Shown here: positions 1 through 52,581 of the stretch, piece by piece
Position numbering within the stretch: position 1 is the first letter of the stretch
Layout of the letters: the number at the start of each line of letters is the position of its first letter
Assembly (NCBI RefSeq): GCF_028618575.1
Contig: NZ_JAQITA010000016.1
Span: forward strand, 1-52,581
Direction of reading: 5' to 3'
DNA: 52,581 bases
DNA from: Bartonella sp. ML70XJBT.G
GTDB taxonomy: Bacteria > Pseudomonadota > Alphaproteobacteria > Rhizobiales > Rhizobiaceae
Program-made: the position numbers and the translations under genes
Notes under the pieces: generated by a model
Seen by the model: only the letters and a program-made list of their open reading frames with translations
The model's database searches: none
Told to the model about the DNA's origin: nothing

Positions 1-85
1 TGATAATCCATCTTCAGATGGTGAAAAGTGTTTTTGGGCGATTTCCAAACGAGAGCTTGTTTATAGGGATTTTGCTGATTGGTGA
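1..85 (+). CDS. 3' end of an unidentified protein gene (partial)
   Basis: A reading frame is open from the first bases of the window to a TGA at 83-85, giving about 27 C-terminal residues ending in KRELVYRDFADW. The composition (mixed charged and aromatic residues) looks like real coding sequence, but the fragment is too short for me to name a family. The frame is followed by about 150 bp of very AT-rich DNA before the MFS gene. It could also be a chance open frame, since only 27 codons are visible. Confidence 0.4.
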   Translation, partial: DNPSSDGEKCFWAISKRELVYRDFADW

Positions 86-249
86 GAGAAATATCTCAAG
101 AAAACAAAAACAGTAAATTCTTTATAATAAAGAATTTATATATTTCTGTTAATAAATAAAAAAGAGTATTATATTTATCAATAAATAATAAAATACTTGC
201 TATAGTAAATAATATCCATCTTTTAAATTACAAAGTGTGCTTTTCCCTC

Positions 250-1446
250 ATGCAACATAAATATACATTACCATTCCTTATACTTATCGTGTGTTTGTCG
301 ACCGGAGGTTTGATTTCTACAGATATTTTTCTTCCGGCACTTGGAGAAATGCGCCAATATTACCAAGTTACTGAATCACGGATTCAAAGTGCGGTGGCGA
401 TTTTTTTGTTTGCATTGGCACTTGGACAGCTTATTTATGGACCATTGAGTGATAATTTTGGGCGTAAAAAAACACTTCTCTTTGGTTTGTTTCTATGGTT
501 GTTTACCACGATAAGTGTAATTTATACGGTTAATATTCATGCTTTTCTTGCTTTGCGTTTTTTACAAGGTCTTGGAGCGTGTGCCGGAATTGTTTTAAGC
601 CGTGCTATTATCAATGATTTATTGGATAAAAAAGCAGCAGGAAAACTTTACTTAATTGTTTTTCCCTTTATTGGCATGTCGCCAGCACTCGCCCCTTTAG
701 TGGGAGGGATATTGTTACAAGCTTTTCATTGGCAAGCGACTTTTATTTTTTTAAGTGTTTTTATATTTTTGACCATTTTGCTTTGTTACTTTGTGCTGTC
801 TGAGACCTTGCCTGTTCAAAAACGTCACCGTTTTTCTCTTATGGGATTTATGAAGGGATGTTTAGGGGTTCTTAGAAACAAACAATTTGTTTTCTATGCA
901 CTTATTCCGTGTTTTTCTTATGCGGCCTATTTTGCTTATATTGTGGAATCGCCTTTTTTGCTCACGACTTTGGGATTGCCTCCAATTTATATTGGTTATA
1001 GCTATATTGGTGTGTCATTACCCTATATTTTGGGAAATTTTACAGCGCGATGGTTTTTTAAACGCGAGTCTATGGAAAAAACGGTCTGGCGTGGGTATAT
1101 TATTTTTGCGATAGGAGGGGGGCTGTTTGCTTTGCAAATGTATGTAAGCCCATGGCCGTTGGTAACGAGTTTTGTTGCTATCGCTGTTCTTACTTTTGCG
1201 AATGGTTTTTTATTGCCGCTAGGAACAGCATTGGCTATTTCCTCACATCCACAAGCAGCTGGGGCTGCTTCTGGTGTGATGGGAGCTTTACAATTAGGCA
1301 GTGCTGCGTTGAGTGCTGCGGTTATTGGAAAAATATCTGGGCACAATCCACAGACTATGGCAGTTTTATTGGCTGCCTGCTGTCTGCTGGGATTTATCAT
1401 TTATATCTGCAAAGCGCATGATTTTATGCATTCGGAAATGGAGTGA
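250..1446 (+). CDS. MFS multidrug exporter, Bcr/CflA type
   Basis: Predicted inner-membrane drug/H+ antiporter of about 398 residues with some twelve hydrophobic segments, the normal size for the Bcr/CflA (DHA1) branch. Helix 1 carries a TDIFLPALGEM stretch typical of that branch, and the loop between helices 2 and 3 has the MFS signature GPLSDNFGRKK (about residues 64-74). I prefer the ATG at 250. A GTG at 235 in the same frame would add five residues (403 aa), and neither start has a strong Shine-Dalgarno sequence. The gene stands alone between a partial gene and the hydrolase/dehydrogenase pair. The substrate cannot be told from sequence; bicyclomycin or chloramphenicol-like compounds are the family precedent. 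Confidence 0.85.
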   Translation: MQHKYTLPFLILIVCLSTGGLISTDIFLPALGEMRQYYQVTESRIQSAVAIFLFALALGQLIYGPLSDNFGRKKTLLFGLFLWLFTTISVIYTVNIHAFLALRFLQGLGACAGIVLSRAIINDLLDKKAAGKLYLIVFPFIGMSPALAPLVGGILLQAFHWQATFIFLSVFIFLTILLCYFVLSETLPVQKRHRFSLMGFMKGCLGVLRNKQFVFYALIPCFSYAAYFAYIVESPFLLTTLGLPPIYIGYSYIGVSLPYILGNFTARWFFKRESMEKTVWRGYIIFAIGGGLFALQMYVSPWPLVTSFVAIAVLTFANGFLLPLGTALAISSHPQAAGAASGVMGALQLGSAALSAAVIGKISGHNPQTMAVLLAACCLLGFIIYICKAHDFMHSEME

Positions 1447-1738
1447 GTGAGATCAGAAAAAGAGCATCATGGGGCAATGTTATGTGTTGTTTTACTGGAA
1501 TAGAAGTGGTTGTTACTCGACAGTAAATCTTTATGAAGTTGGTTGCATTGAGCGTGCTTAAAATTTATCGTAGTTTTGTTTCATTTTACTATAATTTATT
1601 CTGAGTGATTGTTTTCTAGAGGGGGGATGCATGATAGAGTTTGGATATATCTGTGTTTTCATGTTGTCTGCAGTGAGGAAAATTTTTGCTACATATCTTT
1701 TGAAATAACGGCTTTAGGAAATAGCGGGGAATCAATCA

Positions 1739-2470
1739 ATGAGCTTTCGTGTTGTTATTCTCTCACCTGTGATGCCAATTTGGGATCATGGTGTTTTTTG
1801 TGCTTCATTTACAAAGCTATGTTCGGCAAAAGGATGTCAAATGACTCTCCTTGATACCCTGTCTCTTTTTCCGAGTGACTCTCCTGTTTGTAAAAATTCT
1901 TCCGTAGAAATTTTATCTTTTATTACAGAGAAACTTGAACACCATTTTACAGAGCCTTCAGTACTTGTGGGGTTTTCTATGGCTGGAATGTTAGTTCAAA
2001 TATTGGCGGCAAGATTACCAAATGTTCGCGCTGTGCTTGCTGTGAATGCGCCAGGTTATCCAGATAAGCCTTTACAACAGAGACTTGGATGTATTCTTGA
2101 TTTTTTAAAAAATCAAGATTTGTCTGGAGCGCTCGAAGCACTGAATATTTTGATGCATCCTTGTGGAGTGATGAAAAAAAGAGTTTTACGGGAGATCCCT
2201 GATGCGCAGAGGAACATGGCAATTGAGCGTATGACGAGAGGATTTCAGTTCTTGCTAGAGATGGATGCTAGAAATGAGATTGTCAAATATACTGGGAAAT
2301 TTTTAGCGCTGATCGGTGAAAAGTCACAACTTGCAACCATAGATAATCAGACGAGAAGTCATTGTATCCATCATGAATATAAGGTCATTCCTGATGCTGG
2401 TACGCGCCTATGGGATGATAATCCTATGATGACGAATGCAATTATTGACGAATGGATGAATAAATTATGA
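1739..2470 (+). CDS. alpha/beta-hydrolase fold protein with atypical catalytic site
   Basis: A 243-residue protein of the alpha/beta-hydrolase fold. The nucleophile elbow GFSMAG (residues 78-83, Ser80) is clear and lies in the usual context of a central strand followed by a helix. The C-terminal strand-loop that normally ends in a Gly-His pair carrying the catalytic histidine instead reads DAGTRLWDDNP, so the expected His is Thr. A nearby HH pair (in SHCIHHEY) might substitute, or the protein may not be a classical serine hydrolase. The stop overlaps the start of the LeuB-CinA fusion by 4 nt (ATGA), so the two are almost certainly translated together and act in one pathway. Neighbouring biotin, methionine or pantothenate genes are absent, so no pathway can be assigned. 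Confidence 0.65.
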   Translation: MSFRVVILSPVMPIWDHGVFCASFTKLCSAKGCQMTLLDTLSLFPSDSPVCKNSSVEILSFITEKLEHHFTEPSVLVGFSMAGMLVQILAARLPNVRAVLAVNAPGYPDKPLQQRLGCILDFLKNQDLSGALEALNILMHPCGVMKKRVLREIPDAQRNMAIERMTRGFQFLLEMDARNEIVKYTGKFLALIGEKSQLATIDNQTRSHCIHHEYKVIPDAGTRLWDDNPMMTNAIIDEWMNKL

Positions 2471-4641
2471 AAAAGAAAGTTCTTGTATTGCCTGGTGAGG
2501 GAGTGGGACCAGAGATTTGTGATGCCGCACGGATGGTCTTAGAGCAATTCAAGTTGCCGATCGAATTTATTCATGGCGAGATTGGTTGGCAATGCCAGAA
2601 ACAGGGTGGAGATTTCATTCCTCAAGAAACTTGGCAAAAAGTATCTGAAAGTGATGCACTTTTACTTGGGACTGTGGTTTGTGAAGAAAAAGAAGCTGCT
2701 TTAAAAAAGTTTGTAGAATCTTCAAAAGCAAGTCAACTTTCTGATGTTTCGCCTCTTATTCAATTGCGCCAAAAGTTGGATCTTTTTGCAAATATACGTC
2801 CTATCAGATACATTGTCGGTCCGAAAAAGCCTTTTCATTTTTGTGTTATCAGTGACAATAGCGAAGGTCTTTATACAGAACGAGATTCTCGTGGAATACC
2901 CTCTGAGGAAGCTGTATGGTTGAAACATCAAAATTTAGAAAAATATGGTTTTGAAGAGGCGGCGTGGATGGTGCATTTGCAAACACGCTTTGGTTTAGAG
3001 CGGTTGTTTGAATATGCTTTTTCTTATGCACGAGCACGTGGGTTTAAGAGGGTTACTTTTGCAGATAAGCTAAGTATTATGCGGGAAAGTGGTCAATTTG
3101 CTCAAGAAATCTTTGAGAAAGTTGCACAAAAGTATTCTGAAATGGAAGCAGAGATTCACGATGTGAATACGGTTGTTTTATGGATTGCAACAAAGCCAGA
3201 GCGTTTTGGTGTAATTGTTGCTGACAGTATATTTGGTGATATTCTTTCTAATTGTTCCGCTGGAATGATGGGTGGACTAGAACTTTCACCTAGTGCAATG
3301 GTGGGAAGCGATATTGCCTGTTTTAAACCGGTTCATGGCAGTGCACTGCATATTGCTGGACAGAATAGAGCAAATCCTTCTGCTATGCTTTACACTACGG
3401 CTTTACTTTTGGATTATTTAGGCTTTCGGGATGCAGCACGGCAATTGTCTGAGAATGTTGATCAGGTTATTCGTGCTGGAAAAATTGTGACCTATGATTT
3501 GGGAGGGGAAGCCTCTACCCGTCAAATGGCACAAGCTGTTCTCAATTCTCTTGAAAATCCTGTTTCTCTTTGTCGGGCAGCGGTTATTACGGTTGGTGAT
3601 GAACTCCTTTCAGGACAATATTTGAATACGAATTTGCAGGATTTGAGTCAAAGCTTGGAAAAGAGAAATATTCAAGTAACGCGCCATTTTGTTTGTGCTG
3701 ATCAATTACAGCAAATGTGTGAAACTGTAATTGCTTGTTTGGGACAAGAAGATCTCATCATTATCAGTGGAGGACTAGGACCAACATCTGACGATAAAAC
3801 ACGTGATGCGGTGGCTAAAGCTGTGAGACAGCCTTTGCTTCATTATGAAGATGTTTGGCAAACAATAAAAGCTCAGTTGGAGCGGTTAGGGATTGCGCCA
3901 GATAGCAATAATGCGCGTCAAGCATTGTTTCCGCAGACGGCAAAAGTGCTTGATAATCCTACGGGTACAGCACCTGGTTTTTACCTTTCTTGTGATGGAA
4001 GTTGTCTTGTGGTGTTGCCTGGTCCACCTACACAAGCTCTTGCCCTTTTAGAAGATTATTTACAACATGATGAGACAAAATATTCTCTTGTATCGCGTGC
4101 GCAATATGCATGGACTTTGATTGGAATTGATGAAAGTACTCTTGCGCATTGGGTTGATGATCATTTTGAAAATGAACCATTTGAACGGCATTTTTTATGG
4201 AAAAGTCCTTATGTTCTTGTGCAATTGGTTGGTCAGTCATCAACGCCTTTGGCAGAGCATTTAATTGAAGAATTTGAAAATTATTTTCGTCCATATTTGG
4301 TTGGGGCAGAAATTACTACTGCTTACAAACAATTAGCAGTGCACGCAGAAGTTCGTTGGTTGGCAAATGATCCTCACCTTTTAAAGCATTTTCAGCCGAT
4401 AGAAAAAATTGCCAAAAATGTTTCGAAGCTAGAGGTTGAGGTTAGCTTATCACCTCCTTTGGAGATATTAGAAAAGCAAAAAGAAAGCCTTGGATATGCT
4501 ACAATGACTGTACGAATAAAAAACTATGGTGATGATTGTGTTTCTTTTCCTTATACACGACCACTTTTGAGGGCGGTCTTACAGGAATATGCAGCTTGGT
4601 TGGTTTTAAAAAGATATTTACAAAGGGAGAAAAGCAAATAA
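2467..4641 (+). CDS. fusion protein: LeuB-like beta-decarboxylating dehydrogenase plus CinA/MoaB-type domain
   Basis: A 724-residue protein built of two families. Residues about 3-362 are an isopropylmalate/isocitrate dehydrogenase-like domain with GEGVGPE (10-16), RPIR (111-114), Tyr136, the catalytic Lys region FADKLS (198-203), the metal-binding GDILSN signature (257-262) and the NAD-binding HGSA..NP (290-304). Residues about 370-560 are a COG1058 (CinA N-terminal, molybdopterin-binding-like) domain with GDELLSG (377-383), SGGLGPTSDD (434-443), GTAPG (500-504) and LPGPP (517-521). The last ~110 residues match nothing I know; the PncC deamidase domain of classical CinA is absent. The gene overlaps the upstream hydrolase by ATGA. 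Normal LeuB is about 360 aa and no leucine genes are adjacent, so a role in leucine synthesis is doubtful. Confidence 0.8.
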   Translation: MKKKVLVLPGEGVGPEICDAARMVLEQFKLPIEFIHGEIGWQCQKQGGDFIPQETWQKVSESDALLLGTVVCEEKEAALKKFVESSKASQLSDVSPLIQLRQKLDLFANIRPIRYIVGPKKPFHFCVISDNSEGLYTERDSRGIPSEEAVWLKHQNLEKYGFEEAAWMVHLQTRFGLERLFEYAFSYARARGFKRVTFADKLSIMRESGQFAQEIFEKVAQKYSEMEAEIHDVNTVVLWIATKPERFGVIVADSIFGDILSNCSAGMMGGLELSPSAMVGSDIACFKPVHGSALHIAGQNRANPSAMLYTTALLLDYLGFRDAARQLSENVDQVIRAGKIVTYDLGGEASTRQMAQAVLNSLENPVSLCRAAVITVGDELLSGQYLNTNLQDLSQSLEKRNIQVTRHFVCADQLQQMCETVIACLGQEDLIIISGGLGPTSDDKTRDAVAKAVRQPLLHYEDVWQTIKAQLERLGIAPDSNNARQALFPQTAKVLDNPTGTAPGFYLSCDGSCLVVLPGPPTQALALLEDYLQHDETKYSLVSRAQYAWTLIGIDESTLAHWVDDHFENEPFERHFLWKSPYVLVQLVGQSSTPLAEHLIEEFENYFRPYLVGAEITTAYKQLAVHAEVRWLANDPHLLKHFQPIEKIAKNVSKLEVEVSLSPPLEILEKQKESLGYATMTVRIKNYGDDCVSFPYTRPLLRAVLQEYAAWLVLKRYLQREKSK

Positions 4642-5478
4642 TACTTTGTAGAGGCGGAGCACAATAATTTCCACATCATTTTGTTGTTGTATGGGGTAAA
4701 GACAGTGTTGTTTTGACTCTTTAGAAACATTTGTCTTAGCCAATAGTTCTCTTTGAGAGCAGATGGAGGCTGAATGCTATTAAAGATTTGGGCAATATTT
4801 TCTTTTAAACGTTCTTAGAGAAAAATTTGCCTATAATTGCTCAGATTTTATGCCGAAAATTTCTGAAGGTAGAGTTCACTATTTTCTTTTTCATAACAAG
4901 TATTGATATCATTTTGGGGTAAGATCCTGTGTATAGGTGCATTGAGATTTTTATGGCATGATGAAATTCTATTATTTTTCCAGAGTATTTGTATTTGGTT
5001 TAAGAAAAGCTTTTTGGCGTGCGTTATTTGAGAGATAAAGATATATTGAAAACTATAGGAAAGATTTCTTTATCACAAAGGCGATCGCTTGATTATTTAT
5101 CACTATACAGAAGAATTTTCTCAATTTTTCAATTTTATTGAAAAATGTGAAGCAAAGAGGAGTTCATCAAAAAGTGGCGTTGTTCATGTCGCTGCCTGTA
5201 AATGGACACAAAAATTTCATAATGTTTTTGCATGATAGGATGGTGATGAAGCACGGCGTTGTATGTGCGGTGTCTTTGTCCAAGTGTTCCTTAATGAGTG
5301 GTTTTCAGACATTTTAGAGAGTCGATATCTGATGTAATGGCTTGAGAATGTTTTGAGGGTTGCATCGTTCATTATGCATAGAGGATTTGAAAGTGCGAGT
5401 TCATGAGGGAGCAAGAGCTTTGGTGTTTCTGTTCTAACACGCGATGCTATTCGTGGATAAGATAAAGGAAGGATTTCT
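4642..5478 (+). pseudogene. decayed ORF of unknown family in the gap before the amidase gene
   Basis: No intact gene occupies these 837 bases. In one plus-strand frame, bases 5092-5232 encode a protein-like stretch starting IYHYTEEFSQFF and ending KFHNVFA, then stop twice (TGA at 5233, TAG at 5236). The same frame continues protein-like (DGDEARRCMCGVFVQVF and onward) to a TAA near 5335 and again, interrupted, to about 5460. This pattern of long readable blocks split by stops suggests a dead gene. I could not identify it. A TerB/DjlA-type co-chaperone gene, which often precedes ampD in relatives, is a guess only. The rest of the gap (4642-5090) shows nothing recognisable. Confidence 0.3.
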
Positions 5479-6423
5479 ATGTATCAGATTGATTACAACA
5501 GTTATCGTTCTATTAAGAGCTTTAATCGTCGCGTTCGTTTTCTTATCATGCATTATACTTCACTTGATTTTAAAGAGTCAGTAATGGCTCTTACAGGGGA
5601 AAATGTGAGTGCCCACTATCTTGTTCCTGATCCAACAGAGAAGAGCTATATTGAGGCAGGATTTAAGGATATGTGTATCTTTAATTTGGTTGATGAAAAC
5701 GAACGTGCATGGCATGCTGGTGTGAGTTCATGGGCTGGACGTAGTAACTTAAATGATACATCCATTGGAATTGAAATAGTGAATTTGGCGAATGTCCCTT
5801 CTTACTCTTCAGAGCAACCCTATGTTGACGCAGCTTTAAAGGATGCGCGTGTTTTAAATCCGGTTAATAAAGATGGATGTGAATTGCAGACTAATGGTGG
5901 CTTGCAAGCTGGGGATAGTGATATGAGTAGGACAGCTTTACAGCTTGAGACAGTGAATTTAGAGATTGATAACCACGAGCGCGTTGTCTTTCCTCCTTAT
6001 AATCCAAAGCAAATTGATGCAGTTAAGGAACTAGCATTCAATATCCTTCAAAGATATCCAGATATTATGCCAATCGATGTTGTTGGACACAGTGATATTG
6101 CTATTGGAAGAAAAAGTGATCCAGGGGCTGCTTTTCCGTGGAAAGAACTTTATTTGGCTGGTATAGGGGCATGGTATGATGAGGAGCGAAAGGATTACTA
6201 TCAGGGGAAGTTCTGTAAAAATTTGCCGTCCAAGGCAGATGTTTTGGCTAAACTAAAATGTTATGGATATGATATTTCGGTTGCATGTAGTGAAATGGGA
6301 TATAAGGATTTGATCCGAGCATTTCAGCTTCATTTTCGTCAGGAAAATTATGATGGAATTTTGGATATTGAAACAGCAGCAATTATTTATGCGTTGGTAG
6401 ATAAATATTTCCCCTCGAATTGA
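5479..6423 (+). CDS. N-acetylmuramoyl-L-alanine amidase, AmpD/AmiD type with C-terminal PG-binding domain
   Basis: A 314-residue zinc amidase that would cleave the lactyl-amide bond between MurNAc and the stem peptide, either of cell-wall turnover products or of intact wall. The Amidase_2 domain shows the zinc ligands His25 (in IMHYTS), His204 (in VGHSDI) and Asp214 (in KSDPG), plus the conserved GIEI glutamate (Glu99). Between about residues 106 and 168 there is an insertion rich in polar residues, longer than in E. coli AmiD. Residues 250-312 resemble a PG_binding_1 domain. No signal peptide is visible, which favours a cytoplasmic recycling role (AmpD-like) despite the AmiD-like architecture. 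The ATG at 5479 is preceded by a purine-rich aaggaagg. Confidence 0.85.
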   Translation: MYQIDYNSYRSIKSFNRRVRFLIMHYTSLDFKESVMALTGENVSAHYLVPDPTEKSYIEAGFKDMCIFNLVDENERAWHAGVSSWAGRSNLNDTSIGIEIVNLANVPSYSSEQPYVDAALKDARVLNPVNKDGCELQTNGGLQAGDSDMSRTALQLETVNLEIDNHERVVFPPYNPKQIDAVKELAFNILQRYPDIMPIDVVGHSDIAIGRKSDPGAAFPWKELYLAGIGAWYDEERKDYYQGKFCKNLPSKADVLAKLKCYGYDISVACSEMGYKDLIRAFQLHFRQENYDGILDIETAAIIYALVDKYFPSN

Positions 6424-7546
6424 TTCAATGCATTTGAATTTGAAATATAAAATTATAAGAATAGATGGTTATGGAGTTCTTTGCTGCTTTTTGCCGATTA
6501 ACGTTGTGTGAAGGAGCGCTTTTTTATGAAGAATATTTTTTGCTTTGTTCTCTTTAAGATATAACGATATGATATCCTTCATAAAAAGTTGCTACAATGA
6601 AAGAAACCCATAGAGCAGCCAGCGCATTTATCAGAGTGTCATCAACGGTAATCTCTATGGTGAGAGCTAAAAAACGAAGTGATGGACTCACATTCCATCA
6701 GCAAACTAAACTTGCTGTGGCAAGAATGGAGTTAAAATAATTAAGAAAACATCATATTCAGATAGGATTTTGAATTTATCAAGTGATGTGATGATGATTT
6801 AAATATTAACGTATAAATTCCATTACATTTTAAGTTTTCCCACCTTATCTCGTAAAGAAAATCAGGCGGTGTGATTATGGCATATCAATAAAAGTCATAA
6901 ACCAAGGTAGACGATATACAGAATTCATGGATTGCGCAAATTTATTAAATATGCGCGTGTTTGGATTGGTGTTTTTTCTGCAAACGATTTGTATTTTAAC
7001 AATACCGTTCACATTAATGGGAGAGTATATAGAATAATGTCATTCATTTTAGTTTCAAGTAATAAGTCCCCCAAAATATTTTTTTTCCTGAGCACACTAT
7101 AATACTTGAGATTGATCACACAAAATGAAACAGGCAACAGTGAAAAAATGGAAATAAGTTCGTAAAAGAAAATTGAGATGCCCCATTGTATGAGGCAGAG
7201 CATATAATATGAGCTTTAAAAAAGCAGCAGCATATGGAGATCCTATAGTATCATAAGTAAAAAGTACTTTTTATTAAGCTGAAGAGAAAATGGCATGACT
7301 CTATTCAAAATAGCCGATAGAAAATGGTGCGTCATAGAAGCGATTAAAAAACTACAAAAAGGTTCAGGATAGAAAGAAAAATAAGTTAAAAGAATCAAAA
7401 AAAATTCCTAAACTCTTTTAGAATCTATTCATTTTATTGAAAATAGCAGAGAGGAAAAAAATCCTATTCCTGCACCTTTATCCTAATATCCCGAACCTTA
7501 AAAAACACTTATGAAATCAATAAATTATAGGATGATAAAAGTGTTG
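6424..7546. other. gap of 1.1 kb without a convincing gene
   Basis: AT-rich DNA between the amidase gene and tRNA-Ser. The only candidate is a 47-codon ORF at 6597-6740 (plus), which ends AVARMELK and is lysine/arginine-rich; it has no clear ribosome-binding site and I do not recognise it. A longer minus-strand ORF at 7009-7203 is hydrophobic and AT-driven. I see no RNA gene, IS or repeat here. Confidence 0.4.
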
Positions 7547-7637
7547 TGGCGGAGAGGAAGAGATTCGAACTCTCGAGAGCCTTTTGAGCCCTACTCCCTT
7601 AGCAGGGGAGCGCCTTCGACCACTCGGCCACCTCTCC
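7547..7637 (-). tRNA. tRNA-Ser(GCU)
   Basis: On the minus strand the sequence starts GGAGAGG and ends CCTCTCC-G-CCA, giving a perfect 7-bp acceptor stem with an encoded CCA end. The anticodon loop contains CTGCTAA, so the anticodon is GCU (reads AGC/AGU). A long variable arm and the GTTCGAATC T-loop fit a class II serine tRNA of 91 nt. Confidence 0.96.
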
Positions 7638-7946
7638 AAGGAAGTGCATAAATGGTATCAACTGAAAGTTCAAGACATTTTCGATTTTTTTCAAAAATAT
7701 CTGAAGTTTTTCTTTTATTGATGATATCGGATAACAAGTTGCCCAAATGTATATGTGCTTTTTTTGCCACATTGTCTTGAATAGTGCATCATTCCCCTTC
7801 AAAAAGTTAATTTCATATTTGTATATTGAAAAAAGATGAGTATAGCTAGGAATTATAAGTATCGTGTATTTTACTCTGTCTTTATATAAGTCGAGAAAAT
7901 AATATTCCCTAACGAAGATTGAACTACCTTTCATTGGAGATTCATT
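7638..7946. other. porin upstream region
   Basis: About 309 bp between tRNA-Ser and the porin start. It must carry the porin promoter, but I cannot pick a clear -35/-10 pair with confidence. The ribosome-binding site is plain (ggag about 7 nt before the ATG at 7947). Confidence 0.35.
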
Positions 7947-9155
7947 ATGAATATTAAGTCCCTCTTTTTAAGCTCTACAGCAGCTTTTTTAGCAATTTCT
8001 GGAGCGCATGCCGCTTCAACAGTTGTTGCAGAACCAGAGCCTGTAGAATATGTTCGCGTTTGCGATGCATATGGTAAAGGCTATTTCTATATCCCTGGAA
8101 CAGAGACCTGCATGCGTTTGTCAGGAAATGTTCGCGCTGATTTTCTAGGCGGTGATAATATTGATGCCACAACAAATGCTGAATTAGCTACTAAAAGAAA
8201 AACTTATAGTGCAACATCACAATTAACCCTTGTTTTTCAGACTGCTTCTGAAACAGAAATGGGAACACTTCGTTCATATGCACGTATCTCTTCAAACTGG
8301 AAGGATGGTAACAACAAGGATGGTGCCAAGCTTGCTGCGGCTTACATTGAACTTGGTGGTTTTCGCGTAGGTCTTGATGATACAATTTTCAACAGCTGGA
8401 CCGGTGGTTATGGAAATGTTATAAATGATGACAGCATAGCACCAGCGGGTGTAACGCGTACGAATTTTATTTCTTACACCTTTAGTGGTGATAGTGGCTT
8501 TTCTGCCATTATCGGAGCTGAATTAGGGAATGCTTCCTTCACCGGATCAGGTCCATACTACTACATCGATAAAGATGACAAAGTTACTCCCGTTTCTGGC
8601 GATGACCTTCCACCAAGCAAAGGAATAAAAAATTACACCCCTAATCTGGTTTTGGGTATGAAATTTATGCAAAAATGGGGTGGTTTTTCAGCCGTTGCTG
8701 CTTATGATTCTTACTACAAAAAGTGGGCTGGTAAGGTACGCGTAGATTTCAATGTCAATGATCGTTTCAATTTATGGGCAATGGTTGGCTATAAAAACAG
8801 TGTTGATTACTATGCTGTAGAAAAAGGTACAGACAGTGTGTTAACGCGACAAAATACAACGGTTTACGCAAACTGGGGAGGAAAATGGGCTGCTTGGGCT
8901 GGTGCGACTTACAAACTCACTCCAAAGGCAAATTTAAATGCTCAAGTTTCTTATAGCGCTGTAAAAACCTTTGCAACTTCTGTCAATATTGCTTACACGC
9001 TCGTTCCAGGCTTTGTAATTACACCTGAACTTACTTATGTCTCTTGGAATGATGATCGTACTTTAAAAGGCGTAAACAAAGATACAAAATATACCCATGC
9101 TTTGAATGGAAAAAATGCTTTTCAAGGTATGATTCGCTTACAGCGTTCATTCTAA
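7947..9155 (+). CDS. outer-membrane porin of the rhizobial/Bartonella Omp43 type
   Basis: A 402-residue porin (Porin_2 family) forming a general diffusion channel in the outer membrane; members of this family in Bartonella are major surface proteins that bind host cells. A signal peptide of about 22 residues ends in GAHA, and the mature protein opens with the family hallmark CDAYGKGYFYIPGTETC and RLSGNVRAD. Alternating amphipathic strands fill the rest, and the chain ends in RLQRSF with the terminal phenylalanine needed for barrel assembly. The gene is monocistronic: a good ggag ribosome-binding site lies in front and a strong terminator directly follows. It is the clearest Bartonella-like marker in this half of the window. 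Confidence 0.92.
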   Translation: MNIKSLFLSSTAAFLAISGAHAASTVVAEPEPVEYVRVCDAYGKGYFYIPGTETCMRLSGNVRADFLGGDNIDATTNAELATKRKTYSATSQLTLVFQTASETEMGTLRSYARISSNWKDGNNKDGAKLAAAYIELGGFRVGLDDTIFNSWTGGYGNVINDDSIAPAGVTRTNFISYTFSGDSGFSAIIGAELGNASFTGSGPYYYIDKDDKVTPVSGDDLPPSKGIKNYTPNLVLGMKFMQKWGGFSAVAAYDSYYKKWAGKVRVDFNVNDRFNLWAMVGYKNSVDYYAVEKGTDSVLTRQNTTVYANWGGKWAAWAGATYKLTPKANLNAQVSYSAVKTFATSVNIAYTLVPGFVITPELTYVSWNDDRTLKGVNKDTKYTHALNGKNAFQGMIRLQRSF

Positions 9156-9175
9156 TTCTCTTGGACTACGCTTTT

Positions 9176-9206
9176 AAAAACTGGCAATATACATTGCCAG
9201 TTTTTA
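9176..9206 (+). terminator. Rho-independent terminator of the porin gene
   Basis: An 8-bp perfect stem (CTGGCAAT / ATTGCCAG, 9181-9188 and 9193-9200) with a 4-nt loop, preceded by A residues and followed by a T tract, 20 nt after the porin stop codon. Confidence 0.9.
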
Positions 9207-9936
9207 TTTTTTTAAGCGAGATTATGATCATCATGAAACCCTTTCATGATTATTTTGCTACTATGTCAACAAAGCTGTTTCCTTCTCTAAAAATATTCCA
9301 AACGCATGCATTAAAAGTGCAATAAGGGCACTTAAAAATCTTTCTTATCTCATTCAAATGATTTTTTTCTTACTCATTTAGGGTAAAACTCTTATCTTTC
9401 ATCGGTTGTCATAAGATCGGTTTTTTTCGGAAAATTCTTCACTCGTTTTGTATTTCATTAACGGGATCACATCTCTTACGTAAAACAAAATGTTATTGTG
9501 TTGCTCATTCATGTGCCTGTTAAAAAAAACTTTCTTAAGGTACTGAGGCTTATTTCACAGCACCGTTCAGGAATGACATAATGATAAATTTACTATACAC
9601 GTCATTTTTGCATTTATGAAAGAGCAAGCTGTCTTTATCATACTTTATTGCCAGCCTCCAATGTTGTGACAGCTCTTGGCATCTGAGACACTTTCATAAA
9701 AAGTGTTATTGTACCTTTTTTAAAGTTTTTTTGTCCATTCTATTTGTGGCGAGCAGGGGAGTGGTTTTGCTGATTCAATATCAACAGATTTGCATGAAGA
9801 AAATCTTGCGCTATGAGAGTCTCTATCTAAAATAGTGAATTATAAATCAATATGCTGTGCATATGAGGAGATATCATTTTGGGAAGTAATAATATAATTT
9901 TCTGCTCGTAGCGCTTTGTGGGAGTGTGTCATCTAT
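9207..9936. other. gap of 0.7 kb, nothing recognised
   Basis: AT-rich sequence between the porin terminator and the end of the MFS pseudogene. No open frame, RNA gene or repeat stood out on either strand. Confidence 0.5.
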
Positions 9937-11125
9937 CTCATGACGATCAAACCACATATGAAAAAGGTGATAGTTGGTAATATCAGATAATAAGACAGTG
10001 GAATTTGTGCAGGAAGAAAGGAGATGATGCTTAATACTGCAATTGAAAATATTTGTCTACAAAAAGATACTGCGCCAATAACACCGGAAATGTGCTGAGT
10101 TTGTTTTTGGTTAAGCTCTGAAAAAAACAGACTCTTTGCGCCGATTGGCAAGGTGCAAATAAAACCATGAATTAATGAAAATGCAATAATTGCTATAGCG
10201 ATTTGATTGCTATGAACTAAAAAATAAAGTGCTACACACATCAGGGGAAAGAAAAATGAAAAATATTTCACAGAATTTCTGTATTTGTTATCTAAGATAT
10301 GATATTTGGACATCAGAAAATTTGAAAAATATTGTGCTGAAAAAAGCCCCTATATGGCAGAACATTAGTGTGAGCATCTGATTCTTGGCAAGATGATCGA
10401 TTTTGCTCGATGAAAGTATTATTGGTTGCCAGAAATGATAAATAATCTGAATACCAGCACTGAAGGGGCACATGAGGAAAATAAACCTTGCCCCTCCAAT
10501 AGTATTTTGGAAGATCCACAGTGTCTCTTTGGCATGGTGGAGGCTCGTTGTTGTCTTGTGTTTTTCAGGCTTTGATTTTGTTCCTTCAGGAACAAGAAGG
10601 AATATTAAAAAGATCCTGCTCATCATCAGGTATGAGATGATATATCCCATAAAATATTGCCCAGAGTAGTATATTGTTCCAATTCCTATGATGCCGCTGA
10701 TAATGCTCCCGAAGGAATTGATTTTGCGATAGAGATGGGCATAACGTGAAAAGTGATCTTGTTTATTGCCCAGTGAATGAAAATCCATCTGTCAATGACA
10801 CTTGCGATGAGGCAAATTCCTGCGGCATAGAGGATTTGCGCAATGATAAGGATTGTCATATGTGGGGGTAAGGCAGAGAAGATAAAATGCGCCGGTCATG
10901 ATAACTCTTGCCATAACGGAATATTTGCGGCGATCTCTGTCTGAGAGAATAGCACAAGGAAAATCAAGAAGCAGAATGGTTAGGGAAAAGGCAATTTGAA
11001 GCAGTGCCAATTGTACTAGACTCACACCCATAGACATTTAAAAAAATCGCATGGTAGACACCGATCAGCATCCGCACTGCATTATAGGATCCATAGGTGA
11101 GAGCAAGGGTACGTGGTCTGTTCAT
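9933..11125 (-). pseudogene. MFS transporter gene inactivated by several frameshifts
   Basis: Reading the minus strand from an ATG at 11125, a membrane-transporter-like protein can be followed to 9933 only by changing frame at least four times. The pieces are: MNRPRTLALTYG to NVYG; GVSLVQLALLQ with LDFPCAILSDRDRRKYS (the loop 2-3 region of an MFS protein); TILIIAQILYAAG; HSLGNKQDHFSRYAHLYRK; and KYHILDNKYRNS to the end. Likely shift points are a GGG near 11025, a CCCCC run near 10868, about 10785 and about 10305. The whole would be about 390 residues, normal for MFS, so the gene was once complete. The nature of its substrate is unknown. Confidence 0.75.
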
Positions 11126-12173
11126 TGTTTTTCATTCACTATATTGTGAAGAGTAGCAAATTCTTTCAGTTTTTGCTGTCGTTGGTAAAAAATATTTTGG
11201 GCTGGTCGCAAAAATCAGATTAATGTTAGGCGAGAAAAAGGGCGTTCTCCCACCTATATTGCTGTTTCATTGATGCCCCCTCTATTTATCAAATCAATTT
11301 TCTTTAAAACAGATACAAAAAATAGCTGTCTCTATCATTTTTAACTTATAGAGTCCATTTAAGTTTTATGCTCTTTCATTGGTATGGTAGAAAAGATATT
11401 AATTCAAAACAATATATTTTAGCTGTATTATTTATAAAAATAAATATAGTCTTTTCTTTAAAATATTTAATTCACATTTGTTTTACTACAAATAATTATA
11501 ATGTATTAATATTTTATATTATTTATGTTTTTAATTTAATATTATTTCAATTTTTCATAAAAATATTTGCAATATAAACTTGATATTTTCTATAATTGTA
11601 TTTTGAATTGTTTTTGATATTATAATAATAATTTACTTTATTTAATTATTATTATTTTTTTATTTAAGATCATTATTTTTTGGAACCAAGAATAGCTATA
11701 TTTTATGCTTTGAAAAATAATGCGTGAAGGCAAAAAAACTTTTTCATGAATTTTTATTTGAATGATTGGTGAATTTAGTGTGTTTTAACACATCTTATGA
11801 CAAGATAACGTTTGAATGCAAGTCTTTTAATTTTTGAGAAGGAAAAACTATTAATCAACAACCAATGTTGGCGGTTAAGTTGTTTTATGATGTTATAAAA
11901 TTTCTTGACTTTACAGAGATATTCGAGACTCATTTGTGTTAAGTTTTAATGATTGTGATATGGTCAGGAAAAGACTTCAAAAGTTGTACTTTTTTCACAG
12001 TGTAAAGCGCTTGGATGTTTAGAGTGGCTGGAAAATATCTAAAGAAAAAGGGGCAATCTAAAATAAATTATAAAAGTCCTCTAGAAAATCCTATTTCCTC
12101 ACTTTTATTTTAGTGTCTCACACCCTTTAAAACATTATTAAAAACAACTAGTTATATCGTGGTAAAAAGAGAA
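11126..12173. other. very AT-rich gap of 1 kb
   Basis: The stretch 11370-11700 is almost pure A+T. The ORF at 11368-11577 there is a by-product of that composition (Ile/Phe/Tyr/Asn only) and is not called. No other feature is visible. Confidence 0.5.
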
Positions 12174-12258
12174 TGGTGCCCAAAAGAGGACTCGAACCTC
12201 CACGCCTTGCGGCACAGGTACCTGAAACCTGCGCGTCTACCAATTCCGCCATCTGGGC
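12174..12258 (-). tRNA. tRNA-Leu(CAG)
   Basis: On the minus strand the sequence opens GCCCAGA and closes TTTGGGC-A-CCA with the CCA encoded. The anticodon stem CAGGT/ACCTG encloses loop TTCAGGT, giving anticodon CAG (reads CUG). The long variable arm and the GGTTCGAGTCC T-arm are typical of leucine tRNAs; total 85 nt. Confidence 0.95.
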
Positions 12259-12928
12259 TATAAAACTCGTCTAAGCTTATGAGGCAGCTCTGTCAATAAA
12301 ATTTTCTAAAGTACCATAAAGATTGTTTTTCAATGTAGGACAAAGCATATCCATGCCTATTTGCGTTTTTTTAAGTGAGATCTCTCAACGTGCCAAAGCC
12401 CATTTCAAGATGCTGTCTGTGAATAACAGCAAATCCATTGTGTATCACCATCTTTATGGTTATGGATTCTATCATACTTTTTGCTAGCTCCCTCATGTTA
12501 CAGCGGCTTTTGTCTTTAAAAGGTTCGGTTTATGAGAGGCATTTTTACTTCTTTCTTGAATGCTTTTTCCACACTCCATTCCGCTTGTAATGTACAAGCG
12601 AATGATTTTGATTAATTCAACATGGAAAAGATTTGAAATGAGAGAAGTTTGGGATATTTGGGTTTTCTCTTGTATTTATCAAAGGTGGCGTTGTCCTATA
12701 CGACAAGAGATAAAATTGAAGAAAATCTTCAGGACAGAGCTAAGGCGTAGTCTATGAAGTTAAGTACATAAGTGCTGGGTAATGGAAATTACTCAAAAAA
12801 ATCAATCTGATGACAGGTTCCTAGGAGGCAGTAAACTTTGTGTTTTAGGCTGAGGGAACGAGCAGAGAATTGATTCTTCAGCTAAAATATCGGGTTGAAC
12901 TTCTTATGATCACTACGATTTTTGGGAT
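12259..12928. other. gap of 0.67 kb, nothing recognised
   Basis: Lies between tRNA-Leu and the 3' end of gpmA. A 65-codon ORF at 12560-12757 has no ribosome-binding site or family resemblance and is not called. Confidence 0.45.
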
Positions 12929-13549
12929 TCAAGGGGTAACGATTGTCTTTGAGGCGATTGTGGAGTCAGGATTAAATGTATAAACGATAGGAATGCCTGT
13001 TGCTAATTCTTGAGAAATAATCTCTTCACTGCTTAAACCTTCAAGTGCCATTATCAGAGCACGAAGAGAATTGCCGTGTGCTGCCACCAAAACAATTTGA
13101 GAACGTAAAATATGGGGTTGGATATGGTAGAGGTAATAGGGTAGAACGCGTGCAGCAGTATCGCGTAGGCTTTCTCCATTTGGGGGGGCAATCGTATAGG
13201 AGCGACGCCATATTTGTACTTGTTCTTCTCCCCATTGTTGGCGTACTTTATCTTTATTTAAACCAGCAAGATCACCATAATTGCGTTCATTTAAAGCGGG
13301 GTTTTGTATCAGCTCTAAATCTTCTTGTCCCATCTGTTTTAAGAGGTAGCGCGCTGTTTTTTGTGCTCGCTGTAGAGCGGATGTATAAGCAATATCAAAT
13401 TTTAAACCAAGCTCTTTGAGTTTTTTTCCTGCTGTTATTGCTTCTGTACAGCCTTTTTCTGTTAAATCGGGGTCTTTCCAACCGGTAAAAAGATTTTTGA
13501 GATTCCATTCACTTTGGCCATGGCGGATAAGTACGAGTGTGCGTCCCAT
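12929..13549 (-). CDS. gpmA: 2,3-bisphosphoglycerate-dependent phosphoglycerate mutase
   Basis: Interconverts 3- and 2-phosphoglycerate in glycolysis and gluconeogenesis. The 206-residue protein has the histidine phosphatase signature RHGQSEWN with the phospho-accepting His10, the acid Glu88 (LNERNYGDL), and the second catalytic His158 in [10 protein letters not shown]. The length matches the shorter alphaproteobacterial dPGM form (E. coli GpmA is about 250). It starts 28 nt after the dapB stop on the same strand, so the two are probably one transcript, as in other Rhizobiales. Confidence 0.95.
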
Positions 13550-13577
13550 TATAAGTTTCCTGCGTTACATTGACGGT

Positions 13578-14393
13578 TTAAAATTCATCATTCAATCCTA
13601 AAACATCAAGCATTGAATAAAGACCATTTTTGGGGTTCTTCTTTGCCCATAAAGCTGCTTTTAGGGCACCATTGGCAAAAATAGAGCGTTCTTGTGCTGC
13701 ATGTGAAAGAACAATACGTTCATTTGCACCAGCAAAAGTGACACTATGATCGCCAACAACAGTTCCACCTCGCGAACAGGCAAAGCCGATAGTGCCTTTT
13801 TCACGTTGACCGGTATGACCGCTGCGTCCGCTAACACTTACATTTTTGAGCATAACATTGCGACCGTCTGCTGCTGCTTGCCCAAGAAGAAGAGCTGTTC
13901 CAGAAGGAGCATCAACTTTGTTGGCGTGATGCATCTCATAAATTTCAATATCAAAATCATCCGCTTCTAATGCTTTAGCTGCTTTTTTTACAAGGTTTGC
14001 TAACAGATTGACTCCAAGACTCATATTCCCAGATTTGACAATAGTTGTCTCTTTTGCAAAATCTGCAATTTGTCCTTCTTCTGTTTTGTTAAATCCGGTT
14101 GTCCCGATAATATGCACAAGGCCTTTTTGGGCTGCATAGTTGGCATAAAGAACGCTAGCCTGTGGTTGAGAAAAATCTAAAATACCTTCCGTATTAGAAA
14201 AAGCACTTTCGATATCATCAGTGATGTGAATACCAAGAGCATTGGAACCAATCAATATACTGGCATCTTTATTTACCAAAGGTGATCCTGTGCGCACAAG
14301 CACTGCACAAAGCTCTACATCTTTTCTCTTTTGAATGGCGGCAATGAGCTCGCGTCCCATCCTTCCATTGGCACCAACAACTGTAAGGCGCAT
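13578..14393 (-). CDS. dapB: 4-hydroxy-tetrahydrodipicolinate reductase
   Basis: NAD(P)H-dependent step of the lysine/diaminopimelate pathway, which supplies meso-DAP for peptidoglycan. With the start at 14393 (ATG with AAGGAG about 6 nt upstream) the protein is 271 residues, the usual size. It has the N-terminal dinucleotide fold [10 protein letters not shown] (residues 7-16), the GTTGF loop (97-101), and the catalytic/substrate motif [13 protein letters not shown] (155-167). An upstream in-frame ATG at 14435 would add 14 unrelated residues and lacks a ribosome-binding site. First gene of a probable dapB-gpmA operon. Confidence 0.95.
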
Positions 14394-14937
14394 ATTTTTC
14401 TCCTTATGACACTTTACCTCTTGTAGTATAGGCAAATTCTTGTCCTCTTTCCAACGGTTCTTTTTCTTTCTAGAGAGAAATTACGCTTCTTGAGCTTTAT
14501 GAAAAGATTACTTGTTAAGAGAGTCGCATGATAAAAAAGTACTTTTCCTTTTATTATAGAGTGAATCATGTGGATGTTAAGCAATTGTTTATTTTATAAT
14601 ATCTTTGGCAAAGGACATGTGTCGATATTGTTATTTTATGCGCGTGCTTTCTGATACTACAACTCTTGCCTTTCAATATGGGAACTTAAACTCTTCTCTT
14701 AAATGATTTTATTCACACCTTCTTTTGTTTATGGTGTGTAAGATTTCTTTTTATCCATTAGCAAATAGAGCTTAAATGAGAGAATGTTTTGATTTTGAGC
14801 TTTCATGCAAGTTATCAAGGATAAGCATTTTTATATATTCATTTATCATTATACACTCTATAAAATAGTAGATTTTATTGATGTAGAGTTCTATGATCTT
14901 TGAGGTAGAAGAGTGTTTTCACTTGCTGGAAAAGTGC
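14394..14937. other. gap of 0.54 kb, nothing recognised
   Basis: AT-rich DNA that includes the dapB promoter region near its left end and the 3' flank of the GST gene at its right end. No gene, repeat or RNA is visible. Confidence 0.45.
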
Positions 14938-15630
14938 TTAGAAATCAAGGTCCGTATAATGAGGGCTTGCGACAATTCCTCTGATACGATCGGTCAAAAG
15001 AGAGCGAAAAGAAGGGCGCGATTTAATCCGCATATACCAATCTTTGGCAGCGGGGACTGGTTCCCAGTCAATTTCTCCTAGAAAATCAAGGACAGAAACA
15101 GCTGCTGCTGCTGCGAGATCTGCATAGGATAATTCAGAGCCAACCAACCAGTCGCGAGAAGCACAGAGCCAATTGAGATAGTTCATATGGGGTGGAATAT
15201 TGGCACGTGCATTGCGTAAAATTTGAGAATTGGGGGCACCACCGCCAATGGCTAGGGGCATTTCACGTTTATAGATCCTTTCTCGTACAATATGGCGTGT
15301 CGCTTCCGTTTCAAATTTATTTAAAAACCAATCATTGAGACGACGGACTTCGGCACGACCTAAAGGATTTTCCGGAAAGAGTTTATTCTCTTGTCGTAAA
15401 CTGCCATGCGTTTCATCTAAATATTCGTAGATAACAATGGCACCTGATAATGGAACTTCATGTTCATCAAGAAGAACGGGCACATGGCCTGCTGGATTGA
15501 GCGCAAGAAATTCGTGTCTTCTCGCCCATTCATGTTCTTCAATGAGTTGCGTGGTTACACCATATTCTCCAAGAATAAGGCGTATAAAACGAGAAGAAGA
15601 AGAAAGGGGAGAATGAAAAAGTGTCAGCAT
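14938..15630 (-). CDS. glutathione S-transferase family protein
   Basis: A 230-residue two-domain GST. The thioredoxin-like N-terminal domain (about 1-80) opens LTLFHSPLSSSSRFIRL and has the cis-proline region GHVPVLLDE and the glutathione-contacting SGAIVIYEYLDE segment. The helical C-terminal domain carries the family's SYADLAAAAAVSVLDFLG stretch. The active-site position is occupied by serines rather than cysteine, so it is not a glutaredoxin-like Omega/Beta enzyme. The substrate is unknown; detoxification or stringent-starvation-like roles are both possible. It follows engB by 140 bp on the same strand. Confidence 0.85.
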   Translation of the reverse strand: MLTLFHSPLSSSSRFIRLILGEYGVTTQLIEEHEWARRHEFLALNPAGHVPVLLDEHEVPLSGAIVIYEYLDETHGSLRQENKLFPENPLGRAEVRRLNDWFLNKFETEATRHIVRERIYKREMPLAIGGGAPNSQILRNARANIPPHMNYLNWLCASRDWLVGSELSYADLAAAAAVSVLDFLGEIDWEPVPAAKDWYMRIKSRPSFRSLLTDRIRGIVASPHYTDLDF

Positions 15631-15770
15631 AATCTACGATATCAGATAGAGTTGATGAGAATTCTTTCAAGTAATAAGAATTTTTATAAAGGTGCTTTAC
15701 TAGAAGTACAAGATTATTCGTAGAAGCTCGCAATTATGTTTAATAAATTTTTAAAAAACAGCAATATTTT

Positions 15771-16418
15771 CTATACTGTGATGGTTTGTAAAATGGCTGC
15801 ACGTAATTCCTCCAAACCAAATGCTTTTTCTGAAGATGTTATAAGAAGTTCAGGGTAAGCTGCTGGGCGTTTGTGCAGCTTTGTTTTTGTGGTTATTGTT
15901 AGTTTTTCAAGGTCGCTTGATTTTATTTTGTCACTTTTTGTGAAAACAATTTGATAAGAAACAGCAGCTTTATCAAGAAGGTCTAGAACATCTGCATCAT
16001 TCTTTTTGATGCCATGGCGTGAATCAATCAACAGATAAACGCGCTTTAGTGTTGTACGACCCCGTAAATAGCTAAAAATCAAATTTGTCCATGCATCAAC
16101 CAAATTTTTAGGTGCTTCAGCAAAACCATACCCTGGCATATCAACCAATGCTAGAGGAGGGAGTTCCTCTCCTTGTCCACTGAAACCATCGGGCACAAAG
16201 TAATTGAGTTCTTGTGTACGTCCTGGTGTATTTGAGGTGCGGGCTAAACTTTTTTGTTGGACAAGTGCGTTGATTAAAGATGATTTTCCGACATTGGAGC
16301 GCCCTGCAAAGGCAATTTCGGGCGGTCCTTCGGGGGGAAGAAAGCTTATTGTTGGCACACCACGAATAAAAATCCAATTGCGAGAAAAAATTCCAGAAAG
16401 GGAAGAATCTCTTGTCAT
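15771..16418 (-). CDS. engB: ribosome-biogenesis GTPase EngB (YsxC/YihA)
   Basis: TRAFAC GTPase needed for assembly of the 50S subunit. The 215-residue protein shows G1 GRSNVGKS (39-46), G2 around TPGRTQ (64-69), G3 DMPG (93-96), G4 TKSD (160-163) and a G5-like TSSEKA near the end. The start ATG overlaps the yidC stop by 4 nt, so it is translationally coupled. This yidC-engB order is standard in alphaproteobacteria. Confidence 0.95.
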
Positions 16419-18271
16419 TCATGCACTTCTTTTTTGGGTGATTTTCTCCACATAGCTTTAAGATTATCAAAAAGCTCAATTTTGACTCCTTGGCGTTTCA
16501 TCATGATACCTTGTTGAATTATTGACAATATATTATTCCATGCCCAATAGATAACAAGACCAACAGGGAAAGAGGCGAGCATAAAAGTAAAGATAACTGG
16601 CATCCATGCAAAGATTATTGCTTGTGTTTGATCTTGAGGAGATGGATTCATACGCATTTGTAAAAACATCGTTATTCCCATAATCAAAGGCCATGCACCA
16701 ATCATAAGAAAGCTTGGAGTCGTGTAGGGCAAGAAGCCAAACAGATTAAAAACAGAAGTTGGATCGGGCGCTGCTAAATCTTTAATCCAACCAAAGAAAG
16801 GTGCATGCCGCATTTCGATGGTAATATACAGAACTTTATAGAGCGCAAAGAAGATTGGAAATTGAACCAACATTGGCCAACAGCCCGCAAGAGGATTAAT
16901 TTTCTCAGTTTTATACAGCTCTATTATAGCTTGTTGCTGTTTGACTCGGTCATCTTGGTATTTTTCTTTTATTTCCAACAACATAGGTTGTATAAGCTTC
17001 ATACGTGCCATAGATTTGTAAGACTTATTTGCAAGAGGGAAGAGAAGCGTTTTCAACAACACTGTGACAAGAAGAATGGCAATACCAAAATTGCCTGTTT
17101 GTTTATAAAGAATGTCAATGAGAGAAAACATTGGTTTGGTAATGAAATCAAACCAACCCCAATCGATTAAGAGCGCAAACTTTTTAATTTGTAAATCATT
17201 TTGATAATGATTAATGATTTCAACTTGTTTCGCACCAGCAAAAAGACGATTTGTAACGGTTTTTGTTTCATTGGGGGCAATCGTTAAAAGGGACCCTAGT
17301 AAGTCAGATTGATAATGTGTTTGTAAGCGGTCAAAATAAATAAAACGGCTTGTATATTCTTTATCTTGTGGTGGAATAACCGCTACAGCCCAATATTTAT
17401 CGGTAATACCGATCCAACCTCCTGTCAATTTAGAGAAAGACACACTTTTTTGACCATTATGAGGATTTGGATCAAGCTCAGTCAAGGCTTTGTACTTTTC
17501 AGTTTTGAGTGTATCACCTGCAATAGCTATCATACCTTCATGCAGCAAATAGGTTGCATTTGTATGTTCTGGTGGAGCTGCACGTGCAACACGTGCATAG
17601 GATGAGAGATATATTGGTTTATCCCCTTCATTGCTGATAGAATCCTCAATGGTAAACATGTAATGATCATCAATAGAAATCATACGACGGAAGATTTGTC
17701 CCTGTCCATTATTATAAATTAAAGTAACAGGTGTTGAAGGGGTTAGGATCGTATTGTTGCCCTCTATTTGCCATTGTGTATCGGATTGTGGTAAGGCTCC
17801 TGCTGGCAAAGATGAACTGGTAAAACCAAATTCAGCAAGATAGGTCTTTGTGAATCCTTTGGGGTTTAGTAAAGCGATTTCTGGTGATTTCTTATCGACC
17901 GTTAGGCGATATTTTTTGAGAAGGAGATCATCAAATTGTGCACCAACAAGATTAATGGAGCCTTCAAGTTCGCTGGTTTTAATAGCAATACGGTTTGTTT
18001 TAGCCAACACATCATTGCGCAGTTCAGGAGTCATTGGCTGATCAATTGTGGGGGGCTGATCAATCATGGGGGAAGATTCATGCCTTGATGCAGGATCAGA
18101 AAAATTTGTAGTAGATGTAGAAAGCGCTGATTGTTGTTTTGACAACTGCTGGGCAATTATTTGTTGTTTTTGTAACTCAGCCTGTTTGGGAATAACATGA
18201 AGAAATTGCCATGCGATAAGCACTATGAAAGACAATCCAATGGCGATAAAGAAATTCCGGTTATATTCCAT
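16415..18271 (-). CDS. yidC: membrane protein insertase YidC
   Basis: Inserts and folds inner-membrane proteins, alone or with SecYEG. At 618 residues it has the Gram-negative layout: an N-terminal helix (about 8-25), a large periplasmic domain (about 60-370), and five helices in the conserved C-terminal part containing [19 protein letters not shown] and [21 protein letters not shown] conserved arginine typical of the groove is present in the first C-terminal-core helices ([11 protein letters not shown] region is the cytoplasmic hairpin). It overlaps rnpA by 11 nt upstream and engB by 4 nt downstream. Confidence 0.95.
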
Positions 18272-18653
18272 TCGTATATCCCTGTTGTCGTTGCTGATGT
18301 TGTGTTTTTGGTTGTATTCGTCGATTTAATTCACGGATCAAAGATGTAAAAGGCGCATGAAGTGCATCAGGACGTGCTATAATGACATAGTCTGTTCCTG
18401 CTTCCATGTTATTTGTTAAACCAACTCTGACAGCTTCACGCAAACGTCTTTTAATACGATTGCGTTTAACAGCATTGCCATTTTTGCGCGTAACTGTGAA
18501 ACCTACACGCGCAACAAGAGGAGTTTTTGTTTCTGCTGCTTGTGTATGGGATTTCACTTCAAGCAAAAATAAAGGACCACGTCGTTTTTCTCCTGTGCGA
18601 GCAGCTAAAAAATCTGCTCTCTTACGAAGACGGCATGGATGTTTTTTCTTCAT
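18261..18653 (-). CDS. rnpA: ribonuclease P protein component
   Basis: Protein subunit of RNase P, which trims the 5' leaders of tRNAs. It is small and basic, with the RNR signature [12 protein letters not shown] and the N-terminal [13 protein letters not shown] place the start at the ATG at 18653 (130 aa). An in-frame TTG at 18677 would give 138 aa but adds residues not typical of the family. It lies 118 nt after rpmH, and its 3' end overlaps the start of yidC by 11 nt. Confidence 0.92.
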
Positions 18654-18771
18654 AAAAACGTTTCGCAATTTTACCAAATGCCTGCTTTTGCAGGCATCGG
18701 AGGTTCATAACGAAAATTCCACAACGGTTAAGATGATCAACAATATCTAATTGTTGTGAAAATTTAAATGG

Positions 18772-18906
18772 TTAAGCGGATAGACGCTTACGTCCACGAG
18801 CGCGCCTTGCAGCGATCACTTTACGGCCACCAGCTGTTGCCATACGTGCACGAAATCCATGGCGGCGTTTCCGGACAAGTTTAGATGGTTGATAAGTACG
18901 TTTCAT
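18772..18906 (-). CDS. rpmH: 50S ribosomal protein L34
   Basis: A 44-residue, highly basic protein starting [18 protein letters not shown] and ending GRKRLSA, an exact match to the L34 consensus. It is too short for common ORF cut-offs. It is the first gene of the rpmH-rnpA-yidC-engB cluster. Confidence 0.97.
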
Positions 18907-19004
18907 TTATTTTAATACCGCGGAGTGCGGCCCTTCTTAATTTATGGCAATATTCTATGGCAACTATGCACTAGATGAATAATCTCATCTTCTCATATGA
19001 TGTG

Positions 19005-19042
19005 CTTATCCATAAGGAAAAACATAAAAAAAGTCAATCTTA
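19005..19042 (-). promoter_or_regulatory. possible sigma-70 promoter of rpmH
   Basis: On the minus strand TTGACT is followed 17 nt later by TATGGA, about 100-130 bp before the rpmH start. The -35 is good and the -10 only fair, so this is tentative. Confidence 0.35.
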
Positions 19043-19502
19043 GATTATTTTTTCTCTCTTAAAAAAAATATCAAAACTCTATGGTGAATATGTATTTTGT
19101 TCATAATAGTTTCAAATTTAAGGGAAATAATGATTGCTTAGAGTACCTTAATTTCTAGTCCTTTTACATAAGTAAATACTGGTCAGAGGAGTAAGAGAGA
19201 ATCGCGATTTGTTATGGTGTGATAGTCGTGAAGTGTGTTTGTTTTATAAAAAGTTTGCTTCGTTTGAGCTCTTAAAGGCGCTTGTAAAATTCTTGATGTG
19301 ATTGTACGAAAAACAGATTCAATGGGATTTTATCTAAAATTTCACGTGTACATTTATGAGGATGGTTTTGCCTTTTGTAAGGAGATAAACTTCAAGATAT
19401 AGTTTACAATTTTTAAAAGTGCAAAATTTCAAGTGATGAAGTGAGATGTGTTTTGGGTCTTTATTACTTATTCTTTGGCATTTATGAGAGAGAGGAAAGA
19501 GC
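19043..19502. other. intergenic region between rpmH and mrp
   Basis: Divergent region separating rpmH (minus) and mrp (plus). Apart from the probable rpmH promoter next to it and a purine-rich gagagaggaaag just before the mrp start, nothing stands out. Confidence 0.4.
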
Positions 19503-20597
19503 GTGAATCCTATCACAAGTGAGGCGATCCGTAACGCATTATCTAAAATCAAAGTGCCGAATTCTGAAAGCAATATTGTTTCGCTTGGGCTTCTTTCAGA
19601 AATATTGATTGCTCATGGAAAAGTGTTTTTTTCTATTACAGTTCCAGATGGACGTGTACAAGAGTGGGAAATGTTGCGCCATGCTGCTGAAGACGTGGTG
19701 TGTGCTATGGAGGGAGTTGAATCTGTTGTTGTCACGCTTACGGCAGAAAAAAAACCGACGGACTCTTCTCAGATTCAGAAAGCTACAGTTTTTTCTGCAG
19801 CAAAACGCAGAGCAAGTGGATTGCCTGTAAAAATGCCAATAGATGGTGTGCAGCATGTAATTGCGGTGGCTTCTGGAAAGGGAGGGGTTGGCAAATCGAC
19901 AATGGCGATCAATATTGCTTTAGCTTTACAAGATTCTGGTTTTAAAACCGGTTTAATGGATGCGGATATTTATGGTCCATCGTTACCACGTTTGACAGGG
20001 CTGGTTAACCAAAAACCACAACTTGTTGATGGGAAAAAGCTTCAACCTCTTGAAAAATTTGGTCTTAAATTGATGTCGATGGGATTTTTGGTTGAGGAGG
20101 AAAAACCGGTGGTATGGCGTGGTCCCATGGTTATGGCGGCGGTGACGCAATTGCTTAGAGATGTTTTATGGGGGCCTTTGGATGTGTTGGTGGTTGATAT
20201 GCCGCCAGGTACAGGAGATGCACAATTGACACTTGCTCAACAAGTGCAGTTGACGGGGGCGTTGATTGTTTCTACTCCGCAGGATCTGGCCTTGGTTGAT
20301 GCGCGGAAAGCGATAGAAATGTTCATGAAAGTCAATGTTCCTATTTTAGGGCTCATTGAGAATATGAGTTATTTTATTGCTCCTGATACGGGAATACGCT
20401 ACGATATTTTTGGTTATGGTGGTACGCAGGCAGAAGCAAAGCACCGAGGGGTCCCTTTCTTAGCTGAAGTACCGCTTGATGCGGCTTTACGATCTTCTTC
20501 CGATGATGGCGTGCCAATCTTTGTTGCTAAACCCGATGAGAAACATGCTGCGCTTTATCGTGCAATTGTGGAGCAAATAAAAAACAAATTTTCTTAG
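19503..20597 (+). CDS. mrp: Mrp/ApbC-type P-loop ATPase, Fe-S cluster carrier family
   Basis: A 364-residue MinD-like ATPase with an N-terminal MIP18/DUF59 domain (about 5-82) and a deviant Walker A GKGGVGKS (125-132), then VVDMPPGTGD (228-237). Family members carry Fe-S clusters to apoproteins. The CPxC pair that binds the cluster at the dimer interface is missing: the equivalent segment reads MSYFIAPDTG (286-295). The start is a GTG with gagagaggaaag upstream. The gene stands alone. Confidence 0.88.
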   Translation: MNPITSEAIRNALSKIKVPNSESNIVSLGLLSEILIAHGKVFFSITVPDGRVQEWEMLRHAAEDVVCAMEGVESVVVTLTAEKKPTDSSQIQKATVFSAAKRRASGLPVKMPIDGVQHVIAVASGKGGVGKSTMAINIALALQDSGFKTGLMDADIYGPSLPRLTGLVNQKPQLVDGKKLQPLEKFGLKLMSMGFLVEEEKPVVWRGPMVMAAVTQLLRDVLWGPLDVLVVDMPPGTGDAQLTLAQQVQLTGALIVSTPQDLALVDARKAIEMFMKVNVPILGLIENMSYFIAPDTGIRYDIFGYGGTQAEAKHRGVPFLAEVPLDAALRSSSDDGVPIFVAKPDEKHAALYRAIVEQIKNKFS

Positions 20598-21387
20598 ATT
20601 CATTAACAAACCATAATTTAAAACAGAAGGGCTATTTGTATGGAAATGAGAGTACATAAACGTTTCCTTGTTATATGAAGATTTTCCAGATGGTAAGCAA
20701 ACAAACTGAGTGTAGGATGGATAATTATGTTTGTTTTTATAAGACTCTACCCATTGATTTTTACGGATGAAATGAAATTGGTTAAAGATTTTTAGTTCAG
20801 ATATAAAAAGTGTTTTTCAATATGAAATTACTGGATATTCATTACGCCACACGCCACACGCCACACGCCACACGCCACACGCCGTTGCAAAAGCTAGGGG
20901 GAATATTACAAAATGAGATGGTGTGATATGGTCATCTTTGTCCGAAATGATGGAAGGACTGCGGCTAGGGGGGGATGTATGTTTACTTGGGGAAACGTTT
21001 TAACAGCGATGAATAGGGTTCTCTCGAAAAAAAAGCGGGTGAAGGCATTTGGAAAGCTTTATTAGGGGAGGTCGGTATTTAATGTGGAAATCACTGAAAT
21101 TATTTTCTTGAGTTCTTGAAATAGAGGTTTCGCATAAAAAATATTGAAGTTGATGTGGTATTGTGAGAATTGAGAATCTGTTTTACTGCGAGTGATTATG
21201 GTAAGCAAGACGTATTATAACCCTCAACAAAAGTATAAATATTGGAAAAAGAAATCTTATTATAGCACAAGTGGTTATTGGAATGGTTAGTTTGGCAATA
21301 GCAAAAATTGGCCGAAATAGATGATAGAGAAGAAAGTTTTTGCTAAGAGCAGATGGAGGGGGGATTATTTGATTATGAAAGAAGGGC
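20598..21387. other. gap of 0.8 kb holding a heptamer repeat
   Basis: No gene recognised between mrp and rsmI. In relatives a penicillin-binding-protein activator gene often sits next to rsmI; no clear trace was found. The tandem repeat listed separately lies here. Confidence 0.4.
20844..20883. repeat. tandem repeat of the heptamer ACGCCAC
   Basis: Five perfect copies of ACGCCAC followed by a partial sixth copy (ACGCC), in a locally GC-rich patch of otherwise AT-rich DNA. The unit length (7, not a multiple of 3) and the absence of an ORF argue against a coding repeat. Likely to vary in copy number by slippage. Confidence 0.95.
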
Positions 21388-22275
21388 ATGGGTGAAAAGG
21401 CATATTTTATCGGTGGGCATGCTTATTCTGTGCCTGTTATAGAACCAGCACTCTATCTTGTGGCAACGCCTATTGGAAATCTTGCCGATATCACTCTTCG
21501 TGCTTTGCAAGTGCTTGCAGGAGTTGATATTCTCGCCTGTGAGGATACGCGAGTGACACGTGTTTTGTTGGAACGCTACGGTATTGAGAAAAAACCCGTT
21601 CTTTATCATGAATATAATGCACAAAAGGCAGGACCGAAGTTACTGAAAGCTTTAGCAGAGAATAAAAGCGTGGCGCTTGTGTCAGATGCTGGGACACCGC
21701 TGATTTCTGATCCGGGATTTCGATTGGTGGAAGAAGCGCGCAAAGCGGGACATAAAACTGTTCCAATCCCTGGGCCATCAGCTCTTTTAGCTGCTCTTGT
21801 TGCAACGGGGCTTCCCACCGATAGTTTTTTCTTTGCAGGTTTTTTGAGTGCACGAAAGACACAACGCCAAAAGCGCTTGGAACAATTAAAAACTCTTCCA
21901 GCAACGTTGGTTTTTTATGAATCGCCCCATCGTCTTGTTAATACTTTACAGGATATGGTTGCTTTTTTTTCGGCGGATCGTCCTGCGGCAATCTGTCGTG
22001 AATTAACAAAAAAATTTGAAACGGTGGATGTCTCTAATTTAGGAAATTTGTTGGAAAATTACAGCAAACAGGCGCATATTCGTGGAGAAATTGTTGTGCT
22101 TGTTGGGCAGGCAGTTTCTTCTTTGCAAGTGATGAGTGATCAAGAAGTTGATGCACTGTTGTTAGAATTGTCTGGTGCGCATTCTGCAGCTCAGGCGGCT
22201 GCTTTGGTGGCAAAGAAAACGGGCTTAAAAAAACAAGAACTGTTTCAGCGGTTCAATTTTTTAAAAGACATGTAA
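21388..22275 (+). CDS. rsmI: 16S rRNA (cytidine-1402 2'-O)-methyltransferase
   Basis: SAM-dependent methylation of C1402 in the ribosomal P site. The 295-residue protein has the TP_methylase fold: [18 protein letters not shown] near the N terminus, [20 protein letters not shown] and [12 protein letters not shown], then a C-terminal HTH-like tail. ATG at 21388 with gaaagaagg upstream. It is followed after 4 nt by yraN, a pairing widely conserved in proteobacteria. Confidence 0.94.
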
Positions 22276-22279
22276 TATA

Positions 22280-22660
22280 ATGGGGAAAATGATACAAAAA
22301 GAACGCAGGCAGAAGTCTTTCTATCGAGGTATTCGTGCAGAAAAATGGGCTGCTTGGTGGTTGCGACTGAAAGGCTTTCATATAACTGAAATGCGTTTTA
22401 AAACAAAATGTGGTGAAATCGACTTAATTGCACGGCGTGGAAATCTTGTGCTCATTGTTGAGGTCAAGGCACGTCCAACATTGGCTGAAGCAATGGTTGC
22501 GGTTTCTCGGGTGAGTGAAAGGCGCATTGAGGCAGCTGCCGACATTTGGTTGGCACGGCAAAAAGATCGCGCTCTTTTGTGTATACGCTTTGATCTGATT
22601 GCAATTTTACCGTGGCGTTGGCCGCAGCATATTCCGGCATTTTTTACATCTGATAAATAA
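22280..22660 (+). CDS. yraN: YraN/UPF0102 family endonuclease-like protein
   Basis: A 126-residue member of the UPF0102 family with a restriction-endonuclease-like core: [14 protein letters not shown], then [22 protein letters not shown], giving the E..D..EVK nuclease pattern. Biochemical function is not established in the family. It begins 4 nt after rsmI and is most likely co-transcribed. Confidence 0.88.
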
Positions 22661-22765
22661 GAGTTTCTATATCATTTGAACCATGGTAAGTGAAAAAGAT
22701 TCCATTTTTATATACAGATGCGTTAGATAAGATGCATCATATTTGAGCGCTATAAGGAGCAAAAT

Positions 22766-23011
22766 ATGGATGATTATGAAAAATTTGCAACGGGTTTGTT
22801 GATTGTTTTTGGGGCGCTGATTATAGGTGGTTTAATGGCAGTCCATATTATGCTGATGAATAAGCCAGGTTTTTTGTTTGCTTTAGCGGCTGCTATTGTT
22901 GGTTGGTTTTCTGCTTTTGCTGTTCTTTTTGATAAGCCAAAAGTCTATTTGGTATTGATCATTCTTGCTATGCTTTGTGTTGCATCTTCAATTAGTGTTT
23001 ATGTGAGTTAG
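22766..23011 (+). CDS. small three-helix membrane protein, unknown function
   Basis: 81 residues with three hydrophobic segments (about 8-28, 35-53, 58-79) separated by short loops containing NKPG and DKPK. A good AAGGAG ribosome-binding site stands 8 nt before the ATG. It lies between yraN and the ProC-like gene on the same strand. I do not recognise a family. The sequence composition and start signal make it a believable gene. Confidence 0.7.
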   Translation: MDDYEKFATGLLIVFGALIIGGLMAVHIMLMNKPGFLFALAAAIVGWFSAFAVLFDKPKVYLVLIILAMLCVASSISVYVS

Positions 23012-23066
23012 AATGTTAAAGCTTTGGCTTTAGTTTTCTTTGAAATGATGCGTGTGAGGAATAGAA

Positions 23067-23858
23067 ATGAAAATTGGCTTTCTTGGAACAGGTAAAATTA
23101 GTGCTTCCATGGTCGATGGTTTAATGATGAGCGCTTTTGACGTTTCTTCTGTTATCCTTTCTCCTCGCAATGCAAAAATGGCAGAGCGCCTTTCATGTCA
23201 TTATGATAAAGTTATGATTGCTGAAAACAATCAAGCATTGCTGGATGTTAGTGATTGTGTTTTTCTTTGTCTTCCTAACCAAATTGCAGAAGAGGTTTTG
23301 CGTTCTCTTCGTTTTCGTCCCGAACAGCTTGTGGTTTCTGTGCTGGCCATGGCAAAAGCAGCAGATGTTGAGGCATGGATCAATCATAAGGTTTATCGTG
23401 CTGTTCCACTACCATTTGTGGCAGAATGTAAAAATTTGACACCAATTTATCCTGATCATCCATTTTTACGAAGTTTATTTGATTCCTTGGGTGGCACATT
23501 GGTTTTGGATGCGGAAGAGCAATTTAATCTTTTCATGACGGCGGGTTCACTGATGGGGGTATATTTTAATTTTATAGAAACAGCACATCAATGGTTTGTG
23601 ACACAGGGGTTAAAGAACCAGCAGTCAGCAGATTTTCTTGTTATGATGTTTGGAAACTTAACCGATGAAATGCGCAAAATTATGGCTCAAGACTGTTTTT
23701 CATCTGTTGATTTTGCGCTGCTTGAGAAAGAGTTTTCAACAAAGGGGGGAACAAATGAACTTTTGTCAAACTGTTTTTCGCGCCAAGGAGGAAAAAATGC
23801 TTTAATCACGGCTCTTGAGATCACTTTGCAAAAAATAAATGATCCCTTTATGCATTAG
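23067..23858 (+). CDS. pyrroline-5-carboxylate reductase-like protein
   Basis: A 263-residue NAD(P)-dependent oxidoreductase of the ProC family, which makes proline from pyrroline-5-carboxylate. The N-terminal Rossmann motif is GFLGTGKIS (residues 4-12), with LSPRNAKMAE at the expected NADP-contacting strand end. The C-terminal dimerisation domain is present but diverged: the usual conserved SPGGTT-type motif appears as STKGGTNELL. This may be a true ProC or a relative with another substrate, so I give no symbol. Confidence 0.75.
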   Translation: MKIGFLGTGKISASMVDGLMMSAFDVSSVILSPRNAKMAERLSCHYDKVMIAENNQALLDVSDCVFLCLPNQIAEEVLRSLRFRPEQLVVSVLAMAKAADVEAWINHKVYRAVPLPFVAECKNLTPIYPDHPFLRSLFDSLGGTLVLDAEEQFNLFMTAGSLMGVYFNFIETAHQWFVTQGLKNQQSADFLVMMFGNLTDEMRKIMAQDCFSSVDFALLEKEFSTKGGTNELLSNCFSRQGGKNALITALEITLQKINDPFMH

Positions 23859-24690
23859 AAGGAAGCATCAAGATTTTTATGATCTCATAAGAGTGGTGTG
23901 TTTTTTTATTTTCACGGACGTGGTTCTATAGAATCAGCTTTTCTATATTTAAAGACAAGCAGATTGATGTTGAGGATTTTTTTTACAGATATAAATTGCT
24001 TTATGCAAGGTCATTTATTATTTGCACTTTGCATAGCAAAACCGAAGACAAAAGCTTCTTTTTTCTTATCTTGGAAGCAAAAAATCTTTTCTTATAGATT
24101 ACAAGAGGAATGAATGGGTGGATAAAACCGTTTAAGAAGGAGAAAAATATGCTTCTTGTAATGCCCTCAAACACAAAGGGTCGATGTGACATTCTGATTT
24201 GTTAACGTATCATGATGCTTGCTTGTATTTTCATAAAGCTTTCGTTCTATTTTCATGGCGAGCACTGTGAGATGGGCTTGGAATTTTGTTGGGATTGTTT
24301 GTTAAAACAGCTCTATGAATCAGTGTTGTAGGGGGAGGGAAGAAGACGAGAAACGCAAAAGCGTTAAGTATTCATCTCCTTAAAAGATTTTGTTGTGGAT
24401 GCGTTTGAAGATCGTGAAGCTTAAACTAAAAGATATTGAAGAGCAGCTCTGCTTTGCCTTTTTTCAGCCAGAAGGATCAAAATATTTTAGTTGTTTTTGT
24501 TCTTTATAAATAAACAGTGTTTAGTGAGAATATGTTATTTTTTGATGAGAACAATGATGGGGTCGTGAAAATATTCTGGTATGGGAGTATTGATAGAACA
24601 GATTGCACATTGTGAAAGAACGCATGCGTGAAAGCTATTGGGTGGGTTTTTAAGAGAAAGCGCTTTTATTGACGAGATTTATAGATTTTC
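23859..24690. other. gap of 0.83 kb, nothing recognised
   Basis: Non-coding between the ProC-like gene and the decayed copy of the etfQO 3' end. Small ORFs here have no recognisable content. Confidence 0.4.
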
Positions 24691-25006
24691 CTCTTAGGAG
24701 AATGAACAATGATTCCATAGTGAGATAAAGTGGTTCCTTATGACCTTGTGAATGGGACTAATTGCTATTTTGATTGGGATCTTTCATATCGCAGGTTTTG
24801 CAATGTATGCAGTTTGAAGCATTGATAACATAAGACTAGCAATCATTAAACTCTAGCTATTCGTAACAGCAGCAGGGCGATAGCGGCTAGAAGGTCCTCT
24901 ATAGATTGCCTATTCGGAGTCTTTTTGTTTTTCTCATGAGGCTATTTTTAAATGGCAAGGCTGGTTTTCTTCATGGTGCGTATGAGAGAAACGTAATATT
25001 GGAAAG
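24691..25006 (-). pseudogene. decayed duplicate of the 3' end of the ETF-ubiquinone oxidoreductase gene
   Basis: This block matches 25011-25327, the 3' end of etfQO, at a constant offset of about 320 bp, with very high similarity over long stretches (for example around 24770-24810 and 24905-24980). It would encode the last ~95 residues including the Fe-S motif. The copy carries in-frame stops (TGA and TAG where the gene has Leu and Tyr codons) and a Cys-to-Arg change at the first cluster cysteine, plus small indels. It lies directly downstream of the intact gene and is a dead tandem duplicate. Confidence 0.9.
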
Positions 25007-25032
25007 TTGGCTTTGAGAAGGATGAACAGTGA

Positions 25033-26694
25033 TTACATATTGAGATAAAGTGGTCCTTCATTGCCTTGCGGACAGGTCCAATTGATATTTTGATTAGGAT
25101 CTTTAATATCGCAGGTTTTGCAATGTATGCAGTTTGAAGCATTGATAACATAGGTGGGGGAATCATTATACTCTAGCCATTCGTAAACAGCAGCAGGGCA
25201 ATAGCGGCTAGAAGGTCCTCCATAGACCGCATATTCGGAGTCTTTTTGTTTTTCTAATGAGGCTATTTTTAAATGGCAAGGCTGGTTTTCTTCATGGTGC
25301 GTATTCGAAAGTGCGATACTGGAGAGACGATCAAAGGTTACAACCCCATCTGGTTTTGGATAAGCAATGGGTTGAAAATTTGAGGCTGGCTCAAGACATG
25401 CATAATCTGCTTTTCCATGGGAGAGCGTTTTAAATAAGGAAAACCCAAACAGCTGTTGCCACCATATATCAAAGCCGGCAATTTTGATGCCATATTTTGT
25501 GCCGTATTTTGCCCAGAGTGGTTTGGCATTGCGTACTTTATAAAGATCTTTTCCAATGGGACTTTTGCGCCAATCTTCTTCGATTTCTTTGACTTCATCA
25601 TGGGCGCGGCCTTGTGCGAGGGCTATCGCGATTTTATCGGCTGCTAATATGCCAGATAAGATGGCATTGTGTGATCCTTTGATGCGAGGGACATTGACAA
25701 AACCAGCAGCACAGCCAATAAGTGCTCCACCTAGAAAGGTCAGTTTGGGTACAGATTGCCAACCACCTTCGCTGATGACGCGTGCTCCATAGGAAAGGCG
25801 TTTTGCACTTTTGAAAATTTCATAGAGTTTGGGATGTGTTTTGAAACGTTGAAATTCTTCGAAGGGAGAGAGATAAGGATTTTTATAATCTAAGTGCACA
25901 ACAAAACCGACAGAAATTAAATTGTTTTCTTGGTGGTAAAGAAAACCACCACCACCAGTGTCATTGTCTAAGGGCCAGCCGGAAAAATGCTGCACTAAAC
26001 CAGGCTTATGTTTTTGGGGATCAACTTCCCAAAGCTCTTTGAGACCGAGACCAAACTTTTGTGGTTCACGGTTTTTACTCAGATCAAATTTCTGTATCAG
26101 TTGTTTTGCAAGGGAACCACGTGCCCCTTCTGCAATCAGAGTATATTTTGCTAATAAAGCCATACCAGGCATATAATTTTCCCCAGGAGTTCCGTCTTTA
26201 TTCAGTCCCATATCCCCTGTAAGAACACCAATGATGGCTCCATTATCGTTCTCTATGGTTTGTGATACGGCAAAACCAGGATAGATTTCAACACCAAGCG
26301 TTTCGGCTTTCTTGCTTAGCCAACGGCAAACACTCCCAAGTGAAACAATGTAACACCCATCATTTGATAAGATTTTAGGGAGAAAAATATTGGGAAATAA
26401 TGTAGCGTGTGTTGGCTTTAGAAAAAAAAACTGATCACTGGTAACAGGCGTTTTAAAGGGATGATCGTGTTCATTTCTCCATTCTGGTAAGAGCCTATCA
26501 ATGCCGATGGGGTCAACAACTGCTCCAGAGAGAATATGTGCACCAACTTCTGTACCTTTTTCAACGATTGTCACAGAAAGTTCGGGGTTGATCTGTTTTA
26601 GACGAATTGCGGCAGAAAGTCCTGCTGGTCCTGCTCCAACAATCACTATGTCAAATTCCATACTTTCACGTTGATGATGCAAAGGCACATTCAT
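25033..26694 (-). CDS. etfQO: electron transfer flavoprotein-ubiquinone oxidoreductase
   Basis: Membrane-associated flavo-Fe-S protein that passes electrons from ETF to ubiquinone. It has 553 residues: FAD-binding GAGPAGLSAA near the N terminus, a central quinone-binding part, and a C-terminal 4Fe-4S site with Cys499 (RYCPAAVYEW), Cys522, Cys525 and Cys528 (CIHCKTC). The start at 26694 gives an 11-residue leader before MEFDIVIVGAG; the inner ATG is an alternative. Downstream of etfB-etfA on the same strand. Both ends of the gene have been tandemly duplicated, see the neighbouring remnants. Confidence 0.94.
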   Translation of the reverse strand: MNVPLHHQRESMEFDIVIVGAGPAGLSAAIRLKQINPELSVTIVEKGTEVGAHILSGAVVDPIGIDRLLPEWRNEHDHPFKTPVTSDQFFFLKPTHATLFPNIFLPKILSNDGCYIVSLGSVCRWLSKKAETLGVEIYPGFAVSQTIENDNGAIIGVLTGDMGLNKDGTPGENYMPGMALLAKYTLIAEGARGSLAKQLIQKFDLSKNREPQKFGLGLKELWEVDPQKHKPGLVQHFSGWPLDNDTGGGGFLYHQENNLISVGFVVHLDYKNPYLSPFEEFQRFKTHPKLYEIFKSAKRLSYGARVISEGGWQSVPKLTFLGGALIGCAAGFVNVPRIKGSHNAILSGILAADKIAIALAQGRAHDEVKEIEEDWRKSPIGKDLYKVRNAKPLWAKYGTKYGIKIAGFDIWWQQLFGFSLFKTLSHGKADYACLEPASNFQPIAYPKPDGVVTFDRLSSIALSNTHHEENQPCHLKIASLEKQKDSEYAVYGGPSSRYCPAAVYEWLEYNDSPTYVINASNCIHCKTCDIKDPNQNINWTCPQGNEGPLYLNM

Positions 26695-26849
26695 GGCTTA
26701 TAAAGCTTTCTTCCGTTTTGGCATAATTTGGTGAAGATTAGCTGCAGATATTGGGCAGTTTTTATGGAGAGAAGTTCTGCTTGTTCTGCTTCAACAATCA
26801 CACTGTCAACTTCCATACTTTCACGTTGATGATGCAAAGGTACATTCAT
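26691..26849 (-). pseudogene. chimeric 52-codon ORF made of an etfQO 5' remnant joined to an etfA 3' remnant
   Basis: The 155 bp from about 26695 to 26849 are a second copy of the etfA-etfQO junction. Reading from ATG 26849, the first 12 residues MNVPLHHQRESM equal the etfQO N terminus, the next part is a diverged copy of its FAD-binding strand, and the tail (LIFTKLCQNGRKLYKP) derives from the etfA C terminus in a different state of decay. The frame has no stop for 52 codons and ends in TGA overlapping the etfQO ATG by 4 nt. It is most simply junk, but it may still be translated and coupled. Confidence 0.75.
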
Positions 26850-26852
26850 GGC

Positions 26853-27773
26853 TTATAAAGCTTTCTCCAACTCTGGAATAATTTGGTGAAGATCACCGAC
26901 AAGGGCATAATCAGCAATTTGCATGATGGGAGCTTCTGCATCTTTATTAATGGCAACAATAATTTGCGCATCCATTATACCGGCTAAATGCTGGATTGCA
27001 CCGGAAATGCCAACGGCTATATAGAGTTCAGGAGCAACGACTTTTCCGGTTTGTCCAATTTGCCAATCATTAGGAGCATAGCCAGCGTCAACTGCTGCGC
27101 GGCTAGCTCCTAAGGCCGCTTCTAGTTTATTTGCAAGGGGGAGAAGGAGTGCCATAAATTGTTCTTGTGAACCAAGTCCACGCCCACCTGATATAATAAC
27201 ACGTGCTGAGGTAAGATCAGGGCGGTCACTTTTATTGGTTTCTGCTTCTATAAAAGAAGAAAGGTTGGGATTGGGGGCTGGTATTATTGTCTTAATGGGA
27301 GCAGTGTTATTGTGGAAGGGGGTTGGTGGGAAAGAAGCTGTACGAACGGTTATAACCTTTTGATGATCATTGGTGCGTACAGTTTCAAGTGCATTTCCTG
27401 CATAAATGGGGCGTTTGAAGGTATCAGGTGCAAGAACCGCAATAATGTCTGAAATTTGCATAACATCAAGAAGAGCAGCCACACGCGGCATGACATTTTT
27501 GCCGGTGCTGGTAGAGGCAGCCATGATTACATCATAGTCCTTCGCATATTTGACAATGGTATTTGCTATAGGTTCAGCGAGTTGATGGGCTAAATAATCA
27601 GCTTCAGAAACAAGAATTTGCCGTACACCAGCAAGTTTAGCACTGTTTTCGGCTGTAACTTGGACCTTTGTTCCACAAACCAAAATATCAATATCATCGC
27701 TCATTGCGCGCGCGGCGGTGAGCGCTTTTGCGGTTTCCTCTGTATTTTGTTCGGCTAATAAAAGAATTGCCAT
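26853..27773 (-). CDS. etfA: electron transfer flavoprotein alpha subunit
   Basis: Large FAD-binding subunit of ETF, 306 residues. The C-terminal FAD domain shows [36 protein letters not shown], and [12 protein letters not shown] with [14 protein letters not shown]. It pairs with EtfB to accept electrons from acyl-CoA and other flavin dehydrogenases. It follows etfB by about 50 nt, so one operon. Its 3' end lies in the 155-bp tandem duplication. Confidence 0.95.
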
Positions 27774-27825
27774 AAGTTTTTGCCCTTTTATACAATGTGT
27801 TTTTTAATCTATTGGTTATAGACTA

Positions 27826-28572
27826 TTAAATGCGATTTGTTTGTTTTAGTGCATTGACTAGCTCTGTTACGTTAGCCACTTTAATACCAGATTGGCGCGG
27901 TTTTGGCTCTTCAACGCTTAGGACTGTTAAGCGCGCTTGCGTATCTATGCCAAGCTCAGAAAGCATTTTTTTTTCAATGTTTTTCTTTTTTGCTTTCATG
28001 ATATTGGGCAGCGAAGTATAACGCGGTTCGTTTAAGCGTAAATCAGCAGTCATGACCATGGGGAGGGGTAGGGAAAGAGTTTGCGTACCATCGTCTACCT
28101 CACGGATAACAGTTGCGTATCCATTTTCTAGGTTTAGGCTTGAGGTAAAAGTTGCTTGTCCCCAACCAAGAAGAGCTGCTAGCATTTGTCCAGTTTGATT
28201 GCTGTCATCATCAATAGCTTGTTTCCCCAAAAAGACCATATCTGGTTTCTCTTCATCAACAATGACCTTGAGAATCTTAGCAATTGCTAAGGGTTCAAGA
28301 GTTTGTTCTGTCGTTATAAGCAGTGCGCGGTCAGCGCCCATGGCAAGTCCTGTGCGTAAAGTTTCTTGTGCTGCTTCTGGTCCAATTGAAACAAGAACAA
28401 TTTCTGAAATTTTTCCAGATTCTTTCTGCCGGATTGCTTCTTCTACAGCAATTTCGTCAAAAGGGTTCATAGACATCTTGACATGGGACAGATCAACGCC
28501 TGTACCATCGGGTTTGACGCGTATCTTGATGTTATAATCCACAACACGTTTGACAGCGACAATTATCTTCAT
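27826..28572 (-). CDS. etfB: electron transfer flavoprotein beta subunit
   Basis: AMP-binding small subunit of ETF. From the ATG at 28572 ([10 protein letters not shown], with AGAGGA 7 nt upstream) the protein has 248 residues, the family size; an upstream in-frame start at 28629 would add 19 unrelated residues. The family motif around [18 protein letters not shown] and [17 protein letters not shown] is intact. First gene of etfB-etfA-etfQO. Confidence 0.94.
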
Positions 28573-28634
28573 AATAATCCTCTTCATTTGTATGAGCACG
28601 AGTTTATAGTAATAATGGTAAGAAACCAAATTAT

Positions 28635-28736
28635 TTAGAACGAAATCTCCTTATATTTTTTCTCATTATAGACGCTTGCTTGAGTCGGCTTATGTCTTTT
28701 ATCACTGTTGTTCATCTCTTTTTTATGCGTTTTCAT
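28635..28736 (-). CDS. possible 33-residue basic peptide upstream of etfB
   Basis: A short ORF ([17 protein letters not shown] and on, ending KEISF) has a strong GAAGAGGG ribosome-binding site 6 nt before its ATG and ends 63 nt before the etfB start. Its leader (about 25 nt around 28733-28757) closely resembles the etfB leader (28569-28593), so it may be a leftover of a small duplication of the etfB start rather than a real gene. Confidence 0.25.
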
Positions 28737-29100
28737 AATTGCCCTCTTCATTTGAATAAAAAGTAAAAACAATGCGCATTTATTTCAAGAAAATGCCTTC
28801 ATGATGGTTTTGAAACAGTTGTAAGAGAACTTAAAATAAAAGGAATACAGAAGAGTAAATGGTCTTAGAATAACAAAATGAAAATATCCTTTTTTCGTTC
28901 CGTATGGTGATTTATCATGGAAGAATATTTTGTCTGTTTAAATCGTGAGAACAGGAAAATCAAAGATACTCATTGAGATGTTTTTGTAAATTCTTAAAGC
29001 TCTATTTACTAAAATAGAACATACTGTCTTCTGATTTGTGCAATTCTGCAAAAAATGAATAAAGCGTAGCGTTTATAGACACAATGAGGGGTAGCGTATT
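28737..29100. other. intergenic region between the etf operon and the coiled-coil protein gene
   Basis: Divergent spacer of about 360 bp that must hold promoters in both directions; I cannot assign them with confidence. Confidence 0.35.
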
Positions 29101-29910
29101 TTGAATACGAAAAGTCAAACTATAAAGCAGGTTAAGCAAGACAGTCCTTCTTCGTTTGTTGTTGAGCAAAAAGAGAAGATGGACACGTCTGCTGAAGTAA
29201 CAATGTCCGATATTGCAAAAAAATTACGCTCTGTTTATGCACAAATGCAAATAAAAAATGTTCCTCGTCCTGTAACAGCACAAAGTTTTGTGGAAGAGAG
29301 TTTAAAATCTTACTTGGATGATATTAGTCGGGCAATTTTGGCTGAGCACTATATTCGCCGCCAAAAAGAAAAAAAGCTTTTTGAGTATTTAGAGCAAATT
29401 AAAACACTTGTTCAGAGTTTGCAGAAAGAAAAGAATAGCGTAGAAGAAGCAATGGCGACACGGCGGATAGCGCGTTCAAAATCACTTGATTCTGTTGTGC
29501 AAAAGCTTGCTAATATGGCTGGAGAGGGGGACAAAGAACGCTCGTTGCTCCAAGAGACACCAAGCGGTTCAAAACAAAACAGTATAACTGCAAGCCAAAC
29601 AAATTTTGAAAATGTGTTACAACAAGGGAATAAAAACGCTTTGCCAAATGACACTATAACTCCTTTTTCAAAAGAGGTTGAAGAGCTTGTAGGGCATTCT
29701 ACCGGAGAAGAAAGGACCTCTGATGTTCAAGCATCGGATCTTTGTATTGAGGATGGTTGTACGCATTCCTTAAATCTGAACCTTCAGAAAACTTTCTTTT
29801 CTTCTCTTAAAAGTTTTTTTTGGTGTTTTTTAATCATTGCATTTATGACAGCGATAACGTTATGTTTTTATGGATTTTTAAAAGGAACTGTTTCTTTTCA
29901 TTTTGATTAG
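29101..29910 (+). CDS. tail-anchored coiled-coil protein, unknown function
   Basis: 269 residues from a TTG start (gaggggtag lies about 12 nt upstream); the inner ATGs at residues 26 and 34 are alternatives. The N-terminal half is highly charged and helical, with a likely coiled coil at about 95-150 (KEKKLFEYLEQIKTLVQSL region). A low-complexity polar linker follows, then one hydrophobic helix at about 238-261 close to the C terminus. No signal peptide. This predicts a cytoplasmic protein anchored by its tail in the inner membrane. No family recognised; the protein may be lineage-specific. Confidence 0.65.
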   Translation: MNTKSQTIKQVKQDSPSSFVVEQKEKMDTSAEVTMSDIAKKLRSVYAQMQIKNVPRPVTAQSFVEESLKSYLDDISRAILAEHYIRRQKEKKLFEYLEQIKTLVQSLQKEKNSVEEAMATRRIARSKSLDSVVQKLANMAGEGDKERSLLQETPSGSKQNSITASQTNFENVLQQGNKNALPNDTITPFSKEVEELVGHSTGEERTSDVQASDLCIEDGCTHSLNLNLQKTFFSSLKSFFWCFLIIAFMTAITLCFYGFLKGTVSFHFD

Positions 29911-30058
29911 GTCAAGTGCTATGAGATATGTTGCGCATTCGTGATTTTCTGAAGGTTTGTTGTAGCATTGAAAATTGTCCTTTTAAATATGCGATAAAAA
30001 CGAGTGGAGAAGAGGCTTATTGGAGAGGAGCTCTCGAATTATCTTGAAGGTTTTGTAA

Positions 30059-30979
30059 GTGAGTATTTATTTACCAATTGCTGAAATGTCACTCAACATG
30101 CTGATCTTGATTGGTATGGGAGTCGTTGCTGGTTTTTTTTCAGGTCTTTTTGGCATTGGTGGTGGTTTTCTTATCACGCCTCTATTAATTTTTTATAATG
30201 TCCCTCCTGCTATTGCTGTTGGAACAGGTGCTAATCAGATGATTGCATCATCGGTGACGGGAGCAATTACACATTTTAGAAGACGTACTCTTGATATCAA
30301 ACTTGGTATTCTTTTAGCAATTGGTGGGGGCGTTGGTTCTGTCATTGGGATTCAGATTTTTTCTGTTTTGAAAAAATTGGGACAATTAGATTTGATGATT
30401 TCACTTCTTTATGTGGTTCTTCTTGGCAGTATTGGAAGTTTGATGATTATTGAAAGCTGGCGCGATATGGTGCGTCGGCGTCAGGAACAAAAAATCCATG
30501 TTCGTCTTGCTGGTAGACATAATTGGATCCATCGATTGCCATTAAAAATGCGTTTTCGCACATCTATGATTTATGTGAGCATTATTCCAGTTTTAGCGAT
30601 TGGTCTCATTGTTGGGTTGTTGTCTTCTATTATGGGAATTGGTGGCGGATTCTTTATGATACCGGCATTGATTTACCTTCTGCGCGTTCCAACCAGTGTG
30701 GTGATTGGAACGTCACTTTTTCAGATTACATTTGTATCTTCTTTTACCACAGTTTTGCAAAGTGTAACTAATCAGTCCGTTGATATCGTGTTAGCTTTTT
30801 TGTTGATGCTTGGCGGTAGTATTGGAGCGCAATATGGAACACGGGTTGGACGAAAGTTAAAAGCTGAACAGTTGCGTATGGCTCTTGCATTTTTGGTGTT
30901 GATTGTATGTATGCGTCTTGCATTTCAATTATTTATACGCCCTGATAATCTTTTCTCTCTGGATATTCTGATGAGATAA
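30059..30979 (+). CDS. TauE/SafE family sulfite/sulfonate exporter-like permease
   Basis: 306 residues with about eight transmembrane segments and the two family repeats, each with a glycine-rich start: GFFSGLFGIGGGFLITPLL near residue 22 and GLLSSIMGIGGGFFMIPAL near 193. The family exports organosulfur anions or acts in cytochrome maturation-like processes; the substrate is open. The start is GTG at 30059 or the ATG at 30086. The TIGR02186-type gene begins 2 nt after the stop, so the pair is an operon. Confidence 0.88.
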   Translation: MSIYLPIAEMSLNMLILIGMGVVAGFFSGLFGIGGGFLITPLLIFYNVPPAIAVGTGANQMIASSVTGAITHFRRRTLDIKLGILLAIGGGVGSVIGIQIFSVLKKLGQLDLMISLLYVVLLGSIGSLMIIESWRDMVRRRQEQKIHVRLAGRHNWIHRLPLKMRFRTSMIYVSIIPVLAIGLIVGLLSSIMGIGGGFFMIPALIYLLRVPTSVVIGTSLFQITFVSSFTTVLQSVTNQSVDIVLAFLLMLGGSIGAQYGTRVGRKLKAEQLRMALAFLVLIVCMRLAFQLFIRPDNLFSLDILMR

Positions 30980-30981
30980 AA

Positions 30982-31791
30982 ATGGGTAGATTCTTTTCTT
31001 TATGCATCATTACAGGTTGTTTTTGTGTTGTTTCTTTTTCTGCTTGGGCACATATTGGCGCAAAAGCTGCATTTATTGATCCCGTTGATCATGAAACTAT
31101 CCAAGTTATTGTAACAACAAATAGGATTACAGTTGATGCACATTTCGATGGTCGTGATCTGTATATTGCTGGTGTTTTGGAAAATATCGATCCTTTATAT
31201 TCTCGACAAAATCCTTATGATATTATTGTGAGCTTAGAGGGACCCGCTCGACCAATGGTGATGCGAGAAAAGAAACGTAATGCTGGTGTTTGGGTTAATG
31301 CAGATTCCCTTATTTTTAAAAATGTTCCTCTCTTTTATTCTATGGTCACAACGCGCGAGATTGATGATATTACAAGCGCTGAAGACTATAAACGTTTAGG
31401 GCTTGGATTATCCTCTTTATACCTGCCAACGGATGAACAAGATCAAAAGAAAATACAAATTTTTCGTGATGAGCTTATAAAATTACAAAAAGCCAAAAAT
31501 CTTTATTATGAGGAAGAGGGCGGTGTTCATTTTGGTTCTGGTGCACTTTTTACAGCACATTTTCGTTTGCCAGCCAATACGCCTGTTGGACATTATCAGG
31601 TTCGTGCTTATCTTTTTCGTAATGGGCAATTTATTGACAGTACAACGACAACCCTTGAAATCGTTAAAGCACAAATCACTTATACAATTTTTCATGTAGC
31701 GCATAAGCATAGCTTGCTCTATGGTATGGTTGCTGTGATTGTGGCTATTAGTACAGGCTGTTTATGTCGCTTGATTTTCCGAAAAGATTAG
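30982..31791 (+). CDS. TIGR02186-like periplasmic protein with C-terminal anchor
   Basis: 269 residues: signal peptide of about 23 residues ending SAWA, a periplasmic beta-rich domain, and one transmembrane helix at about 243-263 followed by a short basic tail (RLIFRKD). This layout and its position directly behind a TauE permease match the uncharacterised TIGR02186 family of alphaproteobacteria. It probably works with the permease, perhaps as its periplasmic partner; this is inference from gene order. Confidence 0.8.
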   Translation: MGRFFSLCIITGCFCVVSFSAWAHIGAKAAFIDPVDHETIQVIVTTNRITVDAHFDGRDLYIAGVLENIDPLYSRQNPYDIIVSLEGPARPMVMREKKRNAGVWVNADSLIFKNVPLFYSMVTTREIDDITSAEDYKRLGLGLSSLYLPTDEQDQKKIQIFRDELIKLQKAKNLYYEEEGGVHFGSGALFTAHFRLPANTPVGHYQVRAYLFRNGQFIDSTTTTLEIVKAQITYTIFHVAHKHSLLYGMVAVIVAISTGCLCRLIFRKD

Positions 31792-31811
31792 CGAAGAAAA
31801 GATTCAGATCT

Positions 31812-32093
31812 TTATTTTTTGTCAAGGATGCGTAAAATGAGAAAAATAGGCACAACAATGATGGCTCCCATCATGGTTAGATGAGAAAGATTTGTAAGGG
31901 TTATAAAGCCTGTTTCCCAGAGAGTTTTAAAAAACTTTATTATTTTCTGTATGAGACTCTCAGGTGTCCAGCCAATGAAATTCATGATAATGCCAGCGAG
32001 GAAAGAAAGGATGAGCAATTTTAGAACAACACGCCCTAATCTCCCTCCAAGAAATCTATGAAGAGAATTGGCCCACTTTTGCTTTTTGTTCAT
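31812..32093 (-). CDS. DUF6460-like small membrane protein
   Basis: 93 residues, two hydrophobic helices (about 22-42 and 70-90). The N-terminal HRFLGGRLGRVVLKLLILSFLAGIIM block, followed by GWTPESL, resembles DUF6460 proteins of Rhizobiales, sometimes misnamed integrases. Function unknown. It is convergent with the TIGR02186-like gene. Confidence 0.75.
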   Translation of the reverse strand: MNKKQKWANSLHRFLGGRLGRVVLKLLILSFLAGIIMNFIGWTPESLIQKIIKFFKTLWETGFITLTNLSHLTMMGAIIVVPIFLILRILDKK

Positions 32094-32148
32094 TTTTTAT
32101 ACTTTCAAATATATTACTCTTTTGTTGCATAATATAATGGTGTTGTCA

Positions 32149-32289
32149 TTACAAAGAAGAAATAACGTTTTTTTTATTATTTTTCCTTACTTCTCTTTCA
32201 AGTTTACCACCTTGTAAGACGGGTGTAACTTTTGTGCTGGTTTCTGAAACACGTTCGTGTTCTGTTGGCATTTTTCGAGATGTCTTCAT
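32149..32289 (-). CDS. possible 46-residue polar protein
   Basis: A short ORF starting MKTSRKMPTEHERVSE with AAAGGAA 5 nt upstream of the ATG, ending 55 nt before the DUF6460-like gene on the same strand. It is hydrophilic and basic, without known motifs. The ribosome-binding site and position make it plausible, but its size keeps confidence low. Confidence 0.35.
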   Translation of the reverse strand: MKTSRKMPTEHERVSETSTKVTPVLQGGKLEREVRKNNKKNVISSL

Positions 32290-32358
32290 AGTATTCCTTT
32301 CGTTCATTTCGTAGATATTCTTTAGTTTCTCATGAATTTATGGGAAAATGTCATAATG

Positions 32359-32403
32359 TTTCGACGTTTTGCATGAGGATGAAAAATTTTCAGTACGCCG
32401 AAG
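32359..32403 (+). repeat. degenerate copy of the dppA 3'-flank hairpin
   Basis: Resembles the hairpins after dppA1-3 (TTTCGACG ... CGCCGAAG arms) and is followed by the same spacer (the attattcatctcgaca box near 32470). It lies before the first xseA remnant although no dppA gene precedes it, so a dppA copy was probably lost here. Confidence 0.6.
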
Positions 32404-32537
32404 ATTTCATAACAGTTCAATATGTTGTGTATAGAATGTCATTTCAAGACATCCTATTCCAAAGAGAGATTATTCATCTCGACAAGACTTATATATATAG
32501 GTATTGTATCTAAGTATTTCAATTTTTGTGAAAAAAT

Positions 32538-33167
32538 AGTCATTTGTTTATTAGAAAGATCAGCGCAACAAAAAATGATATCCTAAGCGGAGAGAAATTC
32601 AGTGTTTTGAAAGGAGGGGGCTTTAGAGTGTATTGTTGAAGGAAAAGTTGATTATATGCAGGGGGGCAGCTGAATGATAGGTCACTTTGGTTTCATACTT
32701 TAAATTACATCGTTTTTTCTTAAAGGAAGATAAGGATTGAGAGTGTTCTTTTGTGGGATTGCATGGAAAAACTCCAATTTTTTCTTGAAGAAGGATGAAA
32801 GGAAATGCTGTTAGCACTCAGTTATTTAGGATTTTCAAGAAACTGATTTGTTATTGAAGCTTTTAAAGCGACAGAAGGTCGTAGGTTGGTGACTCTTTTT
32901 AGAAAATCGCAAGAAAAAGTTTGAAGAAAAAAACTTGTTTGATGCAGAAAATAAGAAATCTTTGTCTTATATACTATCGAATGATAGATGTGATGATATC
33001 AGCAACAAGAGTATCTTGTGGTGTTGCTCATTGCATAGGGGTGGTTGTTTTCTGGTGCATATTTTTCTTTAGCCCATTCGTATCAGGGAGGGGCACGAAA
33101 TGGCTGTTATTGGAGGTTTTATATCTCTAAGGGGGTGTGTTTTCTCGGTCTGATTTTTTTATTTTTG
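32538..33167 (+). pseudogene. decayed 5' fragment of xseA (copy A)
   Basis: Matches xseA 40333-40985 in order and direction. Anchors: 32538-32570 with the xseA start, 32625-32690 with codons 35-60, 32910-32980 with the region encoding [22 protein letters not shown], and 33085-33167 with the [11 protein letters not shown] to PKPDVIIV region. It is full of stops and indels. It ends about 25 bp before the dppA1 promoter-like leader. Confidence 0.85.
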
Positions 33168-33171
33168 CGCA

Positions 33172-33219
33172 TTATTGTTGCATGGAAAATTTATACATCA
33201 ATTTTAAAAGGAAAAATCT
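33172..33219 (+). promoter_or_regulatory. dppA1 leader: promoter-like hexamers and ribosome-binding site
   Basis: TTATTG (33172-33177), 16 nt, TACATC (33194-33199), then TTTTAAAAGGAAAAA before the ATG. The same layout (TTATTG or TTGTTA, 16 nt, TACAAT, TTTAAAAGGAAAA) precedes dppA2 and dppA3. Confidence 0.5.
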
Positions 33220-34851
33220 ATGAGTTTGAAAAGAAAGATATTAAAGGGGAGCAGTTCTTTTATTTCTACTGTTCTTGCAGTGGGGATGTTTGTGCAACAA
33301 GTGTCAGCAAAGACACCTGCTGATACTCTCGTGATGGCTTTGAATATTGATTCAATTGAGACCTTTGATCCTGCACAGATCAATGAACGTTATGGAAATG
33401 AAATTGTTGCTAATATTTGTGATAATTTAATCGATTCAGCTACAGATGATTCCGCTAAAATAGTTCCTGCTTTGGCCAAGAGTTGGGATGTTTCAAATGA
33501 TGGCGGGGGTACGGTCATTACTTTTCATTTGCGTGATGATTTGAAGTTTAATGATGGTCGGCCTGCTGGTGCTCATGATCTGGTTTGGGGCATGAAGCGG
33601 GTTGTTAAATTAAAATTGTCTGCAGCGGCAACATTTAATGAATATGGTATTACAGAACAAAATATTGATTCTACTCTTCAAGCCCCTGATGAAAAAACGG
33701 TGGTGATGAAATTTGATAAACCTTATCCAGCAGAGATTATTCTTGGTCATATTCTTACTGTTCGCATTGCTGCTCTTCTTGATCGTGAGACAATTATGAA
33801 ACACGAACAAGATGGTGATATGGGAAATCGCTATTTGGCAAGCCATGCTGCTTGTGTTGGCCCTTATCAGTTAGAGAGTTGGCGTTCTGGGGAAGCGATT
33901 TTGTTACGTGCCAGTTCCCATTATTGGGGAGAGGCACCTAAATTGAAGAAGATTCTCATTCGTCATATTGGTGAGCCTGGAACACAGCGTTTATTGTTGG
34001 AAAAACACGATATTGATGTGGCACGTAATTTAATGCCAGAGGATGTAGCAGATATCCAAGCAACAACAGATATTAAGATTGAGAAAAGATTGACTCCATC
34101 CGTGATTATGTGGGGATTTAACACGACAAATCCTATTTTTGCCAATGAAAAAGTGCGTTTGGCAATGCGCTATCTTATTGATTATGAAACACTTGGAAAG
34201 ACTCTTCTTAAAGATGTTGGTATTCCACGGGCTAGCTTTATTCCCATTGGTAATCTTGGTGCTTTGGATGAAAAAGAAGGGCAACCTTTTAAACTTGACC
34301 TTCAAAAAGCCAAGCAGCTTTTGACAGAGGCAGGTTATCCGGATGGTTTTGAGGCCAATATTTATGCCGGAAAATCTCCTTATCCTTTTGCTTTGCCCAT
34401 TGCTCAGTCTATTCAGGACAATGCAAAAAAGATAGGCGTGCACTTTAAGATTGAAAATTTTGTAGGGACGCAGTTGTTTTCAAAACTTTATGCACGTGGC
34501 TTTGATACAATTTTTATGGGATGGAATAACGATTCTGCAGATCCTTATACGATGGCTTCACGTCTTGTTTACAATCCTGATAATCGATTTGAGGCTAAGA
34601 ACACAGGCTATGTTAGTTGGTGTCATGGGTATTTGGATGAAGAGATGAATAAAAAGGTGAGGGATGCATTGTTTCAGAAAGATCCACAGAAACGGGCGCA
34701 GATGTATGCTGATTTGCAGCGTGATTTTATGCAAAAAGGTCCCTATGCTTTTATCTATCAAACATATAACATTGTCGCTATGACACCTGATGTGAAAAAA
34801 TGGGTTTGGAATAGTGCGCCACGTATTTTTTATAGTGCTATTGAAAAATAA
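33220..34851 (+). CDS. dppA: periplasmic dipeptide/oligopeptide (possibly heme) binding protein, copy 1
   Basis: SBP_bac_5 family solute-binding protein, 543 residues with a signal peptide cut after QQVSA (about residue 30). Family landmarks: ADTLVMALNIDSIETFDPAQ at the mature N terminus, TFHLRDDLKFNDGRP, and the C-terminal YNIVAMTPDVKKWVW. Such proteins deliver peptides, and in the DppA/HbpA group also heme, to an inner-membrane permease. First of five paralogues upstream of dppBCDF. Closest to copy 3, with long near-identical DNA blocks (for example around 34290-34450 versus 39360-39520). The substrate is not predictable. Confidence 0.9.
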   Translation: MSLKRKILKGSSSFISTVLAVGMFVQQVSAKTPADTLVMALNIDSIETFDPAQINERYGNEIVANICDNLIDSATDDSAKIVPALAKSWDVSNDGGGTVITFHLRDDLKFNDGRPAGAHDLVWGMKRVVKLKLSAAATFNEYGITEQNIDSTLQAPDEKTVVMKFDKPYPAEIILGHILTVRIAALLDRETIMKHEQDGDMGNRYLASHAACVGPYQLESWRSGEAILLRASSHYWGEAPKLKKILIRHIGEPGTQRLLLEKHDIDVARNLMPEDVADIQATTDIKIEKRLTPSVIMWGFNTTNPIFANEKVRLAMRYLIDYETLGKTLLKDVGIPRASFIPIGNLGALDEKEGQPFKLDLQKAKQLLTEAGYPDGFEANIYAGKSPYPFALPIAQSIQDNAKKIGVHFKIENFVGTQLFSKLYARGFDTIFMGWNNDSADPYTMASRLVYNPDNRFEAKNTGYVSWCHGYLDEEMNKKVRDALFQKDPQKRAQMYADLQRDFMQKGPYAFIYQTYNIVAMTPDVKKWVWNSAPRIFYSAIEK

Positions 34852-34895
34852 GCGTGTCTTAGAATATTGTGAACTTTAAAAATGTGATCATGATA

Positions 34896-34943
34896 GCTTC
34901 GACGTTTTGCGTTTGGTTGAAAACCTCTGCAATATGTCGAAGT
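34896..34943 (+). repeat. structured hairpin 3' of dppA1
   Basis: Arms CTTCGAC / GTCGAAG (34897-34942) with further pairing inside (TTGC/GCAA and GGTT/AACC closing a GAA loop). No T tract follows, so it is not a standard terminator. Related elements follow dppA2 and dppA3. Confidence 0.65.
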
Positions 34944-35082
34944 TTATCGGTAGAGAAGTGATATACTAGCGAGAGAAAGGGATTTTAAGGTACTCCATGG
35001 CATAAAGAGATTATTCATCTCGACAAATCAAACGCACATAGGTATTATAATTGAATATTTCAATCTTATTTGAAAAAATAAT

Positions 35083-35718
35083 TATTTGTTGATGGCAAGA
35101 GAAACGTAACCAAACAGGCACAATAAGCGGTGCAAAATTTGGTGTTTTTGAAAGAGTGGGGGGTTAGAATGTGTTGTCGAAGAAAAATTTGATTGTATGC
35201 AGGGGCGTGGGGGAATGTCAGGTCACTGTGGGTTTCATGCTTAAAATTATACCCTCTTTCCTTAAAAGAAGATAAGGTGCTGAGACTGTTTTTTGGGGGG
35301 ATTTATAGAAAATCTTAGATTTCCCTTAATGAAAGAGAGAAGGAAGCGCTATAAGCACTCAGTTATTTAGAATTTGTAGAATAGCAATTTGTTATTGAGG
35401 TTTTTTAAATCAACTGAAGATGGCGCGGTGGTGACTCTTTTCAGAAAAAAGCAGGAAGACGTTTGAAAAAGAAAGCCTGTTTGATGAAGTAAACAAGAAA
35501 TCTTTGCTTGATATACTTTGAATTACAGATGTTGTGATATCAGTAATAGATCTTGTTACTTGTGGTGTTACTCATCGCATAGGGGTGATTTTTTTCCATT
35601 GTATATTTTGTTTTAGCCTGTCTGTGTTCAGGAGGGGTTGAGTGGTTACCGCTGTTGAGAGTTTTGATGCTTTTTCTCTAGGGGGGTATTCCAAAAACTG
35701 ATCTTTTTATTTTTGCGT
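35083..35718 (+). pseudogene. decayed 5' fragment of xseA (copy B)
   Basis: Collinear with xseA 40333-40985. Particularly clear at 35170-35230 ([17 protein letters not shown] region), 35395-35520 (the [19 protein letters not shown] to LPYM region) and 35615-35718 (the WPVRVQG to DVIIVA region). Indels and stops prevent translation. It is joined directly to the leader of dppA2. Confidence 0.88.
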
Positions 35719-35719
35719 G

Positions 35720-35768
35720 TTGTTATCGCATGGGACGTTTGTACAATAAATTTTAAAAGGAAAAGGCT
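35720..35768 (+). promoter_or_regulatory. dppA2 leader: promoter-like hexamers and ribosome-binding site
   Basis: TTGTTA (35720-35725), 16 nt, TACAAT (35742-35747), then AAAAGGAAAAGG ending 2-3 nt before the ATG region. From TACAATAAA onward it is nearly identical to the dppA4 leader. Confidence 0.55.
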
Positions 35769-37394
35769 ATGAATAGAAAAAGAAAAATATTGAAAGGCAG
35801 CACTTCTTTTGTTTCTGCTGTTCTTGCATTGGGGATGTTCGTACAACACGTTTCAGCAAAAACACCTGTCGATACCCTCGTGATGGCTTGGAATATTGAT
35901 GGTATCAGTACGTTTGATCCTGCGCAGATCAACAACGTTTATGGAACTGAAATAGTTCTCAATGTTTGTGACAATTTGGTTGATACTGTTAGAGATGATC
36001 CAACAAAAGTCATTTCTTCTTTGGCAACACACTGGGATGTTTCAGGCGGTGATCAGAGTACAGTGCTTACTTTTCATTTGCATGATGGTTTGAAGTTTAA
36101 TGATGGTCGGCCTGCGAGTGCTCGTGATCTTGTTTGGAGTATGAAGCGGATTATTAAGTTGAAGATGGCTAGAACAGAGCTTTTTCATGAATATGGTATT
36201 ACAGAACAGAACATGGATTCTGCTCTTCAAGCACCAGATGAGAAAACAGTGGTGATGAAATTTGATAAGCCTTATCCTGTAGAACTTCTCCTTAATAATT
36301 TTATTGCGAGTTACGCTACTGCGTTGCTTGATCGTGAGACACTTATGAAACATGAAAAAAATGGTGATATGGGAAATCGCTATTTGGCTAGCCATGCTGC
36401 CTGTGTTGGTCCTTATCGATTGGCGAGCTGGCGTCCTGGAGAAGCAATTTTATTGCGTGCAAGTTCCCATTATTGGGGGAAAGCACCTAAATTAAAAAAG
36501 ATTCTCATTCGCCATGTTGCGGAGTCTGGAACACAACGTTTATTGTTGCAAAAAGGCGATATCGATGTTGCTCGTGACTTGAGACCTGAGGATCTCGCAG
36601 ATCTCCAAGCAACAACAGATATTAAGGTGGAAAGAGTGTTGGAGCCTACCATGATGATGTGGGGATTTAACACGACAAATCCTATTTTTGCCAATGAAAA
36701 AGTGCGTTTGGCAATGCGTTATCTTATTGATTATGAGGCTCTTGGCAAGACTCTTCTCAAAGGTGTTGGTGTTCCACGGGCAAGCTTTATTCCTCTTGGT
36801 AATTTTGGTGCTTTGGATGAAAAAGAAGGGCGGCCCTTTAAACTTGATCTTAAAAAAGCCAAACAGCTCTTAACAGAGGCAGGTTATTCAAAAGGCTTTA
36901 ACGTTAATTTTTTAGTGGGGAGCGCTTATTATGCTTTGCCCATTGCTCAGTCTATTCAAGACAATGCAAAAAAGGTAGGTGTGCATCTTAAAATTGAACG
37001 TTTGGCAAACGCACAGTTGTTTTCAAAACTTTCTGCGCGTGCTTTTGATACGATTTTTGTCGGATGGAATAATGACTCTGCGGATCCTCATTCCATGGCT
37101 TCACGCCTTGTTTACAATCCCGATAATCGGTTTGAGGCAAAAAATACAGCCCACCTTAGTTGGTGTCATGGCTATTTGGATAAGGCTATGAATAAAAAGG
37201 TAGAGGCAGCATTATTTCAAAAAGATCCACAGAAACGGGCACAAATTTATGCTGATTTGCAGCGTGAACTTATGCAAAAAGGTCCGTATGCTTTTATCTT
37301 TCAGAAATATAATGTTGTAGCTATGACACCTCATATTAAACAATGGGTATGGAATAGTACACCACGTATTTTTTATAATGCCATTGAAAAATAA
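35769..37394 (+). CDS. dppA: periplasmic dipeptide/oligopeptide (possibly heme) binding protein, copy 2
   Basis: 541-residue SBP_bac_5 protein, signal peptide ending QHVSA. Same architecture as copy 1 but with its own variant segments: RTELFHEYGITEQNMD near residue 135 and FLVGSAYYALPIAQ replacing the YAGKSPYPFALPIAQ type of copies 1 and 3, so it is two residues shorter there. The first ~25 codons are nearly identical at DNA level to copy 4. Variation concentrates in the ligand-facing lobes while the C-terminal blocks stay constant, which suits divergence in ligand choice. Confidence 0.9.
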   Translation: MNRKRKILKGSTSFVSAVLALGMFVQHVSAKTPVDTLVMAWNIDGISTFDPAQINNVYGTEIVLNVCDNLVDTVRDDPTKVISSLATHWDVSGGDQSTVLTFHLHDGLKFNDGRPASARDLVWSMKRIIKLKMARTELFHEYGITEQNMDSALQAPDEKTVVMKFDKPYPVELLLNNFIASYATALLDRETLMKHEKNGDMGNRYLASHAACVGPYRLASWRPGEAILLRASSHYWGKAPKLKKILIRHVAESGTQRLLLQKGDIDVARDLRPEDLADLQATTDIKVERVLEPTMMMWGFNTTNPIFANEKVRLAMRYLIDYEALGKTLLKGVGVPRASFIPLGNFGALDEKEGRPFKLDLKKAKQLLTEAGYSKGFNVNFLVGSAYYALPIAQSIQDNAKKVGVHLKIERLANAQLFSKLSARAFDTIFVGWNNDSADPHSMASRLVYNPDNRFEAKNTAHLSWCHGYLDKAMNKKVEAALFQKDPQKRAQIYADLQRELMQKGPYAFIFQKYNVVAMTPHIKQWVWNSTPRIFYNAIEK

Positions 37395-37439
37395 GTGTGT
37401 ATTAGAAGGCTATAAATTCTAAAAGTGTTATCTTGATAA

Positions 37440-37485
37440 CTTCGGCGTTTTTTCTATGGTTGAAAAATCTTATAAGATACCGAAG
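37440..37485 (+). repeat. structured hairpin 3' of dppA2
   Basis: Arms CTTCGG / CCGAAG with an inner GGTT/AATC stem; same position relative to the dppA stop (about 45 nt) as in copies 1 and 3. Confidence 0.6.
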
Positions 37486-37621
37486 CTCATCGTAGCCAAA
37501 CAATATGCTCCGGAGAGAATGGGGTTTCAAGATATCCTCTTTCAAAGTGAGATTATTCATCTCGACAAAACATATATATATAGTTATTATGGTTAACTGT
37601 TTCAATATTTTTGCAAAAATA

Positions 37622-38234
37622 ATTATTTGTTGATTGAAAAAACAAGTGCAACAAAAACAGACACAATAATTGGTGCAGAATTTGGTGTTTTTGAAAGAGC
37701 GGGGGGTCTTGAAATGTGTTGTTGAAGAGAAATTTGATTGTATGCAGGAATGTGAGTGAATATTAGGACACTGTGGGGTTCATACGTTAGATTGTGCGAT
37801 CTTTCCTTAACAGAAGATAAGATGCTGAAAGTGTTCTTTGCTGTGTTTCATAGAAAAACTCAAATTTTCTCCTGAAGAAGGAGGGAGAGGGTTATGGTTT
37901 GCAAATTTTTCTCTAGGGCTATTCAATGATTCTTGAGGTTCTTGAACCGAGGGGAAGATGATGACTCTTTTTAGAAAATGGTAAGAATAAGTTTGAGGAA
38001 GAAGGTTTGTTTGATGAAACGAACAAGGATCTTTCCCTGATATGTCCTGAATTATTCGTGTTTTGACGTACTAGTAAGATGCTTATCGTTTATGATGTTA
38101 CTCATTTTATTTATCGAGACGTTTTCCTTTGCATATTTTCATTTCGCTTATCCGTGTTAGGGGGAGCGAAGGGTTGTGGGGTTTTATATTCTAAGGGGGT
38201 GTGTTTTCTCAGTCTGATCTTCTTATTTTTGCGC
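37622..38234 (+). pseudogene. decayed 5' fragment of xseA (copy C)
   Basis: Third collinear copy of xseA codons 1 to about 217. Clear at 37720-37760 (VVEEKFGYV region), 37850-37890 ([10 protein letters not shown] region), 37935-38045 (EALEPTG to LPYM region) and 38150-38234. Interrupted by stops and indels; ends at the dppA3 leader. Confidence 0.87.
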
Positions 38235-38235
38235 A

Positions 38236-38281
38236 TTATTGTTGCATGGAGAATTTATACAATAAGTTTTAAAAGGAAAAA
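38236..38281 (+). promoter_or_regulatory. dppA3 leader: promoter-like hexamers and ribosome-binding site
   Basis: TTATTG (38236-38241), 16 nt, TACAAT (38258-38263), then TTTTAAAAGGAAAAA just before the ATG. Confidence 0.55.
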
Positions 38282-39916
38282 TTGATGAGTTTGAAAAGAA
38301 AGATATTAAAGGGGAGCAGTTCTTTTATTTCTGCTGTTCTTGCCGTGGGGATGTTTGCACAACAAGTGTCAGCAAATACGCCTGCTGATACCCTCGTGAT
38401 GGCTTGGGACCTTGATGCAATTAGTAATTTTGATCCTGCGCAACTCAATGATCGCTATGGAGCTGAAATTGTTGTTAATGTTTGCGACAATTTGGTGGAT
38501 ACTGCAAAAGACGATGGGACTAAAGTTGTTCCTTCTTTGGCTAAGAGTTGGGATGTTTCAAGTGATGACCAGAGTACGGTCATTACTTTTCATTTGCGTG
38601 ATGATTTGAAGTTTAATGATGGTCGGACTGCTGGTGCTCATGATCTGGTTTGGGGCATGAGGCGGGTTGTCAAATTGAAGCTGTCTAACGCGGCAACCTT
38701 TAATGAATATGGTATCACAGAAAAAAATGTTGATGAAGCTTTTCAAGCACCCGATGAAAAAACAGTGGTCATGAAATTTGATAAACCTTATCCAGCAGAG
38801 CTTATTTTGAGCAATATTTCTACTCATCGCACTGTTGCTTTACTTGATCGTGAGACACTGATGAAACACGAACAAGATGGTGATATGGGAAATCGCTATT
38901 TAGCAAGCCATGCTGCTTGTGTTGGCCCTTATCAGTTAGAGAGTTGGCGTCCTGGAGAAGGGATTTTGTTACGTGCCAGTTCCCATTATTGGGGAGAGGC
39001 GCCTAAATTGAAGAAGATTCTCATTCGTCATATTGCCGAGCCTGGAACACAACGTTTATTGTTGGAAAAACACGATATCGATGTGGCACGTAATTTAACG
39101 CCAGAGGATATAGCAGATCTTCAAGCAACAACAGATATTAAGGCTGAAAAAGTGTTGGCTCCATCCATGATCATATGGGGATTTAACACGACAAATCCTA
39201 TTTTTGCCAATGAAAAAGTACGTTTGGCAATGCGCTATCTTATTGATTATGAAACTCTTGGAAAAACTCTTCTTAAAGATGTTGGTATTCCACGGGCTAG
39301 CTTTATTCCTCTTGGTAATTTTGGTGCTTTGGATGAAAAAGAAGGGCAACCTTTTAAACTTAACCTTCAAAAAGCCAAGCAGCTTTTGACAGAGGCAGGT
39401 TATCCGGATGGTTTTGAGGCCAATATTTATGCCGGAAAATCTCCTTATCCTTTTGCTTTGCCCATTGCTCAGTCTATTCAGGACAATGCAAAAAAGATAG
39501 GCGTGCACTTTAAGATTGAACATTTTATTGGTACGCAATTATTTTCAAAACTTTATGCACGTGGCTTTGATACAATTTTTATAGGATGGAATAATTCGTC
39601 GTCGGATCCTCATACGATGGCTTCGCGTCTTATTTTAAACCCTGATAATGGATTTGAGGCTAAAAATACAGGCTATCCTAGTTGGTGTCATGGGTATTTG
39701 GATGAAGAGATGAATAAAAAGGTGAGGGATGCATTGTTTCAGAAAGATCCACAGAAACGGGCGCAGATGTATGCTGATTTGCAGCGTGATTTTATGCAAA
39801 AAGGTCCCTATGCGTTTATCTATCAGACATATAACATTGTCGCTATGACACCTGATGTAAAAAAATGGGTTTGGAATGGTGCACCACGTATTTTTTATAG
39901 TGCCATTGAAAAATAA
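38282..39916 (+). CDS. dppA: periplasmic dipeptide/oligopeptide (possibly heme) binding protein, copy 3
   Basis: 544-residue SBP_bac_5 protein with an alternative start one codon later (MSLKRK at 38285, which equals the copy 1 start). The signal peptide ends QQVSA. Nearly identical to copy 1 across residues 335-420 and in the C-terminal 70 residues, but with local differences such as WDLDAISNFDPAQLNDRYGA and the WNNSSSDPHTMASRLILNPDNG block. Such a patchwork of identity and divergence suggests past gene conversion with copy 1. Confidence 0.9.
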   Translation: MMSLKRKILKGSSSFISAVLAVGMFAQQVSANTPADTLVMAWDLDAISNFDPAQLNDRYGAEIVVNVCDNLVDTAKDDGTKVVPSLAKSWDVSSDDQSTVITFHLRDDLKFNDGRTAGAHDLVWGMRRVVKLKLSNAATFNEYGITEKNVDEAFQAPDEKTVVMKFDKPYPAELILSNISTHRTVALLDRETLMKHEQDGDMGNRYLASHAACVGPYQLESWRPGEGILLRASSHYWGEAPKLKKILIRHIAEPGTQRLLLEKHDIDVARNLTPEDIADLQATTDIKAEKVLAPSMIIWGFNTTNPIFANEKVRLAMRYLIDYETLGKTLLKDVGIPRASFIPLGNFGALDEKEGQPFKLNLQKAKQLLTEAGYPDGFEANIYAGKSPYPFALPIAQSIQDNAKKIGVHFKIEHFIGTQLFSKLYARGFDTIFIGWNNSSSDPHTMASRLILNPDNGFEAKNTGYPSWCHGYLDEEMNKKVRDALFQKDPQKRAQMYADLQRDFMQKGPYAFIYQTYNIVAMTPDVKKWVWNGAPRIFYSAIEK

Positions 39917-39960
39917 GCGTGTCTTAGAACATTGTGAACTCTAAGAGCGTGATCATGATC

Positions 39961-40008
39961 ACTTCGGCGTTTTTTCTATGGTTGAAAAACCTGACAAGAT
40001 GCCGAAGT
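39961..40008 (+). repeat. structured hairpin 3' of dppA3
   Basis: Arms CTTCGGC / GCCGAAG (39962-39968, 40001-40007), inner GGTT/AACC stem. Compared with the copy after dppA1, one A-T pair in the arm is replaced by a G-C pair, a paired change that keeps the fold. Confidence 0.65.
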
Positions 40009-40063
40009 TCATGGCTAGTGAATAAATATCCCATGTATAAAATGTGTTTTTAAGATCTGCTCT

Positions 40064-40321
40064 TTGATGAGAGAGGTTATCATAAAAGAACTGTTGGTGT
40101 GGATGTTAAGATTGAATATTTTAACTTCTGTTGATAGAATTTTCTGGATTGAACAATGTTCCGCAGACTCTTACGTTTTCAACTTTATTTACAATCCGGA
40201 TCATCGGTTTGAGGTTAAAAATACAAGCTGTTCTGGTTGGTGTTATGCGTATTTGGATGAAGCTATCAATCAAAAGTTTAAAAATGTATTATTGCAAATA
40301 GATTCACAAGAACGGGTGTAA
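40064..40321 (+). pseudogene. remnant of a dppA 3' region directly upstream of xseA
   Basis: An open frame of 85 codons whose content is a diverged piece of the binding-protein C-terminal domain: GVDVKIEYF-like start, then FNFIYNPDHRFEVKNTSCSGWCYAYLDEAIN and [10 protein letters not shown], matching LVYNPDNRFEAKNT...WCHGYLDEEMN and LFQKDPQKRA of the intact genes. An internal segment is missing and the last ~40 residues are lost. It stops 12 nt before the xseA start. Confidence 0.85.
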
Positions 40322-40332
40322 AGAATTTAAAA

Positions 40333-41763
40333 ATGGTAAGTTTGTTTGGTGAAAAAGTAGGTGCAACGAATGTAGTAGAATTTACTGTTTCTGAAATAGC
40401 AGGGGCTTTAAAGCGCGTTGTTGAAGAAAAGTTTGGTTATGTGCGGGTGCGTGGGGAAATATCAGGTTATCGTGGTCCTCATGCTTCTGGTCATGCTTAC
40501 TTTGCTTTAAAGGATGATAAGGCACGGTTGGAGGCTGTTATTTGGCGTGGGTTTATGGAAAAGCTCAAATTTCCTCCTGAAGAGGGGATGGAAGTGATTG
40601 CTGTTGGCAAACTGACAACTTACCCAGGATCATCAAAGTACCAAATTGTTATTGAAGCACTTGAACCAACTGGAGTTGGCGCTTTGATGGCACTTTTAGA
40701 AAATCGTAAAAAAAAGCTTGCAGAGGAAGGTTTATTTGATGAAGCCAAAAAAAAACCTTTGCCTTATATGCCTCGAATTATAGGCGTTGTGACATCGCCA
40801 ACTGGCGCTGTTATTCGCGATATTATTCATCGTATATCAGATCGTTTTCCCTTGCATATTTTGGTTTGGCCTGTTCGTGTTCAGGGAGAAACCTGTGGGC
40901 GTGAAGTGGCTGCTGGCGTTGAGGGTTTTAATGCACTGCCTGTAGGAGGTTCTCTTCCAAAGCCTGATGTTATTATTGTGGCGCGAGGAGGAGGAAGCTT
41001 GGAAGATTTATGGGGGTTTAATGATGAAGCTGTTGTGCGTGCTGTTTATGCCTCTGACTTACCTGTTATCTCTGCGGTTGGGCATGAGACAGATTGGACT
41101 TTAATTGATTATGTTGCTGATTGGCGTGCTCCGACCCCTACAGGGGCAGCAGAAAAGGCTGTTCCCGTCAAGCTTGATCTCGAAGCCTATGTGGCATCGC
41201 TTGGTGCACGTTTACGTACGGGACTCACACGTTATCTTGATTTTCATCAACAAAAATTGCGTGCTCTTATCCGTGGACTTCCCACGGTTGATCAACTTTT
41301 TGCTCTACCACGACGTGGTTTTGATGAAATTTCCAGCCGGTTACAGCGTGCTCTTTGTGTGAGTTATGATAAAAAGCGTTTTTCTTTCCATGCACTTTCT
41401 CTTCGTCTTGCACCGCGTTTGTTGAATACTGAAAAAGCACAACGCAATACCAAGGAATATGTGATGCGTCTTCAGCGTGCTTTTGTGCACAAGGTGGAAA
41501 AACAACGTGCTCAGATAGAAGTTGCTTTTAGGCTTTTAAAAAGCACTTCGTATCAGAATATTTTAGAGCGTGGTTTTGTTTTGGCTTTGGGGAAAGAGAA
41601 TAAACCCATTAAACGATTGGTGCAGTTTCCTGAAACAGGTCAAGTCAATTTACGTTTTTTTGATGGTGATGTCAGTGTTGTCACCGAGGAATCTGCTTTG
41701 AATAAACGTTCAAAACACAAACAGATAAAGCAACAAGGCGATGATCAAGGAACACTCTTTTGA
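40333..41763 (+). CDS. xseA: exodeoxyribonuclease VII large subunit
   Basis: Catalytic subunit of ExoVII, which degrades single-stranded DNA with XseB. 476 residues: N-terminal OB-fold (about 14-110, with [21 protein letters not shown]), the central nuclease domain with [30 protein letters not shown] and [28 protein letters not shown], and a C-terminal coiled-coil region. All catalytic motifs look intact, so this is the one working copy among four xseA-derived stretches. The tag ORF overlaps its 3' end. xseB is not in the window. Confidence 0.94.
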
Positions 41764-42367
41764 TATGGTCAATCAGGTGCTCGAGGAAGGACTTCGCAGG
41801 GGAGCGGATGGAAAAATTCGTTGTTCATGGGCAGGAGATGATCCGCTTTACTGTGCTTATCATGATCATGAATGGGGAAGTCCTGTTTTTGAAGATCGCC
41901 GTTTGTTTGAAAAAATTTGTCTTGAAGGTTTTCAAGCAGGGCTTTCTTGGCTTACCATTTTAAAAAAACGTTCTTTTTTTCAAGAGGCATTTGATTACTT
42001 TGACTTCGAAAAAATCAGTCATTATGATGAAGAAAAAGTGCAAATATTGATGCAGAATAAAGGTATTGTTCGTCATCAAGGAAAAATTCGCTCAGTGCTT
42101 AATAACGCATTGAGGGCACAGGAAATTATCACAGAGTGGGGAAGTTTATCTCACTATTTTTGGTCTTTTCAACCACCACAATCAGAGCGTTATGAAAAGA
42201 TCAATTTTCAAACATTGTTAGCAAATCCTATAACACCTGCGTCTCTTCGTCTTTCTCAAGACTTGAAAAAACGTGGCTGGACATTTGTTGGACCAACGAT
42301 TTGTTATGCTTTTATGCAGTCGGTAGGCATTGTTAATGATCATCTTGAAGGGTGCTTTTGTCGATAA
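41741..42367 (+). CDS. tag: DNA-3-methyladenine glycosylase I
   Basis: Excises 3-methyladenine from alkylated DNA. 208 residues from the ATG at 41741, which overlaps xseA by 23 nt; an ATG at 41765, just after the xseA stop, would give 200 residues and is equally possible. Family features: [20 protein letters not shown] with zinc ligand Cys and His, the [19 protein letters not shown] block, the catalytic-pocket [16 protein letters not shown] segment, and the C-terminal [14 protein letters not shown] with the other ligands. Confidence 0.93.
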
Positions 42368-43619
42368 ATTAGTAAAAATCTTTTGCATAAGAAGATGTGT
42401 CTAAAAAAATAACAAAAGAGTATGGAATGGTTTTGAGATCGTTTCATGTATTTGTTGTTGTTGGATTATCGCTTTTTAGCGTAGTGGATGCTGTGATGCT
42501 GCTTTTAGCAGAGGAAGCGATGTATTTTTAAAAGGTAAAAAACTTATCTGATCATTTTTAAAGAATATTTTTTAAGTTTTGTGTTTTTAAAGTATTATAA
42601 GAACAGTTTTTATTATCTGTTTTAATATATATTTTTCTTTTTTATTTATTTCTTTAGTGTTAGTGATGAAAAGATTATTTTTTATTTCTCTCTATAGAGA
42701 AATATTATTGTGTTGTTTTGTTCTTTGAAGTTTAAAGCAAGCTATTTGCTCTATTTTTATTGAATAGAGAATGATGCGTTTATTATATAGTATTTGATTA
42801 TCAAATACTTGTGTTACGTTTTATTATCTGATAGCTTCGTTTTTAAGAGAATAATTTGGCTGCGTGTAAGCTCCATCTTTTGGGGCAGATACCTCTGTTC
42901 AGATAGATTTGTGTTCACTTCATTGCTTCGTTAAATCTCTAGCATATGTCGTTGGGAATGTGAATGAGAATAGCGTATTGTTTCGTTTTTGTTTTTGCTC
43001 TTGAAAAAGAGTATTTTATGATGTGTTCTTTTATTGGCTACTGTATTTTGGAGAGGTAAGACTTAGAAAAACGAGTATTTCTCATTGCAATTTTATTTCT
43101 GTCGATTTTTGATATTGTTGATAAAAGATTTTCTTTTTACGCTTAATTTTCAGAAGATACAGCAATTGTTAAAGAAATCATGGAGTTTTTGCAGAAATGT
43201 TTTCTTTTGTTTTACTGCTTGTTCGTGCGTGGTATATTATAACACAGTAAGGATGTGCGTACATCTTGAAACTGAGTTCTGAGGGGATACGATTATTTTA
43301 AAAATTTGCACATTATCCTTATCCTTTTTAGTACAGTTTATGAGGAGGGTGGTTCATCAATATCTGTGAGACAATTTTCTCCAAGGTCTAGATTTTGGTG
43401 AGAGATATAGGGAGCAATTACAGGGTATAGTGGGGCAGATGTCATAATGATTGGGGACGGATATTTCGTGTATTTTTATTGAGTTTAAGTGAGTGAATTG
43501 AAAAGTAAATGCCTTTGTAGAGAAGGCGAATATGCGTTTATTTAATCTTTAGTTTTACAAATCTGCCATGTTATTTCAGAATAATAAATTGATACAATAA
43601 ACTTTAAAAGGAAAAGGCT
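42368..43619. other. gap of 1.25 kb before dppA4
   Basis: AT-rich. Unlike the regions before dppA1-3, I found no xseA-like segments here. A 65-codon Phe/Cys-rich ORF at 43085-43282 is not convincing. Just before dppA4 the leader TACAATAAACTTTAAAAGG (from 43593) is shared with dppA2. Confidence 0.5.
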
Positions 43620-45245
43620 ATGAATAGAAAAAGAAAAATATTGAAAGGCAGCACTTCTTTTGTTTCTGCTGTTCTTGCATTGGGGATGTTCGTGCAACAA
43701 GTTTCAGCAAAAACACCTGTCGATACCCTCGTAATGGGTTGGAATATTGATGGAATCAATACATTTGATCCTGCGCAGCTTAATGATGTTTATGCAAATG
43801 AAATTGTTCTCAATGTTTGTGATAATTTGGTGAGTACTGCTACAGATGATCCAGCAAAAATCGTTCCCTCTTTAGCAACACACTGGGATGTTTCAGGCGG
43901 TGATCAGAGTACAGTGCTTACTTTTCATTTGCGTGATGGTTTAAAATTTCATGATGGTCGATCTGCGAATGCTCATGATCTTGTTTGGGGCATGAAGCGA
44001 ATTGTCAAATTGAAGATGGCAAATGCGGCGATATTTAATGAATATGGTATTACAGAACAAAATGTTGATTCTGCTCTTCAAGCACCCGATGAGAAAACGG
44101 TGGTGATGAAATTTGATAAGCCTTATCCAGCAGAGCTTATTCTTAATAATATTGTTGCGAGTCGTGCTACGGCCTTGCTTGATCGTGAGACCATTATGAA
44201 GCATGAAAAAAATAGTGATATGGGAAATCGCTATTTGGCCAGTCATGCTGCTTGTGTTGGTCCTTATCGATTGGCGAGCTGGCGTCCTGGAGAAGCAATT
44301 TTATTGCGTGCAAGTTCCCATTATTGGGGGGAAGCACCTAAGTTAAAAAAGATACTCATTCGCCATGTTGCAGAGACTGGAACACAACGCTTATTGTTAC
44401 AAAAACATGATATCGATGTTGCTCGTGATTTGAGACCTGAGGATCTTGCAGATCTCCAAGCAACAACAGATATTAAGGTGAAAAGCGTTTTGGAGCCTTC
44501 CATGATGTATTGGGGTTTTAATACGACAAATCCTATTTTTGCCAATGAAAAAGTACGTTTGGCGATGCGCTATCTTATTGATTATGAGGCTCTTGAAAAG
44601 AGCATTCTCAAAGGTGTCGGTGTTCCACGGGCAAGCTTTATTCCTCTTGGTAATTTTGGGGCCTTGGATGAAAAAGAAGGGCAGCCCTTTAAACTTGATC
44701 TTCAAAAAGCCAAACAGCTCTTAACAGAGGCAGGTTATTCGAAAGGCTTTGAGGTTAATTTTTTAATAGGAAGCTCTCATTATGCTTTGCCCATTGCTCA
44801 GTCTATTCAAGACAATGCGGCAAAGGTAGGCGTGCATCTTAAAATTGAACGTTTAGCAGGTACGCAGGTGTTTTCAAAACTTTCTGCACGTAGCTTTGAT
44901 ACGATTTTTGTCGGATGGAATAATGACTCTGCGGATCCTCATTCAATGGCTTCACGCCTTGTTTACAATCCCGATAATCAGTTTGAGGCGAAAAATACAG
45001 CCTATCCAAGTTGGCAGCATGGCTATTTGGATGAGGCTATGAATAAGAAGGTGATGGAAGCATTATTTCAAAAAGATCCACAGAAACGGGCGCAAATTTA
45101 TGCTGATTTGCAGCGTGAACTTATGCAAAAAGGACCTTATGCTTTTATCTTTCAGAAATATAGTGTTGTAGCTATGACACCTCGTATAAAAAAATGGGTT
45201 TGGAATAGTGCTCCGCGTATTTTTTATAGTGCAATTGAAAAATAA
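43620..45245 (+). CDS. dppA: periplasmic dipeptide/oligopeptide (possibly heme) binding protein, copy 4
   Basis: 541-residue SBP_bac_5 protein, signal peptide ending QQVSA. Its first ~85 bp of DNA and its FLIGSSHYALPIAQ segment show that it pairs with copy 2 rather than with copies 1 and 3. Distinctive positions include HDGRSANAHDLVWG and the WQHGYLDEAMN block, where the other copies have WCHGYLD. It is separated from copy 3 by xseA and tag, so it is not part of the 2.5-kb tandem array in the strict sense. Followed by a terminator-like hairpin. Confidence 0.9.
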   Translation: MNRKRKILKGSTSFVSAVLALGMFVQQVSAKTPVDTLVMGWNIDGINTFDPAQLNDVYANEIVLNVCDNLVSTATDDPAKIVPSLATHWDVSGGDQSTVLTFHLRDGLKFHDGRSANAHDLVWGMKRIVKLKMANAAIFNEYGITEQNVDSALQAPDEKTVVMKFDKPYPAELILNNIVASRATALLDRETIMKHEKNSDMGNRYLASHAACVGPYRLASWRPGEAILLRASSHYWGEAPKLKKILIRHVAETGTQRLLLQKHDIDVARDLRPEDLADLQATTDIKVKSVLEPSMMYWGFNTTNPIFANEKVRLAMRYLIDYEALEKSILKGVGVPRASFIPLGNFGALDEKEGQPFKLDLQKAKQLLTEAGYSKGFEVNFLIGSSHYALPIAQSIQDNAAKVGVHLKIERLAGTQVFSKLSARSFDTIFVGWNNDSADPHSMASRLVYNPDNQFEAKNTAYPSWQHGYLDEAMNKKVMEALFQKDPQKRAQIYADLQRELMQKGPYAFIFQKYSVVAMTPRIKKWVWNSAPRIFYSAIEK

Positions 45246-45608
45246 ATGCGTATTTAATAATACTGAAAAATATAAAAAGAACGTGGTCATCATGTAAATG
45301 ATGAAAATATCCTCCGCAGATGCTTATCTTAACGTTAAGGTATGAAATTGCGGGGGGCTTTTGTATAATACAATTAAGGTATAGTTTAGAGGGGGGTAAT
45401 GTTGATCCGTATGAAAAGTAAGGGCTTTTGGAAGTCTCTGTGATAATACTACAGAGGGTGTGCATCTCAGTTGTAGGTGCTGTGTGAGAAAATCGTTTTC
45501 AGCTTTTTGATGCCTAAAATTGATAACATGACGCTGTGTGAGAAATAAAAGAAAAATCAGCAGTATTTTAAAAAATAATCAAAGAAAATACAAAGGATAT
45601 TGATTAAA
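45246..45608. other. spacer between dppA4 and dppA5
   Basis: Holds the terminator-like hairpin listed next and an AT-rich stretch with AAAGGA 11 nt before the dppA5 ATG. No xseA-like sequence seen. Confidence 0.45.
45311..45365 (+). terminator. terminator-like hairpin after dppA4
   Basis: Outer arms CCTCCGCA (45311-45318) and TGCGGGGG (45349-45356, one G-T pair), with an inner palindrome CTTAACGTTAAG, followed by a short T-containing stretch (CTTTTGT). The T tract is weak, so termination may be partial. Confidence 0.55.
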
Positions 45609-47225
45609 ATGACGCAAAAAAGAATTTTAAAAAATTTGTGTGTTTTGCTAAGTACAATCGGTTTTTTAAATGGATCTGTATCATCAGTATTGAGTGCGTC
45701 ATCGAAAGATGCATTGGTGATGGCATGGAATGTGGATTCAATTAGTAGCTTTGATCCAGCGCAAACAGTTGAAGTTGTCGCGAGTGAATTATTGACAAAT
45801 ATATGTAGTGCATTAGTGCAGTATGATCAGGGTGATCCTACAAGAATTCGCCCTGCTATGGCACAATCTTGGGAAGTTTTAGATGGTGGAAAAAGAATTG
45901 TTTTTCATCTTCGTGATGATTTAAAATTTGATGATGGAAGGGTTGCTACAGCACAAGATCTTGCTTGGTCAATGCGACGAATTATTAAATTGGGATTAGG
46001 ATATGCTCAGTTTTTGATGGATTATGGTTTTAATAAAAACAATATGGAAACGCATATTCAAGCTCTTGATGAGAGAACTTTACAGCTAAAACTAGATAAA
46101 CCCTATCCTATTCAGCTTATATTAACAGCTATTGGACAGTCCTATGCTTCTGCTTTACTTGATCGGAAAACAGTTGAAGCAGAAAGTATAAATGGTGATA
46201 TGGGCAATAAATATTTGGCAACGCATTCGGCTTGTGTTGGACCTTATAAATTGGTACGTTGGTCTCCTGGAGAAAAAGTTGTATTGGAAGCTACGAAATA
46301 TTATTGGGGAGAGGCACCTAAAATTAAGCAAATTGTTGTGCAGCATGTTGCGGATTCAGCAAGCCAGAGACTTCTTTTGGAAAAAGGTGATGTGGATATA
46401 GCGCGTGATCTTTCTTCAGAGGATATTCTAGATATTGAAAAGCAGGGGGGGGCAGTCAAAATTAGCCGCGTTTTGCGACCACAGATTATTTATCTCTCGT
46501 TGAATAATAAAAATACAATTTTTTCTCATGAAAAAGTGCGGTTGGCACTTCGTTATTTAGTCGATTATGAGGGACTGGGAAAGACTGTTTTAAAAGGTAT
46601 TGGCATTCCACGTGCTAGTTATATGGCGTTGGGAATTCCTGGCGCTTTGGATGAAAAAGAGGGATTGCCCTTTAAGTTAGATTTGAAAAAAGCCAAGCAA
46701 TTGATGAGTGAGGCCGGTTATCCCAATGGTTTTAAAGCTAATCTTTTAGTTGGTAGCCTTAGTTATATGTCATCTGTTGCGCAGTCTATTCAAGCCAATG
46801 CGCGTAAAATTGGTGTTGATCTTACCATTGAAAAAATGGCACAAAATCAATTGTTAAGCCGTGTGCGTGGTGGAAATTATGATAGTGCACTTATGGGATG
46901 GGGAAGTGCTGATCCTGATGGACATCCTGCCTCGTTAAATCATGTTTTTAATCCTGATCCAACATTTACAGAAAAGCACAATATGTATCTGGCTTGGCGT
47001 GCTGGATATTATGATGAAAATATTAATAAAATGGTGATGGATGCTCTGTTTGAGCAAGATCAAAATAAGCGTCTTTTACAGTATCGTGCTTTACAGAATT
47101 ATGTGTTTGAACATGGTCCTATGGTTTATTTATTTCAGACATATTATACCATTGGTATGGGACCTGCAGTCAAAAAATGGGCTTGGAATAGTTTTAGACT
47201 TTATTACAGTGATGCAGAAAAGTAA
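45609..47225 (+). CDS. dppA: periplasmic dipeptide/oligopeptide binding protein, divergent copy 5
   Basis: About 538 residues from the ATG at 45609; a TTG at 45600 is in frame but too close to the AAAGGA box. Same family and length as copies 1-4 but clearly more distant: the lipid-free signal peptide ends LSAS, and blocks such as NMETHIQALDERTLQLKLDKPYP and MGWGSADPDGHPASLNHVFNPD differ while the overall order is kept. It lies directly before dppB (about 100 bp), so it is the likely ancestral partner of the permease, with copies 1-4 as an amplified side branch. Confidence 0.9.
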   Translation: MTQKRILKNLCVLLSTIGFLNGSVSSVLSASSKDALVMAWNVDSISSFDPAQTVEVVASELLTNICSALVQYDQGDPTRIRPAMAQSWEVLDGGKRIVFHLRDDLKFDDGRVATAQDLAWSMRRIIKLGLGYAQFLMDYGFNKNNMETHIQALDERTLQLKLDKPYPIQLILTAIGQSYASALLDRKTVEAESINGDMGNKYLATHSACVGPYKLVRWSPGEKVVLEATKYYWGEAPKIKQIVVQHVADSASQRLLLEKGDVDIARDLSSEDILDIEKQGGAVKISRVLRPQIIYLSLNNKNTIFSHEKVRLALRYLVDYEGLGKTVLKGIGIPRASYMALGIPGALDEKEGLPFKLDLKKAKQLMSEAGYPNGFKANLLVGSLSYMSSVAQSIQANARKIGVDLTIEKMAQNQLLSRVRGGNYDSALMGWGSADPDGHPASLNHVFNPDPTFTEKHNMYLAWRAGYYDENINKMVMDALFEQDQNKRLLQYRALQNYVFEHGPMVYLFQTYYTIGMGPAVKKWAWNSFRLYYSDAEK

Positions 47226-47330
47226 GCATGTTTTGAAAAAAGATTGTAGAGTGTGCTTGATTAGAGGTTGCTTGATTGTATAAAAAAGGTGTTAGCTTTA
47301 TGTTTGGTAGCTATGGAGGGGAATATTATA

Positions 47331-48404
47331 ATGGTTTTGCCATTTCCAGATGCTGAAAGAGCAGTATTACAGAAGCAGAAACAAGTGTTCGTATGGGACT
47401 ATTTTTTCAAGCTATTAAAGTTGCTTATTTCGGTCTTTGTCACATTGCTTGGTTTGGTAACGATTACTTTTTTTATTGGCCACCTGCTTCCCTTAGATCC
47501 CGTTCTGGCTATCCTTGGTGATAATATCAGTCAGGAAGCTTATGATGCAATGTATCATAGGTTGGGACTTGATCAGCCATTGATTGTTCAATATTGGAAT
47601 TATCTTCGCAGTGTGCTTTTGTTTGACTTTGGAGATGCTTTAACCTCAGGGCGTCCTGTCTTAGAAGATATTATGCGTGTATTTCCTGCAACGTTAGAGC
47701 TTGCTACAGTTGCTATTGTAATTGGCACGAGTCTTGGTATTCCATTTGGTGTTTTTGCGGCAATGTATCGTGATTCATTTATTGATTACTTTGTTCGTGT
47801 TTTTACACTTCTGAGTTATTCCACCCCAACTTTTTGGCTTGGATTAATGGCGTTATTAATCTTTTATGCCAAGCTTGGTTGGATCGGTGGTCCAGGACGT
47901 ATTGATTTCCTTTATGAATATTCTTTTGAACCTAAAACGGGATTTTTTCTCTGGGATACTGCTCGTCAAGGACAGTGGGAAGCTTTTGGAAATGTATTCA
48001 GTCATATTATTATGCCTGCTTTAATCTTAGCTTTTGGTGCTATGGCTTATATTAGTCGTATGACTCGTGGATTTATGATTGAACAGCTTAATCAGGAATA
48101 TATCATTACTGCACGTGTGAAGGGATTATCGTTGGCACGAACGGTGTGGGGGCATGCCTTTCGCAATGCTGCCGTACAGATTATCACGGTTGTTGCACTT
48201 TCTTATGCTTTTCTCTTAGAAGGTGCTGTGTTAACGGAGACTGTTTTTGCTTGGCCTGGCTTTGGGCATTACTTAACGAATGCTCTTTTGGCTGGAGATA
48301 TGAATGCAGTTGTCGGTTGTACGCTGCTTGTAGGATTTCTCTTTGTCGTTATTAATTTATTTTCTGATTTGCTTTATCGAATCTTTGATCCAAGGACACG
48401 TTGA
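47331..48404 (+). CDS. dppB: dipeptide/heme ABC transporter permease DppB
   Basis: First inner-membrane subunit, 357 residues from the ATG at 47331 (GGAGGGG about 9 nt upstream); a TTG at 47268 would add 21 residues of no family likeness. Six transmembrane helices; the EAA loop that contacts the ATPase is EYIITARVKGLSLARTVWGHAFRNA-like, and GHLLPLDPVLAILG follows helix 1 as in DppB/OppB. The stop nearly touches the dppC start. Confidence 0.93.
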   Translation: MVLPFPDAERAVLQKQKQVFVWDYFFKLLKLLISVFVTLLGLVTITFFIGHLLPLDPVLAILGDNISQEAYDAMYHRLGLDQPLIVQYWNYLRSVLLFDFGDALTSGRPVLEDIMRVFPATLELATVAIVIGTSLGIPFGVFAAMYRDSFIDYFVRVFTLLSYSTPTFWLGLMALLIFYAKLGWIGGPGRIDFLYEYSFEPKTGFFLWDTARQGQWEAFGNVFSHIIMPALILAFGAMAYISRMTRGFMIEQLNQEYIITARVKGLSLARTVWGHAFRNAAVQIITVVALSYAFLLEGAVLTETVFAWPGFGHYLTNALLAGDMNAVVGCTLLVGFLFVVINLFSDLLYRIFDPRTR

Positions 48405-48406
48405 AT

Positions 48407-49336
48407 ATGACCACAATTCATCATCATAAATCACAATCGTCATTTTCTTTGGGGCGTTGGTTAAATGAATCTGTTCCACGTTCAGTCTTTCAAGCGAATG
48501 TACAAAGAATTTATCATGCATTGATCAAGTTTTCTGGTAATTTTTCTGCTGTATTTGGTCTCATTATTATTTTTATTATTATCTTATGTGCAGTTTTTGC
48601 TCCTTGGATTGCTACCAATGATTTTGTGAGCAATGATCTTGCACATCGATTACAATCACCCTCTCTGTCGCATTATTTTGGGACAGATGAATTGGGGCGT
48701 GACATTTTTAGCCGCCTCGTTTTTGGTGCACGTATTACGCTTTATATTGTTTTTCTCACGACAATTATTGTGGGACCAATAGGGCTCATTGTTGGGACTG
48801 TATCGGGCTATATAGGGGGATGGGTTGACACTGTTCTTATGCGTGTAGTTGATATTTTTCTTGCTTTTCCCGCTTTGATTTTAGCTCTTGCGTTTTCAGC
48901 CGCATTGGGACCAGGTATTGAAAATGCATCTATTGCAATTTCGATTGCAGCATGGCCGCCAATCGCGCGTTTAGCACGAGCAGAAACTTTGACGATACGT
49001 TCTTCTGATTATGTCTCTGCTGTTCGCTTGCAAGGGGCATCTCCTTTGCGGATTATTTTGTTTCATGTTGCACCGATGTGTATTCCTTCAGTCGTGGTCC
49101 GTCTAACATTAGATATGTCTGGAATTATTTTAACGGCTGCGGGTCTTGGTTTTTTGGGGTTGGGAGCTCAGCTACCAAGTCCTGAATGGGGTGCAATGCT
49201 TTCGACAGGTCGTGAGTTTATGATGACAAGTTGGTGGTTAGCGGCAATACCAGGTTGTGCAATATTGTTGGCAAGCCTTGCTTTCAATTTGTTGGGTGAT
49301 GGGCTTCGTGATATATTGGATCCGCGCAATGGCTAA
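48407..49336 (+). CDS. dppC: dipeptide/heme ABC transporter permease DppC
   Basis: Second permease subunit, 309 residues from the ATG at 48407, 2 nt after the dppB stop; a TTG at 48401 overlapping dppB is the alternative. It has the OppC-type N-terminal helix, the HYFGTDELGRDIFSRLVFGAR segment and the EAA loop SDYVSAVRLQGASPLRI. Its last 8 nt overlap dppD. Confidence 0.93.
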   Translation: MTTIHHHKSQSSFSLGRWLNESVPRSVFQANVQRIYHALIKFSGNFSAVFGLIIIFIIILCAVFAPWIATNDFVSNDLAHRLQSPSLSHYFGTDELGRDIFSRLVFGARITLYIVFLTTIIVGPIGLIVGTVSGYIGGWVDTVLMRVVDIFLAFPALILALAFSAALGPGIENASIAISIAAWPPIARLARAETLTIRSSDYVSAVRLQGASPLRIILFHVAPMCIPSVVVRLTLDMSGIILTAAGLGFLGLGAQLPSPEWGAMLSTGREFMMTSWWLAAIPGCAILLASLAFNLLGDGLRDILDPRNG

Positions 49337-50204
49337 AAAATTATTAGAGATAGAAGATTTACGTATTGCTTTTCCTACAAGGCGTGGCATTGCAGAGGTT
49401 GTGCGTGGCGTTAGTTTTTCCGTGGGAAAAGAAAAAATCGGGATCGTTGGCGAGTCTGGTTCTGGAAAATCAATGACTGGGCGCGCGATACTCAGATTGA
49501 GTCCAAGAGCAGCAATGGTCAAAGCGAAAAAAATGCGCTTTGAAGATATCGATTTATTGCGTGCAAGTGAATCTCAAATGAGAACTATTCGGGGAAAGCG
49601 TATTTCAATGATTCTACAGGACCCCAAATATTCACTTAATCCACTCATACGGATTGGGGACCAGATTATGGAGGCTTACCGTATTCATTACCGTGTTTCA
49701 AAAGCCGAGGCGCGCGAGCGGACAATTGCTATGTTGGAATCTGTTCATATTCGCGACCCAGAACATGTGATGCGTCTGTTTCCTCATGAAATATCAGGAG
49801 GAATGGGGCAGCGTGTGATGATTGCGATGATGCTCATTCCAAAACCTGATTTAATTATTGCCGATGAGCCAACATCTGCGCTTGATATTACGGTAAGACG
49901 TCAGGTTTTATCCGTGTTGGATGAGCTTGTGACTAAATCTGGAACGGGACTTATTTTTATTAGTCATGATTTGAATATGATTGCTGATTTTTGTGATCGT
50001 GTCTTGGTTATGTATGCAGGCCGTGTGTTAGAAGAGTTGCCTGCGTGTAATTTATCTCGTGCTTGTCATCCTTATACTAAGGCTTTGCTAGCAAGTTTGC
50101 CGCGGCTTGATAATCCTGTTAATGTTTTGGCTGTTCCTGAGCGCGATCCTGATTGGTTGCATAATCCTACGATTGTTAATGGTGTTGAAGGAGTTGCTCT
50201 GTGA
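49329..50204 (+). CDS. dppD: dipeptide/heme ABC transporter ATPase DppD
   Basis: ATP-binding subunit, 291 residues from the ATG at 49329 (overlapping dppC by 8 nt); an earlier in-frame start inside dppC would add 24 residues out of family. Walker A GESGSGKS, signature EISGGMGQR, Walker B LIIADEPTSALD, H-loop ISHDL, and the oligopeptide-transporter tail CHPYTKALLASLPR. It is shorter than E. coli DppD (about 327 aa) at the C terminus. Confidence 0.93.
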   Translation: MAKKLLEIEDLRIAFPTRRGIAEVVRGVSFSVGKEKIGIVGESGSGKSMTGRAILRLSPRAAMVKAKKMRFEDIDLLRASESQMRTIRGKRISMILQDPKYSLNPLIRIGDQIMEAYRIHYRVSKAEARERTIAMLESVHIRDPEHVMRLFPHEISGGMGQRVMIAMMLIPKPDLIIADEPTSALDITVRRQVLSVLDELVTKSGTGLIFISHDLNMIADFCDRVLVMYAGRVLEELPACNLSRACHPYTKALLASLPRLDNPVNVLAVPERDPDWLHNPTIVNGVEGVAL

Positions 50205-50983
50205 CCAATTGTGACAATATTATTGATGTTTCTAATTTATCTGTAACCTTTGGGCATAGGCACAAGGCAGTAACGGTTGTAAAAAATGTCAACTTTCATA
50301 TTAAACGTGGTGAAGCTTATGGTTTAATTGGTGAATCAGGCTGTGGAAAATCAACCATTTTAAATACATTGGTTGGGCTTATTTCTGACTATAGTGGCCG
50401 TTTTATTTTTGATGGGGAAGAAGTTCCCAAAAAAAGAGGTAAGAATTTTTTACGCCGTATTCAAATGGTTTTCCAAGATCCTTACTCTTCACTTCATCCA
50501 AGAAAAATGGTTCATACTGTTCTTTCTGAAACGCTTAAAATTCATGGTATGGATAATCCAAAGGAACGGGTGCTAGATGCTTTAAATTCTGTTGGTTTAG
50601 ATTCTTCATTTCTTTATCGTTATCCGCATGAGTTATCTGGAGGACAACGCCAGCGTATTGCTCTTGCTCGTGCTTTAATTATCGAGCCAGAGGCTTTACT
50701 GCTCGATGAGCCAACATCTGCATTGGATGTGTCGGTACAGGCTGAAATTTTAAATTTGTTGAAATCCTTACGAGAAGAAAAAAAGCTCACTTATTTGATG
50801 GTATCCCACGACCTTGCTGTGGTTGCACATATTTGTGAACGTGTTGGAATTATGCATAAAGGGATTATTCTTGAAGAACTTAGCAATGATGATTTGCGTA
50901 ATCTACATGCACAACATGACTATACAAAGATGTTTTTTGAAGCCAGTATTGAGCCTATTGTTCATAGAGAGCAAAGGGCGTGA
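50201..50983 (+). CDS. dppF: dipeptide/heme ABC transporter ATPase DppF
   Basis: Second ATPase, 260 residues, GTG start overlapping the dppD stop by 4 nt (GTGA). Walker A GESGCGKST, signature LSGGQRQR, Walker B LLLDEPTSALD, H-loop VSHDL. It lacks most of the C-terminal extension of E. coli DppF (about 334 aa), ending soon after the DYTKMFFEAS segment. Last gene of dppA5-B-C-D-F. Confidence 0.93.
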   Translation: MTNCDNIIDVSNLSVTFGHRHKAVTVVKNVNFHIKRGEAYGLIGESGCGKSTILNTLVGLISDYSGRFIFDGEEVPKKRGKNFLRRIQMVFQDPYSSLHPRKMVHTVLSETLKIHGMDNPKERVLDALNSVGLDSSFLYRYPHELSGGQRQRIALARALIIEPEALLLDEPTSALDVSVQAEILNLLKSLREEKKLTYLMVSHDLAVVAHICERVGIMHKGIILEELSNDDLRNLHAQHDYTKMFFEASIEPIVHREQRA

Positions 50984-52040
50984 TAAATTTTACAGAAGAC
51001 AAGTATCGTTTCTTTGGCTTTAGGTTTCTAGAGATCGTCACAGTGCAATAGGAGGCATTTTTTATCTAGTTATGCCGTAAAACACTGTTGTGTGAGATGT
51101 GGCGATACAAACTATGTAAATTTTATATATTCAGTAATTTTTGGTAATGCAGTCAATATTTAGGGCAGGGCTATTTCTTATAGAGGTGAACCATATAAAT
51201 GGTTAGTAAGTGGAGCCTGCTAGACAAGAAGTCGGATTGCTTACAGGTTAGCATGGATGAGAATCTTCGTCATTTGAGGTGTGAAGGGGAGATCAAAGTA
51301 TGCCATTTTATCATTATAGTTTGCTGAGAGAGTTTTTAGCCATCATATTTTTTAATTCTGTGCGGCATATTGCACTATGAGTTACGCTGATCATGTGTGA
51401 TGTACGTTATTTTTTGCGCTTATTGGATTATTTTCTTGCTTATCATTTTGTGTTTAGCAGCTTTATTATGAATTTTTGGTTCTTTCAATTTGTAAGAAAT
51501 AACAGAAGTGCTGTATTGTTCGAGAAGAGTTCTGATTATTTTGTAATATAATTTTATTTTAGTTTTTTACAGCTTTAGATATTATTTATTGAAAAACGTT
51601 ACGTTCTCTTTTCAAAAAAGAAGGATTTTTTGTGGTATTATCATCAATGATAAATGATAGTTTTTAAAATGTTTTGGTTGTTTTATGCTTTAAGATAAAG
51701 AGGCAGAAAAGCGTAATTGGACGCAATAAGTAAAGATAAGACAAAAGTTTTCTCACTTTGGTGTAAAATGCGTTTTTTATTTAAGCTAAAGAATGCTGAT
51801 TGCTGTTTTTATAAATTTGAGTATTCTTCTTAAGTATTTTGATAAATTTGTTAAAGCAGCCTGTTATGTTTATTGTATTTTGTTTAGTATATTTCGTCAA
51901 AAGTTATTCTGTGGCATTTTTCGTGCGTAAAAAGATAAGAAAGCGGCCTTTGAAGCGGAAAAGATCGATGGTGCCGAAAAGACAGCGTTATGCTGCCTTT
52001 TGTTAAAAGGAATGTCATAGGCTTTTTTTACAGCCTTGTC
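50984..52040. other. gap of 1 kb between dppF and the autotransporter gene
   Basis: AT-rich spacer between convergent genes. No open frame or remnant recognised. A terminator for the autotransporter lies near its right end. Confidence 0.45.
51976..52002 (-). terminator. terminator of the autotransporter gene
   Basis: On the minus strand GGCAGC-ATAAC-GCTGTC (51981-51997, one G-T pair) is preceded by A residues and followed by TTTT, about 40 nt after the stop codon. Confidence 0.65.
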
Positions 52041-52581
52041 TTAAAACTGATAGCGTATCCCGCCTGAGAAACTTGCTCCAGATATTCCAGTCTTTTGCAG
52101 CTTTTGTTGATAGCTGACATCGCCATGAAGCGAGATGTTGGAAGATAATTGGGCATTGATACCAACCCCACCTTCAAGCAAAGAGCCCATAGGATCAAGT
52201 TTATAATCCTTGTCAATATAGATTGCTTGCTTATCATCAAAGATTTTGATGGCATTTACTTTCCCATAGAAGGAAACAGAACGCCTGTTTTCAGTTGCTG
52301 TAACGGTTTTGGTTAAACGCCCACCAACACGGATCATCCATTGATGAGGATTGTTCATATCAATGGTAAAGTGATCGGCATCTGAAATTGTATCAAACAT
52401 CAAACGTTGATAAGCAAATTGTGCTTGGGGTTCAAAGGTAAGACCTTGAATACCGGTGGCAAATTGTTTGCCCATAGTGGTGGAGATACTCCACATCTTG
52501 GCATGTTTCAATTTTGCAGTTGTACCAATAATAGCATTGGTGATGTCACCTTTTAAGACACCATAGGATAATAGGGTATCA
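52041..52581 (-). CDS. autotransporter beta-barrel domain, partial (runs off the window)
   Basis: The last ~180 residues of an autotransporter (type Va) outer-membrane barrel. The frame is open to the window edge, where it reads DTLLSYGVLKGDITNAIIG, so the true start lies beyond 52581. Barrel features: alternating strands, GVGINAQLSSNISLHGDVSYQ near the end, and the terminal GIRYQF with final phenylalanine. In Bartonella such genes form families of surface passengers (Iba/Cfa-type); the passenger is not visible here, so I give no name. Confidence 0.9.
   Translation of the reverse strand, partial: DTLLSYGVLKGDITNAIIGTTAKLKHAKMWSISTTMGKQFATGIQGLTFEPQAQFAYQRLMFDTISDADHFTIDMNNPHQWMIRVGGRLTKTVTATENRRSVSFYGKVNAIKIFDDKQAIYIDKDYKLDPMGSLLEGGVGINAQLSSNISLHGDVSYQQKLQKTGISGASFSGGIRYQF

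Follow-up and report, generated by a model that had tools for sequence, protein, structure and literature searches.

According to our analysis, the three stretches of DNA that precede dppA1, dppA2, and dppA3 in Bartonella sp. ML70XJBT.G are decayed copies that cover the upstream region and the first ~655 nt of xseA, each fused to a copy of dppA, and they probably go back to a single event of duplication and deletion, in the ancestor of one Bartonella clade, whose product was later multiplied in tandem. The blocks are of xseA origin and no longer form functional reading frames, and each of them belongs with the dppA downstream of it, because the units of the clade read xseA-derived DNA and then dppA and the mapped outgroup loci carry no dppA in the fetched DNA upstream of xseA. 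The event is of an ordinary kind and involves no new mechanism, and its record is unusually legible.

Layout of the array and structure of its units

In the window, by which we mean the whole stretch of 52,581 nucleotides analyzed here, the order is TIGR02186-family gene, block 1, dppA1, block 2, dppA2, block 3, dppA3, a dppA fragment, intact xseA, tag, dppA4, dppA5, and dppB (Table 1). The repeats run head to tail with an identical novel junction, as in a tandem amplification array, and the start-to-start distances of 2549 and 2513 bp given in the preliminary description are correct if dppA3 is taken to start at TTG 38282 (ATG 38285). The intact xseA exceeds the equivalog cut-off of TIGR00237 for XseA (exonuclease VII large subunit). 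Both dppA1 and dppA4 exceed the PF00496 gathering score of 32.4 and are family-5 solute-binding proteins (SBP_bac_5), while the cut-off of 1005 for DppA proper (NCBIfam equivalog NF043070) is not reached (132.1 and 117.2 bits), so that "dppA" serves here as a label taken over from the preliminary description and not as an equivalog assignment. The assembly has a contamination estimate of 9.29%; the array sits on one contig, and its order is matched in the closest relative, G087. Elsewhere in the window, the ORF at 29101-29910 gave a weak match to Wadjet JetA (18.8 bits, below the cut-off of 26.2).

Table 1. Features of the array and its surroundings in the window.
Feature	Position	Strand	Remarks
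TIGR02186-family membrane protein gene, upstream neighbor of the array	30982-31791	+	TIGR02186 250.5 bits (just under the curated cut-off, 255.25); PF09608 230 bits (cut-off 24.5)
xseA-upstream DNA ahead of block 1	32360-32537	+	Runs on from the TIGR02186 flank
Promoter-like TCGACA-N17-TATTGT, unit 1	32479-32507	+	9/12
Decayed xseA 5' block 1	32538-33181	+	~xseA nt 1-655 plus short repeat at junction
dppA1 leader	33182-33219	+	Homologous to native dppA4 leader
dppA1, family-5 solute-binding protein gene	33220-34851	+	543 aa; PF00496 263.5 bits
dppA4-type 3' flank after dppA1	34852-34897	+	~46-50 nt; boundary set by eye; equivalent position after dppA2 and dppA3
xseA-upstream DNA, unit 2	34898-35082	+
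Promoter-like TCGACA-N17-TATTAT, unit 2	35020-35048	+	10/12
Decayed xseA 5' block 2	35083-35730	+	Self-blastn, local alignment, relatives as guide
dppA2	35769-37394	+	Open frame; groups with native dppA4; ~90% identical over 35742-37403, read as probable gene conversion
xseA-upstream DNA, unit 3	37441-37621	+
Promoter-like TCGACA-N17-TATTAT, unit 3	37562-37590	+	10/12
Decayed xseA 5' block 3	37622-38246	+	Self-blastn, local alignment, relatives as guide
dppA3	38285-39916	+	Open frame; ATG 38285, listed from TTG 38282
dppA fragment	40131-40316	+	dppA nt 1283-1477, one in-frame stop; 16 nt ahead of xseA start
Intact xseA	40333-41763	+	TIGR00237 414.6 bits (cut-off 180)
tag (methyladenine glycosylase)	41741-42367	+	Absent from units; PF03352 232.6 bits
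Native dppA4	43620-45245	+	Likely source of array copies; PF00496 265.7 bits
Native dppA5	45600-47225	+	Beside dppB (47268)

Across the clade loci, the unit consists of ~190 nt of xseA-upstream DNA, the first ~655 nt of xseA, a 38-nt dppA leader, dppA, and ~50 nt beyond it, and one to four such units stand in tandem ahead of intact xseA. With relatives as a guide, the xseA homology of the blocks could be followed from near the ATG to nt ~655, where all of them end, in agreement with the common breakpoint described earlier; between that point and the common leader of ~38 nt lies a short stretch resembling a repeated xseA end. Homology to dppA4 extends from ~38 nt before the start to ~50 nt past the stop, and the flank-like ~50 nt are followed by the ~190 nt that resemble the xseA-upstream DNA of species without units, most clearly that of G022, G025, and G030. 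These ~190 nt ahead of each block, like the separate dppA fragment, are additions to the preliminary description. The junction stretch (repeat plus leader) outscored 200/200 mononucleotide shuffles in 54/54 units with a dppA start, and the terminal 20 nt of the xseA homology did so in 28/54, being decayed in the remainder. A 37-nt leader pattern with at most 3 mismatches occurs in 23/71 Bartonella genomes (reversed control, 0), a count that is a lower bound, several unit-bearing genomes having been missed.

A dppA fragment lies 10 to 16 nt ahead of the xseA start in 15/30 clade loci, extending from nt 1277-1293 to nt 1477-1481 in 12 of them and being shorter in 2 and weak in G017. Its distribution on the xseA+tag+TIGR02186 tree is patchy, and, since its ends are similar among loci, the sequences argue for one insertion event behind it.

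Decay of the xseA blocks beside constrained dppA genes

That the three blocks align in order with the 5' part of xseA, as had been claimed, was borne out at ~70% identity: in local alignments, block 1 matched xseA nt 47-679 over window positions 32596-33194 (415/592 identical, 70.1%), block 2 matched nt 47-651 over 35136-35717 (406/578, 70.2%), and block 3 matched nt 21-557 over 37653-38165 (354/507, 69.8%). The respective scores were 97, 111, and 81 SD higher than those of 200 dinucleotide-preserving shuffles each, which rules out chance similarity, and in self-blastn of the region the best piece per block had E values of 2e-40, 8e-27, and 8e-21. Mismatch to xseA is nearly even across codon positions (0.26 to 0.34), two window stretches found by protein search contain 14 and 10 stops, and the longest stop-free run is below 110 aa in every decayed match among those listed. 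Among ORFs of at least 50 aa in 43 spacers, a comparison of positions found none that recurs beyond the close pair G017/G035. A single Rfam match (E 0.0013; 30.1 bits, gathering score 61), on the minus strand within dppA2, was taken as chance.

The dppA genes are under purifying selection, with dN/dS values between the window and G087 of 0.058, 0.197, 0.076, and 0.092 for dppA1 to dppA4 and of 0.189 to 0.328 among the four window copies. Divergence of the blocks is comparable to that of intergenic DNA elsewhere: orthologous divergence is 0.056 to 0.177 for block bodies, 0.078 to 0.121 for tag-dppA4 spacers, and 0.030 to 0.166 for TIGR02186 flanks, with overlapping indel rates. The earlier proposal of xseA parts decaying beside selected dppA copies is thus upheld; the accompanying statement that the dppA copies stayed open holds in the window and fails in G010, G023, G026, G027, G029, and G065, whose upstream copies are truncated or carry stops. 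With even substitutions, no kept frame, and a rate like that of other non-coding DNA, the blocks behave as neutral pseudogene remnants, with the reservation that the ratio of block divergence to neighboring dS (0.26 to 1.72) is below 1 in 16/18 comparisons, which could reflect some constraint; other intergenic DNA behaves alike. Over 14 orthologous pairs, which share part of some genomes' history and whose counts are hence not fully independent, mismatches amount to 43/817 in the leader (0 to 60 nt) against 744/7880 in the block body (p=3e-5) and to 148/1921 in the xseA-derived upstream part, which is slightly more conserved than the block body (p=0.017); the stretch beyond that part has 171/1501. 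The xseA remnant is likely to be passive filler; what is kept is the leader of dppA together with its reading frame.

Each window unit also holds a promoter-like site at an equivalent position, and the promoter-like stretch is identical at 20/20 nt among the three units. Strong conservation was not upheld, since other species differ by at least 3 mismatches and the contrast with the block body is the weak one given above. Capture of a promoter by the array dppA from xseA-derived upstream DNA is plausible at most, because it is the leader that is conserved, with slight conservation of the upstream region. That each array dppA is transcribed from a start in this DNA is a prediction, because the window sites sit among 49 promoter-like sites, with 34.8 expected (sd 6.1), of which seven match at 10/12.

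Distribution in Bartonella and history of the array

Loci were mapped in 36 genomes (19 of the clade and 17 others) and in a further 14 (11 and 3), giving 30 inside and 20 outside the clade, besides 26 named loci; of the 71 genomes of the genus in all, 21 were covered by protein search alone, with capped match lists. In loci outside the clade, xseA is followed downstream by tag and then by one or more dppA genes, and no dppA was found upstream of xseA in 20/20 mapped loci within the 8.6 to 17 kb fetched; upstream matches of 21 to 32 nt in G014, G031, and G082 were taken as chance. The 30 genomes that bear units or are nested among such genomes form one clade (support, 0.736) on the xseA+tag+TIGR02186 tree, and 28/30 of their loci hold one or more xseA blocks. 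Unit number is 1 in washoeensis, vinsonii, and phoceensis, 3 in the window, and 4 in tribocorum and G032. G078 has no unit and an xseA upstream region resembling the ancestral state; because it is nested in the clade, as sister to washoeensis (support, 1.0), loss of units is likely. In G023, a truncated upstream dppA is present, and no block was found ahead of it except a 47-nt match on the other strand.

Several loci show other rearrangements. At L139 (G036:C1:878000-897900), the whole array and the TIGR02186 gene lie on the strand opposite xseA and tag, an inversion one end of which falls in the interval separating the dppA fragment from the last dppA. In two loci outside the clade, L128 (G025) and G083:C1:1178476-1179896, xseA is broken into two reading frames around codon 220 by what may be a sequencing error or a real frameshift; the split falls at a G-rich run, not far from the point at which the blocks end. 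A decayed dppA copy (~56 to 60% identity) lies between tag and dppA4 in L174 (G070) and L168 (G078); none above the E 0.01 threshold was found in the window's own tag-dppA4 spacer. L168 also carries, at 7840-7990 after orientation, ~175 nt of the xseA 3' part (nt 1064-1237) within the TIGR02186-xseA spacer; as a pre-deletion intermediate it was rejected, being an insert between two pieces of that spacer.

All blocks form one clade in a tree of 43 blocks and 28 xseA genes (support, 0.954) and again, with no intact gene within, in a larger tree of 56/57 blocks (G010 block 1 left out) and 38 xseA genes, where the support is just 0.41, so that the main argument for a single origin is the junctions shared among units. 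Measured from the common ancestor in the larger tree, median branch length is 0.578 for blocks and 0.172 for the intact xseA of the clade. Because the six blocks of the window and G087 form one clade there (support, 1.0), we read the window array as having expanded or been homogenized within this lineage. Blocks 2 and 3 each pair with their G087 counterpart (both, 1.0) and block 1 does not; body divergence from G087 is 0.224 for block 1 and 0.068 and 0.082 for blocks 2 and 3.

A first dppA tree kept 89/92 sequences (G026_u1, G027_u1, and vinsonii n4 dropped for frame or stops), and G070_n4 was left out of a later one. In the later tree, a clade of four (support, 1.0) unites the dppA2 and dppA4 genes from both the window and G087, and array copies likewise group with the dppA4 of their own genome in washoeensis (u1/n4, 0.994) and CM31XJBT (u1/n4, 0.97). 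Such grouping suggests that the coding part of some array copies, including dppA2 of the window, was converted from dppA4.

The locus of the single-unit species washoeensis, phoceensis, and vinsonii subsp. vinsonii reads TIGR02186, block, dppA, xseA. Since this arrangement has xseA-upstream DNA on both sides of dppA, we infer a tandem duplication of xseA-tag-dppA4 with one internal deletion, the array copies being most likely derived from native dppA4. The duplicated stretch would have run from xseA -190 to dppA4 +50, and ~2.6 kb (the xseA 3' part, tag, and the tag-dppA4 spacer) would then have been lost from the first copy, a deletion that would have left the xseA upstream region directly ahead of a dppA copy. 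Later unequal exchange among these 2.5-kb repeats may have raised the number of units to between one and four or removed units, as in G078, and gene conversion from dppA4 may have rewritten some array copies. An intermediate with a second full xseA-tag-dppA4 was not found among the genomes examined.

The preliminary description had the opposite direction, with a dppA standing ahead of xseA and a unit of dppA, its 3' flank, and the xseA 5' part amplified in tandem. Its tandem amplification with truncated xseA passengers and a shared breakpoint is real, and the dppA fragment ahead of intact xseA could be the remnant of such a dppA; comparison with related genomes nevertheless speaks against its direction and source of the unit, and we consider it very unlikely. 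None of the 20 mapped outside loci has the required dppA in the fetched upstream DNA, block 1 directly follows the TIGR02186 gene with upstream DNA continuous with the flank of that gene, the single-unit species show the block before the dppA, and the fragment is missing from half of the clade loci (15/30). This model would also predict one block fewer than upstream dppA genes, whereas in the window the number of blocks equals that of the intact upstream dppA genes. A history in which xseA and dppA were fused several times independently, or in which the unit passed horizontally between species, would fit the conflict between trees (the window blocks form a clade with those of G087 and dppA1 to dppA3 do not), the patchiness of the dppA fragment, and the weak monophyly of the blocks in one tree. 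The identical two-sided junction in every unit examined and the constant chromosomal place between TIGR02186 and xseA make this highly improbable, and the dppA conflict is explained by conversion from dppA4.

It is also unlikely, if less so, that the blocks are retained because they serve the array dppA genes as long 5' leaders or as regulatory DNA. Spacer length is 840 to 950 nt in most internal units, and the divergence below dS, the slight conservation of the xseA-derived upstream stretch, and the promoter-like identity among the window units would agree with such a role. The mismatch profile along the block body over the 14 pairs is flat, however, divergence and indel rate are like those of the tag-dppA4 and TIGR02186-flank DNA, large deletions are tolerated in some units (e.g., G017/G035 unit 2 and G024 unit 1), and no Rfam family was found in the spacers at gathering score.

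Known parallels and meaning

The array resembles three known kinds of event. Tandem gene duplication or amplification with truncated passenger genes is matched by the 2.5-kb direct repeats, the novel common junction, the species-variable copy number, and a passenger decaying beside a selected gene; unlike the usual case, each dppA has its passenger in front of it and not behind it, and this passenger comes from the 5' part of a gene whose intact version still stands alongside. Promoter capture by duplication-deletion fusion likewise sets a gene copy behind the upstream region of another gene, whereas here the promoter is putative and its sequence slightly conserved. Concerted evolution of tandem paralogues by gene conversion has its counterpart in the array copies that group with the dppA4 of the same genome (window, washoeensis, and CM31XJBT); in contrast to the known cases, donor and recipients are parted by xseA and tag, and conversion is read from trees only. 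No description of the array was found in the literature covered by our search, from which subscription papers mostly fell outside, so that absence is not proven.

Across many species and at known tree depth, a decaying xseA remnant shares a 2.5-kb unit with a selected gene, and it thus offers a junction marker and a rough clock by which fusion, amplification, loss, and conversion in a transporter family can be separated. It is a speculative and rather doubtful extension that the captured xseA upstream region runs an extra, separately controlled set of peptide-binding-protein genes, with 2.5-kb cassettes that vary in copy number by repeat exchange and coding parts repeatedly rewritten from a master dppA4. 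If true, such a cassette array would allow these blood-borne bacteria, as a clade, to readjust their uptake of peptides or haem.
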